From NCBI GenBank assembly GCA_947493955.1, contig CANLSQ010000001.1, forward strand, positions 124,001 to 188,000: 64,000 nucleotides of DNA. The letters are read 5' to 3'. The notes beneath the pieces were generated by a model, which saw nothing but the letters and a program-made list of their open reading frames with translations, had not been told where the DNA came from and ran no database searches. The translations under genes and the position numbers were made by a program. This stretch comes from an uncultured Sphingomonadaceae bacterium (GTDB lineage Bacteria; Pseudomonadota; Alphaproteobacteria; Sphingomonadales; Sphingomonadaceae). Within the stretch, counting starts at the first letter, position 1; every line of letters starts with the position of its first letter. This document shows positions 1-64,000 of the stretch, piece by piece.

Positions 1-1
1 T

Positions 2-484
2 TGCGAGTGTGGCAATGTGAAATTGTGGCATGGGGCAGTGCAATCGGCGGAAAACAGTCAACATCTTTCGGACTGGTACACGTTCAGCCATATCATTCAT
101 GGTTTTCTGTTCTATGGTCTTGGTTATTGGCTGTTCCGCAAGCGACCGGAGGCGGCAAGGCTCGGTCTGGCCTTGTGCCTCGCGATATTCATTGAAGGTT
201 TCTGGGAAATCCTTGAAAACTCACCGATTATCATCAATCGCTATCGTGAGGCGACTTTTGCTTTTGGCTATGCGGGAGACAGTATTGTCAACTCGATGGC
301 GGATATCGGCTGGATGACATTGGGTTTCATCGCGGCCCGCCGGATGCCGGTAGTGGCCACCGTTACCGTCGCCGTGATTTTTGAACTGCTTGCGCTCTAT
401 GCGATTCGGGACAATCTGACACTGAACGTGCTGATGCTGACCTTTCCGGTTGAAGCAATCAAGGTCTGGCAGGGCGCGGCTTAG
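2..484 (+). CDS. DUF2585 (UPF0314) membrane protein, 5' end missing
   Basis: The reading frame is open from base 2, so the gene starts left of the window; an internal GTG at 17 would give 155 residues, but the codons before it (CECGN) fit the conserved N-terminal part of the family, which is usually near 190 residues. The visible part has the family segment KLWHG..SxENSQH..DWYT.SHIIHG followed by three or four hydrophobic stretches, so it is an integral membrane protein. The stop overlaps the last codon of the convergent small gene that follows. The family is typical of Alphaproteobacteria and has no established function; I infer none here. Confidence 0.85.
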
Positions 485-753
485 TCTTCTGGTTTTGCAG
501 TCTCCGTGGGAGCAGGTGTGCCTTCGATATCGATAACCTGTTCTGATGCCGGAAGCTCTTCTTCTGTTTCCCTGGACCGGTCATAAAGTGCTTTGGCGAC
601 CATAGCACCGCCGACGAGCAACGCACCGGGCAGGGAGCGGGTCGCGATACGCGCTGCCAGTACGCCTACACCAAAGCCGAGCAAGCCGCTCCCCTGGCCA
701 CGCTTTCGAGCTTCATTGCCAATAAGAACAGAGACGATTTCACGCACCGCCAT
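481..753 (-). CDS. Small hypothetical protein with Gly/Ala-rich hydrophobic core
   Basis: Ninety residues starting at ATG 753, chosen because AGGAG lies about six bases upstream; an in-frame start at 777 lacks such a site. The N-terminal 20 residues are polar and basic ([10 protein letters not shown]), then comes a Gly/Ala-rich hydrophobic stretch of about 35 residues (roughly 25-60) that could be a membrane hairpin, and an acidic Pro/Thr/Glu-rich tail. It overlaps the end of fumC by 14 bases, so it is probably translationally coupled and the last gene of an sspB-fumC operon. I do not recognise a named family and give no function. Confidence 0.6.
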
Positions 754-2170
754 GGGATGCTCCTGAGCTGTTACCAATCATGTTTTCAGCCTTAACATGG
801 GCATCATAGGTTTTCCCGTCAACAAGCCCAAGGTCCAGAGCCGCCGCGCGGAGGGTCATTCCGGTATCATGGGCATGTTTCGCTATTTTGGAGGCGTCGT
901 CATAGCCGATGACCGGGGCCAGCGCTGTGACTAGCATCAGCGAATTTTCAACAAGCTCGGCGATGCGTTTCTCATTGGCGTCCAGTCCATCGACGCAGCG
1001 TGTGGCAAAGCTCGACATGCCGATGGATACGATTTCAATCGATCGCAGGACGTTTGCGGCTATCATAGGTTTGAAAACGTTTAGTTCCAGATGTCCCTGC
1101 ATAGCGCCGACCGTCACTGCCTGATGATTACCGATAATCTGCGCGGCCACCATGGTCAGCATTTCGCACTGTGTCGGATTGACTTTGCCGGGCATGATGG
1201 AGCTGCCCGGTTCATTGGCGGGCAGACTGAGTTCGCCAAGGCCGGACCGCGGGCCGGAACCGAGCAGGCGAATATCATTGGCGATTTTGGTGAGTGAAAC
1301 GGCGAGAACATTCAGCGCACCCGATAGCTCGACCATCGTATCATGCGCTGCCAGTTCGGCAAATTTGTTATGAGCTGAGGTGAATTTCAGGCCGGTAATC
1401 TTGGCAATTTCTCGCGCCATATGGTCGCCAAAATTTTCTGGTGCATTCAGACCAGTACCTACCGCGGTACCGCCCTGTGCGAGTTGATAGAGGCGCGGCA
1501 GGACCGCTTCTATTCGGTCGCGGGCAGCCAGTAACTGCGCGGCATAGCCGGAAAATTCCTGCCCCAGCGTCAGCGGTGTCGCGTCCTGCAAATGGGTCCG
1601 CCCGATTTTGACAATGGTTTTCCAATCCTGCGCTTTTTGGGCTAGCGCGTCATGCAATTGTTCCAGCGCCGGAAACAGTTCGACCTCCAGTGCGCGCGCC
1701 GCCGCGACATGCATGGCGGTCGGGAAGCTGTCGTTCGACGACTGGCCGCGATTTACATGGTCGTTGGGATGGACAGGGTCCTTACCGCCGCGGGTGCCGG
1801 TCAGGCTTTCGTTGGCGATGCCCGCGATGACCTCGTTGACGTTCATATTCGTCTGGGTACCCGATCCGGTTTGCCAGATGGTGAGCGGAAATTGCGTATC
1901 AAAAGCGCCGGAACGCACTTCTTCGGCGGCTTTTGCAATGGCACCGGCAATTTCCGGGTCGAGTCCGTGAATGCCATTTACCCGCGCTGCGGCCTCTTTG
2001 ACGGTTGCCAAAGCATGAATCAGGCGGATTGGCATACGCTCATGGCGAGGGAATGGGAAATTCTCGATACTGCGCTGCGTCTGCGCGCCCCAATAGGCGT
2101 CCTCAGGGACTTCTATCGGGCCAATGCTATCGGTTTCTGTGCGTGTGGCTTTCGAAGGGGCACCTGACAT
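740..2170 (-). CDS. fumC: Fumarate hydratase, class II
   Basis: A 476-residue class II fumarase, the iron-independent enzyme that hydrates fumarate to L-malate in the TCA cycle; the family is a cytosolic homotetramer of about 460-470 residues. The superfamily signature [11 protein letters not shown] with the catalytic Ser is near residues 325-335, the [10 protein letters not shown] segment with the substrate-binding His is near 190, and [13 protein letters not shown] is near 105-117. These distinguish it from argininosuccinate lyase and aspartase. The start ATG 2170 lies seven bases after the sspB stop, so the two are likely cotranscribed, and its 3' end overlaps the next small gene. No missing catalytic residue was noticed. 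Confidence 0.97.
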
Positions 2171-2177
2171 CAGGCGA

Positions 2178-2663
2178 TCACTTCTTTTTGCCGAAATCCA
2201 CCGTTACAACGTTGGAACCATCTTCGACTGTCTCGACCGTTTCCTGATCCCCGTCATTTTGAGCCGGTTCATGGCTATCGAGGTCACCTTCGACTTCATC
2301 CACCTGAAATTGCAGGGCAAAATCGACGGCAGGATCAACAAAGGAGGTAATCGCAGCGAACGGGATATGCAGCATGGAGCTGATCTGGTTGAAGCTTAGC
2401 CCCACCTCAAACCGGTCTTCGCTGACCGACAAGTCCCAATAGCGGTTTTGAAGCACTATGGTCATTTCATCCGGGAATTTCGCGATCAGATGATCGGGTA
2501 TATCAACGCCCGGTGCGCGGGTCTTGAACGTGATGTAAAAATGATGTTCTCCGGGGAGGCCATTGGTCTCTACTTCACCGAGTACCCGGCCAACCACAGC
2601 CCGCAGGGCTTCCTGCACAATTTCGTCATATGGAATCAGACTATCGGGGGCGCTGTCGTTCAT
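2178..2663 (-). CDS. sspB: ClpXP adaptor SspB, alphaproteobacterial type
   Basis: The likely start is ATG 2663, giving about 161 residues; the open frame extends further upstream but those 34 residues look non-coding and run into the hisB control region. It matches alphaproteobacterial SspB: an N-terminal [11 protein letters not shown] segment, a central beta domain with FYITFKT and [15 protein letters not shown], then a long acidic linker (Asp/Glu/Gln-rich, about residues 120-150) and the C-terminal [10 protein letters not shown] tail that docks on ClpX. In the family the protein delivers ssrA-tagged peptides to ClpXP. It is the first gene of an operon with fumC and diverges from hisB. Confidence 0.9.
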
Positions 2664-2753
2664 AGCTACTTGGTGGCGCGAACACGGGGCAGGGTCAAGG
2701 GGATTTGCACAATTTTCATCAACTGTGATATTTCTGATTTTGCAGCGAAATTC

Positions 2754-2781
2754 TTGCCTGATCAAATCCAGCCTTTATAGG
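2754..2781 (+). promoter_or_regulatory. Possible sigma-70 promoter of hisB
   Basis: TTGCCT (2754-2759) and TATAGG (2776-2781) are separated by 16 bases. Transcription from this site would start only a few bases before the hisB ATG at 2790, so the mRNA would be leaderless or nearly so. That agrees with the weak ribosome-binding site before hisB, but it remains a pattern match only. Confidence 0.35.
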
Positions 2782-2789
2782 CATCAACC

Positions 2790-3383
2790 ATGAGAACAGC
2801 GACTATAGAGCGAAACACCAAGGAAACCGAGATTTTCGTCGAGTTGAATCTGGATGGAACCGGGGAATATGACGTGTCGACCGGCATTGGTTTTCTCGAC
2901 CATATGATCGAGCAATTTTCGCGTCATTCGCTGATCGATCTGACGCTGAGGGTCAAAGGTGATCTGCATGTCGATCAGCACCACACGACCGAAGACAGTG
3001 CCATTGCGGTGGGACAAGCCATTGGTCAGGCGCTGGGCGACAAGGCCGGAATCGTGCGCTACGGCAGCACCTATTCTCCGATGGACGAGACGTTGAGCCG
3101 TGTCGCACTGGATATTTCCGGACGTCCATGGCTGGTGTGGAATGCCGGATTTACGCAGGAACGGCTGGGTGAAATGGATACCGAGCTGTTCAAGCACTGG
3201 TTCCACAGCGTTGCTGATGCCGCGGGCATCACACTCCATATCGAGCTGCTTTATGGTGAAAATAACCACCACATAGCCGAGAGCATCTTCAAGGGCTTTG
3301 CCCGCGCGATGCGCCAGGCGGTTGAGCGTGACCCGCGCAAAGGAGACGCCATTCCTTCGACTAAAGGGCAGCTTGGTGGCTGA
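2790..3383 (+). CDS. hisB: Imidazoleglycerol-phosphate dehydratase
   Basis: A 197-residue monofunctional HisB; the family is about 195-200 residues and lacks the phosphatase domain of the enterobacterial fusion. It dehydrates imidazole glycerol phosphate to imidazole acetol phosphate in histidine synthesis and binds manganese through two His-rich motifs. Both are present: HHTTEDS at about residues 66-72 and the second motif [11 protein letters not shown] near 160-170. The [17 protein letters not shown] segment is near the N terminus. It is the first gene of the hisB-hisH-hisA-hisF run and overlaps the start of hisH. Confidence 0.97.
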
Positions 3384-3996
3384 AACCATTGCGCTTATCG
3401 ATTTCGGCGCCGGTAACCTACACAGTGTGCACAACGCGTTGATGGCAACCGGCGCGTCCGGGGTTGTCGTGACCGCTGATCCGGATGTGGTGGCCAAGGC
3501 GGATCGTATTGTCCTGCCCGGCGTCGGTGCTTTTGGGGCTTGCCGTGATGCGCTGTCAGCTATTGACGGTATGATCGCGGCGATGGAACGGCGGGTCCGG
3601 CAAGAAGGCGCACCGTTTCTCGGCATCTGCGTCGGCATGCAATTGCTCGCCGACAAGGGCATAGAATTTGGCGAACATCAGGGGCTGGGCTGGATCAGCG
3701 GGACTGTGCACGCGATCGAAGCACCATCTGCCGACATCAAAATCCCGCATATGGGCTGGAATGATGTGACCCCCACGACGGGTCATGATTTATTGGAAGT
3801 CGGCGAGGCATATTATCTCCACGGTTATCATTTTGACGCTGCCAACGCCGCCGACATTTTCGCAACAACCTTTCATGGCAGAACGCTGGTTTCTGCCATA
3901 GGCCGCGACAATATTGTCGGCGTGCAATTTCATCCGGAGAAAAGCCAGGCTTATGGACTGGCCTTCCTGAAACGCTTTTTGGAGTGGAAACCATGA
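3376..3996 (+). CDS. hisH: Imidazole glycerol phosphate synthase, glutaminase subunit
   Basis: HisH supplies ammonia from glutamine to HisF. The class I glutamine amidotransferase triad is visible: the nucleophile Cys in GICVGMQLL (about residue 80) and His-Glu in FHPEKS near the C terminus (about 186-191). The start is GTG 3376 or TTG 3373, both inside the end of hisB; GTG gives 206 residues beginning [11 protein letters not shown], the normal N terminus of the family. The longer frame from 3298 would add 26 residues copied from hisB in another frame and is rejected. The end overlaps hisA in ATGA. Confidence 0.95.
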
Positions 3997-4718
3997 TTGT
4001 TTTTCCTGCCATTGATCTGAAATCCGGCGAAGTTGTGCGCCTGGCGGAAGGCGATATGGATCGTGCTACCGTCTATGGTGACAATCCCGCAGAACAGGCG
4101 GGTCTGTTCGCGGAGGCAGGCGCCGAGCATATTCATGTTGTCGACCTCGACGGAGCTTTTGCCGGATCCCCGCGCAACGCAGAAGCGGTTGAAGCGATTG
4201 TCGGCAGCTTCCCCGGCTATGTGCAACTGGGCGGCGGGATCAGGAACAGAGAAACCGTGGAGCGCTGGTTCGAACTGGGTGTGGCGCGGTTGGTCATTGG
4301 CACTGCGGCGCTGAAAGACCCGGAATTTGTGCGTGATATGGCGAAGGAATATGAAGGCGGCATCGTCGTTGCAGTCGATGCGCGGGACGGCATGGTGGCC
4401 ACGGAAGGCTGGGCCGATGTGTCAGAAGTCAGCGTAAGAGATATGGCGCGGCGCTTTGAAGACGCCGGTGTCGCGTCTCTTTTGTTCACGGATGTGGGCC
4501 GCGATGGTATGCTGACCGGATGCAATATCGAAGCGACTGTCGATTTGGCGCGCTCAGTCGATATTCCCGTGATCGCCAGTGGCGGGGTAAAGGGTCTCGA
4601 TGATGTTCATATGCTCAGCCAGTTTACACAGGATGGCATTGAGGGCGTGATTACCGGCCGGGCGCTCTATGACGGGCGGCTGGATCTTGCGACAGCCATT
4701 GCTATGGCGAACCGCTGA
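3993..4718 (+). CDS. hisA: Phosphoribosylformimino-AICAR ribotide isomerase
   Basis: The start is ATG 3993, which shares four bases (ATGA) with the hisH stop and has GGAG upstream; ATG 3984 is less likely. The 241-residue product is a (beta/alpha)8 barrel of the HisA/HisF family. It shows [14 protein letters not shown] at the N terminus with the catalytic Asp, the phosphate-binding GGGIR near residue 80, and VDARDG with the second catalytic Asp near 130. It carries out the Amadori rearrangement of ProFAR to PRFAR. The DARDG loop is that of HisA rather than of bifunctional PriA of actinobacteria. Confidence 0.95.
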
Positions 4719-4720
4719 GC

Positions 4721-5488
4721 ATGACCGTCCGCATCCGCGTCATACCCTGCCTGGACGTTGCCGATGGCCGCGTGGTCAAGGGCGTCAATTTTGTCGACTT
4801 GAAAGATGCTGGTGATCCGGTGGAGCAGGCGCGGGCCTATGACGCCGCGGGTGCGGATGAGCTTTGCTTTCTCGATATCGGTGCAAGCCATGAAAAGCGT
4901 GATACGATTATCGATGTGGTGCGGCGGACCGCCGAAGTCTGTTTCATGCCTGTCACAGTGGGCGGTGGCGTAAGAACGGCGGATGATGCTCGTGCGCTGC
5001 TGATGGCCGGAGCGGACAAGGTTGCGGTAAACAGCGCGGCCGTTTCGCGGCCCGAAGTGGTCAGTGATATAGCGGGCCGTTTCGGAAGCCAGTGCATGGT
5101 GGCCTCAATTGACGCGCGGCAGGTTGACGAAGGACGCTGGGAAATCTTCACTCATGGCGGGCGTACGCCCACCGGCATTGACGCCCTGGAACACGCCATG
5201 CGCATGGCGGAGCTGGGGGCAGGGGAGTTGCTCGTTACCTCCATGGATCGTGACGGTACACGTGATGGTTATGATCTGTCTCTAACCAGGGCCATTGCCG
5301 ATGCCGTGTCCATTCCCGTGGTTGCTAGCGGCGGGGTAGGAAATCTCGATCATATGGTCGACGGTGTGATCAAGGGCGGTGCCAATGCAGTGCTCGCTGC
5401 CTCGATTTTCCATTTTGGACAGCACAGTATATCGGAGGCACATGATGCCCTTCGTGCTGCCGGATTGCCTGCACGCGGCAGTAGTTAA
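4721..5488 (+). CDS. hisF: Imidazole glycerol phosphate synthase, cyclase subunit
   Basis: A 255-residue HisF barrel. It converts PRFAR and HisH-derived ammonia to imidazole glycerol phosphate and AICAR. Hallmarks are [19 protein letters not shown] at the N terminus with the catalytic Asp, VTVGGGVRT with the phosphate loop, the second catalytic Asp in SMDRDGT, and the second phosphate site VVASGGVGN. It starts two bases after the hisA stop, so the four his genes form one transcription unit. hisE, which often follows directly, is 1.6 kb downstream here, beyond two PEP-CTERM genes. Confidence 0.96.
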
Positions 5489-5680
5489 GACATAGTCTGA
5501 AGTTGATCCAAACTGAGACAATCTGAAAAAAGACTTTGTTAACCATCTATTTTTACAAAATATTAATCCTGTTTTTGCATTAACGGTTTTTAAACCATTT
5601 GCCTGCTGATGGCAGTTAATGGTCTGCATGAAACAGAAAAGCCCACTCGGCAAATGAGGATTGGGCAGGTGAGGGATGAG

Positions 5681-6382
5681 ATGACAATTATTCGTACAGC
5701 ATTGATTGGCACAATATCAGCTTTGGCTATAGCAGCCGTTCCGGCGCACGCCATTTATCCGATCCAATCGAGCGATACGCAATCGCAGGGTGGAAAACGC
5801 GGTGGCTCCAGCGGTGGCAAAGGCGGATCATCAGGTTTTGGTGGCAGTTCTGGCAGTTTCAGCTCAACCAGCACGGGCGGATCGACTTCGACATCGTCCG
5901 GTGGTTCTTCAACCAGCGGCGGTTCCACATCAACCTCAACCGGTGGAACCACTTCTGGTTCGACCGGTGGTTCGACATCGACTTCGAGCGGCAATTTCTC
6001 CAGCACATCTACAGGCGGATCGACCTCTACCTCTTCGGGCGCGATATCGACTTCGTCAGGCGGCGTTTCGACATCTACGGGGGGGGTGTCAACTTCAACC
6101 GGCGGTGTTTCAACCTCCACCGGCGGCGTGTCTACTTCAACCGGTGGCTCATCCAGCTTTGGCGGATCGAGCAGTTCTTCGAGTTCCAGCAGTTCTTCGT
6201 CCAGCAGCTCATCCAGTAGCAGTTCTTCCAGTTTTGGCGGATCAACGGGCGGGCATCCTGGCGGTTCGACCGGTGGGACACCTGTTCCGGAACCGGGCGT
6301 CATGATCCTTTTCGGACTGGGTGCTGGCGGTCTCGCTGCCGGGCGTTTGATGCGGCGGCGCAAGAACAAGCAACCGGACTGA
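5681..6382 (+). CDS. PEP-CTERM-anchored Ser/Thr/Gly-repeat surface protein
   Basis: Start ATG 5681 has GAGG upstream and gives about 233 residues. An N-terminal signal peptide ends near VPAHA. The mature protein is nearly all low complexity: STSTGG-type 7-residue units (21-bp DNA repeats, best at 6060-6150), then a run of about twenty serines (6165-6230). The C terminus has the PEP-CTERM sorting signal: VPEPG, a hydrophobic helix GLGAGGLAAGRL and RRRK. Known biology: exosortase EpsH/XrtA cuts at PEP and the proteins are exported with exopolysaccharide. Eight Gs in a row (6079-6086) inside the repeats could slip and shift the frame. No exosortase gene is in the window. Confidence 0.85.
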   Translation: MTIIRTALIGTISALAIAAVPAHAIYPIQSSDTQSQGGKRGGSSGGKGGSSGFGGSSGSFSSTSTGGSTSTSSGGSSTSGGSTSTSTGGTTSGSTGGSTSTSSGNFSSTSTGGSTSTSSGAISTSSGGVSTSTGGVSTSTGGVSTSTGGVSTSTGGSSSFGGSSSSSSSSSSSSSSSSSSSSSSFGGSTGGHPGGSTGGTPVPEPGVMILFGLGAGGLAAGRLMRRRKNKQPD

Positions 6383-6408
6383 CATTTCGAGCTCTATGGA
6401 CTTTGAGG

Positions 6409-6434
6409 AAGGAGGCCGCGCTGCCTCCTTTTTT
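6409..6434 (+). terminator. Rho-independent terminator after the PEP-CTERM gene
   Basis: AAGGAGGC (6409-6416) and GCCTCCTT (6423-6430) form a perfect 8-bp stem with a 6-base loop, and the descending arm runs into TTTTTT at 6429-6434. It lies 27 bases after the stop of the first PEP-CTERM gene. Confidence 0.85.
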
Positions 6435-6457
6435 GCTTCCGATGTAGTGCCAGCGAG

Positions 6458-6474
6458 TGTCTCAATATGAGACA
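6458..6474. promoter_or_regulatory. Perfect palindrome TGTCTCA-N3-TGAGACA
   Basis: TGTCTCAATATGAGACA is a perfect 7-bp inverted repeat with a 3-base spacer, about 165 bases before the second PEP-CTERM start. A half-site (CTGAGACA, 5513-5520) lies about the same distance before the first PEP-CTERM gene. This suggests a shared operator, for example of the PEP-CTERM/exopolysaccharide regulator, but the binding protein is unknown. Confidence 0.4.
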
Positions 6475-6639
6475 GAAGCAGTAATGGTTAATGTCGGTTT
6501 AACTTACAATTTTGGCATAGGCGAAAATCTGTTAACCACTAAGGCTGTTGGTCACCGCAGATCCCGGGCTTTTGGCAGGAGATTTGCTTAACTTGTCTAT
6601 CAACTGTTTTTGATTTTCCGCCATACCCCGGGGGCAAGT

Positions 6640-6921
6640 ATGAAATTGATGAAACTAACCATATTGGCTGGCGCGGCGGCAATGACTTTGGCCGCCAGCC
6701 CCGCTGCAGCGTTAGGGTATATCGATGGCGAAGGCGGGCACGAGGCGTCAACGAGTTTGACCAGCTCTGCTGAAACCTTATCAACCAGTTCTTCTCCCAA
6801 CAGTTCTTCATCAGCTGGCATAAAGATTCCGGAACCATCCAATATATTCATGCTGGCACTAGGCATTGCTGGCCTTGTTGCCGGGCGTTACGCGGCGCGG
6901 AAAAGGCGCGATAGGTTTTAA
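6640..6921 (+). CDS. Small PEP-CTERM domain protein
   Basis: About 93 residues from ATG 6640. It has a signal peptide (Lys-rich start, hydrophobic core, cleavage near SPAAA), a short Ser/Thr-rich middle, and a C-terminal sorting signal made of IPEPS, a hydrophobic helix ending GLVAGRY, and the basic tail KRRDR. Layout and tail match the larger PEP-CTERM protein 250 bases upstream, so the two are probably paralogues processed by the same exosortase. The terminator and palindrome between them suggest separate transcription. Function beyond surface or exopolysaccharide association cannot be read from the sequence. Confidence 0.8.
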   Translation: MKLMKLTILAGAAAMTLAASPAAALGYIDGEGGHEASTSLTSSAETLSTSSSPNSSSSAGIKIPEPSNIFMLALGIAGLVAGRYAARKRRDRF

Positions 6922-6968
6922 CAGTTCGTCACCATTGGCGCGCAGATCCTGCATCTCGCTGCGCCATG

Positions 6969-7006
6969 AAAGGGCCGTCATCGGGGGATTAGACGGCCCT
7001 TTCCTT
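6969..7006 (+). terminator. Strong hairpin terminator
   Basis: AAAGGGCCGTC (6969-6979) pairs perfectly with GACGGCCCTTT (6992-7002), an 11-bp stem with a 12-base loop, followed by CCTTTT. It follows the small PEP-CTERM gene and precedes hisE, which therefore needs its own promoter in 7007-7075. Confidence 0.8.
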
Positions 7007-7075
7007 TTGGATAATCGGTATCGGCATGCTGCAAAGGCTTGACGCCTGTCCCCTTGCTCGCGCAAACGAGCGCTC

Positions 7076-7393
7076 ATGACTGATATTTTGCAAAAGCTGG
7101 AAGCCACCATTCGCCAGCGCCGCGATGCTGATCCGACAAGTAGCTATGTTGCCAGCCTGCACGCAAAAGGTCGTGCCAAAATGGCTGAAAAGCTTGGCGA
7201 GGAAGCGGTCGAAGCGGTTATCGCAGCGGTGCAGGACGATAAAACGGAGATGACAGGAGAAGCAGCCGACGTGCTGTTTCATCTGATGGTGTTGCTCGCC
7301 GATATGGACCTGTCCATTGATGATGTGCTGGCCGAACTGGCGCGCCGCGAAGGCCTGTCAGGCATAGCTGAAAAAGCCTCAAGAAAGGACTGA
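7076..7393 (+). CDS. hisE: Phosphoribosyl-ATP pyrophosphatase
   Basis: A 105-residue monofunctional HisE, an all-alpha NTP pyrophosphohydrolase of the MazG fold that removes pyrophosphate from PR-ATP in the second step of histidine synthesis. The metal-binding helix motif GEEAVEAVIAA (about residues 41-51) and the second acidic motif GEAADVLFHLMVLL (about 61-74) are intact. The N-terminal LEATIRQRRDADPTSSYVASL is typical. It is separated from hisF by the two PEP-CTERM genes and is followed after three bases by the HIT gene, a pairing seen in other sphingomonads from memory. Confidence 0.95.
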   Translation: MTDILQKLEATIRQRRDADPTSSYVASLHAKGRAKMAEKLGEEAVEAVIAAVQDDKTEMTGEAADVLFHLMVLLADMDLSIDDVLAELARREGLSGIAEKASRKD

Positions 7394-7396
7394 TCC

Positions 7397-7777
7397 ATGG
7401 CGATTGATGCAACCGAACCTTATGATGATGACAATATATTCGCCAAGATCCTGCGCGGAGAGATACCTAACAAGACGGTTTATGAGGATGACCATGTTCT
7501 CGCCTTTCACGATATCAATCCACAGGCGCCGCATCACATATTGGTAATTCCAAAGGGCAAATATGTCAGTTGGGATGATTTTTCAGCAAAGGCCAGCGAG
7601 GCGGAAATCGCAGGCTTTGTCCGCGGTGTCGGTCATGTCGCTCGGGTAGCCGGGATGGTTGAGCCCGGTTATCGGTTGCTCGCCAATATTGGACATGACG
7701 GGCATCAGGAAGTGCCACATCTCCATGTGCATATATTCGCCGGAAAACCACTTGGCCCGATGTTGATGAGACGCTAG
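7397..7777 (+). CDS. HIT-family nucleotide hydrolase (HinT/PKCI type)
   Basis: A 126-residue histidine-triad protein. The triad HLHVHIF (about residues 109-115) and the NIGHDGHQEVPHLH context place it in the HinT branch, which hydrolyses purine nucleoside phosphoramidates and adenylates. The N-terminal FAKILRGEIPNKTVYEDDHVLAFHDINPQAPHHILVIPK segment is spread over residues 14-54, as is usual for the branch. The start ATG 7397 has AAGGA inside the hisE stop region, so the genes are coupled. Cytosolic; no oddities seen. Confidence 0.93.
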   Translation: MAIDATEPYDDDNIFAKILRGEIPNKTVYEDDHVLAFHDINPQAPHHILVIPKGKYVSWDDFSAKASEAEIAGFVRGVGHVARVAGMVEPGYRLLANIGHDGHQEVPHLHVHIFAGKPLGPMLMRR

Positions 7778-7835
7778 ACACAAGAGAAACCAAGCCGCTT
7801 AAACAGCGCACAGAGTATTTAGGGGAGTTTCGGAT

Positions 7836-9269
7836 ATGGCAGGATCAGCAGCACCGGGTGGAGAAGGCTGGTCGTCGAGATGGGCCTTTGTGCTCGCGGC
7901 GGTCGGTGCAGCAGTCGGCCTCGGCAACATCTGGCGGTTCCCTACCCTGGCGGGGGAAAATGGCGGGGGTGCGTTTGTGCTCGTCTACATCGGATGCATT
8001 GTTTTGATCGGCCTGCCGATGGTGCTTTCCGAGATATTGATCGGTCGCCATGGACGTAGCGATGCCTTTCATAGTGTGGTCAAAGTCGCGGAAGATTCGA
8101 ATGTCAGCAAAAACTGGGGCGTGTTTGGTGGTATTGGAATACTCAGCGCTTTTCTGATCCTGACTTTTTACAGCGTCGTAGCGGGCTGGGTGCTTTACTA
8201 TGTCGGGGTGATGGCCGGCGATTTTCTGGGCGCGCTCTTTTCCGGCGACCCATTTGCCGGCGCGCTCGCATCTGAAAACCCAGAGTCCATACCGGGCAGA
8301 ATGACCGACCTTTTCGGCAATATCCCACTGCTGCTGGGTATGCACACTCTGTTCATGATATTGACGATCTGGATCGTGGCGCGTGGCGTCACGGATGGAA
8401 TTGAAAAAGCGGCGACTTATCTGATGCCGACATTTTTCGTTCTGTTGGTGCTGATCACACTTTATGGTGCCTTTACCGGTGAATTTGCCAAAGCCTTGGC
8501 CTTTCTGTTCACTCCGGATTTCAGCAAACTGACACCCTCCGTTATTAACGATGCGCTCGGACAAGCCCTGTTCTCGATGAGTGTCGCGTCTGCTGCGCTG
8601 ATTACTTATGGCGGCTATGTATCCAAGGAAACCAGGCTGGCCCCCACCGCTGGTATGATTGCCTTTGCAGATACCGGCGTTGCCCTGCTCGCGGGTTTGA
8701 TGATCTTCCCGATTGTCTTTGCAGTGGGCTTGGATGCTGCCGCTGGGCCGACGCTGGTTTTCCAATCACTACCAATTGCTTTCCACACTATGCCAGCCGG
8801 TTCTTTGGTCGGGTTGTTATTCTTTGTCCTGATCTTTTTTGCTGCCCTGACCAGCTCGATTTCCCTGCTGGAGGGCGTGGTCGCCTGGGCGATGCGCAGA
8901 TTTGAGTGGAGCCGCGCCACCACAGCTTGGCTATTTGGCGGATTTGTATTCCTTATCGGTGTGGCCTGCGCACTGTCTCTCAATGTCTGGAGCGATGTCC
9001 GGTTGCTTGGTTTCTGGCCGATGTTCGAAGAGAAGAATATTTTCGACACGATTGACGACTTTGTTTCCAAAATACTGCTGCCGACGACGGCCTTTCTGAC
9101 GGCCGTATTCATCGGCTGGCGTGCGGACAAGAAGCTGGTTGAGGCGGAAACAGGACTGGAAGGTTCCCTGTTCGGAATCTATCGTTTCCTGGTGGCGTGG
9201 TTGGCTCCGATCGGCGTGCTGCTGATTTTTGTCTTCGCGGTATTTCCGAACCTGGTCGGTCAAGGATAG
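7836..9269 (+). CDS. Sodium-dependent symporter of the SNF/NSS family
   Basis: 477 residues with 11-12 hydrophobic segments, matching the bacterial neurotransmitter:sodium symporter family (LeuT fold). The helix 1 signature is clear: RWAFVLAAVGAAVGLGNIWRFP, within residues 16-38, followed by GENGGGAFVLVY. It should import an amino acid or related solute with Na+; the substrate cannot be told from the sequence. A good ribosome-binding site (GGGGAG) precedes ATG 7836. It is followed after three bases by yacG, which is likely chance rather than function. Confidence 0.92.
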   Translation: MAGSAAPGGEGWSSRWAFVLAAVGAAVGLGNIWRFPTLAGENGGGAFVLVYIGCIVLIGLPMVLSEILIGRHGRSDAFHSVVKVAEDSNVSKNWGVFGGIGILSAFLILTFYSVVAGWVLYYVGVMAGDFLGALFSGDPFAGALASENPESIPGRMTDLFGNIPLLLGMHTLFMILTIWIVARGVTDGIEKAATYLMPTFFVLLVLITLYGAFTGEFAKALAFLFTPDFSKLTPSVINDALGQALFSMSVASAALITYGGYVSKETRLAPTAGMIAFADTGVALLAGLMIFPIVFAVGLDAAAGPTLVFQSLPIAFHTMPAGSLVGLLFFVLIFFAALTSSISLLEGVVAWAMRRFEWSRATTAWLFGGFVFLIGVACALSLNVWSDVRLLGFWPMFEEKNIFDTIDDFVSKILLPTTAFLTAVFIGWRADKKLVEAETGLEGSLFGIYRFLVAWLAPIGVLLIFVFAVFPNLVGQG

Positions 9270-9272
9270 GCA

Positions 9273-9476
9273 GTGGCTGGAGCAAAGCAATCAAAATGCC
9301 CGGTATGCCGCAAGCCGAAGTCGGCGGATTTCGCGCCGTTCTGCAGTGCAGGCTGCAAAGATCGCGATTTGCTCCAATGGCTGGGCGAGGGGTATAAAGT
9401 CCCCGGACCGCCGGTTTCACCCGATCAACTGGCCGATCATTTTGCGGGAGAATCAGGCCGTGATGGAGAGTCCTGA
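9273..9476 (+). CDS. yacG: DNA gyrase inhibitor YacG, zinc-finger protein
   Basis: A 67-residue protein with GTG start, carrying a treble-clef zinc site CPVC at residues 9-12 and CSAGCK at about 29-34, then the conserved DLLQWLGEGYKVPG segment. Escherichia coli YacG binds GyrB and inhibits gyrase; here the assignment rests on the four Cys and the tail motif. In many alphaproteobacteria it lies upstream of tRNA-Phe, as here, which supports this stretch being ancestral chromosome. Confidence 0.88.
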   Translation: MAGAKQSKCPVCRKPKSADFAPFCSAGCKDRDLLQWLGEGYKVPGPPVSPDQLADHFAGESGRDGES

Positions 9477-9574
9477 ACTAGTGCAATAAAACCGCCATTT
9501 TTGGGGTGGACAAGCCATGCAAGCCCCGACTATAGCGACGCTTCCAATTCGGCGGGAACAACATCCCGCCCGTT

Positions 9575-9650
9575 GCCCGAATAGCTCAGTTGGTAGAGCA
9601 AGCGACTGAAAATCGCTGTGTCGGTGGTTCGAATCCGCCTTCGGGCACCA
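9575..9650 (+). tRNA. tRNA-Phe (GAA)
   Basis: 76 bases. The acceptor stem is GCCCGAA (9575-9581) with TTCGGGC (9640-9646), discriminator A and an encoded CCA. The D arm is GCTCAGTTGGTAGAGC, the anticodon stem AGCGA/TCGCT carries loop CTGAAAA, hence anticodon GAA, and the T arm is GGTGGTTCGAATCCGCC with one mismatch allowed. The 3' end is intact and appears to be the insertion site of the island that follows. Confidence 0.97.
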
Positions 9651-9677
9651 CCTTTTTCCTAAGTTTCCAAAGTCTCG
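9641..9677. other. Putative attachment site at tRNA-Phe 3' end (island 1, left)
   Basis: TCGGGCACCACCTTTTT (9641-9657) at the tRNA 3' end recurs as TCGCGCACCACTTTTTTT at 38643-38660. In both, CAAAGTCTCG follows 23 bases after the start of GCACCAC, and homology then continues to the recombinase gene. To the left the two sequences are unrelated. This is what is expected if GCACCAC is in the crossover core of both serine recombinases. Confidence 0.55.
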
Positions 9678-9851
9678 CACTCGGTGAACGGTTTGCGAGT
9701 TTTATCCCTATTTTCCGGTCAGTTAGCAGGCAATGATGCTTGGACCCTGTCGCCAGAGACCATTTGTCGTCCACGATATGGGGGCAAAACAACCAAGTGT
9801 CTCGATGGCCCAAATATTGGAGTCCAGATGCACTTGCGGATTTCGGGGGTT

Positions 9852-11474
9852 TTAGGCCGGAACAAACCCAAACATCTTGCGCTGGCCGGCCCAGTCAAGT
9901 GGGATTTTGTTGATGCGCATGATTTTACGTCCGGTGAGATCAGGTGGCTGAGTTCCATCAACTATTGCAGAGATAATATCGGGAGCCATGAAGCTTAGTC
10001 TAGCTAGCTGCTGCAAATGCCGCTGCTTGTAGTGATTGACCATCGGAGAGTTTATTCCTCGAACTAGAAGATCTTGCGCTGCAAAGGCATGAGCAACCAG
10101 TCTGAGCAACACTGGATCTGGCTCACGCTTGATTGGTCCGTTGTCCGGTGTAATTGCCAATCTCACCTCTGATCCTCTGCTGACCATTTTAGCCTTAGTC
10201 GAAAGTTTGACCGATTGATCTTGATTGGGAGGTTCAAATTCGATTTCAATTGTTTCGGCGTTGATAGCAACGCGTATTTTCCAGTTGAGCAATAATTCGC
10301 GTTGTTCGGTGATAGACATCGCGGGCAGATCGATTGCGGTTTGACGATCCTGATTAATCTGAGCTTCCACTTCTCGTGCATCATCTGTCCCTGAACAGCT
10401 GCATGTCGCTAGATGCCTGGCAATTGTATCGATTACCAACCGCTCGATTTCTCCAGCGGGTAATCTCCATTTGGGAGATTTGTCTCCCGGTTGAGTTCGG
10501 GTGACATAATAGCGATATCTTTTTGATCCCTTGCTCGCATGAGCTGGTGTCATTGGCTTTCCGTCGGGATCGGTGATCATGCCAGTCAATAAACTGGGAT
10601 TGCGGCTTTTCTTACCCAGCGCATTGTCTTTGCGGTTAGTGCGAAAGATCGACTGGACCAGATCAAACAGCTCTTGCGAGATTATGGATTGGTGGATGCC
10701 TTCATATATCTCATCCTTGTGTCTCATTTTGCCAACATAGACAGGATTCTGAAGGAGATGGGTCAGGGTGCCAGTCTTGAAGAATATGCCGCCGACCTTC
10801 TTTCCGGTCTTCCATTTCCGTTCTCTGGTCTTGATGCCTTTAGCGGCCATTTCATCGACGAGATCGGGTACGGATCTGATCTGGGCATATCGTTCGAACA
10901 TAAGGCGCACCGTATTGGCCTCGGATTTGTTGATCACCAGCTGGCGATCGACAACATCGTATCCGAAGGGCACACCACCTCCCATCCACAAGCCCTTCTT
11001 CTTAGAGGCTGCAACTTTGTCGCGGATCCGTTCACCTGTGACTTCACGTTCAAACTGAGCAAATGATAGAAGGACATTGAGTGTCAGGCGCCCCATGCTG
11101 GTCGTAGTATTGAATGACTGGGTAACGCTGACGAAGCTGGCTTCATTCTCATCCAAGATTTCAACGATCTTGGCAAAGTCAGCAAGACTGCGTGTCAGCC
11201 GATCCACTTTGTAGACGACAATGATATCGACCTTTCCTGCTTTCACATCGTCCAGTAATTGGGAGAGAGCAGGGCGGTCCATGTTGCCGCCGGACCAGCC
11301 GCCATCATCGTAGAGTTCAGGAACAGCCTCCCAGCCTTCGCTGGACTGGCTCAATATATAGGCTGCACATGCCTCGCGCTGGGCGTCGAGACTGTTGAAG
11401 TCCTGTTCCAGTCCTTCCTCGGTTGATTTGCGGGTGTAGATGGCACAACGCTTTTTTGATTTTGCTTCACTCAC
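9852..11474 (-). CDS. Large serine recombinase, copy 1
   Basis: 540 residues with a GTG start at 11474 that overlaps the DUF2924 stop by eight bases. The resolvase catalytic domain is N-terminal, with nucleophile Ser17 in YTRKS, then the arginines of the VDRLTRS region and SFAQFEREVTGERIRDK at about 135-150. A recombinase domain (MGGGVPFGYDV, about 168-178, then LLQNPVYVGKMRHK near 240-253) and a C-terminal DNA-binding part follow. It should integrate and excise the island. Its last roughly 200 codons (9880-10490) are almost identical in DNA to copy 2 (38880-39490), while the upstream part differs at many third positions. Confidence 0.92.
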   Translation of the reverse strand: MSEAKSKKRCAIYTRKSTEEGLEQDFNSLDAQREACAAYILSQSSEGWEAVPELYDDGGWSGGNMDRPALSQLLDDVKAGKVDIIVVYKVDRLTRSLADFAKIVEILDENEASFVSVTQSFNTTTSMGRLTLNVLLSFAQFEREVTGERIRDKVAASKKKGLWMGGGVPFGYDVVDRQLVINKSEANTVRLMFERYAQIRSVPDLVDEMAAKGIKTRERKWKTGKKVGGIFFKTGTLTHLLQNPVYVGKMRHKDEIYEGIHQSIISQELFDLVQSIFRTNRKDNALGKKSRNPSLLTGMITDPDGKPMTPAHASKGSKRYRYYVTRTQPGDKSPKWRLPAGEIERLVIDTIARHLATCSCSGTDDAREVEAQINQDRQTAIDLPAMSITEQRELLLNWKIRVAINAETIEIEFEPPNQDQSVKLSTKAKMVSRGSEVRLAITPDNGPIKREPDPVLLRLVAHAFAAQDLLVRGINSPMVNHYKQRHLQQLARLSFMAPDIISAIVDGTQPPDLTGRKIMRINKIPLDWAGQRKMFGFVPA

Positions 11475-11925
11475 TGGTCAGAACTCTGGGCTTGTAGTCG
11501 CTTCGCTTCTTCAATCCGAAGAAACGCGGCCCCGACCAGTGAGCCCCGGTTATCTCCCGGGCAATATGGCTGAGGCTGGAGAAATGGCGGTCTTCATACT
11601 CAAACCCATCTTCGCAAACTAGCACGTGGTAGCTTTTGCCGTTCCATTCCCGAACAAGACGCGTGCCATTCTTTAGGGATATGGCGTGAGTAGGACCTGC
11701 CTTACCCGTCCGCTCGATACGTTTCTGCAATCGCGCAATTTCTCTCTTTGTTACACCCGTCAGGCTTCCATGAACACGTTCCTGCAACCGATTGGCGATC
11801 CCGCGCCTCAGCAGATCAGGACCGATATCGGGGGCTGGGGATCGATAAGTATCCCGCCACATCGAACGCAGCTGTGCAGGAGGCGTGGACATGAGCGCAG
11901 CCAACTGTTGTTCGAGTTCGCTCAT
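11467..11925 (-). CDS. DUF2924 protein, recombinase partner, copy 1
   Basis: 152 residues matching the DUF2924 family found directly upstream of large serine recombinases in alphaproteobacteria. Features are PDIGPDLLRRGIANRLQE (about 33-50), a basic linker, LVREWNGKSYHVLVCEDGFEYEDR in residues 90-115, and SLSHIAREITGAHWSGPRFFGL near 117-138. It overlaps the recombinase start by eight bases and the DUF3489 stop by four, so the three are one operon. A role as recombination accessory or DNA-binding factor is inference from constant pairing. A close homologue is at 40470-40928. Confidence 0.88.
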   Translation of the reverse strand: MSELEQQLAALMSTPPAQLRSMWRDTYRSPAPDIGPDLLRRGIANRLQERVHGSLTGVTKREIARLQKRIERTGKAGPTHAISLKNGTRLVREWNGKSYHVLVCEDGFEYEDRHFSSLSHIAREITGAHWSGPRFFGLKKRSDYKPRVLTSE

Positions 11926-12164
11926 TTTGCGGCCTGCAGTACCTTATGATCGGGCGCCTGCGTAATCCGGTAGATTGTGCCTTCATCGCCTCGTTGTTCA
12001 CGTGCGAGCACAAATCCCTTTTTGCGTAGGCCGGTGAGGAAAGCACGCACACTGTGCGGCTTCCACTTCGTTGCTTTACAAATCTCATCGATACTCGCGC
12101 CTTTGCCGCGCCCCAGCATCGCAATCACTTTGGCGGATTTGGTTTGTGGTTTTGAGGTTACCAT
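11922..12164 (-). CDS. DUF3489 winged-helix-like protein, copy 1
   Basis: Start ATG 12164 has GGAGA nine bases upstream; the frame is open further but without a usable site. Eighty residues match DUF3489: KSAKVIAMLGRGKGASIDEI then WKPHSVRAFLTGLRKKG, a helix-turn-helix-like core, and REQRGDEGTIYRI. It is the first gene of the DUF3489-DUF2924-recombinase operon and overlaps the next gene by four bases. It may regulate the operon; this is inference. Copy 2 is at 40925-41170. Confidence 0.85.
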   Translation of the reverse strand: MVTSKPQTKSAKVIAMLGRGKGASIDEICKATKWKPHSVRAFLTGLRKKGFVLAREQRGDEGTIYRITQAPDHKVLQAAK

Positions 12165-12251
12165 TTTGGGTCTCCAGCTTAGCGTTGGAGTATCCAGCGC
12201 TTCCACTGACCCAAGCCGCGGATCGCTTATTGGCGCGGGCGGCGTGTCGTC

Positions 12252-12584
12252 ATGTTTGTGACGACACCAACAGCAATGCTCGAACGAGCATTGAAGTCCA
12301 GTCGTTTATTCGAACAATTGGAAAAGCTGCATATGGACTTCCGCAAAATGTCGAGCATGGGTAGGGACATGGCCGATTACAACGAGATTGACGCGACCAA
12401 AGTACGAACCGGTCTATTTGCGCTGGTCACCGCAAGACTTGAAGATGCCCATGAAGTCGCAGTGAAGGGGCAAGCGACCAACGTCGGCAATGCCGATGTC
12501 AGCGGGTTGGTCATTGAACTGCGTTCGATGTTCGACGAGATCAATGTTCAAATGGATGCTATCGAACTAACGAACAATCGTTAG
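12252..12584 (+). CDS. Conserved small protein divergent from recombinase operon, copy 1
   Basis: 110 residues from ATG 12252, or 102 from ATG 12276; neither has a strong ribosome-binding site. The homologue at 41260-41592 matches best over KLHMDF, SSMGRDM, VRTGLFALVTARLED and DVSGLVIELRS, with conserved length and end (NR). The conservation, and divergence at third positions, show that it is a real gene and part of the recombination module. It is mostly helical and acidic. I do not recognise a named family. It may be a directionality factor or a regulator, but nothing in the sequence proves either. Confidence 0.7.
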   Translation: MFVTTPTAMLERALKSSRLFEQLEKLHMDFRKMSSMGRDMADYNEIDATKVRTGLFALVTARLEDAHEVAVKGQATNVGNADVSGLVIELRSMFDEINVQMDAIELTNNR

Positions 12585-12590
12585 CGTCGG

Positions 12591-12616
12591 TTTTTGGGCC
12601 GATTGCAGACTGTCTG
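12591..12616. repeat. Dispersed intergenic repeat, TTGGGCCG-TTGCAGACTGTCTG type
   Basis: TTTTTGGGCCGATTGCAGACTGTCTG marks the right edge of recombinase module 1. Related copies are at 41598-41625, right edge of module 2, and at 48137-48164. The core GCAGAC-T-GTCTG is an inverted repeat. It may mark old element ends. Confidence 0.5.
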
Positions 12617-12840
12617 GTTTCGGATTAATATATCGAAAGAAGCATGCGATCTGGTTACAACCGATCTCGGACATTCAAAAAGGAGATACTCCACAGCCTC
12701 CAGAGAAAGGTAGGTTGCTGTATGACCACCGCAAAGCCCAAATGCTTGGGCAGTTCAGCTATAACGTCAAGAATACCATTGATGATATGAAGAATCGCCA
12801 ATTTCAAAGCCGGTTTCTTGGCGATGAAAACGAACGCTAA
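12616..12840 (+). pseudogene. C-terminal remnant of an unidentified gene
   Basis: A frame of about 74 codons without an in-frame ATG or GTG near its start runs from the intergenic repeat to TAA 12838-12840. It reads as plausible protein: HAIWLQPISDIQKGDTP, then GRLLYDHRKAQMLGQFSYN, then IDDMKNRQFQSRFLGDENER. Codon use and amino-acid make-up look coding. Its 5' part is missing where the recombinase module begins, so it was probably cut by insertion or deletion. The end overlaps the convergent Avs-like gene by four bases. The parent family is not recognised. Confidence 0.4.
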
Positions 12841-15800
12841 ACCGCGTCCCGTCGATACTGTTCTTGTTGCAAGAAACCCGCACCGCGCACACCATTGTCA
12901 ACGAGAATGTCGACGATGAGGGAAATCATATTCCGGTGTGCGCCATCCAAATGGTCAGACTTGTCGTTTAGAATTTTCTTCAATACATCAACCGTCTCAT
13001 CGCCGTTCACATCCCAAAATTCCTGATCTGATTTACGGTCTTTTGCAATCTGCTCCAACCAACTCAGAACAGGGTCAGGTGCCAAATCCATTCCGCCTTT
13101 GAGGAGAAATCGCGCCACGCCCAAATACAGACTTTTGTTCGACCCAAACTTTTCAACCACCCGAGAGATTATAGGTGCGAAACGATCTAACGGCATCCAT
13201 CCTTCCTCGACCACACAAACCAACGGTTGAAAATCAGGAGCAAAACAAAATAGCGTCAGGTATACACAGCTTGCAAATTCTCGGTCGACATGACGCAGAT
13301 GTTGTCCTTCCGGATTTTCTATAATCCAATTCGAGATCATTTCCCAAATCGCAAAATCCTCATCCGTGAGTTCGGCAGGCGGCAAAATGCAATGGGCCAA
13401 GACAGCCCCCGCGAAACTCTGCATCGCCATGAGTGCGCTTTCATTCTCTGCGTTTAAGAGCGGCGGCAGGATATGTTCTTCAATTTCTTGCTTTGACAGG
13501 AAACGACAGGTTGCGCCTAGCCGGAAAAAATATCCGTAAACCCACTCATATGGGACACGACCTTCATAATCCCGTCGCTTTTCTGCGAATGGAGGAAGCA
13601 TCTCCTGAAATGTCATTTCGGTTAGTTGTTGCAGCATGTTGAGTATCTGTGCCCGTTGGCTTGGGACGGACATTAACGTGTCCATATTAGATTTGAGCAC
13701 AGTTTTTCGCGCAATATGATCCTGAAACAGCAACACATTCCGAATGTAGTCATCACGGCTGTCACCATCTGAGCCTGTTGCATCCTTTTTTGACACCCAG
13801 GGCAGTGGTATCTGCGGTAGTCTAGACGATTTACCCGCTTCAAGAGCCTTAACGGCATCATTGACCAGTTTCTGATCGCGGGCGTCTTCGTCTCCGTCCT
13901 TTGCGGTCGAGTGATAGTTCGGACGTTCGTTTTCCTGAATGATACAGCGTCGTACGAACAACACGAAAATTTCCCACGTCAGTTGGGGTGTGAATTGTTC
14001 CAGTCCGTTCACTGATTCTGCAACTGCCGCTCCTACAGATTCAAACGGATGCAACGCAAAATCGCACATCATTTCTTGGAATTCAGAGCGTTTGACATCC
14101 CGCACAATTAGTGCCGCGCTGGCATGCACCGCAAAAATCAACGGGTGCATCGAAAGGGCTGTGCCACGATAGGTGATATCGTCATTGTCAACAGAGTTTG
14201 ATGCGCGGCGGATAGTGTCAACGACCCATCGCTCAGTATCATCCGTCCAAAGTTCACCATCGGCAAATTTCGCCAAACAATAGGCCACTCCGGCTATGGC
14301 GGCCGCTCTCTCCCAAGCCCGATAATCGATCCCCGCGGGTTCAAAGATGTCGTCGGCATCAAGTTCTTTGGCTTCATCAAGAGCCTCCGCAAGCCCTACG
14401 TCATCTCTCAACTCGCCCTCATCAAGGCTCTTTTGCGCCCAAAACGCCAGACGTAAATAACGTTCATTCAGCGCTAAATCTTCTATCACCTCAACGCGTT
14501 CAGGCGCGTCTGCCGATGGTGGATCGTTCCAGAATTTGATACGACCGTCATCCATCTTTTCCGTGCGCCAATATTGCGGGTCGGCTTGCTCCACCATCCA
14601 GTCGACAGATTTTTTTACAGCCGCGACACGATCTTTGTCTTTTTGCTCCTCTTCATACGCGAATGGCAACCTTTCAGGCATCGTCCGTACTGCATCTTTG
14701 TATTTCTCGGTTAGCTCGGCATCGCCGCTGAAAACGAAATAGGGAATCAAATCGCGAATATATATCTTACGGTGCTCTCGCTGATTCAGCGTTCTGACGG
14801 GCATCATCAAGTGCCGATTGCGAAGCCAATCCGCGATTTCATTGGAATGGCTTCCTGAATTGTCCGCCATTGATCGATTCAAATCCCACTCCCAAATATG
14901 CGGACAGGTAATGAAATTCAGAAGATGGCTCATGGCCTTTTCTTGGTTCGAGATACATAAACTCACAGCCATACCGAGTGCGGCCACGCTGTCGTTACCT
15001 TCGATGATCTTTTGAAGCACAGCGTCAAATTCATCTCCGGCTTCTAGCCGCTCAAATGCCCACCATTCCAACGCCATCAATGCGCTGTTGCTGGCACTGT
15101 TGCCCCATCCACCACGGAACCAACTATATACTTGATCATCTCCCCAGAAGCTCTGTTTGCCCCATGAAAATTCAAGTTCGAGCGGCAAGGGAGTAACGCC
15201 TTTTTGGTAATGATCGTTTCTCTCCCGATGCCAACGCCAGACGTCTATCGAGTGATTGCAAACAGCCCGTATCAATCTCAGCCCCTGCGCTTCGTTTTGG
15301 CGGAGCAACGCCAGAAATGGAGATTGATAGGGAGATGCCGGGTAGAAAGATTGAAAGCCTGCAATCCCAAGCTCTCTTTCCATCATATCGTGACGACCAT
15401 ACGGGGATTCATCATCTTTCGGGTGTTCAAAAAACGTTTCTGTGATGTAATCCACCAGTTCAGTCGGAACGTGCCGGGCAAGGCCGTTGGACTCAGGTAG
15501 GATTTTTTCCCGATATACATGCGCTAAACGATCAGTTGATTTTTCCCGCAGATACTCCCCAACCAATTCGGGAATATCACCTACCGATGACAGAAAGAGA
15601 GAGCGTATGGAGTCTTCCAGCTCTTTCTCTTTTTCATATCGAACCGAAAGTCCGAAGGGATTGCGACGATCCTCAAATCTCACCGGATGTCGCGCGTCTT
15701 CAAACTCTGCCAGCCAGCGCGACGCTATTTCTCCGATACGCTTGCAATGGCGAACATTTTGTCCAGCGCCGAACGATTGCCACGTTTTGAACACCGGAAC

Positions 15801-18044
15801 GAGATTTGGAATCAGTTCGGGTTGGGGATCCTCTTCATTTTGAAAAAGCCAATCCAAGAAGCGAACCCAAGTAAAAACTTTCGGCAAGGCCGCATGCTGT
15901 GCAAATTTTACACGTTCATCCGGCTCAAGATCGGGTAGCGTTTTCTCATCAAGAAATATCGGATTCGGAACGACTTCCAGTGTCTGCAACGCGTTCAACA
16001 GCTTTTTCAACACAGCGTTGTCATCTGCCGTCAGGAAAGCAGTCAGCTTGTTCAATATCTGTCTTGATTGCGTGGAACGAAGACAGGAGGTCAGCAATGT
16101 CCGCTGCCAGATCGGCCGCAAACTCTCGTCTTCGCAATCGGCATAAAGTTGCCGCCATTGCTTGTCGCTATTGTGTGTTTCCAGTTGGTATGATCCCAAA
16201 AGCTGGAGCGGCCTAACCAATTCCTGCGGTTCAGCAACTGAACGCAACGCCTTTGACACGTCCGGTAGGCGGCTCATTAGCCACTCGCACAATGCCCATT
16301 CTTCATAGATGTCATGCGCAAAAATTACTGTATGTCCGAGGCTTGCATCCCGAAGAACCCCTGCCGATTTTAGGGTTTCCAACGCTTGCGGTGATATGTC
16401 CTTAATCCCGATGGGCGAACTTGGCTTTTCCAAAAGGCGTTCAGACAAGTCAATTAACGCGTTCCGCCGATCTTGAGCTGATGCGGTAGCCGCTTCATCG
16501 GAACCGCCGAGTTGCCACCACAGTTGCAACAGTTCGGCTTCGCTTGCTGGTAGTGCGTCTTTACCTTCCTGCCCTGCCAAGCGAATTATGGAGTCCAGAA
16601 AAAACGGTCGCCGCAAAATAATGTCGGCTTGCTCCGTATCCATCAAAAGTGGCCTTAGCCTTGGAAACGCATCCGCAACAATTTGCAGATCTTGTCGATC
16701 CAACGACGGCACCGTAACCGTTTTGATAGAGAGCTGTTTCAAAGCCTCAGGGTTAAGCCAGGTTGCCACATGATCGAGATTTTGTTCGCGCACCGTGACC
16801 AGAATCTTCCAATCCGACAATGATGGTTCGGTTGCAATAACCTGCACAATGTCATTGATTGTCACACGGACTCCGTGTTCGCTGATTTTATCGATGCCAT
16901 CTATGAACAACACGGCTGGCCCGATACATGCAAATTCATGCAACAGTTCGACCAAGTTGTCCGATAGCCCCATTTGACCGGCGTGAGCGGCCCAACCCCC
17001 TGACAAAATCCGGCTGTCTTTCAGAAAAAATACCGAACCTAGCTGGTGTTGCTGTTCAGCAATTTGCCTCAGCAAGGCCGATTTGCCCGATCCCGGCTCT
17101 CCATCGATTTGGATGAACCGCCCCTCCGCCATCGCATCCACCACCGCATCGAACGGTTTGTTTCGGCGAAGTCGCAGTCCTTGGATATCGGGCTTGACTG
17201 TGGTCAAAGCCCGTCGAGATTCCCGATCAATTTTTTGAACATCCTGCCACAAACTGCCGGAGTATACGGTTGGAAGAGACTTTGATCGCAAACTCGCTAC
17301 CAGCGTTTCTCTTGTATCTCCTCCTGCCGTTGGTCCAGCTTGGCCCGCCCGAACAATGAGGTGATCCCAAATTGAATCTGCACGGGATCGTGCGTCTGTG
17401 GGCAAGGCATTGCGTATGCGGTCAATGACGTGTTCAACATCCCGCGACGCTTCTTCATTTTGAAAATCAAAATGCAATATCCGAAACACACGCAGGAAGC
17501 ACCAAAACTGTTCATCCGAAATTTCAGCGCCCGCATGCTGAGACAATATGTTGCGCGTAATTTCTACGAATTGCCGTTGATCCTGATGAGCAAAGTCTGT
17601 GCAGGAAATGCGCGTGAAAAAGTCATCAGCCGAGGGACTGTGTTCTGCCCATGCCAATACCGCTTGGAAATATTTGTCAGCCCGCGCATTGTAGGAACCG
17701 ATAGCCACGCCGAGACGATGAGACTCTTGATCAAACTCGTCGGCAGAAAAACTGGCCCACGCCTGATGCAATACATCAATCCATTGCTGATCTTTGTCGG
17801 TGAAACGAAGTGTATTCTTGACCTGAAGGGCAAGTTTGGTTTCTCGGCCATCGTCATCCAGTCCCGAAACAATAACATCATCCAGCGGTTCACCTAGATC
17901 GGCACGTTGAGCGACCGCTTTCGTGGCGTGAATACCTGGCAATGCCCGAACTGGGCTTTGAGTCAGGACTCCCGCCAAACAATATGCGAAGACTCGCGTT
18001 TCAAATTGAGTTCCGCCACCGCCCGTCGAATACGGGCTTGTCAT
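12837..18044 (-). CDS. Avs-like STAND NTPase with N-terminal PD-(D/E)XK (Cap4-like) nuclease
   Basis: A 1735-residue protein. Residues 1-115 resemble a Cap4/Mrr-type nuclease: GGGGTQFE with Glu15, LDD at 54-56 and LQVK at 73-76, the E...D...QxK pattern. A STAND/NACHT-like ATPase follows, with Walker A GEPGSGKS at 315-322 and Walker B VLFIDGID at 378-385. The remaining 1,200 or so residues are helical and repeat-like without recognisable domains, as in Avs sensors. In the Avs families this C-terminal part binds a conserved phage protein, and oligomerisation switches on the nuclease. An anti-phage role is inferred from architecture and island location. The ribosome-binding site is weak and no partner gene overlaps. 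Confidence 0.8.
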   Translation of the reverse strand: MTSPYSTGGGGTQFETRVFAYCLAGVLTQSPVRALPGIHATKAVAQRADLGEPLDDVIVSGLDDDGRETKLALQVKNTLRFTDKDQQWIDVLHQAWASFSADEFDQESHRLGVAIGSYNARADKYFQAVLAWAEHSPSADDFFTRISCTDFAHQDQRQFVEITRNILSQHAGAEISDEQFWCFLRVFRILHFDFQNEEASRDVEHVIDRIRNALPTDARSRADSIWDHLIVRAGQAGPTAGGDTRETLVASLRSKSLPTVYSGSLWQDVQKIDRESRRALTTVKPDIQGLRLRRNKPFDAVVDAMAEGRFIQIDGEPGSGKSALLRQIAEQQHQLGSVFFLKDSRILSGGWAAHAGQMGLSDNLVELLHEFACIGPAVLFIDGIDKISEHGVRVTINDIVQVIATEPSLSDWKILVTVREQNLDHVATWLNPEALKQLSIKTVTVPSLDRQDLQIVADAFPRLRPLLMDTEQADIILRRPFFLDSIIRLAGQEGKDALPASEAELLQLWWQLGGSDEAATASAQDRRNALIDLSERLLEKPSSPIGIKDISPQALETLKSAGVLRDASLGHTVIFAHDIYEEWALCEWLMSRLPDVSKALRSVAEPQELVRPLQLLGSYQLETHNSDKQWRQLYADCEDESLRPIWQRTLLTSCLRSTQSRQILNKLTAFLTADDNAVLKKLLNALQTLEVVPNPIFLDEKTLPDLEPDERVKFAQHAALPKVFTWVRFLDWLFQNEEDPQPELIPNLVPVFKTWQSFGAGQNVRHCKRIGEIASRWLAEFEDARHPVRFEDRRNPFGLSVRYEKEKELEDSIRSLFLSSVGDIPELVGEYLREKSTDRLAHVYREKILPESNGLARHVPTELVDYITETFFEHPKDDESPYGRHDMMERELGIAGFQSFYPASPYQSPFLALLRQNEAQGLRLIRAVCNHSIDVWRWHRERNDHYQKGVTPLPLELEFSWGKQSFWGDDQVYSWFRGGWGNSASNSALMALEWWAFERLEAGDEFDAVLQKIIEGNDSVAALGMAVSLCISNQEKAMSHLLNFITCPHIWEWDLNRSMADNSGSHSNEIADWLRNRHLMMPVRTLNQREHRKIYIRDLIPYFVFSGDAELTEKYKDAVRTMPERLPFAYEEEQKDKDRVAAVKKSVDWMVEQADPQYWRTEKMDDGRIKFWNDPPSADAPERVEVIEDLALNERYLRLAFWAQKSLDEGELRDDVGLAEALDEAKELDADDIFEPAGIDYRAWERAAAIAGVAYCLAKFADGELWTDDTERWVVDTIRRASNSVDNDDITYRGTALSMHPLIFAVHASAALIVRDVKRSEFQEMMCDFALHPFESVGAAVAESVNGLEQFTPQLTWEIFVLFVRRCIIQENERPNYHSTAKDGDEDARDQKLVNDAVKALEAGKSSRLPQIPLPWVSKKDATGSDGDSRDDYIRNVLLFQDHIARKTVLKSNMDTLMSVPSQRAQILNMLQQLTEMTFQEMLPPFAEKRRDYEGRVPYEWVYGYFFRLGATCRFLSKQEIEEHILPPLLNAENESALMAMQSFAGAVLAHCILPPAELTDEDFAIWEMISNWIIENPEGQHLRHVDREFASCVYLTLFCFAPDFQPLVCVVEEGWMPLDRFAPIISRVVEKFGSNKSLYLGVARFLLKGGMDLAPDPVLSWLEQIAKDRKSDQEFWDVNGDETVDVLKKILNDKSDHLDGAHRNMISLIVDILVDNGVRGAGFLQQEQYRRDAV

Positions 18045-18484
18045 AATTCAAGACCCCGGCCAATCAAATGATTCTCAAGCCAATAGATTCCCATCAATAT
18101 AAGCTAGGAAGAAACGCGCTTTTTTCAATACTGCCCCGAAAAACTCGCGACTCTCACAGGAAGGCTAAAGACACAAATCTTAAAATTATTCTGCACAGAA
18201 CCTACACAGGCAAAAACAGTGTATTTTATGGTTATATTTCATATGATTAGAGGAGTGGTATGGTTCTATAGCGTGCAACGCATTTCGTCTACTTGCCCCC
18301 AAACTTCGTGAGATCAAACCTAACGTCCGCTATCGGAAACTATGGAATCGAGGCGTTATGGTTGAGATTAGGGCGCTATGCGGACGCTAGAGAACGATTG
18401 ATAATTTATCTTATGTTGATGCGTCAGGCGCTTTAGCCGATTAGGAAAATGCAACCCTCATGCTTGCATCAGGTCCTGTTGATT
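18045..18484. other. AT-rich intergenic region between Avs-like gene and efflux operon
   Basis: 440 bases with no supported gene. The part next to the Avs start is AT-rich and must hold its promoter. CTAACGTCCGC (18320-18330) and GCGGACGCTAG (18380-18390) form an inverted repeat with one mismatch that belongs to the dispersed CGTCCGCT-type intergenic repeats also seen at 35101-35123 and 53081-53143. No terminator for the CDF gene ending at 18485 was recognised. Confidence 0.5.
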
Positions 18485-19102
18485 TTATCCGTGCTTCGTG
18501 CCTTGTTGATCATGCTTGTCCATATGAGCATCGCGCAGTATGTCGATGCCGCCGTAGACTGCAATCCCGGCAACGGCGACACCTACCAAGAGATCCGGCC
18601 AATTGGCGCCGGTGAGCATGACTATGATCCCGGCCAAAATGATCCCGCCGTTGGCGACGAAGTCGTTGAAGCTGAAGGTCGTCGCTGCGCGAAGATTGAC
18701 GTCCTTTTGCTGAAGCTTCTGAAGCAAGCGAAGGCAAACGAGATTCACCACGGCTGCAACCGTCGCCATCGCCATCATTTCCATGCCGCCCGGTTCAGAC
18801 CCTTCGATAAAGCGTCGGATTGCGTCAGCTATCACCCCGATAGCAAACAGCAGGAGCAGCCCGCCCGAAAGGCGTGCCGCGTTTCGCTTCCACACGCGAG
18901 AGCGGGTTAAGGCGAATAAACTTAGAAGATAGACGAGAGCGTCTGATGAGTTGTCGAGACCATTGGCGAGAAGTGCATTGGAGTCCGCAAAATAGCCGAC
19001 GATGAAAAAGCCTGCGGCTAGGGCGATGTTGAGCCACAGGACAATCCACAGGGTCTGACGCTTTTCCGTCGAATCCAAATCGATTTCACCGTCGCAGCTC
19101 AT
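18485..19102 (-). CDS. Cation diffusion facilitator (CDF), heavy-metal efflux
   Basis: 205 residues with five or six hydrophobic helices. The CDF metal site is recognisable: NALLANGLDNSSDALVYLLSL (about 42-62), with Asp residues in helix 2, and NDFVANGGIILAG (about 145-157) as the helix 5 counterpart. It is short for the family and lacks the cytosolic domain of longer members such as CzcD, as in small Co/Zn/Cd exporters. It is the last gene of the Czc-type operon reading from 27462 and should export Zn, Cd or Co in exchange for protons. A second CDF heads the same operon. Confidence 0.85.
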   Translation of the reverse strand: MSCDGEIDLDSTEKRQTLWIVLWLNIALAAGFFIVGYFADSNALLANGLDNSSDALVYLLSLFALTRSRVWKRNAARLSGGLLLLFAIGVIADAIRRFIEGSEPGGMEMMAMATVAAVVNLVCLRLLQKLQQKDVNLRAATTFSFNDFVANGGIILAGIIVMLTGANWPDLLVGVAVAGIAVYGGIDILRDAHMDKHDQQGTKHG

Positions 19103-19167
19103 GTTATTTCCCTTCGCTTCCGTTTGCTGGGCTTGACGAGGTCATGGCTTACCTCGGCGCGTTACAA

Positions 19168-19593
19168 TCAATGTCCAGCGCTAGTATTTTGCGCCTTGAG
19201 TGAGCTTGCGGGACAGCGGTGAAAAAGAAGAGATTCACCGCGATAATTACGCGTAATCAGCTTTTCCGCACCGCGTTCGTCAATGGTCAAGTGACGAACC
19301 TTCATCGGCTCCTCGTGGCCTTTGAACGGCATATGCGCATGCGTGTAAGCGATCGCGTGACTCTCGTCTCGCCAGATACCAACAGCCGAGGGCGCACCAT
19401 CCGGAAGCTGTACTTCGGCATAATAGCCATCTGCAAAAAACACCCATGCCGGTCCGGCGTCGCAAGAACGCGTTTCGCCGATACTCCAGACGCCAGCGAT
19501 AGGAGCCGGTGCGCCCTGGTCCTCAGCTGATGCTGGAACGAAGGTTAATGCCATTGCGCCTGCTAAGGCCGCTTTGATCTTAAAAGATATCAT
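19168..19593 (-). CDS. Periplasmic protein of unknown function in metal efflux operon
   Basis: 141 residues with a signal peptide (basic start, hydrophobic core, cleavage near PASAE). The mature part carries two Cys in CDAG and HRCP, possibly a disulfide, and HAHMPFKGHEEPMKV, rich in His and Met. It lies between czcA and the last CDF gene in the same orientation. The location and metal-ligand residues suggest periplasmic metal handling, but I do not recognise a named family and the function is unproven. Confidence 0.65.
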   Translation of the reverse strand: MISFKIKAALAGAMALTFVPASAEDQGAPAPIAGVWSIGETRSCDAGPAWVFFADGYYAEVQLPDGAPSAVGIWRDESHAIAYTHAHMPFKGHEEPMKVRHLTIDERGAEKLITRNYRGESLLFHRCPASSLKAQNTSAGH

Positions 19594-19634
19594 CTCTACT
19601 TTCCTCCAATCTAATTTCCAGACCTAGTTCATGT

Positions 19635-22600
19635 TCATTGCTGGTTGAGATCTTGCGCGCTGACAGCGTTTGCGTCTCCCGCCAAACCACTGTTTCGCGA
19701 TCTTTTCGCAAAAATTAGACTAACAATGGCGGGCAGCACAAATAGCGTCAGTGCGGTCGCCGTTATCAGCCCGCCGATCACTACTGTTGCGAGCGGACGC
19801 TGCACTTCCGCGCCGGTCCCTGTCGCAAGCGCCATGGGTACGAAGCCGAGAGAGGCGACGAGCGCCGTCATCAACACTGGGCGCAATCGCGCAATCGCCC
19901 CTTCGATTATAGCTTCACCTATTTCCAGGCCTTTCTCGAGTCTCTGTTTGATCGCTGTGATCATTACGAGACCGTTCAAGGTGGCTACGCCAGAAAGGGC
20001 AATGAATCCCACCGCGGCGGAGATCGAAAAAGGCATACCCCTCAAGGCCAGGAAAAATACCCCGCCAGCCAGCGCCATCGGGATCGCACTGAACACCGCC
20101 AGCGCTGGAACCCATCCGCCGACTGCCATGTAAAGCAGCAAGAGAATGACCGCGAAGGCAAGAGGGACCACAATAAAGAGGCGCTGCTGTGCTTGTTGCA
20201 GGTTCTGATATTGGCCGCCCCACTCAATGAATGATCCGGAAGGCAGATCGACGCTTGCGGTTACCTCGGATTGCGCCTGCTCAACGAAGGAACCCAAATC
20301 GCGCTCACGGACATTGGCTGAGACAATCACCAACCTGCGGCCTTGCTCGCGCCGGACCTCCGCCAGTCCGTCAATTACCTGAAATTCCGCAACGGCACGC
20401 AACGGGATGCTTCCGCCGTTCGGCAAGGCAATCGGCAGCGCACCGAGCTGGTCGAAATCATTGCGGTTGGCATCGGAGAGCCTCACAACGACATCGAAAC
20501 GCCGGTCGCCTTCGAACACCAATCCGGCATCACGCCCGCCAAGCGCGATGGCAACCGACTGTGTCACATCTTCGACCGTCAGGCCGTAGCGTGCGATTGT
20601 CGGTCGGTCGAACGCAATGTCGAGCGTCGGAAAGCCAGAGACCTGTTGCACCTTTACGTCGGCTGCGCCATCGACACCGCGAAGCACGGAGGCGACGTCG
20701 TTTGCAGTTGCCGTCATGGCAGTGAGATCGTCGCCGTAAAGCTTGACCGCGACATCGCCCCGCACCCCCGCGATGAGCTCGTTGAAGCGTAGCTCGATTG
20801 GCTGACTGAACTCGTAGAGATTGCCGACAAGATTGCCGAGCGCCTCTTCCATCTCTTCGACCAGTTCGTCCTTTGAGAGCGAGGGATCGGGCCATTGGTC
20901 GCGCGGTTTCAGGATCACATAGGCGTCCGAAATGTTCGGCGGCATCGGATCAGTCGCAACTTCTGCTGTGCCGGTGCGCGAAAACACCAGCTCGACTTGC
21001 GGGAATTGGCTCAATCGATTCTCCACCTGTCGCTGCATCACAAGCGACTGTTCAAGCGGGGTAGATGGAATGCGCAACGATTGAACCGCCAGATCCCGCT
21101 CGTCCAGTTGCGGTGTAAACTCGCTGCCAATGAAGCTGAAGACCAGCGCTGCTACAGCAAATACACCAACACCGGAACCGATGACGGGCCACGGGCGCGC
21201 AAGTGCTCTTCTCAGCAGGGGCTCGTAGCGATCCTTAGCCATGCGGATCAGCTTCATTTCTTTTTCATTGATCTTCTTGTTTAGCAGCAGCGCGACCATC
21301 GCGGGCACAAAGGTCAATGACAGAATGAAGGCCGAAGCCAGCGCAAGCATCACCGTGATAGCCATCGGTGAGAAGGTTTTGCCTTCGACCCCGGTGAAGG
21401 TGAGAAGCGGCGCAAAGACCAACAGAATGATGGCCTGCCCATAAACAGTTGGCTTGATCATTTCATGGGCTGCAGCGCGGGTCTCGGCGAGGCGTTCGCG
21501 CAACGTCAACAGACGCCCCTCATGCTCTTGCCGCGCGGCAAGGCGTGCGACACTGTTCTCGACAATGATGACGGCTCCATCAACAATAAGACCGAAATCA
21601 AGTGCGCCGAGGCTCATCAGATTGCCTGATACGCCTAGACGGTTCATCCCGATGGCTGCCATCAGCATCGAAAGGGGGATGACAAGGGCAGCAATAATGG
21701 CCGCCCGTATGTTACCAAGCAGCAGGAACAAGATCACGATGACAAGCAGTGCACCCTCGGTGAGATTGTTGCGGACCGTAACAATGGTCGCATCGACCAG
21801 AGTTGAACGGTTGTAGACGATCTGGGCCACTACCCCGGCAGGAAGTGAGGGCCTTACTTCTTCAAGCCGCTGAGCTGCGCCAGCGGCCACCGTTCGGCTG
21901 TTCTCTCCCGCGCGCATGAGGACCGTTCCGATTACCGCTTCGGCGCCGTTCAGCGATGCCGCTCCAGTACGCAGCTCCCCGCCGATTTCGACTGTGGCGA
22001 TATCGGCAATGCGAATTGGTACGCCCTCCCGCGTCGCGACTACTGCCTGGGCGATGTCCTGAACGGAGGTCAATCGGGAATCGACACGTGCGAGTAGTGC
22101 CTCTCCCGCACGTTCAACAAAGTTTGCGCCCTCCGCTTGATTCGCCGCCTTTAAAGCGGCAATTAATTGATCAAGCGAAACGCCATAGCCGGTGAGGCGG
22201 TCAGGATCGGGCTGCACCAGAAATTGCTTTTCAAAGCCACCGATGGAATCCACGCCCGCTACGCCATCTGCCGAGCGCATGAGCGGTGCTACAACCCAAT
22301 CCTGCACCGTGCGCAGGTAAGCAGTTTTGGCCACGTCACTGTCGAGCCTCTCGCCTCGGTCGGTTACAAAGCTGCCGTCATTTTGCCAGCCAGTCGCACC
22401 TGTTTTGGGTGCACCTTTCCCATCCGGATGCTCGAACTCGATAGTATACATCAGCACTTCGCCAAGGCCGGTCGCAATTGGTCCCATGGATGGTTCTGCG
22501 CCCGCAGGCAGCGAGGCGGCGAGAGCACCAAGCCGCTCCACGACTTGCGACCGCGCGAAATAGATATCGGTGCCTTCCTCGAAGATCGCAGTAACTTGGC

Positions 22601-22928
22601 TAAAGCCGTTACGTGAGATCGACCGGGTCATTTCCAGCCCTTCGATACCAGCAAGACCGGTTTCCACCGGGAAAGTGACCTGTGTTTCGATCTGCGAGGG
22701 CGAAAGTGCCGGTGCCTCGGTGTTGATCTGCACCTGTACATTAGTGATGTCCGGTACCGCATCAATCGGCAATCTGGCGAGGTTGAAAGCCCCCCAGATT
22801 GCTAAGCCGAAGGCGAGGACCACGACCGCCCAGCGGTTGTGCACCGACCAGTCGAGAACAGCGCCAATCAGGCCACCATTGCGGCTCGGTTCGTCTTCCA
22901 AGCCCGTTTCTGGACGATCAGTGCCCAT
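19635..22928 (-). CDS. czcA: Heavy-metal efflux RND transporter, CzcA type
   Basis: 1097 residues from ATG 22928, chosen for AGGAGG six bases upstream; the start overlaps the czcB stop by 11 bases. Twelve transmembrane segments and two periplasmic loops are laid out as in RND pumps. The helix 4 signature DFGLIVDGAVIIVEN (about 400-415) is that of divalent-cation HME-RND pumps (Zn, Co, Cd) and not the DAAIVMIEN form of CusA. EFTPQLDERDL lies near 600. It forms the inner-membrane part of a tripartite pump with the adaptor and outer-membrane genes upstream. Specific metal choice is inferred from the signature and the CadR-like regulator. Confidence 0.93.
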   Translation of the reverse strand: MGTDRPETGLEDEPSRNGGLIGAVLDWSVHNRWAVVVLAFGLAIWGAFNLARLPIDAVPDITNVQVQINTEAPALSPSQIETQVTFPVETGLAGIEGLEMTRSISRNGFSQVTAIFEEGTDIYFARSQVVERLGALAASLPAGAEPSMGPIATGLGEVLMYTIEFEHPDGKGAPKTGATGWQNDGSFVTDRGERLDSDVAKTAYLRTVQDWVVAPLMRSADGVAGVDSIGGFEKQFLVQPDPDRLTGYGVSLDQLIAALKAANQAEGANFVERAGEALLARVDSRLTSVQDIAQAVVATREGVPIRIADIATVEIGGELRTGAASLNGAEAVIGTVLMRAGENSRTVAAGAAQRLEEVRPSLPAGVVAQIVYNRSTLVDATIVTVRNNLTEGALLVIVILFLLLGNIRAAIIAALVIPLSMLMAAIGMNRLGVSGNLMSLGALDFGLIVDGAVIIVENSVARLAARQEHEGRLLTLRERLAETRAAAHEMIKPTVYGQAIILLVFAPLLTFTGVEGKTFSPMAITVMLALASAFILSLTFVPAMVALLLNKKINEKEMKLIRMAKDRYEPLLRRALARPWPVIGSGVGVFAVAALVFSFIGSEFTPQLDERDLAVQSLRIPSTPLEQSLVMQRQVENRLSQFPQVELVFSRTGTAEVATDPMPPNISDAYVILKPRDQWPDPSLSKDELVEEMEEALGNLVGNLYEFSQPIELRFNELIAGVRGDVAVKLYGDDLTAMTATANDVASVLRGVDGAADVKVQQVSGFPTLDIAFDRPTIARYGLTVEDVTQSVAIALGGRDAGLVFEGDRRFDVVVRLSDANRNDFDQLGALPIALPNGGSIPLRAVAEFQVIDGLAEVRREQGRRLVIVSANVRERDLGSFVEQAQSEVTASVDLPSGSFIEWGGQYQNLQQAQQRLFIVVPLAFAVILLLLYMAVGGWVPALAVFSAIPMALAGGVFFLALRGMPFSISAAVGFIALSGVATLNGLVMITAIKQRLEKGLEIGEAIIEGAIARLRPVLMTALVASLGFVPMALATGTGAEVQRPLATVVIGGLITATALTLFVLPAIVSLIFAKRSRNSGLAGDANAVSAQDLNQQ

Positions 22929-24069
22929 GCTCGGCCTCCTCTTTCCCAATATCGGCTTTCAGGAGGAAAGCGTTTTCTACCGCGATCCGCTGCCCTTCTC
23001 GAAGACCGGATTGGATTACGATCCGCCCGCCGGAACGTGATCCTGACACAACCGGCGTTGCTTGAAAGCCACGCTGCTTGCGAACGAAGACGACTTCGCG
23101 CCCGCCCATCAACTGGACAGCGGCTTCCGGGACCGCGATCGCTCCTGCATCAGTTTCGCCAGAGGGTTGGATACGCGCCTGCAGGAAAGCACCCGGCTGC
23201 AAGCCCTGAATCGCTCTAGTGAGTGTAATGATGGCTGTCGCGCTACGGCTCTCGGGATCGAGCGCCGGTGTCACTGAGCGCACGCGTCCGCCAATTTCAC
23301 GACCCTCGGTGACTTCCAGTGTCGCTTCATCACCTGGTTTGATCCTCGCAGCATCGGTTGCGGGCAGCGCCACCTGCACCTGTAACCCACTCGCGTTCAC
23401 GACTTGGAACAGCATTTCTCCGGCAGAAACATAGGACCCCAGGACGATCGGCGAATTTGTGATTTGCCCCGAGATGGGGCTTGTTACTGCAAGCGAACGG
23501 CCATTCCCGCTGACACCAGCGGCTGCAGCTGATGCCTGCGCGCGCGATAGTTCAGACCGTGCCACTTGCAAATTGGCTTGGGCCGCCTCCAGGTCCTGTC
23601 TTGCTGTCACATTGGCTTCGAACAGCCGTCTTTCGCGATTATAGAGGGCTGAGAGTTCGTTGACGCGCGCGCGGGCGGCAGCGACCTGCGCCGCCAATCC
23701 AGCGGCGTCTGCGCTTTCGATCCGTGCAATGGGCTCACCCCGCCTGACAAAGTCGCCTAGCGTCTTGCTGACACGCTGCACGACGCCAGATGCACGCGCA
23801 TCAATCCGTGCGCTTGCATTGGGAGCGGCGGCAACGGTTGCCGGAAAAACCAATTCCGATCTCGCACCGAGCGCGACGACTTCAATTCCGATCGAGGAAG
23901 CCTCGATTTGCTCTTTTGTGATCAGCACAAGGCCCTCAGGAACCTCGCTTTGTCTGGTTTCCTCTTTGTTTCCGCTCTGATCGGTGGACGCGTCTGGCCA
24001 AAATATCCAGGCGAAACCGGCCAGCAGAATTAGGATACCGACGACGGCGATAAGATGATTACGTTTCAT
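22918..24069 (-). CDS. czcB: RND efflux periplasmic adaptor, CzcB type
   Basis: The start is taken as ATG 24069 with GAGGT eight bases upstream (383 residues); ATG 24084, in ATGA overlap with czcC, is possible. An N-terminal membrane anchor (about 5-24) is followed by the membrane-fusion layout: a lipoyl half-motif near ARASGVVQRVSKTLGDFVRRGEPIARI, a coiled-coil hairpin of about 70 residues rich in Ala/Arg/Glu, the second lipoyl half SPISGQI, a beta-barrel domain and a C-terminal domain. It links CzcA to CzcC across the periplasm. Confidence 0.9.
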   Translation of the reverse strand: MKRNHLIAVVGILILLAGFAWIFWPDASTDQSGNKEETRQSEVPEGLVLITKEQIEASSIGIEVVALGARSELVFPATVAAAPNASARIDARASGVVQRVSKTLGDFVRRGEPIARIESADAAGLAAQVAAARARVNELSALYNRERRLFEANVTARQDLEAAQANLQVARSELSRAQASAAAAGVSGNGRSLAVTSPISGQITNSPIVLGSYVSAGEMLFQVVNASGLQVQVALPATDAARIKPGDEATLEVTEGREIGGRVRSVTPALDPESRSATAIITLTRAIQGLQPGAFLQARIQPSGETDAGAIAVPEAAVQLMGGREVVFVRKQRGFQATPVVSGSRSGGRIVIQSGLREGQRIAVENAFLLKADIGKEEAEHGH

Positions 24070-24080
24070 GGGTATAGACC

Positions 24081-25319
24081 TCATTTTGCCGTGAGCCAGA
24101 TAAGTCGCGCCGCCAGAAGGCCGCGGGACTCTTTTGCCTGGATCAGGTTTTCACGAATGGCGTCTCGTGCTTCAGCCGCCGCCAGGACTTCAATGAGCGG
24201 GAATCTGCCATTGCGATATCCGATCTCGACAAGCCGAAGCGCCTCTTCTGCCTGCGGCAGCGAGGCTCCCGACAGGGTTTCGACCCGCGTTTCGGCTGCC
24301 AGATACAGCGTCCGCGTCCGACCGAATTCCAAGCGATAATCCGCGGCAGCAATCGCCTCGTCTGCTGTCGCTACGCGATATCGTGCTTGTGCCGCTGTGA
24401 TATTGCCTTGGTTGCGGTTGCGGAATGGAAGGGGAATGGAAATCCCGACGATAAAGGCCTGATTGTTACTTTCCTCGAAGCGACGGACGCCCGCCGACAG
24501 GGTAGGATCAGGCACGCTGAGTGAGCGCTCGCGGTCAATCTCCGCCTGCGCAAATGCGCTTCTTGCACCCGCAATTCGCAACGGTAGTGGGGTATCCGCG
24601 CCGAGCGGTGCGAGTGGTGGTGCCAAGTCCGGAAACGCGTTTGCAACCGATGGGGCTACATTTTCGGATACCCATAACGCAGCAAGAGCTTGGCGCGCAG
24701 CAAGATCATTAGCGTGCGCTGCCTGCAATTCTGCCTCTGCCTCCGCAAGCGCAGCTTTTGCTCGCATAGCGCGAAGCGGTGGCTCTCGTCCAACCTCAAC
24801 CATTACATTGGCGATACGTGCCAGTTCGCGGTTCCGCGTGACAATTTCACGCGCCAGAGCGGCGCGCTGGCCAGCTGCGACCGCCTCGACATAGCGCTCG
24901 CGAACACCGAGCGCGAGTTGTGACAAGGAAAGATCACTTTTCAAACCAACCAGATCGGCCGAGGCTTGTGCGCTTTTGACACGCGCGCTTCGTTTGCCGC
25001 CGAGTTCGAACTGCTGTCCGACCGCCAATGTGTATTCAGTAGACCGCAAGCCAGAGAAAGCTCCGGAGCCTGCAATATTCTCGGCCTCTACTGATATCTC
25101 AGGGTTAGGCCGCAGCCGTGCTTGGTCGATTGCCGCACGCGCGGCTGCTGCTTCGGCCTGAGGGCCATAGACCCGCGGATTTTCAGATGAATTTGGCCCC
25201 CTTTGCTTTTTAACACCCGCTTTTTCGAGTGCTTCTTCGAGGGTCAATATGTCTTGTGCCCATGTTGATGAGGCCGTGGACGCCGCAATCAGCGCCGCGG
25301 CCAGTGCAATGCACCGCAT
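24081..25319 (-). CDS. czcC: Outer-membrane efflux channel, TolC family, CzcC type
   Basis: 412 residues with a signal peptide (MRCIALAAALIAAS to cleavage near TWAQD). The body consists of two homologous outer-membrane-efflux repeats: LEEALEKA near the N terminus, LRPNPEISVEAENI near 65-80, and a second repeat with the usual long Ala/Arg/Glu-rich helices. It should form the trimeric exit duct for the CzcB/CzcA pump. The stop overlaps the alternative czcB start in ATGA. The order czcC-czcB-czcA is the classical one. Confidence 0.9.
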   Translation of the reverse strand: MRCIALAAALIAASTASSTWAQDILTLEEALEKAGVKKQRGPNSSENPRVYGPQAEAAAARAAIDQARLRPNPEISVEAENIAGSGAFSGLRSTEYTLAVGQQFELGGKRSARVKSAQASADLVGLKSDLSLSQLALGVRERYVEAVAAGQRAALAREIVTRNRELARIANVMVEVGREPPLRAMRAKAALAEAEAELQAAHANDLAARQALAALWVSENVAPSVANAFPDLAPPLAPLGADTPLPLRIAGARSAFAQAEIDRERSLSVPDPTLSAGVRRFEESNNQAFIVGISIPLPFRNRNQGNITAAQARYRVATADEAIAAADYRLEFGRTRTLYLAAETRVETLSGASLPQAEEALRLVEIGYRNGRFPLIEVLAAAEARDAIRENLIQAKESRGLLAARLIWLTAK

Positions 25320-25380
25320 TTTCTATCTCCTGACTGAAATCAATCGAGCGCGCGAAAGTACGCTCACAAATGATCTGCGG

Positions 25381-25800
25381 TCAGGCTTTGGGAGGCTGTA
25401 TCAGCACGGGAGGAGCACGGGACGCCAGCGATGAGATTGCAAGCGGGCCTTTGAGGTTATCCGAGAACCAGAAAGGCGATGGTAGGAGTACGCCGTTGTC
25501 GGCGAGGCTGAAACTGCAATTGTGGTGATGCACAACCGATTGATCCGGACCCTCATGGTTTGTCCCAGAACCTTTGGCATCGAAGTGGTCCGCACCATGA
25601 GCAAGGACATGATCGGCAGCATGGGCGAAGCTTTTGCTCTCTGCGGCATGCGCGTCTGGAAGGGACAGGAAACTGCTGAAAAGAATCGCTGCAATCGCGA
25701 GAAGAGGCAAAATAATACGCTGCACGTTGTCTAAAACAGTAGAGCTGCGAAGACGTTTGCGCAAGTGTTGTTCGGGTGTGCCCCTTGCAAAGTTGGTCAT
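25381..25800 (-). CDS. His-rich exported or membrane protein in Czc operon
   Basis: 139 residues. A basic N terminus is followed by one hydrophobic segment (about 28-45, IILPLLAIAAILFSSFL), then a His-rich stretch with several His-Ala-Ala-Asp-His-type groups and HHHNCS near residue 92. A periplasmic metal-binding role is suggested by this and by its place just before czcC. It overlaps the methyltransferase stop in ATGA, so it is co-translated. Similar small His-rich proteins occur in sphingomonad czc operons, as far as I recall; no named family is assigned. Confidence 0.65.
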   Translation of the reverse strand: MTNFARGTPEQHLRKRLRSSTVLDNVQRIILPLLAIAAILFSSFLSLPDAHAAESKSFAHAADHVLAHGADHFDAKGSGTNHEGPDQSVVHHHNCSFSLADNGVLLPSPFWFSDNLKGPLAISSLASRAPPVLIQPPKA

Positions 25801-26441
25801 ATTTTCTCGCCTACAAATTCATAGACGCATCCCATCAGGAATTCGCGGAAATGGATTTCCTGCAGGAACTTGCGCGCTGGAAGCCAAGGGCGGAACTCTT
25901 CATATTCCCGCGCCACACCAAATGGCTTGGTCAGCAATATGCCGATTTCGATGATCCAGCGCGGCCACCGTTCTGGATGCTTTAAACCGAGCAAGGCCAT
26001 CCGCCCTCCGGTCGGCAGGGCGGTAGAAGCACGCTCTATTATCGCTACATAACCGGGTGGCATCTCCAATCCGAACGTGCTGATGACTGCCTTGGTATCG
26101 TCGGGAAACTCGAAGGTTGAGACATCCGTCCGGACAAACTCAACATTGCCAGCTTGGAGCCGATCCGCGCGTTCGCGCGCTTTGTCGAGCATGCCCCGCG
26201 AAAGATCAACCAGCGTTACCTTGCCGGTCGGTCCGACCTTCTCCAGCAGAAACGCAAGATTGGCGCCTGTCCCCGCGCACAGGTCGATCACATGGTCCCC
26301 CGGCTTTAGGTTAAGCTGCTCAATCAGTACGCGTCGCCAACGACTAAGCCCAGTCCAACGAAATCCCGACACCAGTTGGTCGTAAATGCCAGCATTCTTG
26401 TCATAAAGGCTTTCAACCTGCTTGCTTGTAAGAATAGCCAT
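25797..26441 (-). CDS. SAM-dependent methyltransferase in metal efflux operon
   Basis: 214 residues, class I Rossmann-fold methyltransferase of the UbiE-like group. SAM motif I is VIDLCAGTGANL (about 51-62), motif II is in VTLVDLSRGML, and FVRTDVSTFEFPDD is the third strand region. The N-terminal YDKNAGIYDQL and the substrate part FGLEMPPGYVAIIERA fit small-molecule enzymes. The substrate is unknown. It is embedded in the Czc operon, between DUF3703 and the His-rich protein, so the expression would follow metal stress; why is not clear from sequence. Confidence 0.82.
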   Translation of the reverse strand: MAILTSKQVESLYDKNAGIYDQLVSGFRWTGLSRWRRVLIEQLNLKPGDHVIDLCAGTGANLAFLLEKVGPTGKVTLVDLSRGMLDKARERADRLQAGNVEFVRTDVSTFEFPDDTKAVISTFGLEMPPGYVAIIERASTALPTGGRMALLGLKHPERWPRWIIEIGILLTKPFGVAREYEEFRPWLPARKFLQEIHFREFLMGCVYEFVGEKI

Positions 26442-26449
26442 AAGGAGAC

Positions 26450-26812
26450 CTACCGCCTCTCTTCAGGTGAAAGGGAAAGGGCGCTCGCCAAGTCTTCAGG
26501 ATAAGGCATGGGTTTGAATGCGCTAACATTGGCGCGCCCCGTATTGCCCCATGGGAGTCTTCCGGTGAGGTTGCCCAAGGGAGCGAGTAAAAGCCGCATT
26601 GTTTGACCGAAAACTTCGCGGCCATCGCGGGTTTCAATTGCATATCCCAGCATGGCCACATGCGATCGGATGTGCGGCCAGAAGAAGCCTTGGCCAAGAA
26701 TATGTTCGCGTTCGAGCGCGATCCACGCTGCATTGCCGTCACCCGTTCGCTTGGCTGCGCGAAAAACGTGCCGTTCCTCTTTTATGAGTTTAAGAATGTC
26801 TTTTTTCGGCAT
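26450..26812 (-). CDS. DUF3703 protein
   Basis: 120 residues matching DUF3703: an N-terminal helical part with ALEREHILGQ and HVAMLGYAIETRDGREVFGQ, then a C-terminal PWGNTGRANVSAFKPMPYPEDL motif that is the most conserved element. The start ATG overlaps the CDF stop by one base (TAATG). The family is soluble, has no known activity, and is often found beside CDF transporters; the context is the only clue to function. Confidence 0.82.
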   Translation of the reverse strand: MPKKDILKLIKEERHVFRAAKRTGDGNAAWIALEREHILGQGFFWPHIRSHVAMLGYAIETRDGREVFGQTMRLLLAPLGNLTGRLPWGNTGRANVSAFKPMPYPEDLASALSLSPEERR

Positions 26813-27462
26813 TAAGCTTCCCCTAAAGAGAGTTTGCGGCTTTTCCCGGATTTCAGCTCACAGCGGGCCTGCAAGATAATTTGAATTCCGCCGGTAATGG
26901 CTAGACCTGCCATGATCGCTGCAACCCCAAGATCGGGCCATGCACTGCCCGTTCCCGCAACACCAAGTGCAGCGGCAAGTACGGCAACATTGCTGATTGC
27001 GTCATTGCGTGAACATATCCACACCGACCGCATATTCGCATCGCCGGTACGGTAGCGGAAAAGCATGAGAGCCACGCCGATATTCACGAGCAATGCCAGC
27101 GTTCCAACAATGCCCATCGTTTCGGCAACCGGCGCCGTGCCGTTAAAGAACGCCCAGATTGCAGACCCCAGCACCCATAAGCCGAATATCAATATGGTTG
27201 CGCCTTTAAACAAGGCAGCGCGTGATCGCCATGCCAGCGCCATTCCTGCTACACCAAGGCTGATTGCATAATTGGCAGCATCACCGAAAAAGTCGAGCGC
27301 ATCGGCCTGAAGCGCTCGTGAATCCGCCTGAACGCCAGCAATCATTTCAATAAAAAACATTGCAGCATTGAGGATGAGCGCAATCCACAGGATACGTCGC
27401 CAGCGCCCGCCATTCAGCGCATCTCCAGTTCCACAGGCTTCGGCGCAGCAATTATCAGACAT
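26812..27462 (-). CDS. CDF heavy-metal exporter heading the Czc operon
   Basis: 216 residues from ATG 27462 with GAGGA upstream; the frame is open further upstream, but that part covers the operator and is rejected. The N terminus has a Cys cluster (NCCAEACG, residues 4-11) that could bind metal. Six helices follow, with ALQADALDFFGDAANYAISL (about 48-67) and NDAISNVAVLAAAL (about 150-163) supplying the CDF acidic site. It is the first gene under the MerR-type promoter and is expected to export Cd, Zn or Co. It differs clearly from the CDF at 18485-19102. Confidence 0.87.
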   Translation of the reverse strand: MSDNCCAEACGTGDALNGGRWRRILWIALILNAAMFFIEMIAGVQADSRALQADALDFFGDAANYAISLGVAGMALAWRSRAALFKGATILIFGLWVLGSAIWAFFNGTAPVAETMGIVGTLALLVNIGVALMLFRYRTGDANMRSVWICSRNDAISNVAVLAAALGVAGTGSAWPDLGVAAIMAGLAITGGIQIILQARCELKSGKSRKLSLGEA

Positions 27463-27494
27463 GGTTTTTCCTCGACAAAATTCGATTCGCCGAT

Positions 27495-27527
27495 AGTTTA
27501 TGCACCCTGTAGTAACTATAGGGTCAA
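27495..27527 (-). promoter_or_regulatory. MerR-type promoter and operator of the Czc operon
   Basis: A 21-bp dyad, 27504-27524, has arms ACCCTGTAGT and ACTATAGGGT around a central A, with one mismatch pair. It sits between TTGACC (27522-27527, minus strand) and a -10-like TAAACT or CATAAA (27495-27502), a spacing of 19-21 bases. The long spacer is the hallmark of promoters that MerR-family activators (CadR, ZntR, PbrR) untwist when metal-bound. The dyad lies just before the divergent merR-type gene. Confidence 0.85.
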
Positions 27528-27530
27528 GCG

Positions 27531-27923
27531 ATGAAAATTGGAGCACTGGCAAAGGCGACGGACACAAAGGTTGAAACCGTCCGTTATTATGAGAAAATCG
27601 GCCTCTTACCACCCCCTGCACGAACAACTTCCAATTACCGGGACTACGGAAGCGATCATCTCGCAAGGCTTTCATTCATCCGCCGTGCCCGAAATCTTGG
27701 CTTTAGCCTGAAGGCACTTCGCGAACTGCTAGAGCTGTCGGATAATAAGGATCAATCGTGCGATGCCGTTGACGATATTGCGAGCAGACACCTTGCTGAA
27801 ATTGATCAAAAAATTGATGACCTGACAACGCTACGTTCCGAGTTAGGCCGAGTGGTTGGTGCATGTCAGCATGGAACAGTTGGTGAATGCAAAATTATCG
27901 AAACACTGGCACCGCGAATTTGA
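27531..27923 (+). CDS. MerR-family metal-responsive regulator, CadR/PbrR-like
   Basis: 130 residues. The winged-helix domain is N-terminal (MKIGALAKATDTKVETVRYYEKIGLLP, residues 1-27, then NYRDY and RLSFIRRARNLGFSL), followed by the dimerisation helix. Metal-ligand cysteines are in the expected places: Cys in DQSCDAVDD (about 82) and ACQHGTVGEC near 116-125. This resembles CadR/PbrR/ZntR for Cd, Pb or Zn rather than the copper regulator CueR. It diverges from the Czc operon with the dyad operator between them and should activate it. Confidence 0.9.
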   Translation: MKIGALAKATDTKVETVRYYEKIGLLPPPARTTSNYRDYGSDHLARLSFIRRARNLGFSLKALRELLELSDNKDQSCDAVDDIASRHLAEIDQKIDDLTTLRSELGRVVGACQHGTVGECKIIETLAPRI

Positions 27924-28014
27924 GAACGACAGAAGTGCCTCGACTCATCGCGACACAAATCGAATACCATGTGCAATCTTTTTATTTTCAAGTATTAGTT
28001 AGGATGAACCACGA

Positions 28015-28584
28015 TCAGACGCCAACTTTCCGATTGAATTTGGGAACAAAGCGCGGAACGCTCGCAGCATATTTCCGGTAAACATCACCCAATTCCGCCT
28101 CAACCTCACGCTCTTCATGCAGAGCAAGGCGCCAGTACATGACAGTGAGAACAGGGAACATGGCGAGTGTGAGAATTGTAGGCCACTGAACGAGAAAACC
28201 GGCCATGATAAGAATGAAGCCGACATATTGCGGATGCCGAATCCGGGCATAAGGCCCCGAAACTGCCAGCGTCTCGCTACGCTGAGCTTTGTAAAGCACT
28301 CTCCATGCGGCAGATAGCAACGCAAAACCGCCGTCGATCAATAGGAAACTAAGGATGTGAAAGGGTCCGAAATGCGAATTATCTTCCCAACCAAATAGCA
28401 TTTCGAGCAAATGTCCGGAATCATGGGCCAGCCAATCGATATTGGGGTAGTTGCTTTGCAGCCAGCCTGCGAGAAAATAGATAGTCAGTGGGAAGCCATA
28501 CATTTCGGTAAATAGTGCGATTAGAAAGGCGCTGAATGTCTTGACGAAAGTCAAAATAAGAAGGAAATAGGATAGATAATGCAT
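28015..28584 (-). CDS. Membrane methyltransferase of the ICMT/PEMT-like family
   Basis: 189 residues with about five hydrophobic segments. The C-terminal half has the SAM-binding pattern of isoprenylcysteine methyltransferase-like proteins: GPYARIRHPQYVGFIL (about 119-134) and LALHEEREVEAELGDVYRKYAA near 153-173. The substrate is unknown; these proteins are frequent beside metal resistance genes in sphingomonads. Its ATG (28584) and that of the divergent next gene (28579) share the hexamer ATGCAT, so the promoter of each lies inside the other. The stop faces the MerR-type gene. Confidence 0.8.
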   Translation of the reverse strand: MHYLSYFLLILTFVKTFSAFLIALFTEMYGFPLTIYFLAGWLQSNYPNIDWLAHDSGHLLEMLFGWEDNSHFGPFHILSFLLIDGGFALLSAAWRVLYKAQRSETLAVSGPYARIRHPQYVGFILIMAGFLVQWPTILTLAMFPVLTVMYWRLALHEEREVEAELGDVYRKYAASVPRFVPKFNRKVGV

Positions 28585-28938
28585 CCAAGACTAATCCTCG
28601 TTGTTTTGATTTTCACCATGTTCAATCTGGTTGGCCAAGCGGCGGCGAGTCCTTTGAACTGCCTCGGAATGGAAACCGCTTCGGAGATTGATAATGAAAG
28701 TCCTCATTGTGATGAGATGAAAGCCGAGGCAGAGCCTAGCAAGGACTTATCTGGCGAGTGCTGCGCTGGCGATTGCGATGCGATGCTACAATGCTCGGCC
28801 ATATCCGCCATCGTTATCAAAGGAACATCACAAGCTGATCCTCAGCACAGGATTTCGTTGCATATTTCTGGTCCCTCAGTGATTGAACCAGATGGGTTGA
28901 TAACCGTGCCCGAGATGAGACCTCCCATTACCACCTGA
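28579..28938 (+). CDS. Cys-rich exported protein preceding the Cus operon
   Basis: 119 residues with a signal peptide (hydrophobic LILVVLIFTMFNLVGQ, cleavage near AAAS). The mature part has a cysteine group ECCAGDCDAMLQCSA near 62-76 plus earlier single Cys residues, which suits binding of Cu(I), and Pro-rich ends. AGGAAATAGG lies upstream of the ATG. It is followed by the cusC-cusB-cusA operon after 156 bases. A role in copper binding or sensing at the envelope is inference; no named family is assigned. Confidence 0.65.
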   Translation: MHPRLILVVLIFTMFNLVGQAAASPLNCLGMETASEIDNESPHCDEMKAEAEPSKDLSGECCAGDCDAMLQCSAISAIVIKGTSQADPQHRISLHISGPSVIEPDGLITVPEMRPPITT

Positions 28939-29094
28939 CAGTTTTGGTGCGCAGTTCCTGCGCGGCCTTTGACTTTGCTTTGAACTGCAAGGGCTGATGC
29001 TCTGGCGGCGGCTTCCAACCGTACTGATCAACGCTTCATGTTTATCCAAAGTCATTCAACGCAATGAAACCGCCAGCCAGATTTCCGGCGGGGT

Positions 29095-30399
29095 GTGAAT
29101 ATCATACGAGTATGTATAATGACCATTAAGCGACCTTTAAGCTGCCAAAAACGGCACTATTTCTATTCAGCGTTCTTGTGTCTGGCTATGATGGGACTGG
29201 CCGCCTCGCCAATCTATGCTCGGCCTGTGACATTTTCAGAGGCCGTTGATCTGGCAGAAGAAAATGCGCCCGGCATTCAGGCAAGAGGATTGCAGATAGA
29301 AGCAGCGCAAAGCGAAGCTATTGCAGCTGATCAACTACCTGACCCTAGACTGAGCGTCGATCTTCTCGACACACGGATAGCAGGACCGTTCGAATTTTCA
29401 CCGCGGCCAGGTCGTAACGGATTTCCGCGGCAAAGAATTGGCATCAGTCAGGATGTGCCGAGCATCGCAAAGCGCAGAGCCCGCGCAGAGCAGGCCTCGG
29501 CTGATGTTGTAGCGGCAGAAGCCGGGAAAAAGGATGAGATCCAAAATGTCCGTCTCTATTCTGCTCTTGCATGGGTCGATCTTTACTATGCTCACCGGCG
29601 GCTCCATATTCTCAAGATTTTGCAGGATAGCCTCGATGATTTGACGAACACCGTCGCATCGCGCCTTGAATCGGGATATACGCGGCCTGCGCAAGCATTT
29701 GATCCAGAGCGCCTTTCGGCTGAACTGGCCGACCGGCGCGCAAAGCGTGAGGCTGATGTCGAAATCGCCAAAGCCACGCTTTCGCGATGGATCAGGATCG
29801 AAAACCCCGAAATTTCTGGAAAGGCCCCAGAATTTGAATTGGACCGTGAAGCGCTGCTTACGAGCTTAGAGTTGCTGCCGCTGATTCAAATTCGCGAAGC
29901 TAGGGTGAAGCGCGCCGAGGCCGATGTTGATCTTGCTCGCGCAGGTAAAAAAGTCGATTATAGCTTTAACGCGTCTTATGCACATCGGCGACCAGAATAT
30001 GGCGAGTATGTTTCTGTAGGTGTCACGATAGATTTGCCGATATTTGCAAAGAAAAGGCAAAATCCGCGCATCGCGGCCAGTATGCTGAAATCCGAAGCTG
30101 AGCGGCTGAGACTGGAAGATTTGCGGCGTCAACTGATTGCTGAACTCCAGTCTGATTTGGCATCCAACCGTGCCTACAAAGAAAATTGGTTGCGCTCCCA
30201 AAATACACTTTTACCGCTCGCCAAAAAACAGGCTGAGATGGACCGGATCAGCTACGCGGCGGGTCGGATAGATCTTGATACTGCACTCAATGCAGCCGTT
30301 GCCTTTGCGGAAGCTGAAATCGACTTATTGGACCGGGAGAGAACTTTTGTTCGCGATACGGTTCGCATTAAATTCACTTATGATCGGAATTTGCCATGA
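29095..30399 (+). CDS. cusC: Outer-membrane efflux channel, TolC family, CusC type
   Basis: 434 residues from GTG 29095 (GGCGGGG upstream) or 426 from ATG 29119. A signal sequence is followed by two outer-membrane-efflux repeats: VTFSEAVDLAEENAPGIQ near the N terminus, LPDPRLSVDLLD near 82-93, then DEIQNVRLYSALAWVDLYYAHRRL and a second repeat. It is the first gene of a three-gene operon; the stop overlaps the adaptor start in ATGA. It should provide the outer-membrane duct of a copper/silver pump. Confidence 0.9.
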   Translation: MNIIRVCIMTIKRPLSCQKRHYFYSAFLCLAMMGLAASPIYARPVTFSEAVDLAEENAPGIQARGLQIEAAQSEAIAADQLPDPRLSVDLLDTRIAGPFEFSPRPGRNGFPRQRIGISQDVPSIAKRRARAEQASADVVAAEAGKKDEIQNVRLYSALAWVDLYYAHRRLHILKILQDSLDDLTNTVASRLESGYTRPAQAFDPERLSAELADRRAKREADVEIAKATLSRWIRIENPEISGKAPEFELDREALLTSLELLPLIQIREARVKRAEADVDLARAGKKVDYSFNASYAHRRPEYGEYVSVGVTIDLPIFAKKRQNPRIAASMLKSEAERLRLEDLRRQLIAELQSDLASNRAYKENWLRSQNTLLPLAKKQAEMDRISYAAGRIDLDTALNAAVAFAEAEIDLLDRERTFVRDTVRIKFTYDRNLP

Positions 30400-31880
30400 C
30401 ATTTACATCTGCAGAGAAGGCGCGTTGGGGCGCGGTTGTTCTTGTTGCTATAGTTCTCGCTGGCGGTGGCGGCTACTGGCTGGGCACCAGCGGTTCCAGC
30501 AGCGCTGGGCATGAACAGGTGGCCGAAGGTGAGAGTGATATTCTCTATTATTACGACCCCATGTTTCCCAATCAACAATTCGACAAACCGGGAAAGTCTC
30601 CGTTCATGGACATGCAGCTGGTGCCCAAATATGCAGGCGAAGAAGAGGGCGGCGGAGAGCCCGGCGTTTCCATAGATCCGGCAATTGCCCAAAATCTGGG
30701 TATTCGCAGCGCAGAAGCCAAAATGGGCAGGATTGAATCCAGTCTGAGCGTTACCGGGACCATTGAATTTAACGAACGGGACATCGCGATTGTAGAGGCG
30801 AGGTCTGGCGGATTTGTTGAAAGAACGTATCGCCGTGCGCCAAGCGACGTGGTTCCGGCAGGCGCGCCGCTTGCAGATATCCTGGTGCCCGATTGGGGCG
30901 GTGCACAGGCTGAATATATTGCTCTTGCCCGCAGCGGAAACACCGAATTTGCCAATGCCGCTAAGGCAAGAATGCGCCTCCTGGGCATGCCTGACAGTTT
31001 GATCCGAAAGGTAGCCCGTACGGGCAGGCCGCAAAGCATTTATACGGTTACAACGCCCGTAAGCGGCGTTGTTGAGCGTCTCGATGTCCGTCAGGGCATG
31101 ACCTTGGTTGAGGGGCAACCCTTGGCGCAGATTAACGGACTTGGAACCGTGTGGCTTGATGCCGCCATTCCAGAAGCCAGAGCGCCAGAGATCCGGGTTG
31201 GGCAATCAGTAATCGCCAAGCTGCAAAGTTTCCCTGGCGTGGATTTCGGAGGCAAGGTCATTGCGATTTTACCGACAGCAGAAACTGGCAGCCGAACGCT
31301 GACTGCACGTATTGAGCTTGCGAACAAGGGCGGAAAGCTGAGACCGGGCATGTTCGCAGCAGTTGATTTTGGAAGTATCGGCAGCCCGGCCATTCTGGTC
31401 CCTAGTGAGGCTATCATAGACACCGGCACACGAACGTTGGTCATGTTGTCCAGCGATAAAGGCAGATACCGCCCGGCTGAAGTCAGAATTGGCCGGGAAG
31501 GGGGCGGACAAACAGAGATACTCACAGGCCTCTCGCCGGGTGAAAAAGTGATCGTTTCAGGCCAGTTCCTTGTGGATTCCGAGGCTAACTTGTCTGGCAT
31601 CGACGTTCGTCCAATCCAGGGCGAGGCAAAGCCTGCTCCGAAAGACGTGGGAACGCACAAAGCCTCGGGACGGATAGAAGCTATAAAAAAGGACGCCATT
31701 ACCCTCACGCATGGTCCCATCACATCACTGAACATGCCCGGCATGACTATGGACTTCAAGCTCGCAAAACCGGGTCTGGTTCGTGGGTTTAAGAAGGGCG
31801 ATGAAGTAACCATCGATTTTCAAAAGAAGGGAATGGCATTTACGGTTACCGGAATTAGCCGGAAAAAGGCTGCCAAATGA
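30396..31880 (+). CDS. cusB: RND adaptor CusB with heavy-metal-binding N terminus and fused CusF domain
   Basis: 494 residues. An N-terminal anchor (about 8-28) is followed by a heavy-metal-binding segment with DPMFPN and PFMDMQLVP (about 52-78), whose Met residues would bind Cu(I). The membrane-fusion core spans about 90-400. A C-terminal CusF-like domain (about 420-490) shows [18 protein letters not shown] and NMPGMTMDF, the latter holding the copper-binding Met pair. In enteric bacteria CusF is a separate chaperone; here it is fused, a known variant. Overlaps both neighbours in ATGA. Confidence 0.93.
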
Positions 31881-34800
31881 TCGAAACAGTCATCCGCGCG
31901 AGCGTCGGCGCTCGCATGCTTGTATTGCTCTTGGTCGGCGCTGTTCTGGCAGGCGGTCTCTGGGCTGTACGGACCACGCCTGTCGATGCGCTCCCTGATC
32001 TTTCCGATGTCCAGGTCATTATCCGAACCGCTTATCCGGGTCAGGCACCTCAGATCGTTGAAAACCAGGTCACCTATCCGTTGGCAACAACAATGCTCTC
32101 CGTTCCCGGATCAAGGGCTGTGCGCGGGTATTCCTTCAACGGTGACAGCTATGTCTATGTTCTGTTTGATGATGACACGGATCTATATTGGGCGCGTTCC
32201 CGGGTGCTCGAATATCTGAGCCAAGTGCAAGGAGATTTGCCGGAAGGAGTCGTGCCCTCGCTTGGACCCGATGCAACTGGTGTGGGCTGGGTTTATGAAT
32301 ATGCGCTTGTCGACAGGACAGGCAGAAATGATCTATCTCAGCTTCGCAGCCTTCAGGACTGGTTCCTGCGCTATGAGTTGCAGACAATCCCGGGAGTAGC
32401 AGAAGTTGCGTCCATTGGCGGCATGGTCAAACAATATCAAGTTGTGCTTGATCCCGATAAAATGGTGTCTCTGGGTATTGACCAGGATACCGCCATAAAG
32501 GCGATTAAAAACGCCAATATGGAAGTGGGCGGTTCTGTTGTCGAACTGGCGGAGCGAGAATATATCGTCCGGGCCACTGGCTACCTAGAAAACCTTGAGG
32601 ATTTTCGGTCTATTCCTCTGAGAACAGAAATAGGCGGTGTGCCGGTCACTTTGGGCGATATCGCGCGTGTACAAATTGGCCCGGAGATAAGGCGCGGCAT
32701 TGCCGAACTAAATGGTGAAGGCGAAGTGGCAGGCGGCGTTATCATTTTGCGCTCCGGAAAGAATGCTCGCGAAACGATCAACGCTGTCAAAGAAAAGCTT
32801 GCAACACTGAAGGCAAGTTTGCCTGAGGGCGTCGAAATCGTGACGACCTATGATCGCTCTGAATTAATCAATGAAGCGGTTAATAATTTGTCGATCAAGC
32901 TTGGAGAAGAGTTTATCGTCGTGGCGATCGTTTGCGCTCTATTCCTATGGCACGCCCGATCAGCTTTGGTTGCCGTGCTGACCTTACCTCTCGGTATTTT
33001 GATCGCATTTCTGATTATGCGCTTTCAGGGGATTAATGCGAACATAATGTCTTTAGGCGGGATAGCGATTGCTATCGGGGCAATGGTCGATGCCGCGATT
33101 GTCATGATTGAAAATGCACATAAGCATCTCGAGAGGTGGCGACGCGAAAATCCGGAACGGGAAATGCCAGTGGCCGATCATTGGCAGCTCATCGTCAAAT
33201 CTTCGGTTGAAGTGGGGCCAGCTTTGTTTTTGAGCTTGCTCATCATCACTTTCTCCTTTCTGCCTGTATTTACGCTTGAAGGGCAGGAGGGGCGACTATT
33301 CAAACCCCTCGCTTTCACCAAAACCTATGCCATGGCTGGGGCTGCGATCCTTTCGATCACCTTGATCCCGGTTCTTATTGGTTATTTTATTCGCGGCAAA
33401 ATCCCGTCAGAAAATCAGAATCCGATCAACCGCTTTTTGACCAGAGTTTATCAGCCCGCTTTGGACTGGTCGCTCAAAAGCCCTAAAAAGGTGCTGGTCA
33501 TTGCGGCCCTGATCTTTGCCACCAGCGCTTGGCCGATCAGCCAACTGGGCGGTGAGTTCATGCCGCAAATGGATGAAGGTGATCTGCTCTATATGCCGAA
33601 TGCCCTGCCAGGATTATCCCCTTCCAAAGCAGGAGAATTATTGCAGCAGACAAATAGGATGATCAGGGCTGTGCCCGAAGTCGAGACGGTGTTCGGCAAG
33701 GCCGGGCGCGCAGACACGGCAACTGATCCTGCACCCTTGACTATGTTTGAAACAACCATCCATTTCAAACCGGAATCAGAGTGGCGGCCTGGGATGACCT
33801 CTGAAAAGCTTGTCGAGGAACTCGATAAGGCAGTTCAAGTTCCGGGACTGGCCAATTTTTGGATACCGCCAATTCGTAATCGTATCGAAATGCTTTCAAC
33901 TGGGATCAAAAGTCCCATTGGGATCAAGGTATCCGGAGATGATCTGGATATTATTGACAAGGTTGCACGAGAGATCGAGGGTGAGGCAAAGAAGGTCGAT
34001 GGCGTTAGCTCTGCACTGGCGGAAAGACTGACCGGCGGCAGCTATATCGATGTCAAGATCGACCGAAAAGAGGCCGCTAGATATGGCCTCAATATTTCTG
34101 ACGTTCAATCGATTGTCGCCAGCGCTATTGGAGGGCAGAATGTTGGAGAAACAGTGGAAGGGCTCGCGCGCTATCCGATCAATGTGCGCTATCCTCGCGG
34201 CATCAGAAACAGTTTGGAGGATCTAAGAAACCTGCCAGTTCTCACACCGTCCATGGAACAAATCACCTTAGGCACCGTTGCGGATGTTGAAACCAGCGCA
34301 GGGCCGCCGATGCTCCGCAGTGAAAATGGCCGTCCGTCTACCTGGATCTATATCGATACACGCGGACGCGATCTGGTTTCAGTTGTTGGGGATCTGCAGG
34401 AAGCCATTGACGGTGCGATCGATCTGCCAGCAGGCGTGAGCGTCGCGTATACCGGGCAATTTGAATATCTGGAACGCGCGCAATCGCGGCTCATGGTCGT
34501 GATACCGGCGACCTTGGTTATAATATTCTTTCTGCTCTACCTTACATTCCGACGATTTGATGAGGCTCTGCTGATCATGGTAACATTGCCCTTTGCTTTG
34601 ACGGGTGGGCTTTGGCTGCTCTATTTCATGGGGCTTAATCAGTCGATTGCGACAGCGGTAGGCTTTATCGCTCTTGCTGGCGTATCCGCTGAATTTGGTG
34701 TGGTCATGCTGATCTACCTTAAGCAGGCACTCGCCGACGCCGGAGACAGGCCCAATGCTGAAGAAATCCTGAGGGCTGTGCGTGAGGGGGCTCTGCTCAG

Positions 34801-35014
34801 AGTTCGGCCCAAGGCAATGACCGTTGCCACCATATTGGCAGGCTTATTCCCGATCATAATAGGAACTGGGGCAGGTTCTGAAATCATGCGCCGGATTGCT
34901 GCTCCGATGGTGGGAGGCATGATTAGCGCGCCCTTATTGTCGATGTTTGTTATTCCCGCAGCATATTTATTGTTATGGCAGCGCGAACAAAAAAGGCGGT
35001 TGGATACCGGATGA
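31877..35014 (+). CDS. cusA: Copper/silver efflux RND transporter CusA
   Basis: 1045 residues with the 12-helix RND plan. The helix 4 motif [19 protein letters not shown] (about 408-426) is that of the Cu+/Ag+ branch of HME-RND pumps, unlike the DFG..VDGAV form in the czcA of this window. [20 protein letters not shown] near 565-585 fits the Met-bearing periplasmic cleft of CusA. It exports Cu(I) and Ag(I) from periplasm or cytosol through CusB and CusC. It is the last gene of the operon; a repeat hairpin follows the stop. Confidence 0.94.
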
Positions 35015-35100
35015 AAACCGCCAGATATCTAGCTACACTTTCCAATCTAGGAATTTCTACTTTCGGCCCAATTGCTGTCGTCAAAAACGACCTAAGCTAA

Positions 35101-35123
35101 TGTCCGCTTTCGGGATGAAGCGG
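35101..35123. repeat. Dispersed intergenic repeat with CCGCTT/AAGCGG hairpin
   Basis: TGTCCGCTTTCGGGATGAAGCGG: arms CCGCTT (35104-35109) and AAGCGG (35118-35123) around an 8-base loop. It lies between the ends of two convergent genes and resembles copies at 18320-18390 and 53081-53143. It may act as a weak bidirectional terminator. Confidence 0.45.
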
Positions 35124-35126
35124 CCG

Positions 35127-35330
35127 TTAGTCCAACAGTTCCCCAGCACTAACCTCCAGTGCTTGTGCTAGCTTTTCCACCAGCCTAATGGTCGGGTTAC
35201 GCGCACCTCGCTCCAGATCACTGATGTACGTCCTGTGGATGCCTGCCTCGAACGCCAGCGTCTCCTGAGACCAGGTTTTGGCCTTACGGTGCTTCCTAAT
35301 ATTTTTGGCAAGGCGTTGCTGGATGTCCAC
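35127..35330 (-). CDS. XRE-family helix-turn-helix regulator
   Basis: 67 residues, GTG start. A single HTH_3 domain fills the protein: NIRKHRKAKTWSQETLAFEAGIHRTYISDLERGARNPTI lies at about 10-48, with the recognition helix in HRTYISDLERG. Size and layout are like the C (controller) proteins of restriction-modification systems. It diverges from the nuclease-like gene at 35453, and palindromes lie in the gap. It probably represses or times the expression of that gene. Confidence 0.88.
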   Translation of the reverse strand: MDIQQRLAKNIRKHRKAKTWSQETLAFEAGIHRTYISDLERGARNPTIRLVEKLAQALEVSAGELLD

Positions 35331-35349
35331 AAGCCAGCAATGCGCTGCG

Positions 35350-35379
35350 TGTAGACGATTGATCTACAGACTATCAGTG
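35350..35379. promoter_or_regulatory. Operator-like palindromes between XRE and nuclease genes
   Basis: TGTAGA (35350-35355) and TCTACA (35363-35368) form a perfect inverted repeat with a 7-base spacer. Directly next is GACT-ATC-AGTG (35369-35379), close to the GACT-N3-AGTC boxes bound by controller proteins. The site is in the divergent promoter region, so binding by the XRE protein is the natural guess. Confidence 0.45.
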
Positions 35380-35452
35380 ACAATTTGCTTGACTGAGGGC
35401 GGCTCGGCAAGCGAATGCAATGTCACTTATAAACGAAAGAGAGTACAATTTT

Positions 35453-35974
35453 ATGCCCAAGGCCACAATGCAGAGCCATGCAGCGGCCGACCAAGCCAGC
35501 CTTTCTTCACACACTCTGGAATCCATCATCGAGCACAGATTTCTAGCGGATTGCGGCACGGAGCTTTGGGGCAGGGGGATTCATGATTTCGAGGTATTGC
35601 ATTCAGAATCGGATAATAGCGGATATGACATTGTTATCGAAGCAAATGGAGTGATGCGCCATGTCCAACTCAAAGCTATGCGTAAAGGCGGCACAAGAGC
35701 AAGGATCAATGTCCATCAAGCTCTCGGAAACAAGTCATCCGGCTGCGTAGTCTGGATCATATATGATCCGCAAAACCTCGATATCGAACAATATCTATGG
35801 TTTGGGGGAGAACCCGATCGGCCGCTGCCAGATTTGGGAGATCGAGTGGTCAAACACAGCCGCGCCAACTCAGAGGGATTTAAAGCCATCCGTCCAGCCC
35901 TGCGCAACGTCCCAAAAGGCTGGTTCACTCCGGTTAGCAATATGACCGATCTTGCAAAACTGATGTTCGGATAA
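35453..35974 (+). CDS. PD-(D/E)XK-like nuclease paired with XRE regulator
   Basis: About 173 residues from ATG 35453, preferred for GAGAG nine bases upstream; ATG 35420 would add 11. The core pattern of the PD-(D/E)XK fold is visible: Glu residues in LESIIEHRF, then SGYDIVIE and, about nine residues on, HVQLKA, that is D...QxK. A conserved SSGCVVWIIYDP and the tail RPALRNVPKGWFTPV follow. It recalls a family of hypothetical proteins in alphaproteobacteria that always sits beside a small XRE gene. A restriction-like or DNA-damaging role is inference; no target is known. Confidence 0.7.
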   Translation: MPKATMQSHAAADQASLSSHTLESIIEHRFLADCGTELWGRGIHDFEVLHSESDNSGYDIVIEANGVMRHVQLKAMRKGGTRARINVHQALGNKSSGCVVWIIYDPQNLDIEQYLWFGGEPDRPLPDLGDRVVKHSRANSEGFKAIRPALRNVPKGWFTPVSNMTDLAKLMFG

Positions 35975-35981
35975 AACTGGA

Positions 35982-36383
35982 CTAACTATCGGGCAGATGT
36001 TCACGATACTTGGCCTGATTTTTTTCAGCTTGCTTTGCCCACTCTTCTGGCTCCATCATCCCAGGGACAACAAGAACGCCTTGTCGCTCGGGCTTACCGC
36101 CATTAATTCCAGCCTTCTGAAGCTTTTCTTCAAGCAGTTTCATAGCTCTTAAATCGCCCTGCAAAGCCTTTCTGTCGAGTACCCGAAGCCATAACTCCAG
36201 CTTGGTCATTTCTTTGCCGTTTACGATATTGGTTTCGGCAGAAATCTTTCTTAGGATATCTGCCTCGGATGGGTTTGCAGGTTTTTGTTTGGGCGGCCGG
36301 CCACGGGGGTTACCGCTGCGCCCTTTCTTGAATTGATGTTCTTTGGGCGGCTTGCGATAGCCCACCTTCGACGGATCATTCAT
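35982..36383 (-). CDS. DUF5681 protein of the methyltransferase module
   Basis: 133 residues from ATG 36383, with AGGA upstream. The N terminus GYRKPPKEHQFKKGRSGNPRGRPPK, within residues 8-32, is the DUF5681 signature, basic and Pro/Gly-rich, and probably binds nucleic acid. The rest is helical. The family is typical of prophages and islands, where it sits near ParB-methyltransferase genes and terminase genes; no terminase is here. It lies 116 bases after the methyltransferase stop. Function unknown. Confidence 0.82.
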   Translation of the reverse strand: MNDPSKVGYRKPPKEHQFKKGRSGNPRGRPPKQKPANPSEADILRKISAETNIVNGKEMTKLELWLRVLDRKALQGDLRAMKLLEEKLQKAGINGGKPERQGVLVVPGMMEPEEWAKQAEKNQAKYREHLPDS

Positions 36384-36499
36384 AGTCGTTCCTTTCGATT
36401 ATTATCGCTGTTCTAACCAATCGCATTGCAAGAGACTGTCACATAAAAGGCGTGAGCATTGTTGTGAGAATGATGGCGCCCAAGTCTCGTCTGGCCGGA

Positions 36500-37816
36500 C
36501 TAGTTCGGCGGAGAACTGTGCAGATCATCGAACTTGATATCAAGCCCGGTATGCATAGCCTGTTTGCCGGTCATCGCTTGCCAGCGTTTTATCGCGACGT
36601 CGCAATAGTGCGGATCCAGCTCAATCGCCCGGCATTGGCGCGCAGTTTGTTCTGCGGCGATGATGGTCGTGCCAGAGCCAGAAAAGGCATCCAGGATGAT
36701 GCCGCCACGTTTGGAACAATCAAGGATTGCATCAGCAACAAGCTGCGTTGGTTTGACGGTTGGATGCATCGCCAATTCTTCATCCCTGCCTTCCTTGAGC
36801 GAGTTTATGCCGGCATAGTCCCAGACATTGGTCCGGTAGCGCCCGTGCTGCCCGAGCTCAAAATTGTTGATATGCTTGGCCGAACCGCTCTTGAACGCAA
36901 ATATAAGTTCATGTTTGGACCGATAAAATGAGCCCATCCCGCCATTGTCCTTGTTCCAGACAATCAGGTTTTTCAGTTCTGCATAGTTTGCGCCGCCAGC
37001 TGCCAGGATTTCGTTCATATGACGCCAGTCCATGCAGACATAGTGGATTGATCCATCATCACTATGTTTTGCAAGCTGCTTGAAACAGTTTTCTAGAAAG
37101 TCGGTAAATTCTTCGCATGTCATCTCGCCAGAGGCCATGGCAAAATCATCATGTTTTACCTTGCCGAGCCCGCATACATGACCATCTACAGGAACATTGT
37201 AAGGTGGGTCGGTGAAGATCATCTGCGCAGGTTCACCGGCCATGAGTGAGATGTAGGTTTGTTCACATAATGAATCGCCGCAGATCAGTCGGTGATTTCC
37301 AAGTTCCCAGATATCGCCCAGCTTCGTGACCGCAGGAACAGATGTATCAACCTCCGGGATAGCATTTTCGGGTTCAACAGCCTCGAGTGGGTCAAGTATT
37401 TTGGTAACCTCGGCATCGCTAAAGCCTATGCTGTCCAGATCGAAACCCGGTTCAAGGTCTAAAATATTTTCATATTCCAGCTTGAGCACGCCTTCATCCC
37501 AGTCAGCAAGTTCTGCCAGGCGGTTGTCAGCGATGACATAGGCCTTGCGATCTGCTTCACTGAGGCCGTTGATACAGGCTGTCGGTACCTCGGACATACC
37601 CAACTGCTTTGCAGCCGCGATCCTGCCATGGCCGGCGATGACATTATTATGTTCATCGACCAGTATTGGGTTGGTAAAGCCAAATTTTTTGATGCTTTTT
37701 GCAATCTGGCCAATTTGTTTGGCGGAATGTTTGCGGGCATTGCCAGCATAGGGTTTGAGATTAGACGGCTTTTGACCGATGATTTTGTCGGCAAGCCGCT
37801 TGGGCAAATGGTTCAT
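36500..37816 (-). CDS. DNA methyltransferase with N-terminal ParB-like domain
   Basis: 438 residues from ATG 37816, chosen because GGAGGT lies five bases upstream. Residues about 10-110 form a ParB/Srx-like domain with NPILVDEHNNVIAGHGRIAAAK (about 47-68), the GHGR motif. The methyltransferase part has DPPYNV (motif IV, about 205-210) before DAFSGSGTTIIAAE (motif I, about 385-398), the order of the beta class that methylates adenine N6 or cytosine N4. Island-borne solitary methyltransferases of this layout are common in phages. Whether it pairs with the nuclease at 35453 is open. The ribosome-binding site is inside a hairpin. Confidence 0.9.
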   Translation of the reverse strand: MNHLPKRLADKIIGQKPSNLKPYAGNARKHSAKQIGQIAKSIKKFGFTNPILVDEHNNVIAGHGRIAAAKQLGMSEVPTACINGLSEADRKAYVIADNRLAELADWDEGVLKLEYENILDLEPGFDLDSIGFSDAEVTKILDPLEAVEPENAIPEVDTSVPAVTKLGDIWELGNHRLICGDSLCEQTYISLMAGEPAQMIFTDPPYNVPVDGHVCGLGKVKHDDFAMASGEMTCEEFTDFLENCFKQLAKHSDDGSIHYVCMDWRHMNEILAAGGANYAELKNLIVWNKDNGGMGSFYRSKHELIFAFKSGSAKHINNFELGQHGRYRTNVWDYAGINSLKEGRDEELAMHPTVKPTQLVADAILDCSKRGGIILDAFSGSGTTIIAAEQTARQCRAIELDPHYCDVAIKRWQAMTGKQAMHTGLDIKFDDLHSSPPN

Positions 37817-37818
37817 GT

Positions 37819-37843
37819 AAACCTCCATTGTTAAAGGAGGTTT
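37819..37843 (-). promoter_or_regulatory. Hairpin masking the methyltransferase ribosome-binding site
   Basis: On the transcribed strand AAACCTCC (37843-37836) and GGAGGTTT (37826-37819) pair perfectly over 8 bp with a 9-base loop. The descending arm is the Shine-Dalgarno sequence of the gene starting at 37816. The hairpin begins eight bases after the stop of the upstream gene. Translation would need opening of the hairpin, for example by ribosomes leaving the upstream gene. With only three Us after it, it is a poor terminator. Confidence 0.55.
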
Positions 37844-37851
37844 CGTCGTGG

Positions 37852-38316
37852 CTATTTCTTTCGGTCTTTTCCGTCACCAAAAATCTGGTCCTTATTAAAG
37901 GATGAAATTGCGGTCAGCAGAGCGGGTCCAGAAATAGACATTTTTTGTTGGTGAGCAATTTCCTCAGCCGCCTGGACCTTTGGAGTGGGCAAGCTGCGCT
38001 TCTCGATCGCTGTCTGCTTTTTCCGTTCTCGCTTAATCTCTGCAGCTCTCGTGTTGATATCGTCAGAAACGAGCAGCATCATCGCTTTATATCTGGCCGT
38101 CTCTTTTTTGTTGGGACGGCCTCTGTTTTTATTCAGTTTGCCTTGATGCGCAGCAATCAAAATCGGGAGCATACGCGGATCGTTGTGAGACAGTTTGTCA
38201 TTGCGTAAGACTTCACTGATGTCGTCGTCACTGATTGGACGTTCCATCGCATATTTGAAGTAGAGCGAACCACGACTTTTCGGATCATAGATAAAAAACG
38301 GAGAGTTCTCATCCAT
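37852..38316 (-). CDS. Hypothetical protein upstream of the methyltransferase
   Basis: 154 residues from ATG 38316, which has AAGGAAAA upstream; the 28 extra upstream codons look non-coding. The N-terminal half has FIYDPKSRGSLYFKYA and a patch GRPNKKETARYKAMMLL, basic like a DNA-binding segment (K-N-R-G-R-P-N-K-K). The C-terminal part is helical, rich in Lys, Glu and Gln. It is the first gene of the three-gene methyltransferase group. I do not recognise a family. Confidence 0.6.
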   Translation of the reverse strand: MDENSPFFIYDPKSRGSLYFKYAMERPISDDDISEVLRNDKLSHNDPRMLPILIAAHQGKLNKNRGRPNKKETARYKAMMLLVSDDINTRAAEIKRERKKQTAIEKRSLPTPKVQAAEEIAHQQKMSISGPALLTAISSFNKDQIFGDGKDRKK

Positions 38317-38642
38317 CACATTTTCCTTTGGAGACGAAAACAAACTAGGACTGACGAGGCACAATTCCAATCGGATATTTGAAGACCGGGAGCGAAACAT
38401 CTATCAGCGTATCGAAAGTCCCTGTTCATAGAGATAAACTCCCTGTTTCTGATATTCAGCCCCCTGATACCGGATTAATGTTCCCTGTTATCTCGAGTAG
38501 GGAATTTGTGCTCGAAGCCCGCAGGAATGGGCGATTGCAGGCACTCGGTTCGCGCAAAATTGCCTGAAAAGTGGATGATTTCCCTGTAAATTGCCCAATA
38601 ACAGGGAACTTCTCGCCTGAGACCCGTACTCGACAGACTGCG
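38317..38642. repeat. Gene-free stretch with CCCTGTT-type repeats at the island junction
   Basis: No gene is supported. CCCTGTT or near forms occur in direct order at 38420, 38441, 38462 (CCCTGAT), 38483 and 38582 (CCCTGTA), the first four spaced exactly 21 bases apart. TTCCCTGT (38580-38587) and ACAGGGAA (38601-38608) make a perfect 8-bp inverted repeat. The regular 21-base phasing is like an iteron or a recombinase accessory site. It adjoins the att-like sequence at 38643. Confidence 0.6.
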
Positions 38643-38679
38643 TCGCGCACCACTTTTTTTCATAGAATTCAAAGTCTCG
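38643..38679. other. Putative att junction between islands 1 and 2
   Basis: TCGCGCACCACTTTTTTT (38643-38660) and CAAAGTCTCG (38670-38679) repeat the sequence and spacing at the tRNA-Phe 3' end (9641-9677). From here to the recombinase both sequences are homologous; to the left they are not. It would be attR of island 1 and attL of island 2. Confidence 0.5.
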
Positions 38680-38854
38680 TACCCGGTATACAGAATGCGG
38701 GTTTTATCCCTATTTTCCGGTCGGTTAGCAGGTGGTGAGACTTGGGGGTTGTCGCCAGAGACCATTTGGCAGCCGCGATATAGAGACAAAATCGCCAAGT
38801 GTCTCGATGGCCTAAATATTGGAGTCCAGATGCACTTGTGGATTTCGGGAGTTT
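38680..38854. repeat. Recombinase-side flank homologous to 9678-9851
   Basis: Segments such as GTTTTATCCCTATTTTCCGG, GTCGCCAGAGACCATTTG and AAATATTGGAGTCCAGATGC occur in the same order in both flanks, interrupted by differences. This is non-coding and conserved between the modules, so it may hold recombinase binding sites or the recombinase transcript end. Confidence 0.6.
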
Positions 38855-40477
38855 TTAGGCTGAAGGGAACCCAAACATCTTGCGTTGCCCGGCCCAGTCT
38901 AGTGGGATTTTGTTGATACGCATGATCTTGCGTCCGGTAAGATCAGGGGGCTGTGTTCCGTCAACTATCGCAGAGATAATATCGGGGGCCATGAAGCTTA
39001 ACCTAACAAGCTGCTGCAAGTGCCGCTGCTTGTAGTGATTGACCATCGGAGAGGATATTCCCCAAACCAGAACGTCTTGCGCTGCGAAAGCATGAGCTAT
39101 CAGTCTGAGCAACACTGGATCTGGCTCACGCTTGATTGGTCCATCATCCGGTGCAATTGCTAATCTTACTTCTGATCCTCTGCTGACCATTTTTGCCTTA
39201 ATCGAGAGTTTGACCAGTTGATCCTGATTTGGAGGCGTGAATTTGATTTCAATTGTTCCGGTGTTGATAGCAACGTGAGTTTTACAGTTGAGCAATAATT
39301 CGCGTTGTTCGGTGATAGACATCGCGGGCAGATCGATTGAAGTTTGACGATCCAGATTAATCTGAGCTTCCACTTCTCGTGCATCATCTGTCCCTAAACA
39401 GCTGCATGTCGCTAGATGCCTGGCAATTGTATCGATTACCAACCGCTCGATTTCTCCAGCGGGTAATCTCCATTTGGGAGATTTGTCTCCAGGGTCTGTC
39501 CGTGTGACATAGTAGCGATAGCGCTTGGATCCCTTTTTCGCATGTGCCGGAGTCATTGGCTTGCTATCAGGATCGGCAACGAAGCCTGTTAATAGACTAG
39601 GGTTGCGACTCTTCTTTCCAAGGGCATTATCACGCCTATTCTCGGAGAAAGTCGATTGAACGCGCTCAAACAAATCATTCGAGATGATCGGTTGATGCGC
39701 GCCATCATAGATTTTTTCCTTATGCCGGACTTTCCCAACATAGATCGGGTTTTGAAGGAGATGGGTTAAAGTGCCTGTTTTGAAATGGATGCCACCGGTG
39801 ATCTGCCCGGATCTAAATACACGAGTTCTGGTGCGAATGTCGTCTGCGGCTAGTTCTTCAACCAGCTGCGGAACTGATTTGAGTTCAGCATATCGCTCAA
39901 ACACATGCCGAATGGTTTTCGCTTCGGCCTCATTGATCAGGAGCTGACGTTCCGTCACATCGTAGCCGTAAGGAACACCGCCGCCCATCCACATGCCTTT
40001 CTTCTTAGATGCCGCAACTTTGTCGCGAATGCGTTCACCGGTGACTTCGCGTTCAAACTGCGCGAAGGAGAGAAGCACGTTAAGTGTCAGTCTTCCCATG
40101 CTGGTTGTTGTATTGAACGATTGGGTTACGCTGACGAATGAAGCATCGTTATCATCCAATATCTCAACAATCTTAGCAAAGTCAGCCAATGCACGCGTGA
40201 GTCGATCAACCTTGTAGACAACAATGATATCGACTTTGCCTGCTTTTACATCAGCCAGCAGCTGAGCTAGGGCAGGGCGATCCATAGTACCCCCTGACCA
40301 TCCGCCATCGTCGTAAAGTTCTGAAACTGCTTCCCAACCTTCACTGGCTTGGCTCAATATATAGGCAGCGCATGCTTCTCGTTGGGCATCCAGACTGTTA
40401 AAGTCCTGCTCCAGACCATCTTCCGTCGATTTGCGAGTGTAGATCGCGCACCGCTTTCGTTTTGATCGCTCAGTCAT
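38855..40477 (-). CDS. Large serine recombinase, copy 2
   Basis: 540 residues from ATG 40477, which overlaps the DUF2924 stop by eight bases (ATGACTGA). The catalytic Ser17 is in YTRKS, and the N-terminal resolvase domain, the recombinase domain (MGGGVPYGYDV; LLQNPIYVGKVRHK) and the C-terminal region follow as in copy 1. Protein identity with copy 1 is high throughout, but at DNA level the C-terminal third is nearly identical while the rest is only moderately similar. It should serve island 2. Both copies look intact. Confidence 0.92.
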   Translation of the reverse strand: MTERSKRKRCAIYTRKSTEDGLEQDFNSLDAQREACAAYILSQASEGWEAVSELYDDGGWSGGTMDRPALAQLLADVKAGKVDIIVVYKVDRLTRALADFAKIVEILDDNDASFVSVTQSFNTTTSMGRLTLNVLLSFAQFEREVTGERIRDKVAASKKKGMWMGGGVPYGYDVTERQLLINEAEAKTIRHVFERYAELKSVPQLVEELAADDIRTRTRVFRSGQITGGIHFKTGTLTHLLQNPIYVGKVRHKEKIYDGAHQPIISNDLFERVQSTFSENRRDNALGKKSRNPSLLTGFVADPDSKPMTPAHAKKGSKRYRYYVTRTDPGDKSPKWRLPAGEIERLVIDTIARHLATCSCLGTDDAREVEAQINLDRQTSIDLPAMSITEQRELLLNCKTHVAINTGTIEIKFTPPNQDQLVKLSIKAKMVSRGSEVRLAIAPDDGPIKREPDPVLLRLIAHAFAAQDVLVWGISSPMVNHYKQRHLQQLVRLSFMAPDIISAIVDGTQPPDLTGRKIMRINKIPLDWAGQRKMFGFPSA

Positions 40478-40928
40478 TGGCAAGCACTCTCGGTTTGTAT
40501 CCGCTTCGTTTCTTCAATCCGAAGAAGCGAGGGCCAGACCAGTGCGCGCCGGTGATCTCGCGGGCAATATGGCTAAGGCTCGCATAGTGGCGGCCTTCAA
40601 ACTCAAAGCCATCATTACAAACAAGCACATGGTAGCTTATGCCGTTCCATGATCGAACTAGTCTTGTTCCAGTCTTGAGTGATATCGCATGCATGTGGCC
40701 AGCTTTGCCGGTGCGTTCGACGCGCTTGCGAAGTTTCTCAATCTCTCGTTTGGTGGCACCCGTCATACTGCCATGGACACGTTCCTGCAGCCGGTTTGCG
40801 ATACCGCGCCGAAGCAGGTCAGGTCCGATGTCGGGTGAAGGTGATTTGAACGTATCGCGCCAGGCTGCTCGCAACTGGGCTGGGGGCATGGTTGTTAGTT
40901 CAGTCAATTGTTTGTCTGGCGAGGTCAT
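40470..40928 (-). CDS. DUF2924 protein, recombinase partner, copy 2
   Basis: 152 residues, homologous over the full length to the protein at 11467-11925, with PDIGPDLLRRGIANRLQERVHGS and SLSHIAREITGAHWSGPRFF conserved exactly and differences mainly at the N terminus. It is coupled to both neighbours by overlapping stop and start codons. Divergence from copy 1 is spread evenly, unlike the recombinase C-terminal region. Confidence 0.88.
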   Translation of the reverse strand: MTSPDKQLTELTTMPPAQLRAAWRDTFKSPSPDIGPDLLRRGIANRLQERVHGSMTGATKREIEKLRKRVERTGKAGHMHAISLKTGTRLVRSWNGISYHVLVCNDGFEFEGRHYASLSHIAREITGAHWSGPRFFGLKKRSGYKPRVLAND

Positions 40929-41170
40929 ACTGAACCTTTGGCGTCTTGATCACTTGGGTTTTGCGTGATGCGATAGGCGGTGCCGTCATCACCGCGTTGT
41001 TCACGTGCAAGCACATAGCCCTTTTTGCGCAGGCCGGTTAGAAAAGCGCGGACGCTGTGTTGTTTCCAGTTCGTTGTTTTGCATATCTCAGCGAGAGTTG
41101 TGCCTTTCTTTCGCGAAAGCAGCGTGATGACTTTCGCAGATTTGGTTTGTGATTTTGATTTGGTGGACAT
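40925..41170 (-). CDS. DUF3489 winged-helix-like protein, copy 2
   Basis: 81 residues from ATG 41170; the frame is open to 41323 but the upstream part overlaps the divergent gene and is rejected. KSAKVITLLSRKKGTTLAEI and WKQHSVRAFLTGLRKKGYVLAREQRGDDGTAYRI (residues about 30-64) match copy 1 and the family. It is the first gene of the module operon, ending in a 4-base overlap with DUF2924. Confidence 0.85.
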   Translation of the reverse strand: MSTKSKSQTKSAKVITLLSRKKGTTLAEICKTTNWKQHSVRAFLTGLRKKGYVLAREQRGDDGTAYRITQNPSDQDAKGSV

Positions 41171-41259
41171 GTTTTGTCTCCAGCTTGGCGCTGGCGGGTC
41201 CAGCGCTTCCACTGAAGCTGGGCCGCTGATCGCTCTTAAGAGCGGGCGGCCCGTCGCAA

Positions 41260-41592
41260 ATGATGTTTGCGACAGGAACAGCAATGCTCGAACAAACGCA
41301 GAAGTCCAGTCGTTTATCTTCAAATTTGCAAAAGCTGCATATGGACTTCCCGTCTGTTTCGAGCATGGGTCGGGATATGACCAATGATGACGAAACTAAC
41401 CCGATCAAAGTGCGAACCGGTCTATTTGCCTTGGTCACCGCAAGGCTTGAAGATGCCAACGAAATCGCAGTTAAGGGACAAGCCGCTCACCTCGGTGATC
41501 TCGATGTCAGCGGCTTGGTCATTGAACTGCGTTCGCTGCTCGACGAGATCACTGTTCAACTTGATGCAATTGAATTGATGACCAATCGGTAG
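41260..41592 (+). CDS. Conserved small protein divergent from recombinase operon, copy 2
   Basis: 110 residues, homologous to 12252-12584. Starts at 41260, 41263 and 41284 are possible; the last has AGGA seven bases upstream and corresponds to Met9 of copy 1. Conserved blocks are KLHMDF, SSMGRDM, VRTGLFALVTARLEDA and SGLVIELRS. The presence in both modules at the same place marks it as part of the recombination cassette. Confidence 0.7.
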   Translation: MMFATGTAMLEQTQKSSRLSSNLQKLHMDFPSVSSMGRDMTNDDETNPIKVRTGLFALVTARLEDANEIAVKGQAAHLGDLDVSGLVIELRSLLDEITVQLDAIELMTNR

Positions 41593-41597
41593 CGACG

Positions 41598-41625
41598 GCA
41601 ATTGGGCCGTTTGCGGGCAGTCTGC
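41598..41625. repeat. Dispersed intergenic repeat at right edge of module 2
   Basis: AATTGGGCCGTTTGCGGGCAGTCTGC, shown here by its key parts TTGGGCCG and CAGTCTGC, corresponds to the sequence after module 1 (12591-12616) and to 48137-48164. The rest of 41626-41796 holds no supported gene; GCAAAGCGGTC there also recurs at 53135-53145. Confidence 0.5.
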
Positions 41626-41796
41626 TTTTGGCCAGTATGCTGTGCAAAGCGGTCAATCGATTGCCACCGAGGATCAAGGATCGAAGTCTACCCGGCAGGA
41701 ACACACATACTGCCAGACGTTCCGGAGTGCGATCTTGTTTACGCCCTGCGCCATAAAGATTCAATTGTACCTGCTTTAGGAGGATTTGTTGAAAGT

Positions 41797-42432
41797 CTAG
41801 GCTGCACTTGAGCCAAACTCCCTTTCGATCATAGTTGAAAAGGTTTCAAACACGCTCTCGGTCGCTTTCTCGGGCATGCCGACCAATTCGCGCTCAACAA
41901 ATGACGCCGAGAACGAAATGAGGCTGATCATCCGAAAGAGCTTTTCTAGGTCCGCATCTTGCTTGATTGTTCCTGAGTGCTGGAGGTCTATCAAACGCTC
42001 TTGAAAATTGTCATCCTGACCGTAGCGCAGCGATGAAAGAGCCTTTGCGCGCAGTTCGTCATTGGTAGCTATCTCGCCCACGCAAAGACGCATAAAGTCT
42101 CGCAATTTTTTGTCTTCGCGATAACGAAACTTGAGATAGGCCAGCACTTCATCAGCCAATACCGGGTACGGCGGATAGGTTAGCTTTCCTGATTGCTTCT
42201 CCGCGATAACGCCTTCGACAAGTGCAAGAAAAAGGCCCTCCTTCCCCCCAAAGTAGCGATTGATCAGAGATACATTCGCGCGAGCTGATCGGGCTATTTC
42301 AGCGACCGATGCACCGTGATAACCTCGTTTGGAAAAGACTTTCATCGCTGCCTTCAAAAGGCGATCTTCGGTGTTCTCGCGGTTCCGCCCGAGCGAGTCG
42401 GTTGAATCATTTTTTGCAGAGCTTTTCGTCAT
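41797..42432 (-). CDS. TetR-family regulator
   Basis: 211 residues with an N-terminal TetR domain: RLLKAAMKVFSKRGYHGASVAEIA (about 24-47), then ANVSLINRYFGGKEGLF as recognition and linker. The C-terminal ligand domain is of unknown type. AAGGAAG precedes the ATG. It diverges from the rhodanese operon, and a palindrome with ATGTAA and TTTACAT arms lies between, so it probably represses that operon and itself. Confidence 0.88.
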   Translation of the reverse strand: MTKSSAKNDSTDSLGRNRENTEDRLLKAAMKVFSKRGYHGASVAEIARSARANVSLINRYFGGKEGLFLALVEGVIAEKQSGKLTYPPYPVLADEVLAYLKFRYREDKKLRDFMRLCVGEIATNDELRAKALSSLRYGQDDNFQERLIDLQHSGTIKQDADLEKLFRMISLISFSASFVERELVGMPEKATESVFETFSTMIEREFGSSAA

Positions 42433-42482
42433 CTTCCTTCAGTTGTAATTGACCATTTACATTAGTACAAACATATCTCATT

Positions 42483-42502
42483 ATGTAAGCATTCGTTTAC
42501 AT
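42483..42502. promoter_or_regulatory. Likely TetR operator before the rhodanese operon
   Basis: ATGTAAGCATTCGTTTACAT is an inverted repeat with ATGTAA/TTACAT arms. A further half-site TTTACAT lies at 42455-42461. Placement in the divergent promoter region suggests binding by the neighbouring TetR protein. Confidence 0.5.
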
Positions 42503-42518
42503 GGAGATTGCTGGAAAA

Positions 42519-43355
42519 ATGACCAACTTAAGTTACGCAAACAGTAAAGCGCTAATTGAACCTGAAGAGCTTCAAGCAAAGCTTGGAAATGAGAATCTCG
42601 CGATAGTAGAAATGGATGGAGACGACACGGAGTATCAAAAAACTCATATCCCCGGATCCATCTTCTGGAATGTACAAGAAATTCTCGATGAAGATTCTGT
42701 GAACCTTACAGACTTAGTTAAAATACAAAGATTGCTGGAACAGTCAGGCCTAACACCCGACACAGAAATAGTTGTTGCTCACAACTCTCATCGCGGCACA
42801 TCAGGATGGGTTTACTGGTTCTTCGCTCGACTTGGTCATCACAAGATTCGGGTTCTGAACGGTGGGAAAGAGAGGTGGCTTATGGAAAAGCGCCCCCTTA
42901 CACCGGACAAGACAATCATTAGGCTGGGAGACTATCCCGTTGAACAAATCAGCAAGGCACACAGCTGCAGCTTGTCAGAAGTGTCGGACATGCTTGGTGA
43001 CAGCGGCACAATTCTGCTCGATGTCAGGACAAAAACTGAATTTGATGGTTTGATTTATCTCGACGCACCACCGAAAGAAGGTGAGCGGGCAGGACATATT
43101 CCCGGCGCGATACATCTTCATTGCGATGATGTGCACAAGGAGGATGGCTCATTTCTCTCACGGGCAGATATTCTCGACCTCTTGAAAACGATCGACATCG
43201 ACGGTGCCAAGCAAGTGTTTCCGTATTGCGCGATAGGCGCTCGATCTGCGCATATGTGGTTTGTCCTCACACAACTGCTCGGATGGGATCGAGTACGAAA
43301 CTATGATGGGTCCTGGCGCGAATGGAGCTCAAACCCTGAAAGCCCTGTCAAATGA
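42519..43355 (+). CDS. Tandem-rhodanese sulfurtransferase
   Basis: 278 residues from ATG 42519, preferred because GGAG lies upstream and ATG 42501 would sit inside the operator. Two rhodanese domains are visible. The N-terminal one (about 10-130) has AHNSHRGTSGWVYWF in place of an active loop and no Cys. The C-terminal one (about 150-278) carries the active loop CAIGAR with nucleophilic Cys, followed by SAHMWFVL. This is the layout of thiosulfate or 3-mercaptopyruvate sulfurtransferases. It heads a three-gene operon with DUF3817 and HemJ-like membrane proteins. Confidence 0.88.
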   Translation: MTNLSYANSKALIEPEELQAKLGNENLAIVEMDGDDTEYQKTHIPGSIFWNVQEILDEDSVNLTDLVKIQRLLEQSGLTPDTEIVVAHNSHRGTSGWVYWFFARLGHHKIRVLNGGKERWLMEKRPLTPDKTIIRLGDYPVEQISKAHSCSLSEVSDMLGDSGTILLDVRTKTEFDGLIYLDAPPKEGERAGHIPGAIHLHCDDVHKEDGSFLSRADILDLLKTIDIDGAKQVFPYCAIGARSAHMWFVLTQLLGWDRVRNYDGSWREWSSNPESPVK

Positions 43356-43699
43356 GCAGTGAGATTGAAACTTCACAGCACCGGGGACTAACGCCTTTCT
43401 TCAGAGCGAGCGCTCGCTTCGAGGGCGTAACTCTTGTACTCTTAATGTGCGTTGCAGTGCCGCTGAAAAACCTGACATCTCTCCCTAGCGTAACAGGTAT
43501 CGGCGGTCCCTTTCACGGATTGGCTTTTCTCTTGTTTCTCTATGCCGTTGTCGAAAGCTGGGCCGCAGGAGATCTACCTCTAAGTTGGGTTTTTGCGGCT
43601 TTGTTAGCATGCCTCCTGCCTGGGGGAACCTTCGCTCTTCTTCACTTCTACAACCGTCGCACGACCCGACAGCAGCTTGAAAAGAAACAAAATGTATGA
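43352..43699 (+). CDS. DUF3817 membrane protein
   Basis: 115 residues with three hydrophobic helices. RASARFEGVTLVLLMCVAVPLKNL (residues about 18-41), GPFHGLAFLLFLYAV and PGGTFALLHFYNRR match DUF3817, small integral membrane proteins of unknown function. The start overlaps the rhodanese stop in ATGA, and its end overlaps the next gene by eight bases, so the three are co-translated. Confidence 0.8.
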   Translation: MSSEIETSQHRGLTPFFRASARFEGVTLVLLMCVAVPLKNLTSLPSVTGIGGPFHGLAFLLFLYAVVESWAAGDLPLSWVFAALLACLLPGGTFALLHFYNRRTTRQQLEKKQNV

Positions 43700-44111
43700 G
43701 CTAATTCGGATAGGCCATTTTATTTGCCTCATTGCTTGGATAGGCGGTCTATTTGCAGCCACCTCAATCGCTTCGAGCCGCTTGTCCAAAGACCAAAGTG
43801 ATCATATGCCGCTCCTGTGGGCTTCGAGGCGAGCGGTTATTTGGCTTGTAACACCTGCAATGATTGGAACCATCTCATTTGGATTGGTCTTGGCTCAAAT
43901 CACCAGCCAGTTTAGCCAAGGCTGGCTTCTTTTAAAGCTATGCTTAGTATTATTCTTGGTTGGTATGAACGGTTTTGTTGCAGGAACCATGCGGCTTGCA
44001 GTGTTTGGAGAATTGGTGAGAGCTAAGTCTCTTTTCTTTTCTCAAGTGATGATCTTGATTTTCGCAACTCTCGTGGTTGCCATAGCAGTTACCAGACCAT
44101 CCTTTACATGA
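43692..44111 (+). CDS. HemJ/CopD-like membrane protein
   Basis: 139 residues from ATG 43692, overlapping the DUF3817 stop by eight bases. Four hydrophobic helices are seen. RIGHFICLIAWIGGLFAATS has the conserved His of helix 1 and LLKLCLVLFLVGMNGF recalls the KLxLVLxLxxxHG of the protoporphyrinogen oxidase HemJ, though here the His of that motif is replaced by Asn. It may be a heme-binding membrane protein rather than a true HemJ. Function within this operon is unknown. Confidence 0.6.
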   Translation: MYELIRIGHFICLIAWIGGLFAATSIASSRLSKDQSDHMPLLWASRRAVIWLVTPAMIGTISFGLVLAQITSQFSQGWLLLKLCLVLFLVGMNGFVAGTMRLAVFGELVRAKSLFFSQVMILIFATLVVAIAVTRPSFT

Positions 44112-44259
44112 ATCCATGAAGACTGTGGTACGGTCGAGTTAAAGCTCCACCAAGTCATTATGTAAGCGACATCAGTCTGCACTAACACAGAATGTGCCAA
44201 GGCTTAGTAAATGGACATGCGCCAGCTATCCATTTTTCACAGAAGTTTATTGTCAAAGA

Positions 44260-44811
44260 TCAAATATTTGACTGCACAAAGGCTGCTTCTTGGGCCGTGC
44301 AATATCGCCCTAGAATCTGATTGCGATGCGGAAAGCGACCGAACCGGGCGATAATGTCATAGTGATGTCGAGCCCATTCAAGTCCACTTTCTGGACCGTG
44401 AGTGGTGTAGAGCTCGACAGCACGTCGCTGATCTTCGAGATTCTCTTGATGCATAAGCGGCAGGTAGAAAAACGCATGCCGTTCGCCCTCACGTGCCAGA
44501 TCAATATCATCACCCAAACCGATCGCGTGATGCGCCAGCTCGCGGCCAAGACCATCCGACGCATAAGCTTTTGGAGTATCGCGAAACGCCATTCTAGGAA
44601 GCTGGTCGAACAATAAAGTGAGAGCGAGGCGGCCATCTCTTGATGACCGCCACTCCTCTAGTTCTCCAGACACCGCGTGCGCATACAATTCGCCAAACTT
44701 CTCAGTAATCTCCTGATCAAACTCCGGGGTGGATTCAAACCAGTGCTTCTCGTTTTCGGATGTAAACCAAAAGGCAAGCACATCTTCGATGCAGCGCGCA
44801 ATATCTGTCAT
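44260..44811 (-). CDS. DUF924 family protein
   Basis: 183 residues matching DUF924: DVLAFWF near the N terminus, FDQEITEKFGELYAHA, LALTLLFDQLPRMAFRDTPKAY (about 62-83) and GRFPHRNQILGR near 157-168. The fold is TPR-like helical; no activity is established. It starts two bases after the NmrA-like gene and is probably in its operon. Confidence 0.9.
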   Translation of the reverse strand: MTDIARCIEDVLAFWFTSENEKHWFESTPEFDQEITEKFGELYAHAVSGELEEWRSSRDGRLALTLLFDQLPRMAFRDTPKAYASDGLGRELAHHAIGLGDDIDLAREGERHAFFYLPLMHQENLEDQRRAVELYTTHGPESGLEWARHHYDIIARFGRFPHRNQILGRYCTAQEAAFVQSNI

Positions 44812-44813
44812 GT

Positions 44814-45698
44814 TCAGTTCCAGCCCGCTTTTTTCAAGTAAGCGGGTAGGTCGATTTTACGGCCCAGCCAATGCTCGAGGAACACCGGATCACCATCCAT
44901 CCCGATCGTATCAAATGAACGATACATCAGCATCAGATCTTCCCCCTGTTCTTCGAGAACCGCACTTTCGCTGATTTGCTCATAGCGGAGATCTCTTCCC
45001 AATGCCTCGCCGATGATTGCGGTGATTTCGAGCATCGTTCGCGCATCGCCAGCCAATGGCGCCGCCCGGTTAGCCCAAAGTCCTGGTTGTTCGAAGGCCT
45101 GGGCAACCATGGCGCCAATATCGTCGCATGCAATCTGTCGATAAAGCATCTCTGGGCGCATTGGATAACGGACAGTTCCACTTTCCATGATCGCCTCCTT
45201 ATCCCATTCCCAATTGTCGAGGAATGCTGCGGGCCTAAAGACCGTCCAGGTCTTACCGCTTGCGCGCAAGCGCTGCTCAATCTGCCACTTGCTATCGAGA
45301 TGAGGAACACCCGTATTGCGGTCCATGGTTGATGCGCCGGAATAGACGACATGCTCGATACTATCTATCGCTGCGGCTGCATCAGTCAGGTTGCGGCCTT
45401 GTCTAAGCTCAGCATCAATCCCGGCTTCGAGGAAGTCTTGCACCGAGAACAGTCCGGCCGCCCCTTTTAGAGCTGCATTGATGGAAGAACGGTCTTCCAG
45501 ATCACAAGCAACCACTTCAGCACCATTCGTTGCCAGTTCCCTTGCGGCATCTTTTTCAGGGCTTCGGGTAAGCGCGCGGACATTATGTCCGTTCCTAAGG
45601 AGGTGCCGAGCAACAGCGCCGCCCTGTTTGCCCGTCGCCCCTGCGACTGCGATGGGGGCGGTTGAATAAACCTTTTGTGTTGAGTGCGAAATCGTCAT
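44814..45698 (-). CDS. NmrA-like NAD(P)-binding protein
   Basis: 294 residues, atypical short-chain dehydrogenase of the NmrA group. The dinucleotide-binding loop GATGKQGG is at about 20-27, NVRALTRSPEK follows strand 2, and VVYSGAS with HLDSKWQIEQ replaces the classical YxxxK. Such proteins are redox sensors or quinone/NADPH reductases. A strong AGGAG precedes the ATG. It is followed by DUF924 in the same operon. Confidence 0.87.
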   Translation of the reverse strand: MTISHSTQKVYSTAPIAVAGATGKQGGAVARHLLRNGHNVRALTRSPEKDAARELATNGAEVVACDLEDRSSINAALKGAAGLFSVQDFLEAGIDAELRQGRNLTDAAAAIDSIEHVVYSGASTMDRNTGVPHLDSKWQIEQRLRASGKTWTVFRPAAFLDNWEWDKEAIMESGTVRYPMRPEMLYRQIACDDIGAMVAQAFEQPGLWANRAAPLAGDARTMLEITAIIGEALGRDLRYEQISESAVLEEQGEDLMLMYRSFDTIGMDGDPVFLEHWLGRKIDLPAYLKKAGWN

Positions 45699-45901
45699 TG
45701 CTTGCTCCTTGCTTCAGTTGAATGTTGACACCGAAGATCGCCAAAAAACCCGAGGATAAGAAGACCGGATTCAGCGCGATCACTGCGCGATTTTGCAACA
45801 AGTCAAGCTGTCAGTTTCACGCACACTCACTGCGCTATAACGGGCATTTCGCAGCCACATGATTTTCTCCAAATGCTTTTTTCCAAAGCTTGGAGATCCA
45901 G

Positions 45902-47068
45902 ATGACACGCCCCGTTTACATTCTTGCGTTGGCAGCTTTCGCTATTGGGACACAAAGCTATGTCTTTGCTGGCCTTCTGGCAGAGCTTGCCAAAGATCTG
46001 GATGCTAGCATTTCCGCAGCAGGTCAATTGATGACAGCTTTTGCAATCACAAGCGCGATTGCTTCGCCACTTGTGGTGAGCTGGCTGGTCCGTTTTCCTA
46101 GAAGAGGTGTCCTCATTGCCAGTCTCAGTGGGGTTGCAGCGCTAAACTTCGCGTCGGCTTTTCTGCCGACCTATGAGAGCTATCTGGCGATGAGAATAGT
46201 GATCGCGATTGCAGGCAGTGCAGTTATGCCGATGGCTGGCGCTATTGCTGCGGAGCTAACCCCTCCTGAGAAACAAGGCCAGGCGCTCGGATTGGTACTT
46301 TCTGGACTAACAATCGCGTTTATCGCGGGTGTCCCGCTTGGCACGGCGATTGGGGGCTATTTTGGCTGGCGCTCAACATTTGTGTTTGCTGGTTTGGCCG
46401 CTGTTTTAGTTTTACCAGCGATCTATTTTGGGGTGCCGCGATCAACAGTATTGCTCGATACACCAAATGTGCAAGCCGACTGGTCCGTGCTCAAACAGCC
46501 TATTGTACTCACCTGCCTTGCATTGATCGGCCTCGGCTTCGTCGCGGCCTATCCAGTTAAAGCTTTCATCGGTCCACTCATCACCGAGCTTACTGGCTTT
46601 GAAGGGTCGAGCATCGCAGTAATGCAGTCGGCGATTGGATTTGGATCGTTGTTAGGTCTCGTTGTAGGAAGCCGTCTTGCCGACGCGCGTAGCTTTGTAT
46701 CCAACATGCGAGAGATGTTTCTCGTTCTAGCCATCGCTCTAGCAGCGTGGAGCTTCCTTTTCACTTTTCTCGAGGTGCCAAGCATGACCGCTATTGGGCT
46801 GACTTTTGTTACCATCCTAATATCAAGCGCGGCATTGATCGCTCCTTCACCAGCTATCGAGAAAGCGCTCGTGAGAGCTGCTCCTGACCAGAGTTCACTA
46901 ACCCTCGCTCTCAACACGTCTACGATTTATCTGGGGCAAGGCATAGGAGCTGCTCTGGGAGGCATTGTGATTGCATCTTCAGGTTATTGGGCCATCGGCT
47001 TCGCTGGTGCTGTAGTGGCTTCACTTGCGCTTTTTCTCGCCTGGCTGGGAACGGGAGAAAATCGCTAG
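45902..47068 (+). CDS. MFS transporter, DHA1 (AraJ/YdhP-like) family
   Basis: 388 residues from ATG 45902 with GGAG six bases upstream. Twelve hydrophobic helices are laid out as in DHA1 drug or sugar exporters. MPMAGAIAAELTPPEKQGQALGLVLSG (about 106-132) is the loop and helix 5 motif, and GVPLGTAIGGYFGWRSTFVFAG is motif C-like, usual in antiporters. Substrate unknown. The stop shares CTAG with the stop of the convergent LysR gene, which may or may not control it. Confidence 0.88.
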   Translation: MTRPVYILALAAFAIGTQSYVFAGLLAELAKDLDASISAAGQLMTAFAITSAIASPLVVSWLVRFPRRGVLIASLSGVAALNFASAFLPTYESYLAMRIVIAIAGSAVMPMAGAIAAELTPPEKQGQALGLVLSGLTIAFIAGVPLGTAIGGYFGWRSTFVFAGLAAVLVLPAIYFGVPRSTVLLDTPNVQADWSVLKQPIVLTCLALIGLGFVAAYPVKAFIGPLITELTGFEGSSIAVMQSAIGFGSLLGLVVGSRLADARSFVSNMREMFLVLAIALAAWSFLFTFLEVPSMTAIGLTFVTILISSAALIAPSPAIEKALVRAAPDQSSLTLALNTSTIYLGQGIGAALGGIVIASSGYWAIGFAGAVVASLALFLAWLGTGENR

Positions 47069-47922
47069 ATCGATAGTCCTAGTGCACTATCCTTCAATAG
47101 ACCAACAAAAGCCTGCACTCTGGAGGTACGATGCAGATCGACGTGGGTGACAGCCCATATCGGCTCTGCCCATCCATCATGTCTTTCGCCGATTTCCAAG
47201 TGCCTTACATCCGATAGCGAATTTGGCATTGGCCCAGCTCCAAGACCTCGTTCGACCGCTTGCCACAGCGTTGCGACATGATTGCTCTTCAAGGCAACCT
47301 TGGCTGCATCGCTGTTTTCCCGGACCCAGTCGAAATAGGGGGTTGAGGGAGCAAGATGATCCGGCACCACCTGCGGCAGCACGTTAAATCCTTTGGCGCT
47401 ATCGCTCAGGAGCTTTTCATGTGCGTAGAGACCTATCTTCAACTGACCCATCGGGAGAACCACATTATCAGGGTGATTGGGCTTCGGCCCTACGCGAAAC
47501 GCAATGTCAGCTTCGCCATAGTGCAATTTAAGTGTTTGATCACTTACAATCAGTTGCACGTTTGTCGAAGGATGCAAGTCTCGAAAGCGTTCGATTAACT
47601 GGAGCAACGGATCGACGAGAATGTCGATCGCCGTGATAGTCAGAAGGCCTTCCACCTCGCTCTCGGCTCCAAGAGCCAGGCGTTGAAGCTCTCCGAATTG
47701 TTCTTCCGTCGAAGTTGCGATCCTTAAAAGCTGTTCGCCCATTCGAGTCGACGTGAAGCCCCGTGCATGGCGTTGGAAGAGTTTGGTGCCAAGCTCCGCT
47801 TCCAGCGTATCGATATGACGGGTTACCGTCGCCCTATGGATACCAAGGCTCTCGGCTGCGCCTAGCGTTGTTCCCAGCCGAGCAACCTCTAGCGCTGTGC
47901 GAATTTCATTCCAATTCTTCAA
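47065..47922 (-). CDS. LysR-family regulator
   Basis: 285 residues starting at TTG 47922 (an in-frame stop lies shortly upstream and no ATG is available). The winged helix is N-terminal: NEIRTALEVARLGTTLGAAESLGIHRATVTRHIDTLEAELG, residues about 5-45, then LFQRHARGFTSTRMGEQLL. The effector domain follows. Its stop codon overlaps the MFS stop by four bases. It is convergent with the MFS gene, so the usual divergent-promoter clue to the target is missing. Confidence 0.9.
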   Translation of the reverse strand: MKNWNEIRTALEVARLGTTLGAAESLGIHRATVTRHIDTLEAELGTKLFQRHARGFTSTRMGEQLLRIATSTEEQFGELQRLALGAESEVEGLLTITAIDILVDPLLQLIERFRDLHPSTNVQLIVSDQTLKLHYGEADIAFRVGPKPNHPDNVVLPMGQLKIGLYAHEKLLSDSAKGFNVLPQVVPDHLAPSTPYFDWVRENSDAAKVALKSNHVATLWQAVERGLGAGPMPNSLSDVRHLEIGERHDGWAEPIWAVTHVDLHRTSRVQAFVGLLKDSALGLSI

Positions 47923-48136
47923 TCTATGATCCAGTGCCGGTCATCAGGCCAGCAAGATTAGAAGTCATGATGTGAAAACTCCAGCTAGATCTTACGAGGG
48001 AGACGATTACCAAAATGCCTAGTACGCACAAACCATAGCCGGATATTGCATCGGCTTTGTAATGATCGCTAGTAACAGCGCAACTGCCGCAAATTGATAC
48101 CGGGCTTAGAATCTCTATTCATAGGTTTGAGTTTCG

Positions 48137-48164
48137 TAATTTGGGCCGGTTGCAGACTGTCTGC
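48137..48164. repeat. Dispersed intergenic repeat with GCAGAC-T-GTCTGC palindrome
   Basis: TTTGGGCCGGTTGCAGACTGTCTGC, key parts TTGGGCCG and the perfect palindrome GCAGAC-T-GTCTGC, is the third member of the repeat family at the right edges of the two recombinase modules. It lies in the 47923-48203 gap, where no gene is supported. Confidence 0.5.
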
Positions 48165-48203
48165 ATTGGGCAATCTCCAGCTCAAAGGAGACAACAGAAC
48201 CAG

Positions 48204-48692
48204 TTACCCGGCTCGTTGGAATTCAAAATCAGCGTCAAGATGCGGTTGCCATTTCTGGTGGTAAAGGCGCATTTCGTGACGGATAGCATTTCCGCCTGCT
48301 CCCGGCACCTCGAATACTAGTCCTGTTACTTCATCTTCGTCGGCCCATCCCCATTTGGCCATCCGCTTCACGTAAACGGAGGCATCCGGCCGCGTTCCAA
48401 GTTGCGCTAACACTTCAAACAAGCATACTCCGGATAGCATCAACGGCCGATGTCGTTTTGCTAAAGCTATTGAAATTTCTGACATGCGAAGAGCTAAGAC
48501 GTATTCTCCTTGATCATGTATCAGAGCACAGTCCAAGTCAAAAAAGGCCGCGCCAAGCTCCCTCGCCAAATCCATTGCAAGCGTGGTCTTACCTACACCC
48601 GTCCAACCATCAATCCCAACAATGCCGGAATTGCCTACTTTTTCACTAAGTGCGTTCGCGAGATCTTCTAGTTGCGAGAAAACGACAGGCAT
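48204..48692 (-). CDS. P-loop NTPase or kinase-like protein
   Basis: 162 residues with a Walker A motif GIDGWTGVGKTTLAMDLA (about 27-44), as in uridine kinase-like and zeta-toxin-like folds. FFDLDCALIHD follows as the second strand region with Asp. The rest has no recognised motif; the end is Trp- and His-rich (YHQKWQPHLD). It is transcribed away from the MBL/E2-E1-JAB operon, 238 bases from it, so a link is possible but not shown. The 48693-48930 gap holds the promoters and a run of nine Cs at 48849-48857. Confidence 0.65.
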   Translation of the reverse strand: MPVVFSQLEDLANALSEKVGNSGIVGIDGWTGVGKTTLAMDLARELGAAFFDLDCALIHDQGEYVLALRMSEISIALAKRHRPLMLSGVCLFEVLAQLGTRPDASVYVKRMAKWGWADEDEVTGLVFEVPGAGGNAIRHEMRLYHQKWQPHLDADFEFQRAG

Positions 48693-48930
48693 CCTTCTAG
48701 TTTGGCGAACGGAGCGACTGTTCGCAATAGGCTATTTACAGACCGATGTCGTCTCGATCAGAGGAGAGGAAAGGCAGGAAACTAAATATTGCGAGCGCCC
48801 AGAAAACAGCGCCTCCTTAGTTAAAGGCATCTGCTTCATTTAGCTGTGCCCCCCCCCTCCTTTGGCATTGAAATGAACCAAGAAGTTCTTATCTTGTTCC
48901 CATCCCATTAAAACCTCTGGCGAGTTCAAT

Positions 48931-50031
48931 ATGGCAATTAACCAAATCACCTTCTTCTCTGTCGATAATGGCGACTCCGTGCTCCTGGAGGCACATGGCT
49001 GGACCATCATGACAGATGTGAATTATCGTGCCAGCGCGGCTGATGAAGAGGATGACGATCATCATGATTTTGCGCCTATTTTGCGTGATGCCTGTGACAA
49101 CGATCAGCTTGATATCTTTGTCCTGACTCATCCGGACGAGGATCACTTACGAGGTTTTCGAGATATTTTCCATCTTGGTCGCCCGGAGGATCGTGATGAT
49201 GATCCAGATGACGGCGATGTATTGCTTATAGCCAACGAGATTTGGTGCTCGGAATATGCAGCAAATCCCAACTATACCACCGATGTGTCCAAGCCTGTCT
49301 TGGATGAGATCAAAAGACGCAAAGATCTTCAGGGAACCGCGGCAGGAGAAATAGACGGAAATCGGATACAGATACTGACAGCGACAAACGCGAATGAGCA
49401 GGACATCACTGATGGCCTCTCATGGCGTCTGCTTGCTCCTGACGCAGGTGAAGCAGACATTCCCAAGGCACCTGACGGCGAGCCAAGGAACAGCTCCAAT
49501 CCATCGAGCCTAGTTGTCCAATGGTCAATTACCGTTGGCTCTACAACTTCCAAAGTTCTTTTGGGAGGTGACGGTACGGTCGAGGTTTGGGAGCGGATCA
49601 ATCAAGAATACGGCACAACCTCAAGGGAGTGGAACATTCTTTTGGCACCGCACCATTGCTCACGCCATTCTATGGGGCGCGCTAATAGCGACGGCGAATT
49701 CGAATGGTCAGACGACGCAATTTCTGGCCTGGATAACCCGAGAGGGTCCAGTCCTCATGTAGTATCGAGCTCGAAGAAGTTTGAGGGTAGTACACCCCCC
49801 AATCCAAAAGCGCGGGATAGATATCACAATATTTTAGCTCAAGGCGAAGATGTCGATGAGAACGTTCGTTCTAGGTTTCTAGTCACCGCAGGTAAGAAGG
49901 GCGAAGAAGCAAAGGACATTGTTTTCACCTTCAAAACTTCAGGTCCAAGCCTAAAGCTCATTGGCACTGCCACATCAGCTTCAATTATGTCTTCATCGCC
50001 CGCCTCAGCTGGCGGCGGTGGTTATGGCTGA
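48931..50031 (+). CDS. ComEC-like metallo-beta-lactamase-fold protein with Gly-rich C-terminal tail
   Basis: 366 residues. The N-terminal FFSVDNGDSVLLE resembles the VxxGDSxL of ComEC-type MBL proteins. Metal ligands are in place: H67, D69, D71, H72 in THPDEDHLRG, D214 in LGGD, and H241-H242 in APHHCSRHS. This group includes nucleases and phosphodiesterases. An acidic insert (EDDDHHD; EDRDDDPDDGD) lies around 39-96. The last 18 residues are Ser/Ala/Gly-rich and end GGGGYG, a flexible tail. The stop overlaps the start of the E2-E1-JAB fusion by eight bases, so the two are coupled. The tail is a candidate for adenylation and transfer by that partner; this is inference. Confidence 0.85.
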   Translation: MAINQITFFSVDNGDSVLLEAHGWTIMTDVNYRASAADEEDDDHHDFAPILRDACDNDQLDIFVLTHPDEDHLRGFRDIFHLGRPEDRDDDPDDGDVLLIANEIWCSEYAANPNYTTDVSKPVLDEIKRRKDLQGTAAGEIDGNRIQILTATNANEQDITDGLSWRLLAPDAGEADIPKAPDGEPRNSSNPSSLVVQWSITVGSTTSKVLLGGDGTVEVWERINQEYGTTSREWNILLAPHHCSRHSMGRANSDGEFEWSDDAISGLDNPRGSSPHVVSSSKKFEGSTPPNPKARDRYHNILAQGEDVDENVRSRFLVTAGKKGEEAKDIVFTFKTSGPSLKLIGTATSASIMSSSPASAGGGGYG

Positions 50032-52327
50032 AAACGACAAGAATTTCGCCAGAAACATTGAGTGGGAGATTGCCCGTATTCGCAACTTCCCATCGACTGT
50101 TGATGATAGCGTTACTTTTGAGATGCGGGGCGGAGACGCAGCTTTATCTTTTCAGATCTGCACTGATCCGCTTTTAGATGGAGAGTCCGCAGCTTCGATC
50201 AACGACATAGAGCCGATCTGCTTCTTATATGGCTCAGCTGATCAAATCGGGAAAAAGGCTCCAGTAACGCTCAGTGAGCGTGATGATTTTCCACGCGATT
50301 TGTCCCATCTTAACCCGGGCGAAAAAGAGCTGCCAGCTAATCTGTGTTTGTCGCGAACCAATATCCAAGTAATCTATGATCGGTTTGGGATTGTTGGCAT
50401 TCTAGACCGACTGTCGAATTGGCTCAGCGATGCCAAAAGTGGCATCTTATATGAAGATGGTTGGGAACCAGTACCCATGCCTCCCACAGAGGGCGGTGTT
50501 GTGGGTTCGATAGATCCGAAAAGATTTCAGTTACTAGCAGCGCAGAGCCCTACTGGCGGGGCCAGATTCATTTGTGCGCGCTTTCGTCACTTGCACGGTG
50601 AGAATTTCACGATCGATGCTGCACGATCTTTTCTGGATACGTCGGATTCTGAAATCCTCCGAAAGACAAGAATTCAAATGTCCACTGCGCAAGGGGACGA
50701 GACCGACATTCCAGCCATTTTTTGCTGGCCGGATAGCAAGACAAAACGTCAAAAACCGTTTTTCAACCAATGGACTGACATCAACTCACTTATTGATGGT
50801 CTGAAGGAAACGTCGCTCTGGGATCATGCCGAGGAGTCCACCATCAAGATGAATGTTCTCTTCAAGGACCAAGATGAGAAAGCGGTTCCACCGGACTTTC
50901 TTTTCAAGAACAGAAGATGTGGCTTTCTCCTTATTGTAGGGCTTTGGCGACCGCTACACATAGATCGCTCTGTTGGTGGATTGGCCGAAAATGATGATTT
51001 AGCGCGCTCATTGGAGTTGCGTGCATACTTCATTAGTCGAGATCGAGATCAAGAAGATCATTGGCATAGCTCGGCCAAAGTCGAACCATTTCACGGCTTC
51101 ACGCCGGTAAATTCTGACACGCTGCGCGCAGTATCCGGTGAGGACCCCATGGGAGATTTGCTTTTCTTCGGCGCTGGTGCACTTGGTAGCAATTTAGTTG
51201 ATCATGCGGCGCGTAGCGGCGTTGAGAAGATGAAGGTCGTCGATCAAGACATTTTTTTACCGCACAACACGGCAAGGCACATCGGAAACGTGTACACGGT
51301 CGGCGTTGAAAAGGCGGAGTTGTCTGCCAAATATGCTGATGCAGTGAACAGAGATATCTCAGTTACCTCTGCTAGAGTGGATGTTCTATCACTGACAGAC
51401 AAAGAGTTCGCCGATGAGATTGAAGAGCATAGTAGTGTAATCGACGCTACGGCCAATCCACAAGTGCGGATCAGGTTATCAAAAAGCGGCATTCCAAAAA
51501 GACAGCTTTTTCGATCTGAGATTTTCAATCAAGGTCGACTGGGTGTTACGATGGCCACCCAGACCGACAGTCCCATTACCCTTAACTTTCTCCATCATTG
51601 GCTAATTTCCCAATCTTCTACCATCCAGAATGTGAAAGATTGGATCTCATACGAAGCGACGGGTAACTTTCGAGACCACGAGCTGCTGCTGGGCTTTGGG
51701 TGCCAGTCATTCACCACGAAGCTGCCTAATTATAAGTTGTCCGTGCATGCAAGCGCTGCTTATGCAGCCATCAGGTCGCATGTATCTACTTCTAATGCTC
51801 CGCCAGCAGTTTACCTGAATGAGATTGACGAAGCGGGTCTGCCGCGCGGCACAAACATCCTACTGCCAGGTGAAGTAGTTGTATTTCATGATGCTGCAGA
51901 TACCGATGGTTGGCGAGTGATCGTACCCCAAAACGTTCTTGAAAAGATGCATGCTATGAGAGCTCAAAAAGCACCTGATGAAACCGGTGGCTACCTCTAT
52001 GGCGCAATCTCCGAAGATAACTCAGAGTTGTATGTACTTTTCATCTCGACAGAGCCTCCTGGAACTAAGGGAAGCCCCACTCACTTAGCTCTTGGTATAT
52101 GTGGCCGCACCGGTGAGGAAAGAGCATTTTTACGTCGGACCGGGCGTCGATTGCCCCCGATAGGTACCTGGCATTCCCATCCGTCCGGTGCGCCTGCGGC
52201 CTCGAAAACCGACTGGAAAACTCTCGATAGATTCCTCGAAACAGACGCCGCACACGCCATGCCCACGTTTATGCTGATAAGCGGTGCTCAAGAGGATCGC
52301 GCTTATGTCAAGGATAATCGAGCTTAG
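50024..52327 (+). CDS. E2-E1-JAB triple fusion (ubiquitin-like transfer protein)
   Basis: 767 residues from ATG 50024, inside the MBL stop. Residues 1-160 look like a prokaryotic E2: HLNPGEKELPANLCLS with candidate catalytic Cys108, then DRLSNWLSDAKSG. A middle part (165-370) is unassigned. Residues 375-590 are a ThiF-like E1: GAGALGS (383-389), VVDQD (405-409), NTARH (415-419), DATANP (474-479) and FGCQS with possible catalytic Cys560. Residues 640-767 are a JAMM peptidase: E653, H717, H719, S727 and D730 are all present. In type II CBASS, Cap2 (E2-E1) and Cap3 (JAMM) are separate; here one chain holds all activities. No ubiquitin-like gene is nearby. Confidence 0.88.
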   Translation: MAENDKNFARNIEWEIARIRNFPSTVDDSVTFEMRGGDAALSFQICTDPLLDGESAASINDIEPICFLYGSADQIGKKAPVTLSERDDFPRDLSHLNPGEKELPANLCLSRTNIQVIYDRFGIVGILDRLSNWLSDAKSGILYEDGWEPVPMPPTEGGVVGSIDPKRFQLLAAQSPTGGARFICARFRHLHGENFTIDAARSFLDTSDSEILRKTRIQMSTAQGDETDIPAIFCWPDSKTKRQKPFFNQWTDINSLIDGLKETSLWDHAEESTIKMNVLFKDQDEKAVPPDFLFKNRRCGFLLIVGLWRPLHIDRSVGGLAENDDLARSLELRAYFISRDRDQEDHWHSSAKVEPFHGFTPVNSDTLRAVSGEDPMGDLLFFGAGALGSNLVDHAARSGVEKMKVVDQDIFLPHNTARHIGNVYTVGVEKAELSAKYADAVNRDISVTSARVDVLSLTDKEFADEIEEHSSVIDATANPQVRIRLSKSGIPKRQLFRSEIFNQGRLGVTMATQTDSPITLNFLHHWLISQSSTIQNVKDWISYEATGNFRDHELLLGFGCQSFTTKLPNYKLSVHASAAYAAIRSHVSTSNAPPAVYLNEIDEAGLPRGTNILLPGEVVVFHDAADTDGWRVIVPQNVLEKMHAMRAQKAPDETGGYLYGAISEDNSELYVLFISTEPPGTKGSPTHLALGICGRTGEERAFLRRTGRRLPPIGTWHSHPSGAPAASKTDWKTLDRFLETDAAHAMPTFMLISGAQEDRAYVKDNRA

Positions 52328-52942
52328 TTAGCTGTCCTCGTCCGTTCTCAGGAACTCGACATACATTTCTCTCGCATAGTGTATACCAAAGCGCACCATT
52401 CTGTAAGTTGCGACTGTTCCAGCCATCCCCAGTAGCAGGGCTGTCAACCAAAGATCTAGATCAACAAAGAGCACCATGATTGCGGAAACCAAAAAGCCTG
52501 CTGCTACGCCGCGCATTAGACCATAGTTCCTGTTGAACCTTTCAATGCGTTCGAGGCTACCAGATTGTCTTACAATGACAGCGATCTCTCGAAATGTGCT
52601 GCGCCCAGACTGCAAAGAGGTGAGCTCAGCACCAAGTCTGCTCTTGATTGAGGTCGAAAGCCGACCGCATTGGTCGTCGCTGAGGAGTATTGTTTTCTCA
52701 AATGTAGGCCACGTTGAGGGCATTCCGCCAGCGGGCTTCCAAATCAGCCACTCCCATCCGTTCCCAATAGCCTGCAACAAATGTCCGGATAGGAACGCGA
52801 GGATCATTAGTAAGCCAAAATCTCCTAGGGACAGCGAAGCCTGCAGGGTGGGAGCAACGGATGGAAACAGCACGCCAATACTTACAACCAAGATTGTTCC
52901 AGGAACTATAACTCCTATGTAGTCGTAAGGGTCAAACTTCAT
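52328..52942 (-). CDS. Four-helix membrane protein convergent with the E2-E1-JAB gene
   Basis: 204 residues. The N-terminal FDPYDYIGVIVPGTIL leads into helix 1 (about 8-27), helix 2 is at about 40-58, a cytosolic helical part rich in Arg/Ser follows, and helices 3 and 4 are at about 143-180. Its stop codon directly abuts the stop of the fusion gene with no spacer. Membrane proteins with a similar FDPYxYIGxIxPG start occur in bacterial defence islands as I recall. A role as membrane effector is possible but unproven; the family is otherwise unknown to me. Confidence 0.65.
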   Translation of the reverse strand: MKFDPYDYIGVIVPGTILVVSIGVLFPSVAPTLQASLSLGDFGLLMILAFLSGHLLQAIGNGWEWLIWKPAGGMPSTWPTFEKTILLSDDQCGRLSTSIKSRLGAELTSLQSGRSTFREIAVIVRQSGSLERIERFNRNYGLMRGVAAGFLVSAIMVLFVDLDLWLTALLLGMAGTVATYRMVRFGIHYAREMYVEFLRTDEDS

Positions 52943-53080
52943 ATGGCTGGGATAGCAGAAATTTGCCTGTTTTGGATATGCATATTTTCCTTGAGCACGT
53001 GCCCCCCAAAAGAGTTGAAATTAGTTGAGCTTGCGACGTTACTTGAACGCTCGAGTATGACCTTGGAATGGCAAAAGACC

Positions 53081-53143
53081 AACGTCTGCTTTCGAGGGCC
53101 AAGTACAAGGGTACTTATGTCCGATATTGGGGCGCAAAGCGGT
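53081..53143. repeat. Dispersed intergenic repeat, CGTCTGCTTTCGAGGGC type
   Basis: AACGTCTGCTTTCGAGGGCC (53081-53100) is followed by the hairpin AAGTAC-AAGG-GTACTT (53101-53116), TGTCCGATATTGGGGC and GCAAAGCGGTC. It resembles 18320-18390, 35101-35123 and 41640-41660. It lies at the boundary between the ubiquitin-like locus and the polysaccharide locus. Confidence 0.45.
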
Positions 53144-53187
53144 CACTAGCATCAAAGGAGAATTGGGTGCTTTCCCAAGACAATTTG

Positions 53188-53823
53188 CTAAGAGGGTGCT
53201 TGGTGATTGAAGAATAGCTTAATCAAGGCATCTGCATGGGCCTCGACATGCTTTGTGTCGCTCACATCAATGCCGTAGACCTCCGCTACTTCTTCAGACA
53301 AGACGAATAGCATTTGTGCTGCAGCGACCAGGATATAAGCTATCGAGACATCGCTAATGTCCGGCCATAAACCGCTGTCTCGGTGCTTTTGTAGATTTTT
53401 ACCGGAACGCTGATGTTGCGGCTTTATGAAATTCTTGACCATCCAAGTAAAACGTTCGCTACCATGGATCGACTGTTGCACCATGATACGGGCATGTTCA
53501 GGGTGGCGCGCGCAATAACGAACATACAGGCGTATATTATGCTCAAGCTTTTCCCGTTCGTTCATCTGCGCTTCTTCGTCAGGATCAACGGCAAGCTCTG
53601 ATTCCATACGCTCAAACAAAAACGCCACAGCTTCTTTCCAAAGCTTGTCTTTATTTTCAAAATGATGACGGATCAGACCGTGGTTCACTCCAACTTTCGC
53701 GGCAATATCGCGTACACTGGCGGCATCGAAGCCCTTTTTGGAAAAAACATCAAGCGCAGCATCGAGTATTTGAGCACGTGTGCGAAGCCGTTGCTTCTCG
53801 CGCAAATTTATTCCGTCTTCCAA
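53188..53823 (-). CDS. TetR-family regulator of the polysaccharide locus
   Basis: 211 residues with the TetR domain RAQILDAALDVFSKKGFDAASVRDIAAKVGVNHGLIRHHF at about 16-55. The C-terminal part carries HARIMVQQSIHGSERFTWM, seen in TetR proteins with a large ligand domain. It is the last gene of a leftward run sulfatase-transporter-tetR with 27 bases between the transporter stop and its start, so it is probably cotranscribed. It may sense a breakdown product; the ligand is unknown. Confidence 0.88.
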   Translation of the reverse strand: MEDGINLREKQRLRTRAQILDAALDVFSKKGFDAASVRDIAAKVGVNHGLIRHHFENKDKLWKEAVAFLFERMESELAVDPDEEAQMNEREKLEHNIRLYVRYCARHPEHARIMVQQSIHGSERFTWMVKNFIKPQHQRSGKNLQKHRDSGLWPDISDVSIAYILVAAAQMLFVLSEEVAEVYGIDVSDTKHVEAHADALIKLFFNHQAPS

Positions 53824-53850
53824 ACTCGTTCCATTCTCAATTCTGCCACT

Positions 53851-55245
53851 TCAGGCAGTATTGGTTTGTGGCCGGTCACGATCACGATTTTCAATCTCGC
53901 GTCGGATGCGGCGATGCGTTGCGTTATCAATAGGATAAGCCATGATCAGAAGCACGGCAATAAAAAGGAAGCCGGCTGGAAGCAAAGTCATCACTATTTT
54001 CAACCACGCTAGGGTTTCAGCCGATTGGGTGACATTTGCACGGTACCCGATATTGTCCAGAATCAATCCGAGCAATGCGGCCGCGAAACCAAAGCTGACC
54101 TTTTGTGCAAATGACATCAATCCAAACGCCAGTGACTCCACCCGCAGTCCGGTATGAAACTCTCCATATTCAACCGTGTCCGGCAACATCGACCAGAAAG
54201 ATAAGTAGCTTGCTGCTGATCCAATCGCACCGGCAGCAAAGAGAGCTGTTACGACAGGGACAGTTTCTACCGGATTGAGATAAATAGCCACGGAAACTGC
54301 AAGCGAAATAATCAACCCACATTGCCAAACAAAACGTTTGGAGATTTTGGCTGCTACTATCGCCCATAGTGGCACCATAATAGCAGCGCCACCGGTCATT
54401 AACGCCAGTACGGTGCCAGAAGCCTCCTCGTTACCCAATGTATATTTGTAATAGTAGATCAGCGTCTTGCTGGTGAGCACACCTGCGATGAACAATAAGG
54501 ATGTGGCAGCAAAGACGAGCACGAAAGCTCGGTTCTGACGAAGGCTGATAAAGGCTGACGGCAGGTCGGGTGCGGCGGCCATTTCCACTTCATCGACATC
54601 TGGTTCTTTCGTGGTCAGAAACAGGCCCAGGAAAATCGGGAGAGATAGTGCGGCATAGCAGACTGCTGTCCAAAAAAAGCCGACGGCGGCATCTCCCTGA
54701 CCAAAATAGCCGACCAACCTTAATGTGAGAAAGGCGACAAAAAAACCGCCCGAGGTAGCTGATACCATACGCCATGCTGATAGCTCATTACGCACTTCAC
54801 CAGAGCGTGTGATGCGCGCCGACAAAGAGGAATATGGAATGGACATGATCGTGTAAAAGGTACGAAATAAAACATGAGTGGTCGCAGCATAGAGAATAAG
54901 CGCTGTGCCCTCGGACTCTGGGCGGTAGAACATGAGAATGATCGAGGCGGCAAGAGCTGGACTTCCAAACAGTATATAAGGACGATAGCTACCCCATCGG
55001 GTTCTGGTACGCTCGGCGATGAAACCCATGATCGGGTCGGTTATGCCATCCCAGACCATGGCGATGAGAAAGATAAGCCCAGCCGCCGTCGCTGTAAGAC
55101 CGAGCACGTCTGTATAATAGTAGAGCAGGAACATGCTGGCGGACGACCAATATAGATTGAATCCGAAGTCGCCGAAACCATAAGCCGCCCGGCGCCAGCG
55201 TGGCGGTTCAGTTTCGCCGCCAATATCTGCTGGGGTATCACTCAT
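53851..55245 (-). CDS. GPH-family sugar:cation symporter
   Basis: 464 residues from ATG 55245, overlapping the sulfatase stop by eight bases. Twelve helices; the GPH (MelB-like) signatures are clear: AAYGFGDFGFNLYW near 20-33, WDGITDPIMGFIAERTRTRWGSYRPYILFG with the cation-site Asp residues in helix 2 (about 65-95), and SIPYSSLSARIT near 137-148. It should import the sugar released by the sulfatases and glycosidase. In sphingomonads GPH symporters commonly sit with TonB receptors and glycosidases. Confidence 0.88.
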   Translation of the reverse strand: MSDTPADIGGETEPPRWRRAAYGFGDFGFNLYWSSASMFLLYYYTDVLGLTATAAGLIFLIAMVWDGITDPIMGFIAERTRTRWGSYRPYILFGSPALAASIILMFYRPESEGTALILYAATTHVLFRTFYTIMSIPYSSLSARITRSGEVRNELSAWRMVSATSGGFFVAFLTLRLVGYFGQGDAAVGFFWTAVCYAALSLPIFLGLFLTTKEPDVDEVEMAAAPDLPSAFISLRQNRAFVLVFAATSLLFIAGVLTSKTLIYYYKYTLGNEEASGTVLALMTGGAAIMVPLWAIVAAKISKRFVWQCGLIISLAVSVAIYLNPVETVPVVTALFAAGAIGSAASYLSFWSMLPDTVEYGEFHTGLRVESLAFGLMSFAQKVSFGFAAALLGLILDNIGYRANVTQSAETLAWLKIVMTLLPAGFLFIAVLLIMAYPIDNATHRRIRREIENRDRDRPQTNTA

Positions 55246-56833
55246 CGGCGGCAATCGCTTTGTTCAGCGATTCGATCATTCTTGTTTTGTTGGGACTATC
55301 TGGGATGATATGCTCGAGCCTGTCAAAAGCGCCTGGATCTCTCAGCCAACGTTCCGGAAACTCGGCGGCAACGGAGCCATCCTGGCGACGGAAAACAGCG
55401 CCTTGGTTGAACTTTCTGCTGAAGGAAATGTCGTGAGTTCCACCGCGCGAAGCCAGTCCGGTAAAAAGTTTTAGGCGCATCTCGACCAAGCGGTTCAGAT
55501 ATTCTGGATTATCAACAAGATTTCGTGTCTCAGCAGGATCATTGACCAGGTCAAATAGCTCCTCCGTGTCCCATATGCCATGGTACTGGATGTATTTGTA
55601 CCGATCATCACGCAGCGCGAAGGTCGTCGGCGTGTGCGGATAGTTAAACTCCCAATAATATTCATAGACCAGTTCGCTTCGTTTGGAGCCTTTCGCATTT
55701 TTGCCGGTCAATAGATGCGCAAAACTGATCCCGTCAATTTGCTCGAGCGGCACAGCCCCGGCAAGATCGATAATAGTTGGGGCGACATCGATATTTGCCA
55801 CCAACCCGGATTCGCGGATGCCAGCGCGGAGATAGGATGGGCCCCAGGCAATCATTGGCACGCGCATAGATGCCTCATAGGCATTGCGCTTGTCGGTCAG
55901 ACCATGTTCGCCTAGCAGGAAACCGTTGTCGCTGGACAAGATGATGATTGTGTTCTTCGATGCGCCAATCTGTTCAAGGTGCGCACGCAAAAGGGCAACA
56001 CTGTCGTCCACGGCTCGCAGAGTTTCACGATAATCACGACGAAACTCAGCCAGTCCCAAATTATCATGATAAGCAAATTCGACACCATGCCAGCTGTTGC
56101 GTTGATTAGTGACCCACATCGGTGTTCCCGGTTCATCACCCTTACGATATTTTGTAGTATCGACCGCCGACGGTTCTACCGTTCCCTTGTGCCGCTTCGC
56201 TGGTGTAAATGGCGCATGCACACCTTTATGCGAAATGTAGAGGAAAAACGGCCTGTTCCACCTTTGATCATTCAACCATTGGGTGGCGTAGGTTGTTAGC
56301 TCGTCGGTAATATAACCATTTTGTGGTACCGATTTACCATTGATATTGAAAACCGCTGGGCGGCCCAAAAGATCACGCGGATTATAGCTGCCTTGTCCCG
56401 CGAAGCTCACCCAATGATCAAATCCGCGGCGGGGATCGGCCTTTACACCCATATGCCACTTGCCGATGAACGCTGTTTCATAGCCAGCATCTTTCAGCCG
56501 TTCTGGGAAGATGGTGAGCGCATCTGACAGCGGCACATTATTATCAATAACCCCATGATTGCGCATCGCCATTCCGGTAAGCAGCGACGCACGGCTTGGT
56601 GAACAAAGTGAAGTTGTTACAAACGCATTTTCGAGCACAACGCCTTTCTTCGCCAGCTCATCAATGGCCGGTGTCGGCACCTCTGATCCCATGAAGCCCA
56701 ATTCATCATGCCGAAGATCGTCAACCAAAATGAAAATGATATTAGGCTGTTGAGGTTTTGCGATCGCTGGCGCTGTCGCCAAGGATAGACCAAAAAAGAT
56801 TAGAAAAGCCGCAAATCTGATCATAATCGACAT
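55238..56833 (-). CDS. Exported type I sulfatase
   Basis: 531 residues with a signal peptide (cleavage near PAIAKP). The formylglycine motif CSPSRASLLTG (about 76-86) has Cys in the C-x-P-S-R context, so it needs a formylglycine-generating enzyme, and one is at 62421-63440. Metal-binding residues follow in IFILVDDLRHD (about 33-43) and SSDNGFLLGEHG (about 314-325); GKWHMG is near 124-129. It should cleave sulfate esters from a carbohydrate in the periplasm. The substrate is not readable; heparan, fucan or ulvan-like polysaccharides are possible. Confidence 0.93.
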   Translation of the reverse strand: MSIMIRFAAFLIFFGLSLATAPAIAKPQQPNIIFILVDDLRHDELGFMGSEVPTPAIDELAKKGVVLENAFVTTSLCSPSRASLLTGMAMRNHGVIDNNVPLSDALTIFPERLKDAGYETAFIGKWHMGVKADPRRGFDHWVSFAGQGSYNPRDLLGRPAVFNINGKSVPQNGYITDELTTYATQWLNDQRWNRPFFLYISHKGVHAPFTPAKRHKGTVEPSAVDTTKYRKGDEPGTPMWVTNQRNSWHGVEFAYHDNLGLAEFRRDYRETLRAVDDSVALLRAHLEQIGASKNTIIILSSDNGFLLGEHGLTDKRNAYEASMRVPMIAWGPSYLRAGIRESGLVANIDVAPTIIDLAGAVPLEQIDGISFAHLLTGKNAKGSKRSELVYEYYWEFNYPHTPTTFALRDDRYKYIQYHGIWDTEELFDLVNDPAETRNLVDNPEYLNRLVEMRLKLFTGLASRGGTHDISFSRKFNQGAVFRRQDGSVAAEFPERWLRDPGAFDRLEHIIPDSPNKTRMIESLNKAIAADE

Positions 56834-56948
56834 GGCTTATTTTCCCATTTCCACGCTATATTTCTGCTAACTATCAAAAAGCTGGCGGTTGACCCATCTC
56901 GTTGGTCAACCGCCCAGTATATTCTGTCACGGGAGGGTGAGCAGAAAT

Positions 56949-59345
56949 TTAGAATTTGAAGACAGCCCTTGCGCCGAAATAGCGCCCAAAATCACGTGGC
57001 AGATATTGGCTGACCACGCCGCCAAAGAGCGGATCGCCAAAGATGTTAGTGGCATAAAACTGATCAAATATGTTGTTCGCGAAGATGGAGGCGTTGAACC
57101 GCCCATCGTCCGATTCCACGCCTATGGCCAGATTGACGATTGCGTAGCTGCCTTGGGTTGCGCGGGGATCACCATTCAGGCTGTAATTGACCTTGCTTTG
57201 CCAGCGGCCAGACACTTGCAAGAATGGATTGATCGATCCACCCAATGGAAAGCTCTTGCGGACTAAACCGGTGATACGCCAGTCGGGTGAGTTGGGCAGC
57301 TCCCCACCAGATAGATCCTGCAGATTTTGAACAATGTCATCACTTGGGTCGGCCGGGGTGCCACCATCATCAAGTGTTACCGGCACACATCCCTCTGCTG
57401 CAGTTTGGCCGAAATAGCATCCTGCATTTTCAAAATCACGAATAGAAGCGTCGGTATAGGAAATGCCACCTTGGATGAACCAGTCATCACTCGGTCTGAT
57501 CAAGGTTTCGACTTCCACCCCTCTCGTGCGAACGGAACCGACATTGGTCAATCGCGTTTCAGCGTTTAACACATTACCCGGTTCGTTCAGCAGGACCACG
57601 GCTTGCTCTTGAAAGTTGTTAAAATCGGTCTGGAAAACAGCCAAGTTAACGACGACATCCCCACCAGCAAATGTCGATTTCAGACCAAATTCATAAGCGT
57701 TGGATTCCTCCGCCTTAATGGGTTCGACATTATCCGGCGCTCCAAACCCCACATCAATAGCCTGTCCTTTATAGCCGCGCGCATAGCGTGCATATGCTTG
57801 TAGATCGGGCGTAATTTCATGACGCAAACCGATTTCACCCGTAACGGCAGTATCGCTCGTTTCATCATCGACATTGGCGGGCGTGCCTGGCCCACCGCCA
57901 AATGGCCTATCACCGGGGACAAGAACATTAGCGGGATCACGATTAATCTTGTAACGCAATGTCTCATCAATCAGCCGGGCACCGCCAAATAAGACGGTCT
58001 GGTTAGTCAGATAGATGTTCGCACTACCGAACAGAGCAAGGTTAGTGGTCTCAACGGCCGAGTTGAACCGTCCGCTTTGATTCAGGCGAAAAATATTTCC
58101 CCCACCAATTGGCACCGCAATTTCGAAGCGGCGTTGAAAAGTCCGGTCGAGATCGAGCAGAAAGGCATAAGCGCCAAGCACAAAATCGAATGGAGGACCT
58201 TGCGGCGAAACCAGCCGCAGTTCCTGGGACATCTGGCTGATCTTGGTAGTGCCGCTATTTAGGTCAAAAGTAATGAAACCCGGGACGGGTTCTTCGAGAT
58301 TAAGGCTATCGACATCTATATTATTCTCAAAGTCATAGCCGCGATAAGCGGAAATGGATGTTAAGGAATAGCCGTCACCAAGTTCCAGTTCTGCCCTGCC
58401 TGAAACACCCCATTGGTCGCTATCGTTAAAAATCGGTGCGTTGACATTACTGTCTGCATTTTCTTCGCCCGCTACAACTGGAGCCAACAGATTGTCGAGA
58501 TTACCTGATCCCGCCGCACCGGTTGCACCACTTGTGTCACGTATCGTGTAAATGCAACAATCTTGCCGCGACTCCCGATAATCACCGATAAGCGTGAAAG
58601 TGAAGTCAGGGTCCGGCTGAAACTGAATCTTGCCGCGAACACCCCAATTTTCATAGCCATTCAGATCGCGTCCGTCGGAATTGTCTATGTGGCCGTCAAA
58701 AGTGCGATAAAAACCGGTCAACCGCCCGCTAAAAAAACCGCCTAGAGGACCTGATAGGCTGCCTCGTAATGTATATTCACCATCTTCAGCGATCTGCCCG
58801 TCGATCATGCCGGAGAAATCTTCAGTAGGTGCTTTGGTCGTGACAGAGATCACCCCAGCAGAGGCATTCTTACCAAAGAGTGTCGATTGTGGGCCACGGA
58901 GGACTTCTACGCGTTCAATATCGGCAAGATCCTGAAACCCCATGGCTTGTCGCGCCATGACCACGTCATCAACGACAACCGATACACTTGGCTCAACACC
59001 TTGCGAGAAAACCGATGTGCCCACACCGCGGATATTGACAGAATTATTCTGGTCATTTGTTGATTGCGTAAAGGTTACGCTGGGGGCGATAGACGCCAGT
59101 GATTCAACCGACCCCACTCCCGCACTATCCAAGGCATCGCCCGAAAGTGCGGTGACGGCGACTGGAACTTCTTGAAGGCTCAATTCTCGTTTCGTCGCGG
59201 TAACGACAATGATATTCTCATCGTCGACTTGCGCCGTGTCATCATTTTCACCGGTGCTCTGAACAGTCTGACCGGCAGCCGGTGCAGACAGGATTGCCAG
59301 TGCCAATATTGCGGTCGATGCCGAAGAGAATTGAACGGTCTTCAT
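56949..59345 (-). CDS. TonB-dependent outer-membrane receptor
   Basis: 798 residues with a signal peptide (cleavage near PAAGQ). The plug domain is at about 50-160: VTATKRELSLQEVPVAVTALSG, VNIRGVG and VLRGPQSTLFGKNASAGVI. A TonB box-like IIVVTAT precedes it. The beta-barrel follows, ending in the C-terminal Phe of the signature GRYFGARAVFKF. AGGAGG lies before the ATG. It should take up oligosaccharides from the sulfated polysaccharide. It diverges from the SGNH gene, with the palindromic repeats at 59381-59514 between them. Confidence 0.94.
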   Translation of the reverse strand: MKTVQFSSASTAILALAILSAPAAGQTVQSTGENDDTAQVDDENIIVVTATKRELSLQEVPVAVTALSGDALDSAGVGSVESLASIAPSVTFTQSTNDQNNSVNIRGVGTSVFSQGVEPSVSVVVDDVVMARQAMGFQDLADIERVEVLRGPQSTLFGKNASAGVISVTTKAPTEDFSGMIDGQIAEDGEYTLRGSLSGPLGGFFSGRLTGFYRTFDGHIDNSDGRDLNGYENWGVRGKIQFQPDPDFTFTLIGDYRESRQDCCIYTIRDTSGATGAAGSGNLDNLLAPVVAGEENADSNVNAPIFNDSDQWGVSGRAELELGDGYSLTSISAYRGYDFENNIDVDSLNLEEPVPGFITFDLNSGTTKISQMSQELRLVSPQGPPFDFVLGAYAFLLDLDRTFQRRFEIAVPIGGGNIFRLNQSGRFNSAVETTNLALFGSANIYLTNQTVLFGGARLIDETLRYKINRDPANVLVPGDRPFGGGPGTPANVDDETSDTAVTGEIGLRHEITPDLQAYARYARGYKGQAIDVGFGAPDNVEPIKAEESNAYEFGLKSTFAGGDVVVNLAVFQTDFNNFQEQAVVLLNEPGNVLNAETRLTNVGSVRTRGVEVETLIRPSDDWFIQGGISYTDASIRDFENAGCYFGQTAAEGCVPVTLDDGGTPADPSDDIVQNLQDLSGGELPNSPDWRITGLVRKSFPLGGSINPFLQVSGRWQSKVNYSLNGDPRATQGSYAIVNLAIGVESDDGRFNASIFANNIFDQFYATNIFGDPLFGGVVSQYLPRDFGRYFGARAVFKF

Positions 59346-59380
59346 AATTTGCCCTCCTGATCATGCCGATTCGCTCGGCA

Positions 59381-59514
59381 CTCGTTATCCAACTGGTTAT
59401 CCAATTTCATTTTTCATTCGTCAAGTGGTTATCCGGATGTATGATCAAATCACTTTAACCTCTTGACTCATGGCAAGTCGGCGAACATGATTGTCCAAAT
59501 GGATAGCCAGTTGG
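59381..59514. promoter_or_regulatory. Repeated TGG-TTAT-CCA operators between TonB receptor and SGNH gene
   Basis: CCAACTGGTTATCCAATTT at 59389-59407 recurs on the other strand as CCAACTGGCTATCCATTT (59514-59497). Further partial copies are CTCGTTATCC (59381-59390) and AAGTGGTTATCCGG (59423-59436). TGG-N4-CCA is the kind of core bound by GntR/FadR-type regulators of sugar-acid use (UxuR/ExuR). The regulator gene is not in the window. Confidence 0.6.
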
Positions 59515-59580
59515 GTGGGGATAGTTCGTTTGAAAGACGATGCATTGATCGGAAAGGCCAGCTCGGAACCCATTTGTGTT

Positions 59581-60297
59581 GTGACTCTTCGACTGACGCG
59601 AACTGTCTTGATGACGTCTATGGCGGTTGTTCTCGCTGGATGCGCCATATCCAGTAAGGCCGAAGAACCTTCAAGAGAAATCACTCCTGCGGCAGAGATG
59701 ATCCCGCGCGCTGTTTTAGATGCTTATGTCCAGCGACGCTGGGAGCGACGAATTGACCAGTGGAGAACAAATCCGCCCGCACCTGGCGGGACACTGTTCC
59801 TAGGATCCAGCATCATTGAAGAAGGGCCCTGGGCGGATTTATTCCCTAATCGCAAGGTGATAAATCGTGGGATTGGAGCGGATACGACCAAGGGGGTTTT
59901 GCTGCGCCTTGATGATGTAATTGCTATCAAGCCGGATCAGATTTTTTTGTATATCGGTGGCAATGACTTTAGTCGCCTCGCCAATGATCCAGAAACAGCC
60001 ATCGATCGCTTGTCTCAGGTTGTTCGTCGTTTGCGTATCGCGTTGCCAGAAACTGAAATCTTTGTGAGCACACTGCTCGCCCGCGAAATCAAATTCGCAA
60101 AGAATATTCGTGAATTCAACAGTTTGCTGAAGTCAAAGCGCTGGGACAATGGCGTAACGATAGTAGATAGCTATCCACTTTTCGCTCGATCCGACGGTAG
60201 CATGGACCCCAAATATTCTAATGACAATATTCACTTGAACGGCAAAGCCTATCGCCAATGGGCCAAGCTGATTGCGCAAAAGCTTGAAGCGAAATGA
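59581..60297 (+). CDS. SGNH/GDSL-family esterase, predicted lipoprotein
   Basis: The start is taken as GTG 59581, giving 238 residues with a lipoprotein signal (VVLAGC, lipidated Cys21). The longer frame from 59491 would place the operator inside the gene. SGNH blocks are complete: LFLGSSII with catalytic Ser (block I), NRGIGAD (block II Gly), IGGNDF (block III Asn) and DNIHLN with catalytic Asp and His (block V). It may remove acetyl or other acyl groups from the polysaccharide, in the periplasm. It is 48 bases before the GH3 gene in the same orientation. Confidence 0.87.
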   Translation: MTLRLTRTVLMTSMAVVLAGCAISSKAEEPSREITPAAEMIPRAVLDAYVQRRWERRIDQWRTNPPAPGGTLFLGSSIIEEGPWADLFPNRKVINRGIGADTTKGVLLRLDDVIAIKPDQIFLYIGGNDFSRLANDPETAIDRLSQVVRRLRIALPETEIFVSTLLAREIKFAKNIREFNSLLKSKRWDNGVTIVDSYPLFARSDGSMDPKYSNDNIHLNGKAYRQWAKLIAQKLEAK

Positions 60298-60344
60298 TAA
60301 TAATTTGATTGTCGATTTCGAATACAAAAAGGATCATAACACAG

Positions 60345-62426
60345 ATGACTGATTTCTCGCCCACAAAAGGAATGTCTAACCATGATATCGCCGATACCGT
60401 AGCGAAGATACTGGAAGATATCTCGCTTGAGGAAAAAGTAGCGATGATGTCCGGCAAGGGCTTTCTCACGCAAATCAAAGAAGATGGTGGCGAATGGGGC
60501 AAGCGTCCCTACAAGGCGGGTGGTGGTGTTGAACGTCTTTCGGTTCCAAGCCTCTGGTTCACCGATGGCCCGCGCGGTGTAGCTCGGGGTCAGTCTACAT
60601 GTTTTCCATGTTCGATGAGCCGCGGCGCGAGTTTCGATGTTGATATGGAACAGCGCATTGGTGAGGTCATGGGGATAGAAGCCAGGGCGCAAGATTGTAA
60701 TTTATCGGGTGCAGTCTGTATCAACCTGTTACGCCATCCGGCATGGGGCCGCGCACAGGAAACCTATGGCGAAGATCCACATCATCTGGGTGAGATGGGC
60801 GCTGCACTTGCCGTCGGCATACAGCATCACAACGTGATCGCGACCGTAAAGCATTTTGCTCTTAACTCAGTTGAAAATACCCGGTTTCAAATCAACGTAG
60901 CCATTGCAGATGATGTGCTTCACGAAGTTTATCTGCCACATTTCAAACATGTCCTTGATGCTGGCTGCGCAACGGTGATGAGCGCGTACAACAAAATGAA
61001 CGGTGAATATTGCGGCCAGAACCGGGAGCTATTGACCGACATATTGCGTCATGAATGGGGCTTCGACGGGTTCGTTCATTCAGACTGGCTACTGGGTGTT
61101 TACAAGCCATATGGCGCGAGCGCGGGGCTTGATATCGAGAATCCTGAACCCATGGTTTTCGGTCAGAATCTGGTGTCGGCCGTTAACGATGGACAGATCG
61201 AACCCATGGTCATTGATCGCGCCTGTCGCAGGATACTGTTGACACTTTACAGATTCAGCAGCGCAGAAGATCCATTGCCCGATTACCCAATCGAACTGGT
61301 TACATCCGATGATCATCGTACGCTTGCGCGAGAAGCTGCTGAAAAAGGGGCAGTGCTTCTTAAGAATGACGATATTCTTCCACTGGATGAGAAAAAGCTG
61401 GGCAAGTTGGCTGTCATCGGAGAGCTTGCAGATAAGGAGAATACCGGCGACTTTGGATCGAGCAGAGTGAATCCCCCCTATATTGTTACGCCACTTGAAG
61501 GATTGCGCCGCCATCTTGGGGACGAGCGCGTCTCTTATTCCGATGGATCAGACAAGGATGCGGTGGCCGAGCACATTGCGCCTGCCGATGCGGTTGTGAT
61601 TGTTGCCGGATATACTGCAGATGATGAAGGGGAATATATTCCCGGCGACCTGGTTCCACAAATGCCGGACGCCGTGAAAGATGCCATGCCGGAGCGAAAA
61701 GGATCGAACAATCCGCCACGTGGCGGCGATCGCAGGTCACTCTCCCTGCCAAAGTCACAGGTTGCAATGATCCGCCATGCTTGCGATCAGGGCAAGCCAG
61801 TTATCGTCATTCTCGTCGCCGGTTCCGCCGTGATGGTAGAAGAATGGCATGATGATACCGCGGCGATCATGCAGACATTTTATAGCGGTATGGAAGGTGG
61901 CACCGCATTGGCACGTTTGCTGTTTGGCGACGTCAATCCGTCTGCGCGTCTGCCTTTTACCGTGGCACGTGATCTAGCCGATTATCCCTATTTTGACCGT
62001 GAAGCGACAGAGATTGTTTATGATCGCTGGCATGGCTACACTAAATTTGACCGTGAAGAAATCACGCCACGTTATCCTTTTGGGCACGGCCTCAGCTATA
62101 CGAATTTCAGTTACCGCGCGTTGAACGTGCATATCTCTGGCGACATGCTCGAGCTATCGGTCACCGTTCGCAATGATGGCGATGTTGCAGGCGAAGAAAT
62201 CATCATGGCTTATGTCCAACCACCGCAATCCGACGATGCTTGCCCGCACAAACTGCTCAAGAAATTCACGCGGGTTTCGCTAAAACCAAAGGAAAGCAAG
62301 CGTATCTGCCTGTCTATCGAAAAAGATGATCTGCGCCGTTATGATGCTGAAAAGAGAGCATGGTATCTGGATCGGGGGGAATATGGGTTCATGATCGGGA
62401 AATTGAGAATCAGAGCTGCACTATGA
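60345..62426 (+). CDS. Glycoside hydrolase family 3
   Basis: 693 residues from ATG 60345 with AAAGGATC upstream; a TTG at 60309 is less likely. The N-terminal barrel has WFTDGPRGVARG (about 78-90), GRAQETYGEDPHHLGE, KHFALNSVENTRF with the Lys-His pair, and FVHSDW with the nucleophile Asp near 247. The C-terminal alpha/beta sandwich (ALLKNDDILPL onward) and a fibronectin-III-like end (GHGLSYTNF; VRNDGDVAGEEIIMAYV) complete the classical layout. No signal peptide is seen, so it is likely cytosolic and acts on imported oligosaccharides. It ends in a 6-base overlap with the convergent FGE gene. Confidence 0.93.
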   Translation: MTDFSPTKGMSNHDIADTVAKILEDISLEEKVAMMSGKGFLTQIKEDGGEWGKRPYKAGGGVERLSVPSLWFTDGPRGVARGQSTCFPCSMSRGASFDVDMEQRIGEVMGIEARAQDCNLSGAVCINLLRHPAWGRAQETYGEDPHHLGEMGAALAVGIQHHNVIATVKHFALNSVENTRFQINVAIADDVLHEVYLPHFKHVLDAGCATVMSAYNKMNGEYCGQNRELLTDILRHEWGFDGFVHSDWLLGVYKPYGASAGLDIENPEPMVFGQNLVSAVNDGQIEPMVIDRACRRILLTLYRFSSAEDPLPDYPIELVTSDDHRTLAREAAEKGAVLLKNDDILPLDEKKLGKLAVIGELADKENTGDFGSSRVNPPYIVTPLEGLRRHLGDERVSYSDGSDKDAVAEHIAPADAVVIVAGYTADDEGEYIPGDLVPQMPDAVKDAMPERKGSNNPPRGGDRRSLSLPKSQVAMIRHACDQGKPVIVILVAGSAVMVEEWHDDTAAIMQTFYSGMEGGTALARLLFGDVNPSARLPFTVARDLADYPYFDREATEIVYDRWHGYTKFDREEITPRYPFGHGLSYTNFSYRALNVHISGDMLELSVTVRNDGDVAGEEIIMAYVQPPQSDDACPHKLLKKFTRVSLKPKESKRICLSIEKDDLRRYDAEKRAWYLDRGEYGFMIGKLRIRAAL

Positions 62427-63440
62427 CGGTGGTTGATCATAGGCGAGCCTGAAGCCCACATTGCTTGCCCCCATTCCAGGATCACGTCCCTGGCGCGCTT
62501 CTGGTCGATAGCGCTGACAATAATTGGATGCGCATAGATAAGAACCGCCTTTCATCACCCGCGTAACCAGACCGGGATTGAGGGGATCATAGGCATTGGC
62601 TTCGCTCGGTCCATCTGGATTGTCAGCATCGGCGGGATCATGGCCTGGTCGATAGATGTCAGCAGTCACCTCCCAGACATTACCTACCATATCATAGAGG
62701 CCCATGGCATTGGGGGAGAAACATCCGACCGGCGCAAGGCCGTAAAAACCATCACTTTGCTCGTTGACGGCGGGGAACACACCCTGCCAGCTATTTGCGC
62801 TACCTGGTTCTGGCTGCGCTGTTGATTTCTCCGCACCGCCTTGCGCCGCATATTCCCATTCCGCCTCAGTCGGCAGACGTCCGCCCTTCCATTTTGCATA
62901 AGCAAGCATATCGTTATAGGAAAGGTGCACCACAGGATTGTCTTTTTCCGATGCGTCTCCACCTGGTCCATCGGGCCACCGCCAGTTTGCGCCGGGAATA
63001 TATTTCCACCAGTCCAGATAGCGCGTTGAGGGTGTGTCCGGCGGCATGAATACAGCAGATCCTGGTTGCAGCATTTCCGCTGGCACCAATGAAGCATCAA
63101 CACCGAAGACAGTCGGGTCGACCGGTTTTTCAGCCGTTGTCACATAGCCAGTGGCCTCAATGAATTCGGTAAATTGGCGATTGGTCACCTCATGGCGATC
63201 CATATAAAAATCATCGACGCGCGTCGTGCGCGCTGGGCCTTCCTCTGGATAGACAGCACTCGACCCCATTTCAAAATATCCACCAACAATTGCGACTGGT
63301 TTTGAAGATGGTTGCGCGCAAACACGGTTCTTTTCATTGGTATTCGTTGATGCTTCCTCTTCACCCTCTTCACCTGCGCAGGAGACAAGAAGAATGGCAC
63401 CGATAGCGAGTGTGCAATTTTTCAAAACATAGCAGGGCAA
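62421..63440 (-). CDS. Formylglycine-generating enzyme, predicted lipoprotein
   Basis: 339 residues; starts are TTG 63440 or TTG 63425, the second giving a typical lipoprotein signal (KNCTLAIGAILLVSC). The FGE/SUMF1 domain fills residues 50-335: PVAIVGGYFEMGS, DRHEVTNRQFTEFI, GGRLPTEAEWEYAA and VGNVWEVTAD. Both active-site cysteines are present in GGSYLCASNYCQRYRPEAR, so it should truly convert sulfatase Cys to formylglycine and not be one of the inactive relatives. Export with the sulfatases would be unusual, since conversion is thought to need an unfolded substrate. No distance to the truncated sulfatase gene except 13 bases. Confidence 0.9.
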   Translation of the reverse strand: MPCYVLKNCTLAIGAILLVSCAGEEGEEEASTNTNEKNRVCAQPSSKPVAIVGGYFEMGSSAVYPEEGPARTTRVDDFYMDRHEVTNRQFTEFIEATGYVTTAEKPVDPTVFGVDASLVPAEMLQPGSAVFMPPDTPSTRYLDWWKYIPGANWRWPDGPGGDASEKDNPVVHLSYNDMLAYAKWKGGRLPTEAEWEYAAQGGAEKSTAQPEPGSANSWQGVFPAVNEQSDGFYGLAPVGCFSPNAMGLYDMVGNVWEVTADIYRPGHDPADADNPDGPSEANAYDPLNPGLVTRVMKGGSYLCASNYCQRYRPEARQGRDPGMGASNVGFRLAYDQPPS

Positions 63441-63453
63441 AACAAATATCTCT

Positions 63454-64000
63454 TTATTTGGGCATCACCTTTCGGGCGATGGGACTGGAAGCATAACCAT
63501 AGCGGATTGCTTTTGCGGCGATAATTGAGCCTGCCGGAACGTTGACCGGACCGCTGTAGATTGCACCGGTGATCGGATCACCCCCGTCTAGCCTGTAGGC
63601 AATAGAGGCACCGGGCGTACCGCTACGCAAAATCAGCTTTCCGTTTTCAAGGATGATAGTGGGTTTGGCGGTTATGGGTTGCGTCATGTCGGGCCACATA
63701 TTTTCGATCATTTGAGCTTCTGGAACAGCGCTAAGGTCTCCCGTTTGCGCAATCCAATCGTCCATAGCCTTGCCAAGCCGAGCCAATGTCTGACGATGTT
63801 CCGTATTCTCGCTCAAGTTGTTGATTTCATGGGGATCCGCTTGCGTATCATAAAGCTCCTCCTCTCCTCGCGGTGTGGAGAGGAGATTAGACACATTTGC
63901 CGATAAAGCTTCCGCCGCCGCCAATCGCCAGATTTCTTGCATGGTTGGCAGCGCGTCGCGAAAGGCCAATGGTCTTAGTACCGCCAGTTCGGGACGATAA
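63454..64000 (-). CDS. Second sulfatase, 3' part only, with chitobiase-like C-terminal domain
   Basis: The frame is open to the right edge, so the N-terminal part with the formylglycine site lies outside. The visible start, YRPELAVLRPLAFRDALPTM, then EEELYDTQADPHEINNLSEN, is the typical end of a type I sulfatase. The last about 70 residues (IILENGKLILRSGTPG to the end, with YRLDGGDPITGAIYSGP) match the CHB_HEX_C/FN3-like domain that some carbohydrate enzymes carry. It is upstream of the FGE gene by 13 bases in the same orientation and so probably forms an operon with it. Confidence 0.85.
   Translation of the reverse strand, partial: YRPELAVLRPLAFRDALPTMQEIWRLAAAEALSANVSNLLSTPRGEEELYDTQADPHEINNLSENTEHRQTLARLGKAMDDWIAQTGDLSAVPEAQMIENMWPDMTQPITAKPTIILENGKLILRSGTPGASIAYRLDGGDPITGAIYSGPVNVPAGSIIAAKAIRYGYASSPIARKVMPK

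Follow-up and report, generated by a model that had tools for sequence, protein, structure and literature searches.

The window, a stretch of 64,000 nucleotides from an uncultured Sphingomonadaceae bacterium, contained a gene for an MBL-fold protein (MBL), which overlapped the gene for a fusion of E2-like, E1-like and JAB parts, and a small membrane-protein gene facing the fusion gene from the opposite strand (Table 1). The open reading frames and coordinates that a preliminary description had given for the MBL and the 767-residue fusion were borne out, with the start codon of the fusion being the ATG at 50024. Every residue named there was found in the translations, namely the MBL metal ligands H67, D69, D71, H72, D214, and H241, the terminal GGGGYG, and residues C108, C560, E653, H717, H719, S727, and D730 of the fusion. 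A divergent P-loop gene (48204–48692) was considered as a part of the system and rejected, having no Pfam match above its cut-off.

Table 1. Features of the MBL and fusion locus, in positions of the window
Feature	Position	Strand	Description
MBL-fold protein	48931..50031	+	366 aa; ComEC-like metal site HPDEDH + D214 + H241; ends GGGGYG
MBL C-terminal tail, residues 346–366	49966..50028	+	Predicted disordered; last residues Tyr-Gly
Overlap of MBL and fusion genes	50024..50031	+	8 bases, ATGGCTGA
E2-E1-JAB fusion	50024..52327	+	767 aa; NF058523 402.9 bits (cut-off 320)
E2-like part, Prok-E2_A residues 51–159	50174..50500	+	His95; Cys108 codon 50345–50347
ThiF-like E1 adenylation part, residues 380–487	51161..51484	+	Pfam ThiF; resembles E1 part of Cap2
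Cys560, candidate E1 catalytic cysteine	51701..51703	+	95/95 fusions; role by analogy with Cap2
Prok-JAB part, residues 635–736	51926..52231	+	Pfam; JAMM motif complete
204-aa membrane protein, probable third component	52328..52942	-	Convergent with fusion gene; ends abut

The pair of MBL and fusion was present at 95 loci, the window being one of them and the other 94 having an MBL homologue directly upstream of the fusion. When loci were found through the fusion alone, 78 of 80 carried the homologous MBL directly upstream, which rules out chance co-location, and the remaining two (L042 and L048) had the fusion at a contig edge. The loci without an upstream MBL, which lie outside the 95, were L012, L017, L042, and L048, where the fusion was cut at a contig edge, and the non-members L019–L022. 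Nine of the 11 plasmid loci (L001–L011) had been chosen by an MBL match and are no test of MBL presence. Viral contigs yielded no relative when scanned with the window's fusion, and 11 loci when scanned with A1, five of which had both MBL and fusion. Phage records gave no relative of the MBL at E 0.001.

The MBL had no match in a Pfam scan (E up to 1). It was matched by NF058524 along the entire model (positions 1–346 of 346) with an E-value of 1.9e-63, and the score of 214.7 bits fell 5 bits short of the cut-off of 220. Each metal ligand was present in 90 to 94 of the 95 rows. The predicted structure was best matched, by both E-value and TM-score, to the MBL domain of ComEC (9ic4, E 2.4e-13), followed by phosphorylcholine esterase (1wra and 2bib), and the sequence also matched the models RTasMBL, LmuA, and Avs1a weakly. 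Metal-dependent nuclease activity is described for the ComEC MBL domain in PMC8579336, and the MBLs of DRT, Lamassu, and AVAST are placed by PMC12799240 in a group with reported DNase activity.

All three domains of the fusion were above their Pfam cut-offs, including Prok-E2_A, which bore out the E2-like nature of the N-terminal domain, and NF058523 matched residues 55–752. Residues His95 and Cys108 of the E2 part, Cys560 of the E1 part, and the five JAMM residues were invariant in all 95 fusions; the two cysteines were those whose conservation the preliminary description had proposed to check. The ThiF-like part resembled the E1 region of Cap2 (7to3, 7tsq, and 7tsx). The E2 part of Cap2 did not align in the profile comparison with the solved structures, so that Cys108 and Cys560 were without a match to solved positions, and Cys560 is named a candidate catalytic cysteine by analogy. 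The Cap3 model NF050170 matched the fusion weakly (0.00055), under its cut-off. In a tree of 65 fusions, built by a quick method under a plain LG model after fusions shorter than 650 aa or more than 80% identical were left out, the window's fusion formed a long branch, with a highest identity of 27%, to L023. The two long branches met in the tree, a pairing that is unsure.

The C-terminal tail of the MBL was predicted with pLDDT values under 50. Among the 68 distinct MBLs that remained after those more than 90% identical were removed, 63 carried His-Gly or Tyr-Gly ([H/Y]G) inside the last 10 residues, followed by nothing in 39 tails and by 1–7 residues in 24. The five exceptions were four tails with PRAG followed by 0 or 4 residues and one ending TQG. 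The motif was found at the end of none of the 23 MBL-fold proteins unpaired with this fusion, a set cleared of repeats and of proteins under 250 aa, which includes about ten near-alike second MBLs, close relatives of one another, and the L019 protein, which precedes a different kind of E1-like protein. As background, the motif occurred at 3 of 68 C termini of fusions, in 51 of 2497 stretches from the interior of MBLs, and in 21 of 1017 other open reading frames with a length of at least 200 aa, some of which are not genuine genes. The [H/Y]G ending is thus found in most homologues, and its presence with the fusion and absence from the unpaired MBLs compared support the MBL as a substrate of the E2-E1 parts that is trimmed or removed by the JAB part. 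Neither of the two outcomes that the preliminary description had named as refuting its reading was observed. The preliminary description had taken the MBL itself as the conjugated component. The tail pattern is the one expected under that idea, and conjugation itself is suggested from sequence.

A gene for a small multi-helix membrane protein was present in 80 of the 95 loci, a count without a random-locus background. It was located at most 100 bases away in 63 loci and at a distance of 1 to 2.4 kb in 17, and in L026, L031, and L033 it adjoined a second MBL instead. The gene was absent from 15 loci. A patatin-like protein occupied the third slot in L009 (identified by Pfam) and L028 (clustering with that of L009), and neither gene was present in L008, L013, L018, L032, L087, L095, and L098 despite ample flank. 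On the tree of 65 fusions, the states of which were labelled by hand with L026 as a separate state and L034 as downstream, at least 12 changes each were counted for membrane family and for gene position.

The window's membrane-protein gene was matched by the profile of membrane family A, built from 52 relatives with the window left out, at E 1.1e-6, and was the only non-member among the matches listed when this profile was run against 6448 open reading frames. In a phmmer search with the window's gene alone, the top matches were members of family A, beginning at 6.6e-5. The family D profile did not find it with default filters and reached only 0.049 with filters off. Families A and B were not shown to be one family (profile comparison, 20% probability), and families A and D were related at 94% probability over the first 87 columns only. 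The predicted structure consisted of four long helices and had no PDB match at E 0.001. The nearest relative adjoined a different kind of MBL, and in all six hand-picked ligase-free loci the same membrane family adjoined another MBL.

Among the neighbours of the relatives were WYL regulators, CapP-like proteases, AbiLi, and type I methyltransferases (148 open reading frames scanned of 151 chosen, from 56 loci). The gene set probably serves defence against viruses. NCBIfam 20.0 names both NF058523 and NF058524 "anti-phage 6A-MBL system", and phage defence would be the expected role in this organism.

The arrangement has already been described as operon type 6a by Iyer, Burroughs and Aravind in 2006 (PMC1779556), where it forms row 6a and is characterised as an E2-E1-JAB chain beside a specialised MBL with a sporadic distribution; the preliminary description was correct in that such neighbourhoods had been noted in comparative genomics. 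The window's locus has the same order of parts in one chain and the adjacent specialised MBL. It differs in being a long branch with an MBL just below the NF058524 cut-off, and in the membrane-protein gene, which is frequent among the 95 loci, whereas the 2006 text on type 6a speaks of usually two genes. The locus is a divergent 6a member, filed by architecture and not by its NF058524 score. No functional study of the MBL and E2-E1-JAB pair was found in the literature searched.

Type II CBASS resembles the window's locus in its Cap2-like E2-E1 and Cap3-like JAMM enzymes, which here form a single chain, and in the WYL and CapP-like proteins that occur close to some of the relatives, together with the patatin-like proteins noted above. 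However, the MBL stands where CBASS has its cyclase, the C terminus of which makes an isopeptide bond with lysines as described in PMC10097602. No cyclase (CD-NTase) family was matched by the four proteins scanned, which argues against membership in type II CBASS; the earlier statement that no cyclase is present holds for this pair of genes and the two genes flanking it. In the trypsin-MBL modules of Hachiman, AVAST, Lamassu, and DRT, a partner protease activates an MBL proenzyme according to PMC12799240, and a ComEC-like MBL is likewise controlled by a separate enzyme. Control there is by proteolysis, whereas the window has an E2-E1-JAB chain and a Gly-ending tail, and neither the fusion nor the three other proteins scanned matched a trypsin-like family. 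The MBLs of the PADLOC candidate PDC-M48B, three of the six MBLs scanned, likewise stand next to a membrane protein of family A. They differ in having no E2-E1-JAB in the stretches read and no [H/Y]G tail; the ends of the L103 MBL and the 187-aa L106 MBL, which lie outside the set of 23, differ too.

The window's locus is best read as a divergent 6A-MBL system, most likely of three components, in which the MBL tail is conjugated by the fusion (probability roughly 0.58). In the proposed mechanism, the E1 part would adenylate the C-terminal Gly of the flexible MBL tail, the E2 part would hand the MBL through Cys108 to amino groups on target proteins, and the JAB part would trim tail extensions and take conjugates off, in parallel with Cap2 and Cap3 acting on the type II CBASS cyclase. 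The MBL itself may be a metal-dependent enzyme of ComEC type, either a nuclease or a phosphodiesterase, and attachment would govern its activity or its location. Its partner would be the small membrane protein, acting as a membrane effector or as an anchor and restraint.

The tail might instead be a processing switch, modified or cleaved by the E1-E2 or JAB parts to activate an inactive MBL nuclease without attachment to other proteins. This would resemble the trypsin-MBL modules, in which PMC12799240 describes activation of a pro-nuclease by cleavage, and the 24 tails with residues after Gly are as a JAB substrate would be. However, cleavage would have no need of an intact E1 and E2 whose cysteines are invariant, and the 39 tails that end at Gly offer nothing to cut. 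The switch is quite improbable. An even more doubtful explanation is that the substrate of the fusion is a ubiquitin-like protein encoded elsewhere and that the MBL is no more than an effector transcribed together with the fusion. Types 6d and 6e, which are related, do carry their own ubiquitin-like proteins according to PMC1779556, but the [H/Y]G tail tracks the fusion among the MBLs compared, and the flanks, as judged by the list of open reading frames, held no obvious small ubiquitin-like gene of the dedicated kind that the Bil and Bub systems have.

With respect to the MBL activity, it is unlikely, although less so than these, that the enzyme is not a DNase but a phosphodiesterase whose substrate is a nucleotide or lipid signal gating the membrane protein. 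Phosphorylcholine esterase as the second-best fold match, the frequent membrane-protein partner, and the patatin-like protein in the same slot of two loci would suit such an enzyme. Against it stand the better ComEC match and the weak RTasMBL, LmuA, and Avs1a matches, together with the DNase activity reported for the group that includes the MBLs of DRT, Lamassu, and AVAST. There is likewise a rather small chance that the membrane-protein gene of the window is a bystander and that the system here has two genes, as the preliminary description proposed. The gene is on the opposite strand, its sole plasmid relative (35% identity) is in another MBL operon, of Polymorphobacter, and blastp against L010's convergent gene showed weak similarity, with 19.5% identity and 1.9e-4 for a set of 98. 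On the other side, the gene abuts the fusion gene with zero gap, the family A profile listed no other non-member among its matches, and in both L010 and L065 a member of the family likewise lies convergent at that end. The membrane-protein gene probably belongs to the system as a third component, and the preliminary reading was supported in part: the MBL–fusion pair was confirmed, the idea of a conjugated MBL was supported, and the two-gene composition most likely does not hold.

As a tentative account of its origin, a ubiquitin-type ligase may have captured a module of MBL and membrane protein, after which the MBL gained a Gly tail and became a modifier, with the whole nuclease covalently attached, perhaps to the membrane partner or to phage proteins. 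The analysis points to a third gene, a membrane protein with a predicted fold unmatched in the PDB at the threshold given above, and functional work on 6A-MBL systems may need this protein. If the proposed reading is true, the principle of an enzyme as a ubiquitin-like modifier would cover a nuclease as well as the CBASS cyclase, and the MBL would be its second case.

The MBL gene and the fusion gene were located as ORFs exactly where the preliminary description had placed them, sharing an 8-base overlap, and all residues that it had named were present in the two products. The fusion gave above-cut-off Pfam matches to Prok-E2_A (residues 51–159), ThiF (residues 380–487), and Prok-JAB (residues 635–736). 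When compared with NCBIfam 20.0, the fusion scored 402.9 bits against NF058523, named "anti-phage 6A-MBL system cap2_3 protein" (cut-off 320), and the MBL scored 214.7 bits against NF058524, under the cut-off of 220. In the sections of Iyer et al. 2006 (PMC1779556) on operon type 6a, a triple-module E2, E1, and JAB protein stands beside a specialised MBL, usually as two genes. The window locus is a divergent member of an already described kind. No functional study of the pair was found in the literature searched; the work from which the NCBIfam name comes may overlap the present results.

Features of the window, with coordinates and strand
Feature	Coordinates	Strand	Remarks
tRNA-Phe	9575-9650		
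Serine recombinase gene and 152-aa gene, one copy	9852-11925	-	
Avs4-like protein	12837-18044	-	1735 aa; PADLOC Avs4 3.4e-34, PDC-M54A 8.3e-20; weak AAA/nSTAND matches
DNA methylase (N6_N4_Mtase)	36500-37828	-	ParB_N match near start, just under cut-off
Serine recombinase gene and 152-aa gene, other copy	38855-40928	-	
MBL gene	48931-50031	+	ORF
Fusion gene	50024-52327	+	ORF
Membrane protein gene	52328-52942	-	204 aa

Relatives were collected from plasmids, viral contigs, and genome contigs. On plasmids, tblastn matched the fusion in 278 records, all with coverage below 80% and some surely from other E1 systems. The MBL was matched in 230 records, 215 of them covering at least 80%. Phage records gave no relative of the MBL at E 0.001. 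The genome-contig scan confirmed 190 stretches, and the MBL was present in 78 of the best 80, which were kept; in the other two the fusion lay at a contig edge. The working set of 95 loci was drawn from these best 80 of 190, 11 plasmid loci, 5 viral loci, and the window, with an MBL required directly upstream of the fusion. NCBI ranks placed 77 of the 95 in nine phyla, and the remaining 18 carried no placement. In one viral contig (L019, 3707–7329), an MBL-like ORF also immediately preceded an E1-like protein that scored 81 bits against the fusion profile and does not belong to the 6A family.

The E2 residues His95 and Cys108, the E1 residue Cys560, and the JAB residues E653, H717, H719, S727, and D730 were invariant in all 95 fusions. 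For the individual metal ligands of the MBL, retention ranged from 90 to 94 of the 95 rows; the exceptions were gaps or single changes, and some rows were fragments. The MBL model was confident (mean pLDDT 86.5), with residues 346–366 as the main exception (pLDDT below 50). Among 68 MBLs less than 90% identical to one another, 63 carried His-Gly or Tyr-Gly in the last 10 residues; 39 stopped there and 24 extended by 1–7 residues. The other five ended in PRAG plus 0 or 4 residues (four) or in TQG (one). For comparison, the same pattern was counted in the C termini of 68 fusions (3 cases), in 1017 other ORFs of at least 200 aa (21 cases), in 2497 internal stretches (51 cases), and in 23 MBL-fold proteins not paired with this fusion (no case). 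These 23 were mostly second MBLs from the same loci, about 10 being closely related to each other. A disordered tail ending in glycine, beside an E1–E2 and with some short extensions, is the pattern expected of a modifier whose precursor is processed by the JAB domain. These tail features lend real support to the earlier proposal that the MBL itself would be the conjugated component. Neither a variable Cys108 nor the loss of a conserved flexible MBL C terminus was found, and with the listed fusion residues and the MBL ligands conserved, the checks put forward with the proposal do not refute it.

The best PDB match of the MBL model was the ComEC MBL domain (9ic4; E 2.4e-13, TM-score 0.74 by target length), followed by phosphorylcholine esterase. 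The metal motif, HPDEDH, has Asp in place of the His of other MBLs, as in ComEC, whose MBL domain, in the part of PMC8579336 that treats it, shares this feature, binds Mn, and cuts DNA. Weak PADLOC matches were to the models RTasMBL, LmuA, PDC-M48B, and Avs1a, and such MBLs in Hachiman and AVAST are described in passages of PMC12799240 as DNase proenzymes. On the ComEC-like fold and metal motif and the matches to defence MBLs, the MBL is likely a nuclease; phosphodiesterase activity is a live alternative.

The locus had been called a two-gene system, and three components describe it better. ORFs at the downstream end of the pair formed three clusters of multi-helix membrane proteins, with 25, 24, and 4 members, besides a cluster of 15 second MBLs and one of 2 patatins. 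Iterated profiles, without a random-locus background, placed a membrane gene of family A, B, or D in 80 of 95 loci. The nearest copy lay downstream in the same direction in 52 of the 80, downstream and convergent in 3 (the window among them), upstream in 10 on the same and 14 on the other strand, and overlapping in 1. In 63 loci no more than 100 bases separated it from the pair; these were the window, L046, L049, L052, and L053, together with 58 of the 61 loci that have no second MBL. In the remaining 17 it was about 1 to 2.4 kb away, and in L026, L031, and L033 it adjoined a second MBL. Of the 15 loci without it, six had less than 450 bases of downstream sequence, two (L009 and L028) had a patatin-like protein, and seven lacked it despite ample flank. 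A tree of 65 fusions required at least 12 changes of membrane family and at least 12 of position, so the association has persisted through repeated exchange.

When 6448 ORFs were searched with a profile built from 52 members of family A, excluding the window, the window's membrane protein matched at 1.1e-6 and was the only listed ORF from outside the profile. It shares the family A invariants Tyr6, Gly141, and Arg144. Its model, of four long helices (mean pLDDT 87.7), matched nothing in the PDB at E 0.001. In two other loci, L010 and L065, a member of the family is likewise convergent and lies at this end of the pair. Weak PADLOC matches to Csx27 (L010 7336–8028, 8.4e-4; window, 0.035) hint at a possible kinship with this CRISPR type VI-B accessory membrane protein.

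The 148 neighbour proteins scanned from 56 loci included 9 WYL proteins, 7 ImmA/IrrE peptidases (PADLOC capP 7), 5 AbiLi, and 4 type I methyltransferases, along with transposases, integrases, and plasmid genes. The Avs4-like gene is probably a second defence gene in the window. The serine recombinase copies share an orientation, lie about 27 kb apart, and have 78.7% identity over 2.5 kb; ORFs between them resembled metal-efflux genes by eye.

The membrane family also occurred without the ligase. Six plasmid loci (L103–L108) were picked by hand, five from 36 records matching a Sphingobium membrane protein and the sixth the single record matching that of the window. The closest relative of the window's membrane protein (Polymorphobacter, 35% identity) is one of the six. 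The membrane protein had an MBL-fold neighbour in all six, and the fusion profile had no match in the stretches read. The MBL of L103 reached only 8e-4 by the 6A profile; three of the six MBLs were scanned and all matched PDC-M48B, that of L103 at 3.4e-64. Same-direction, convergent, and divergent arrangements were seen, in Polymorphobacter, staphylococci, Rhodococcus, Burkholderia, and Acinetobacter. The MBL and family A membrane protein of these loci are a candidate small module. In the boldest reading, from few loci, because the membrane family adjoins an MBL without the fusion in these six, the MBL may be the regular partner of the membrane protein, and the ligase the addition.
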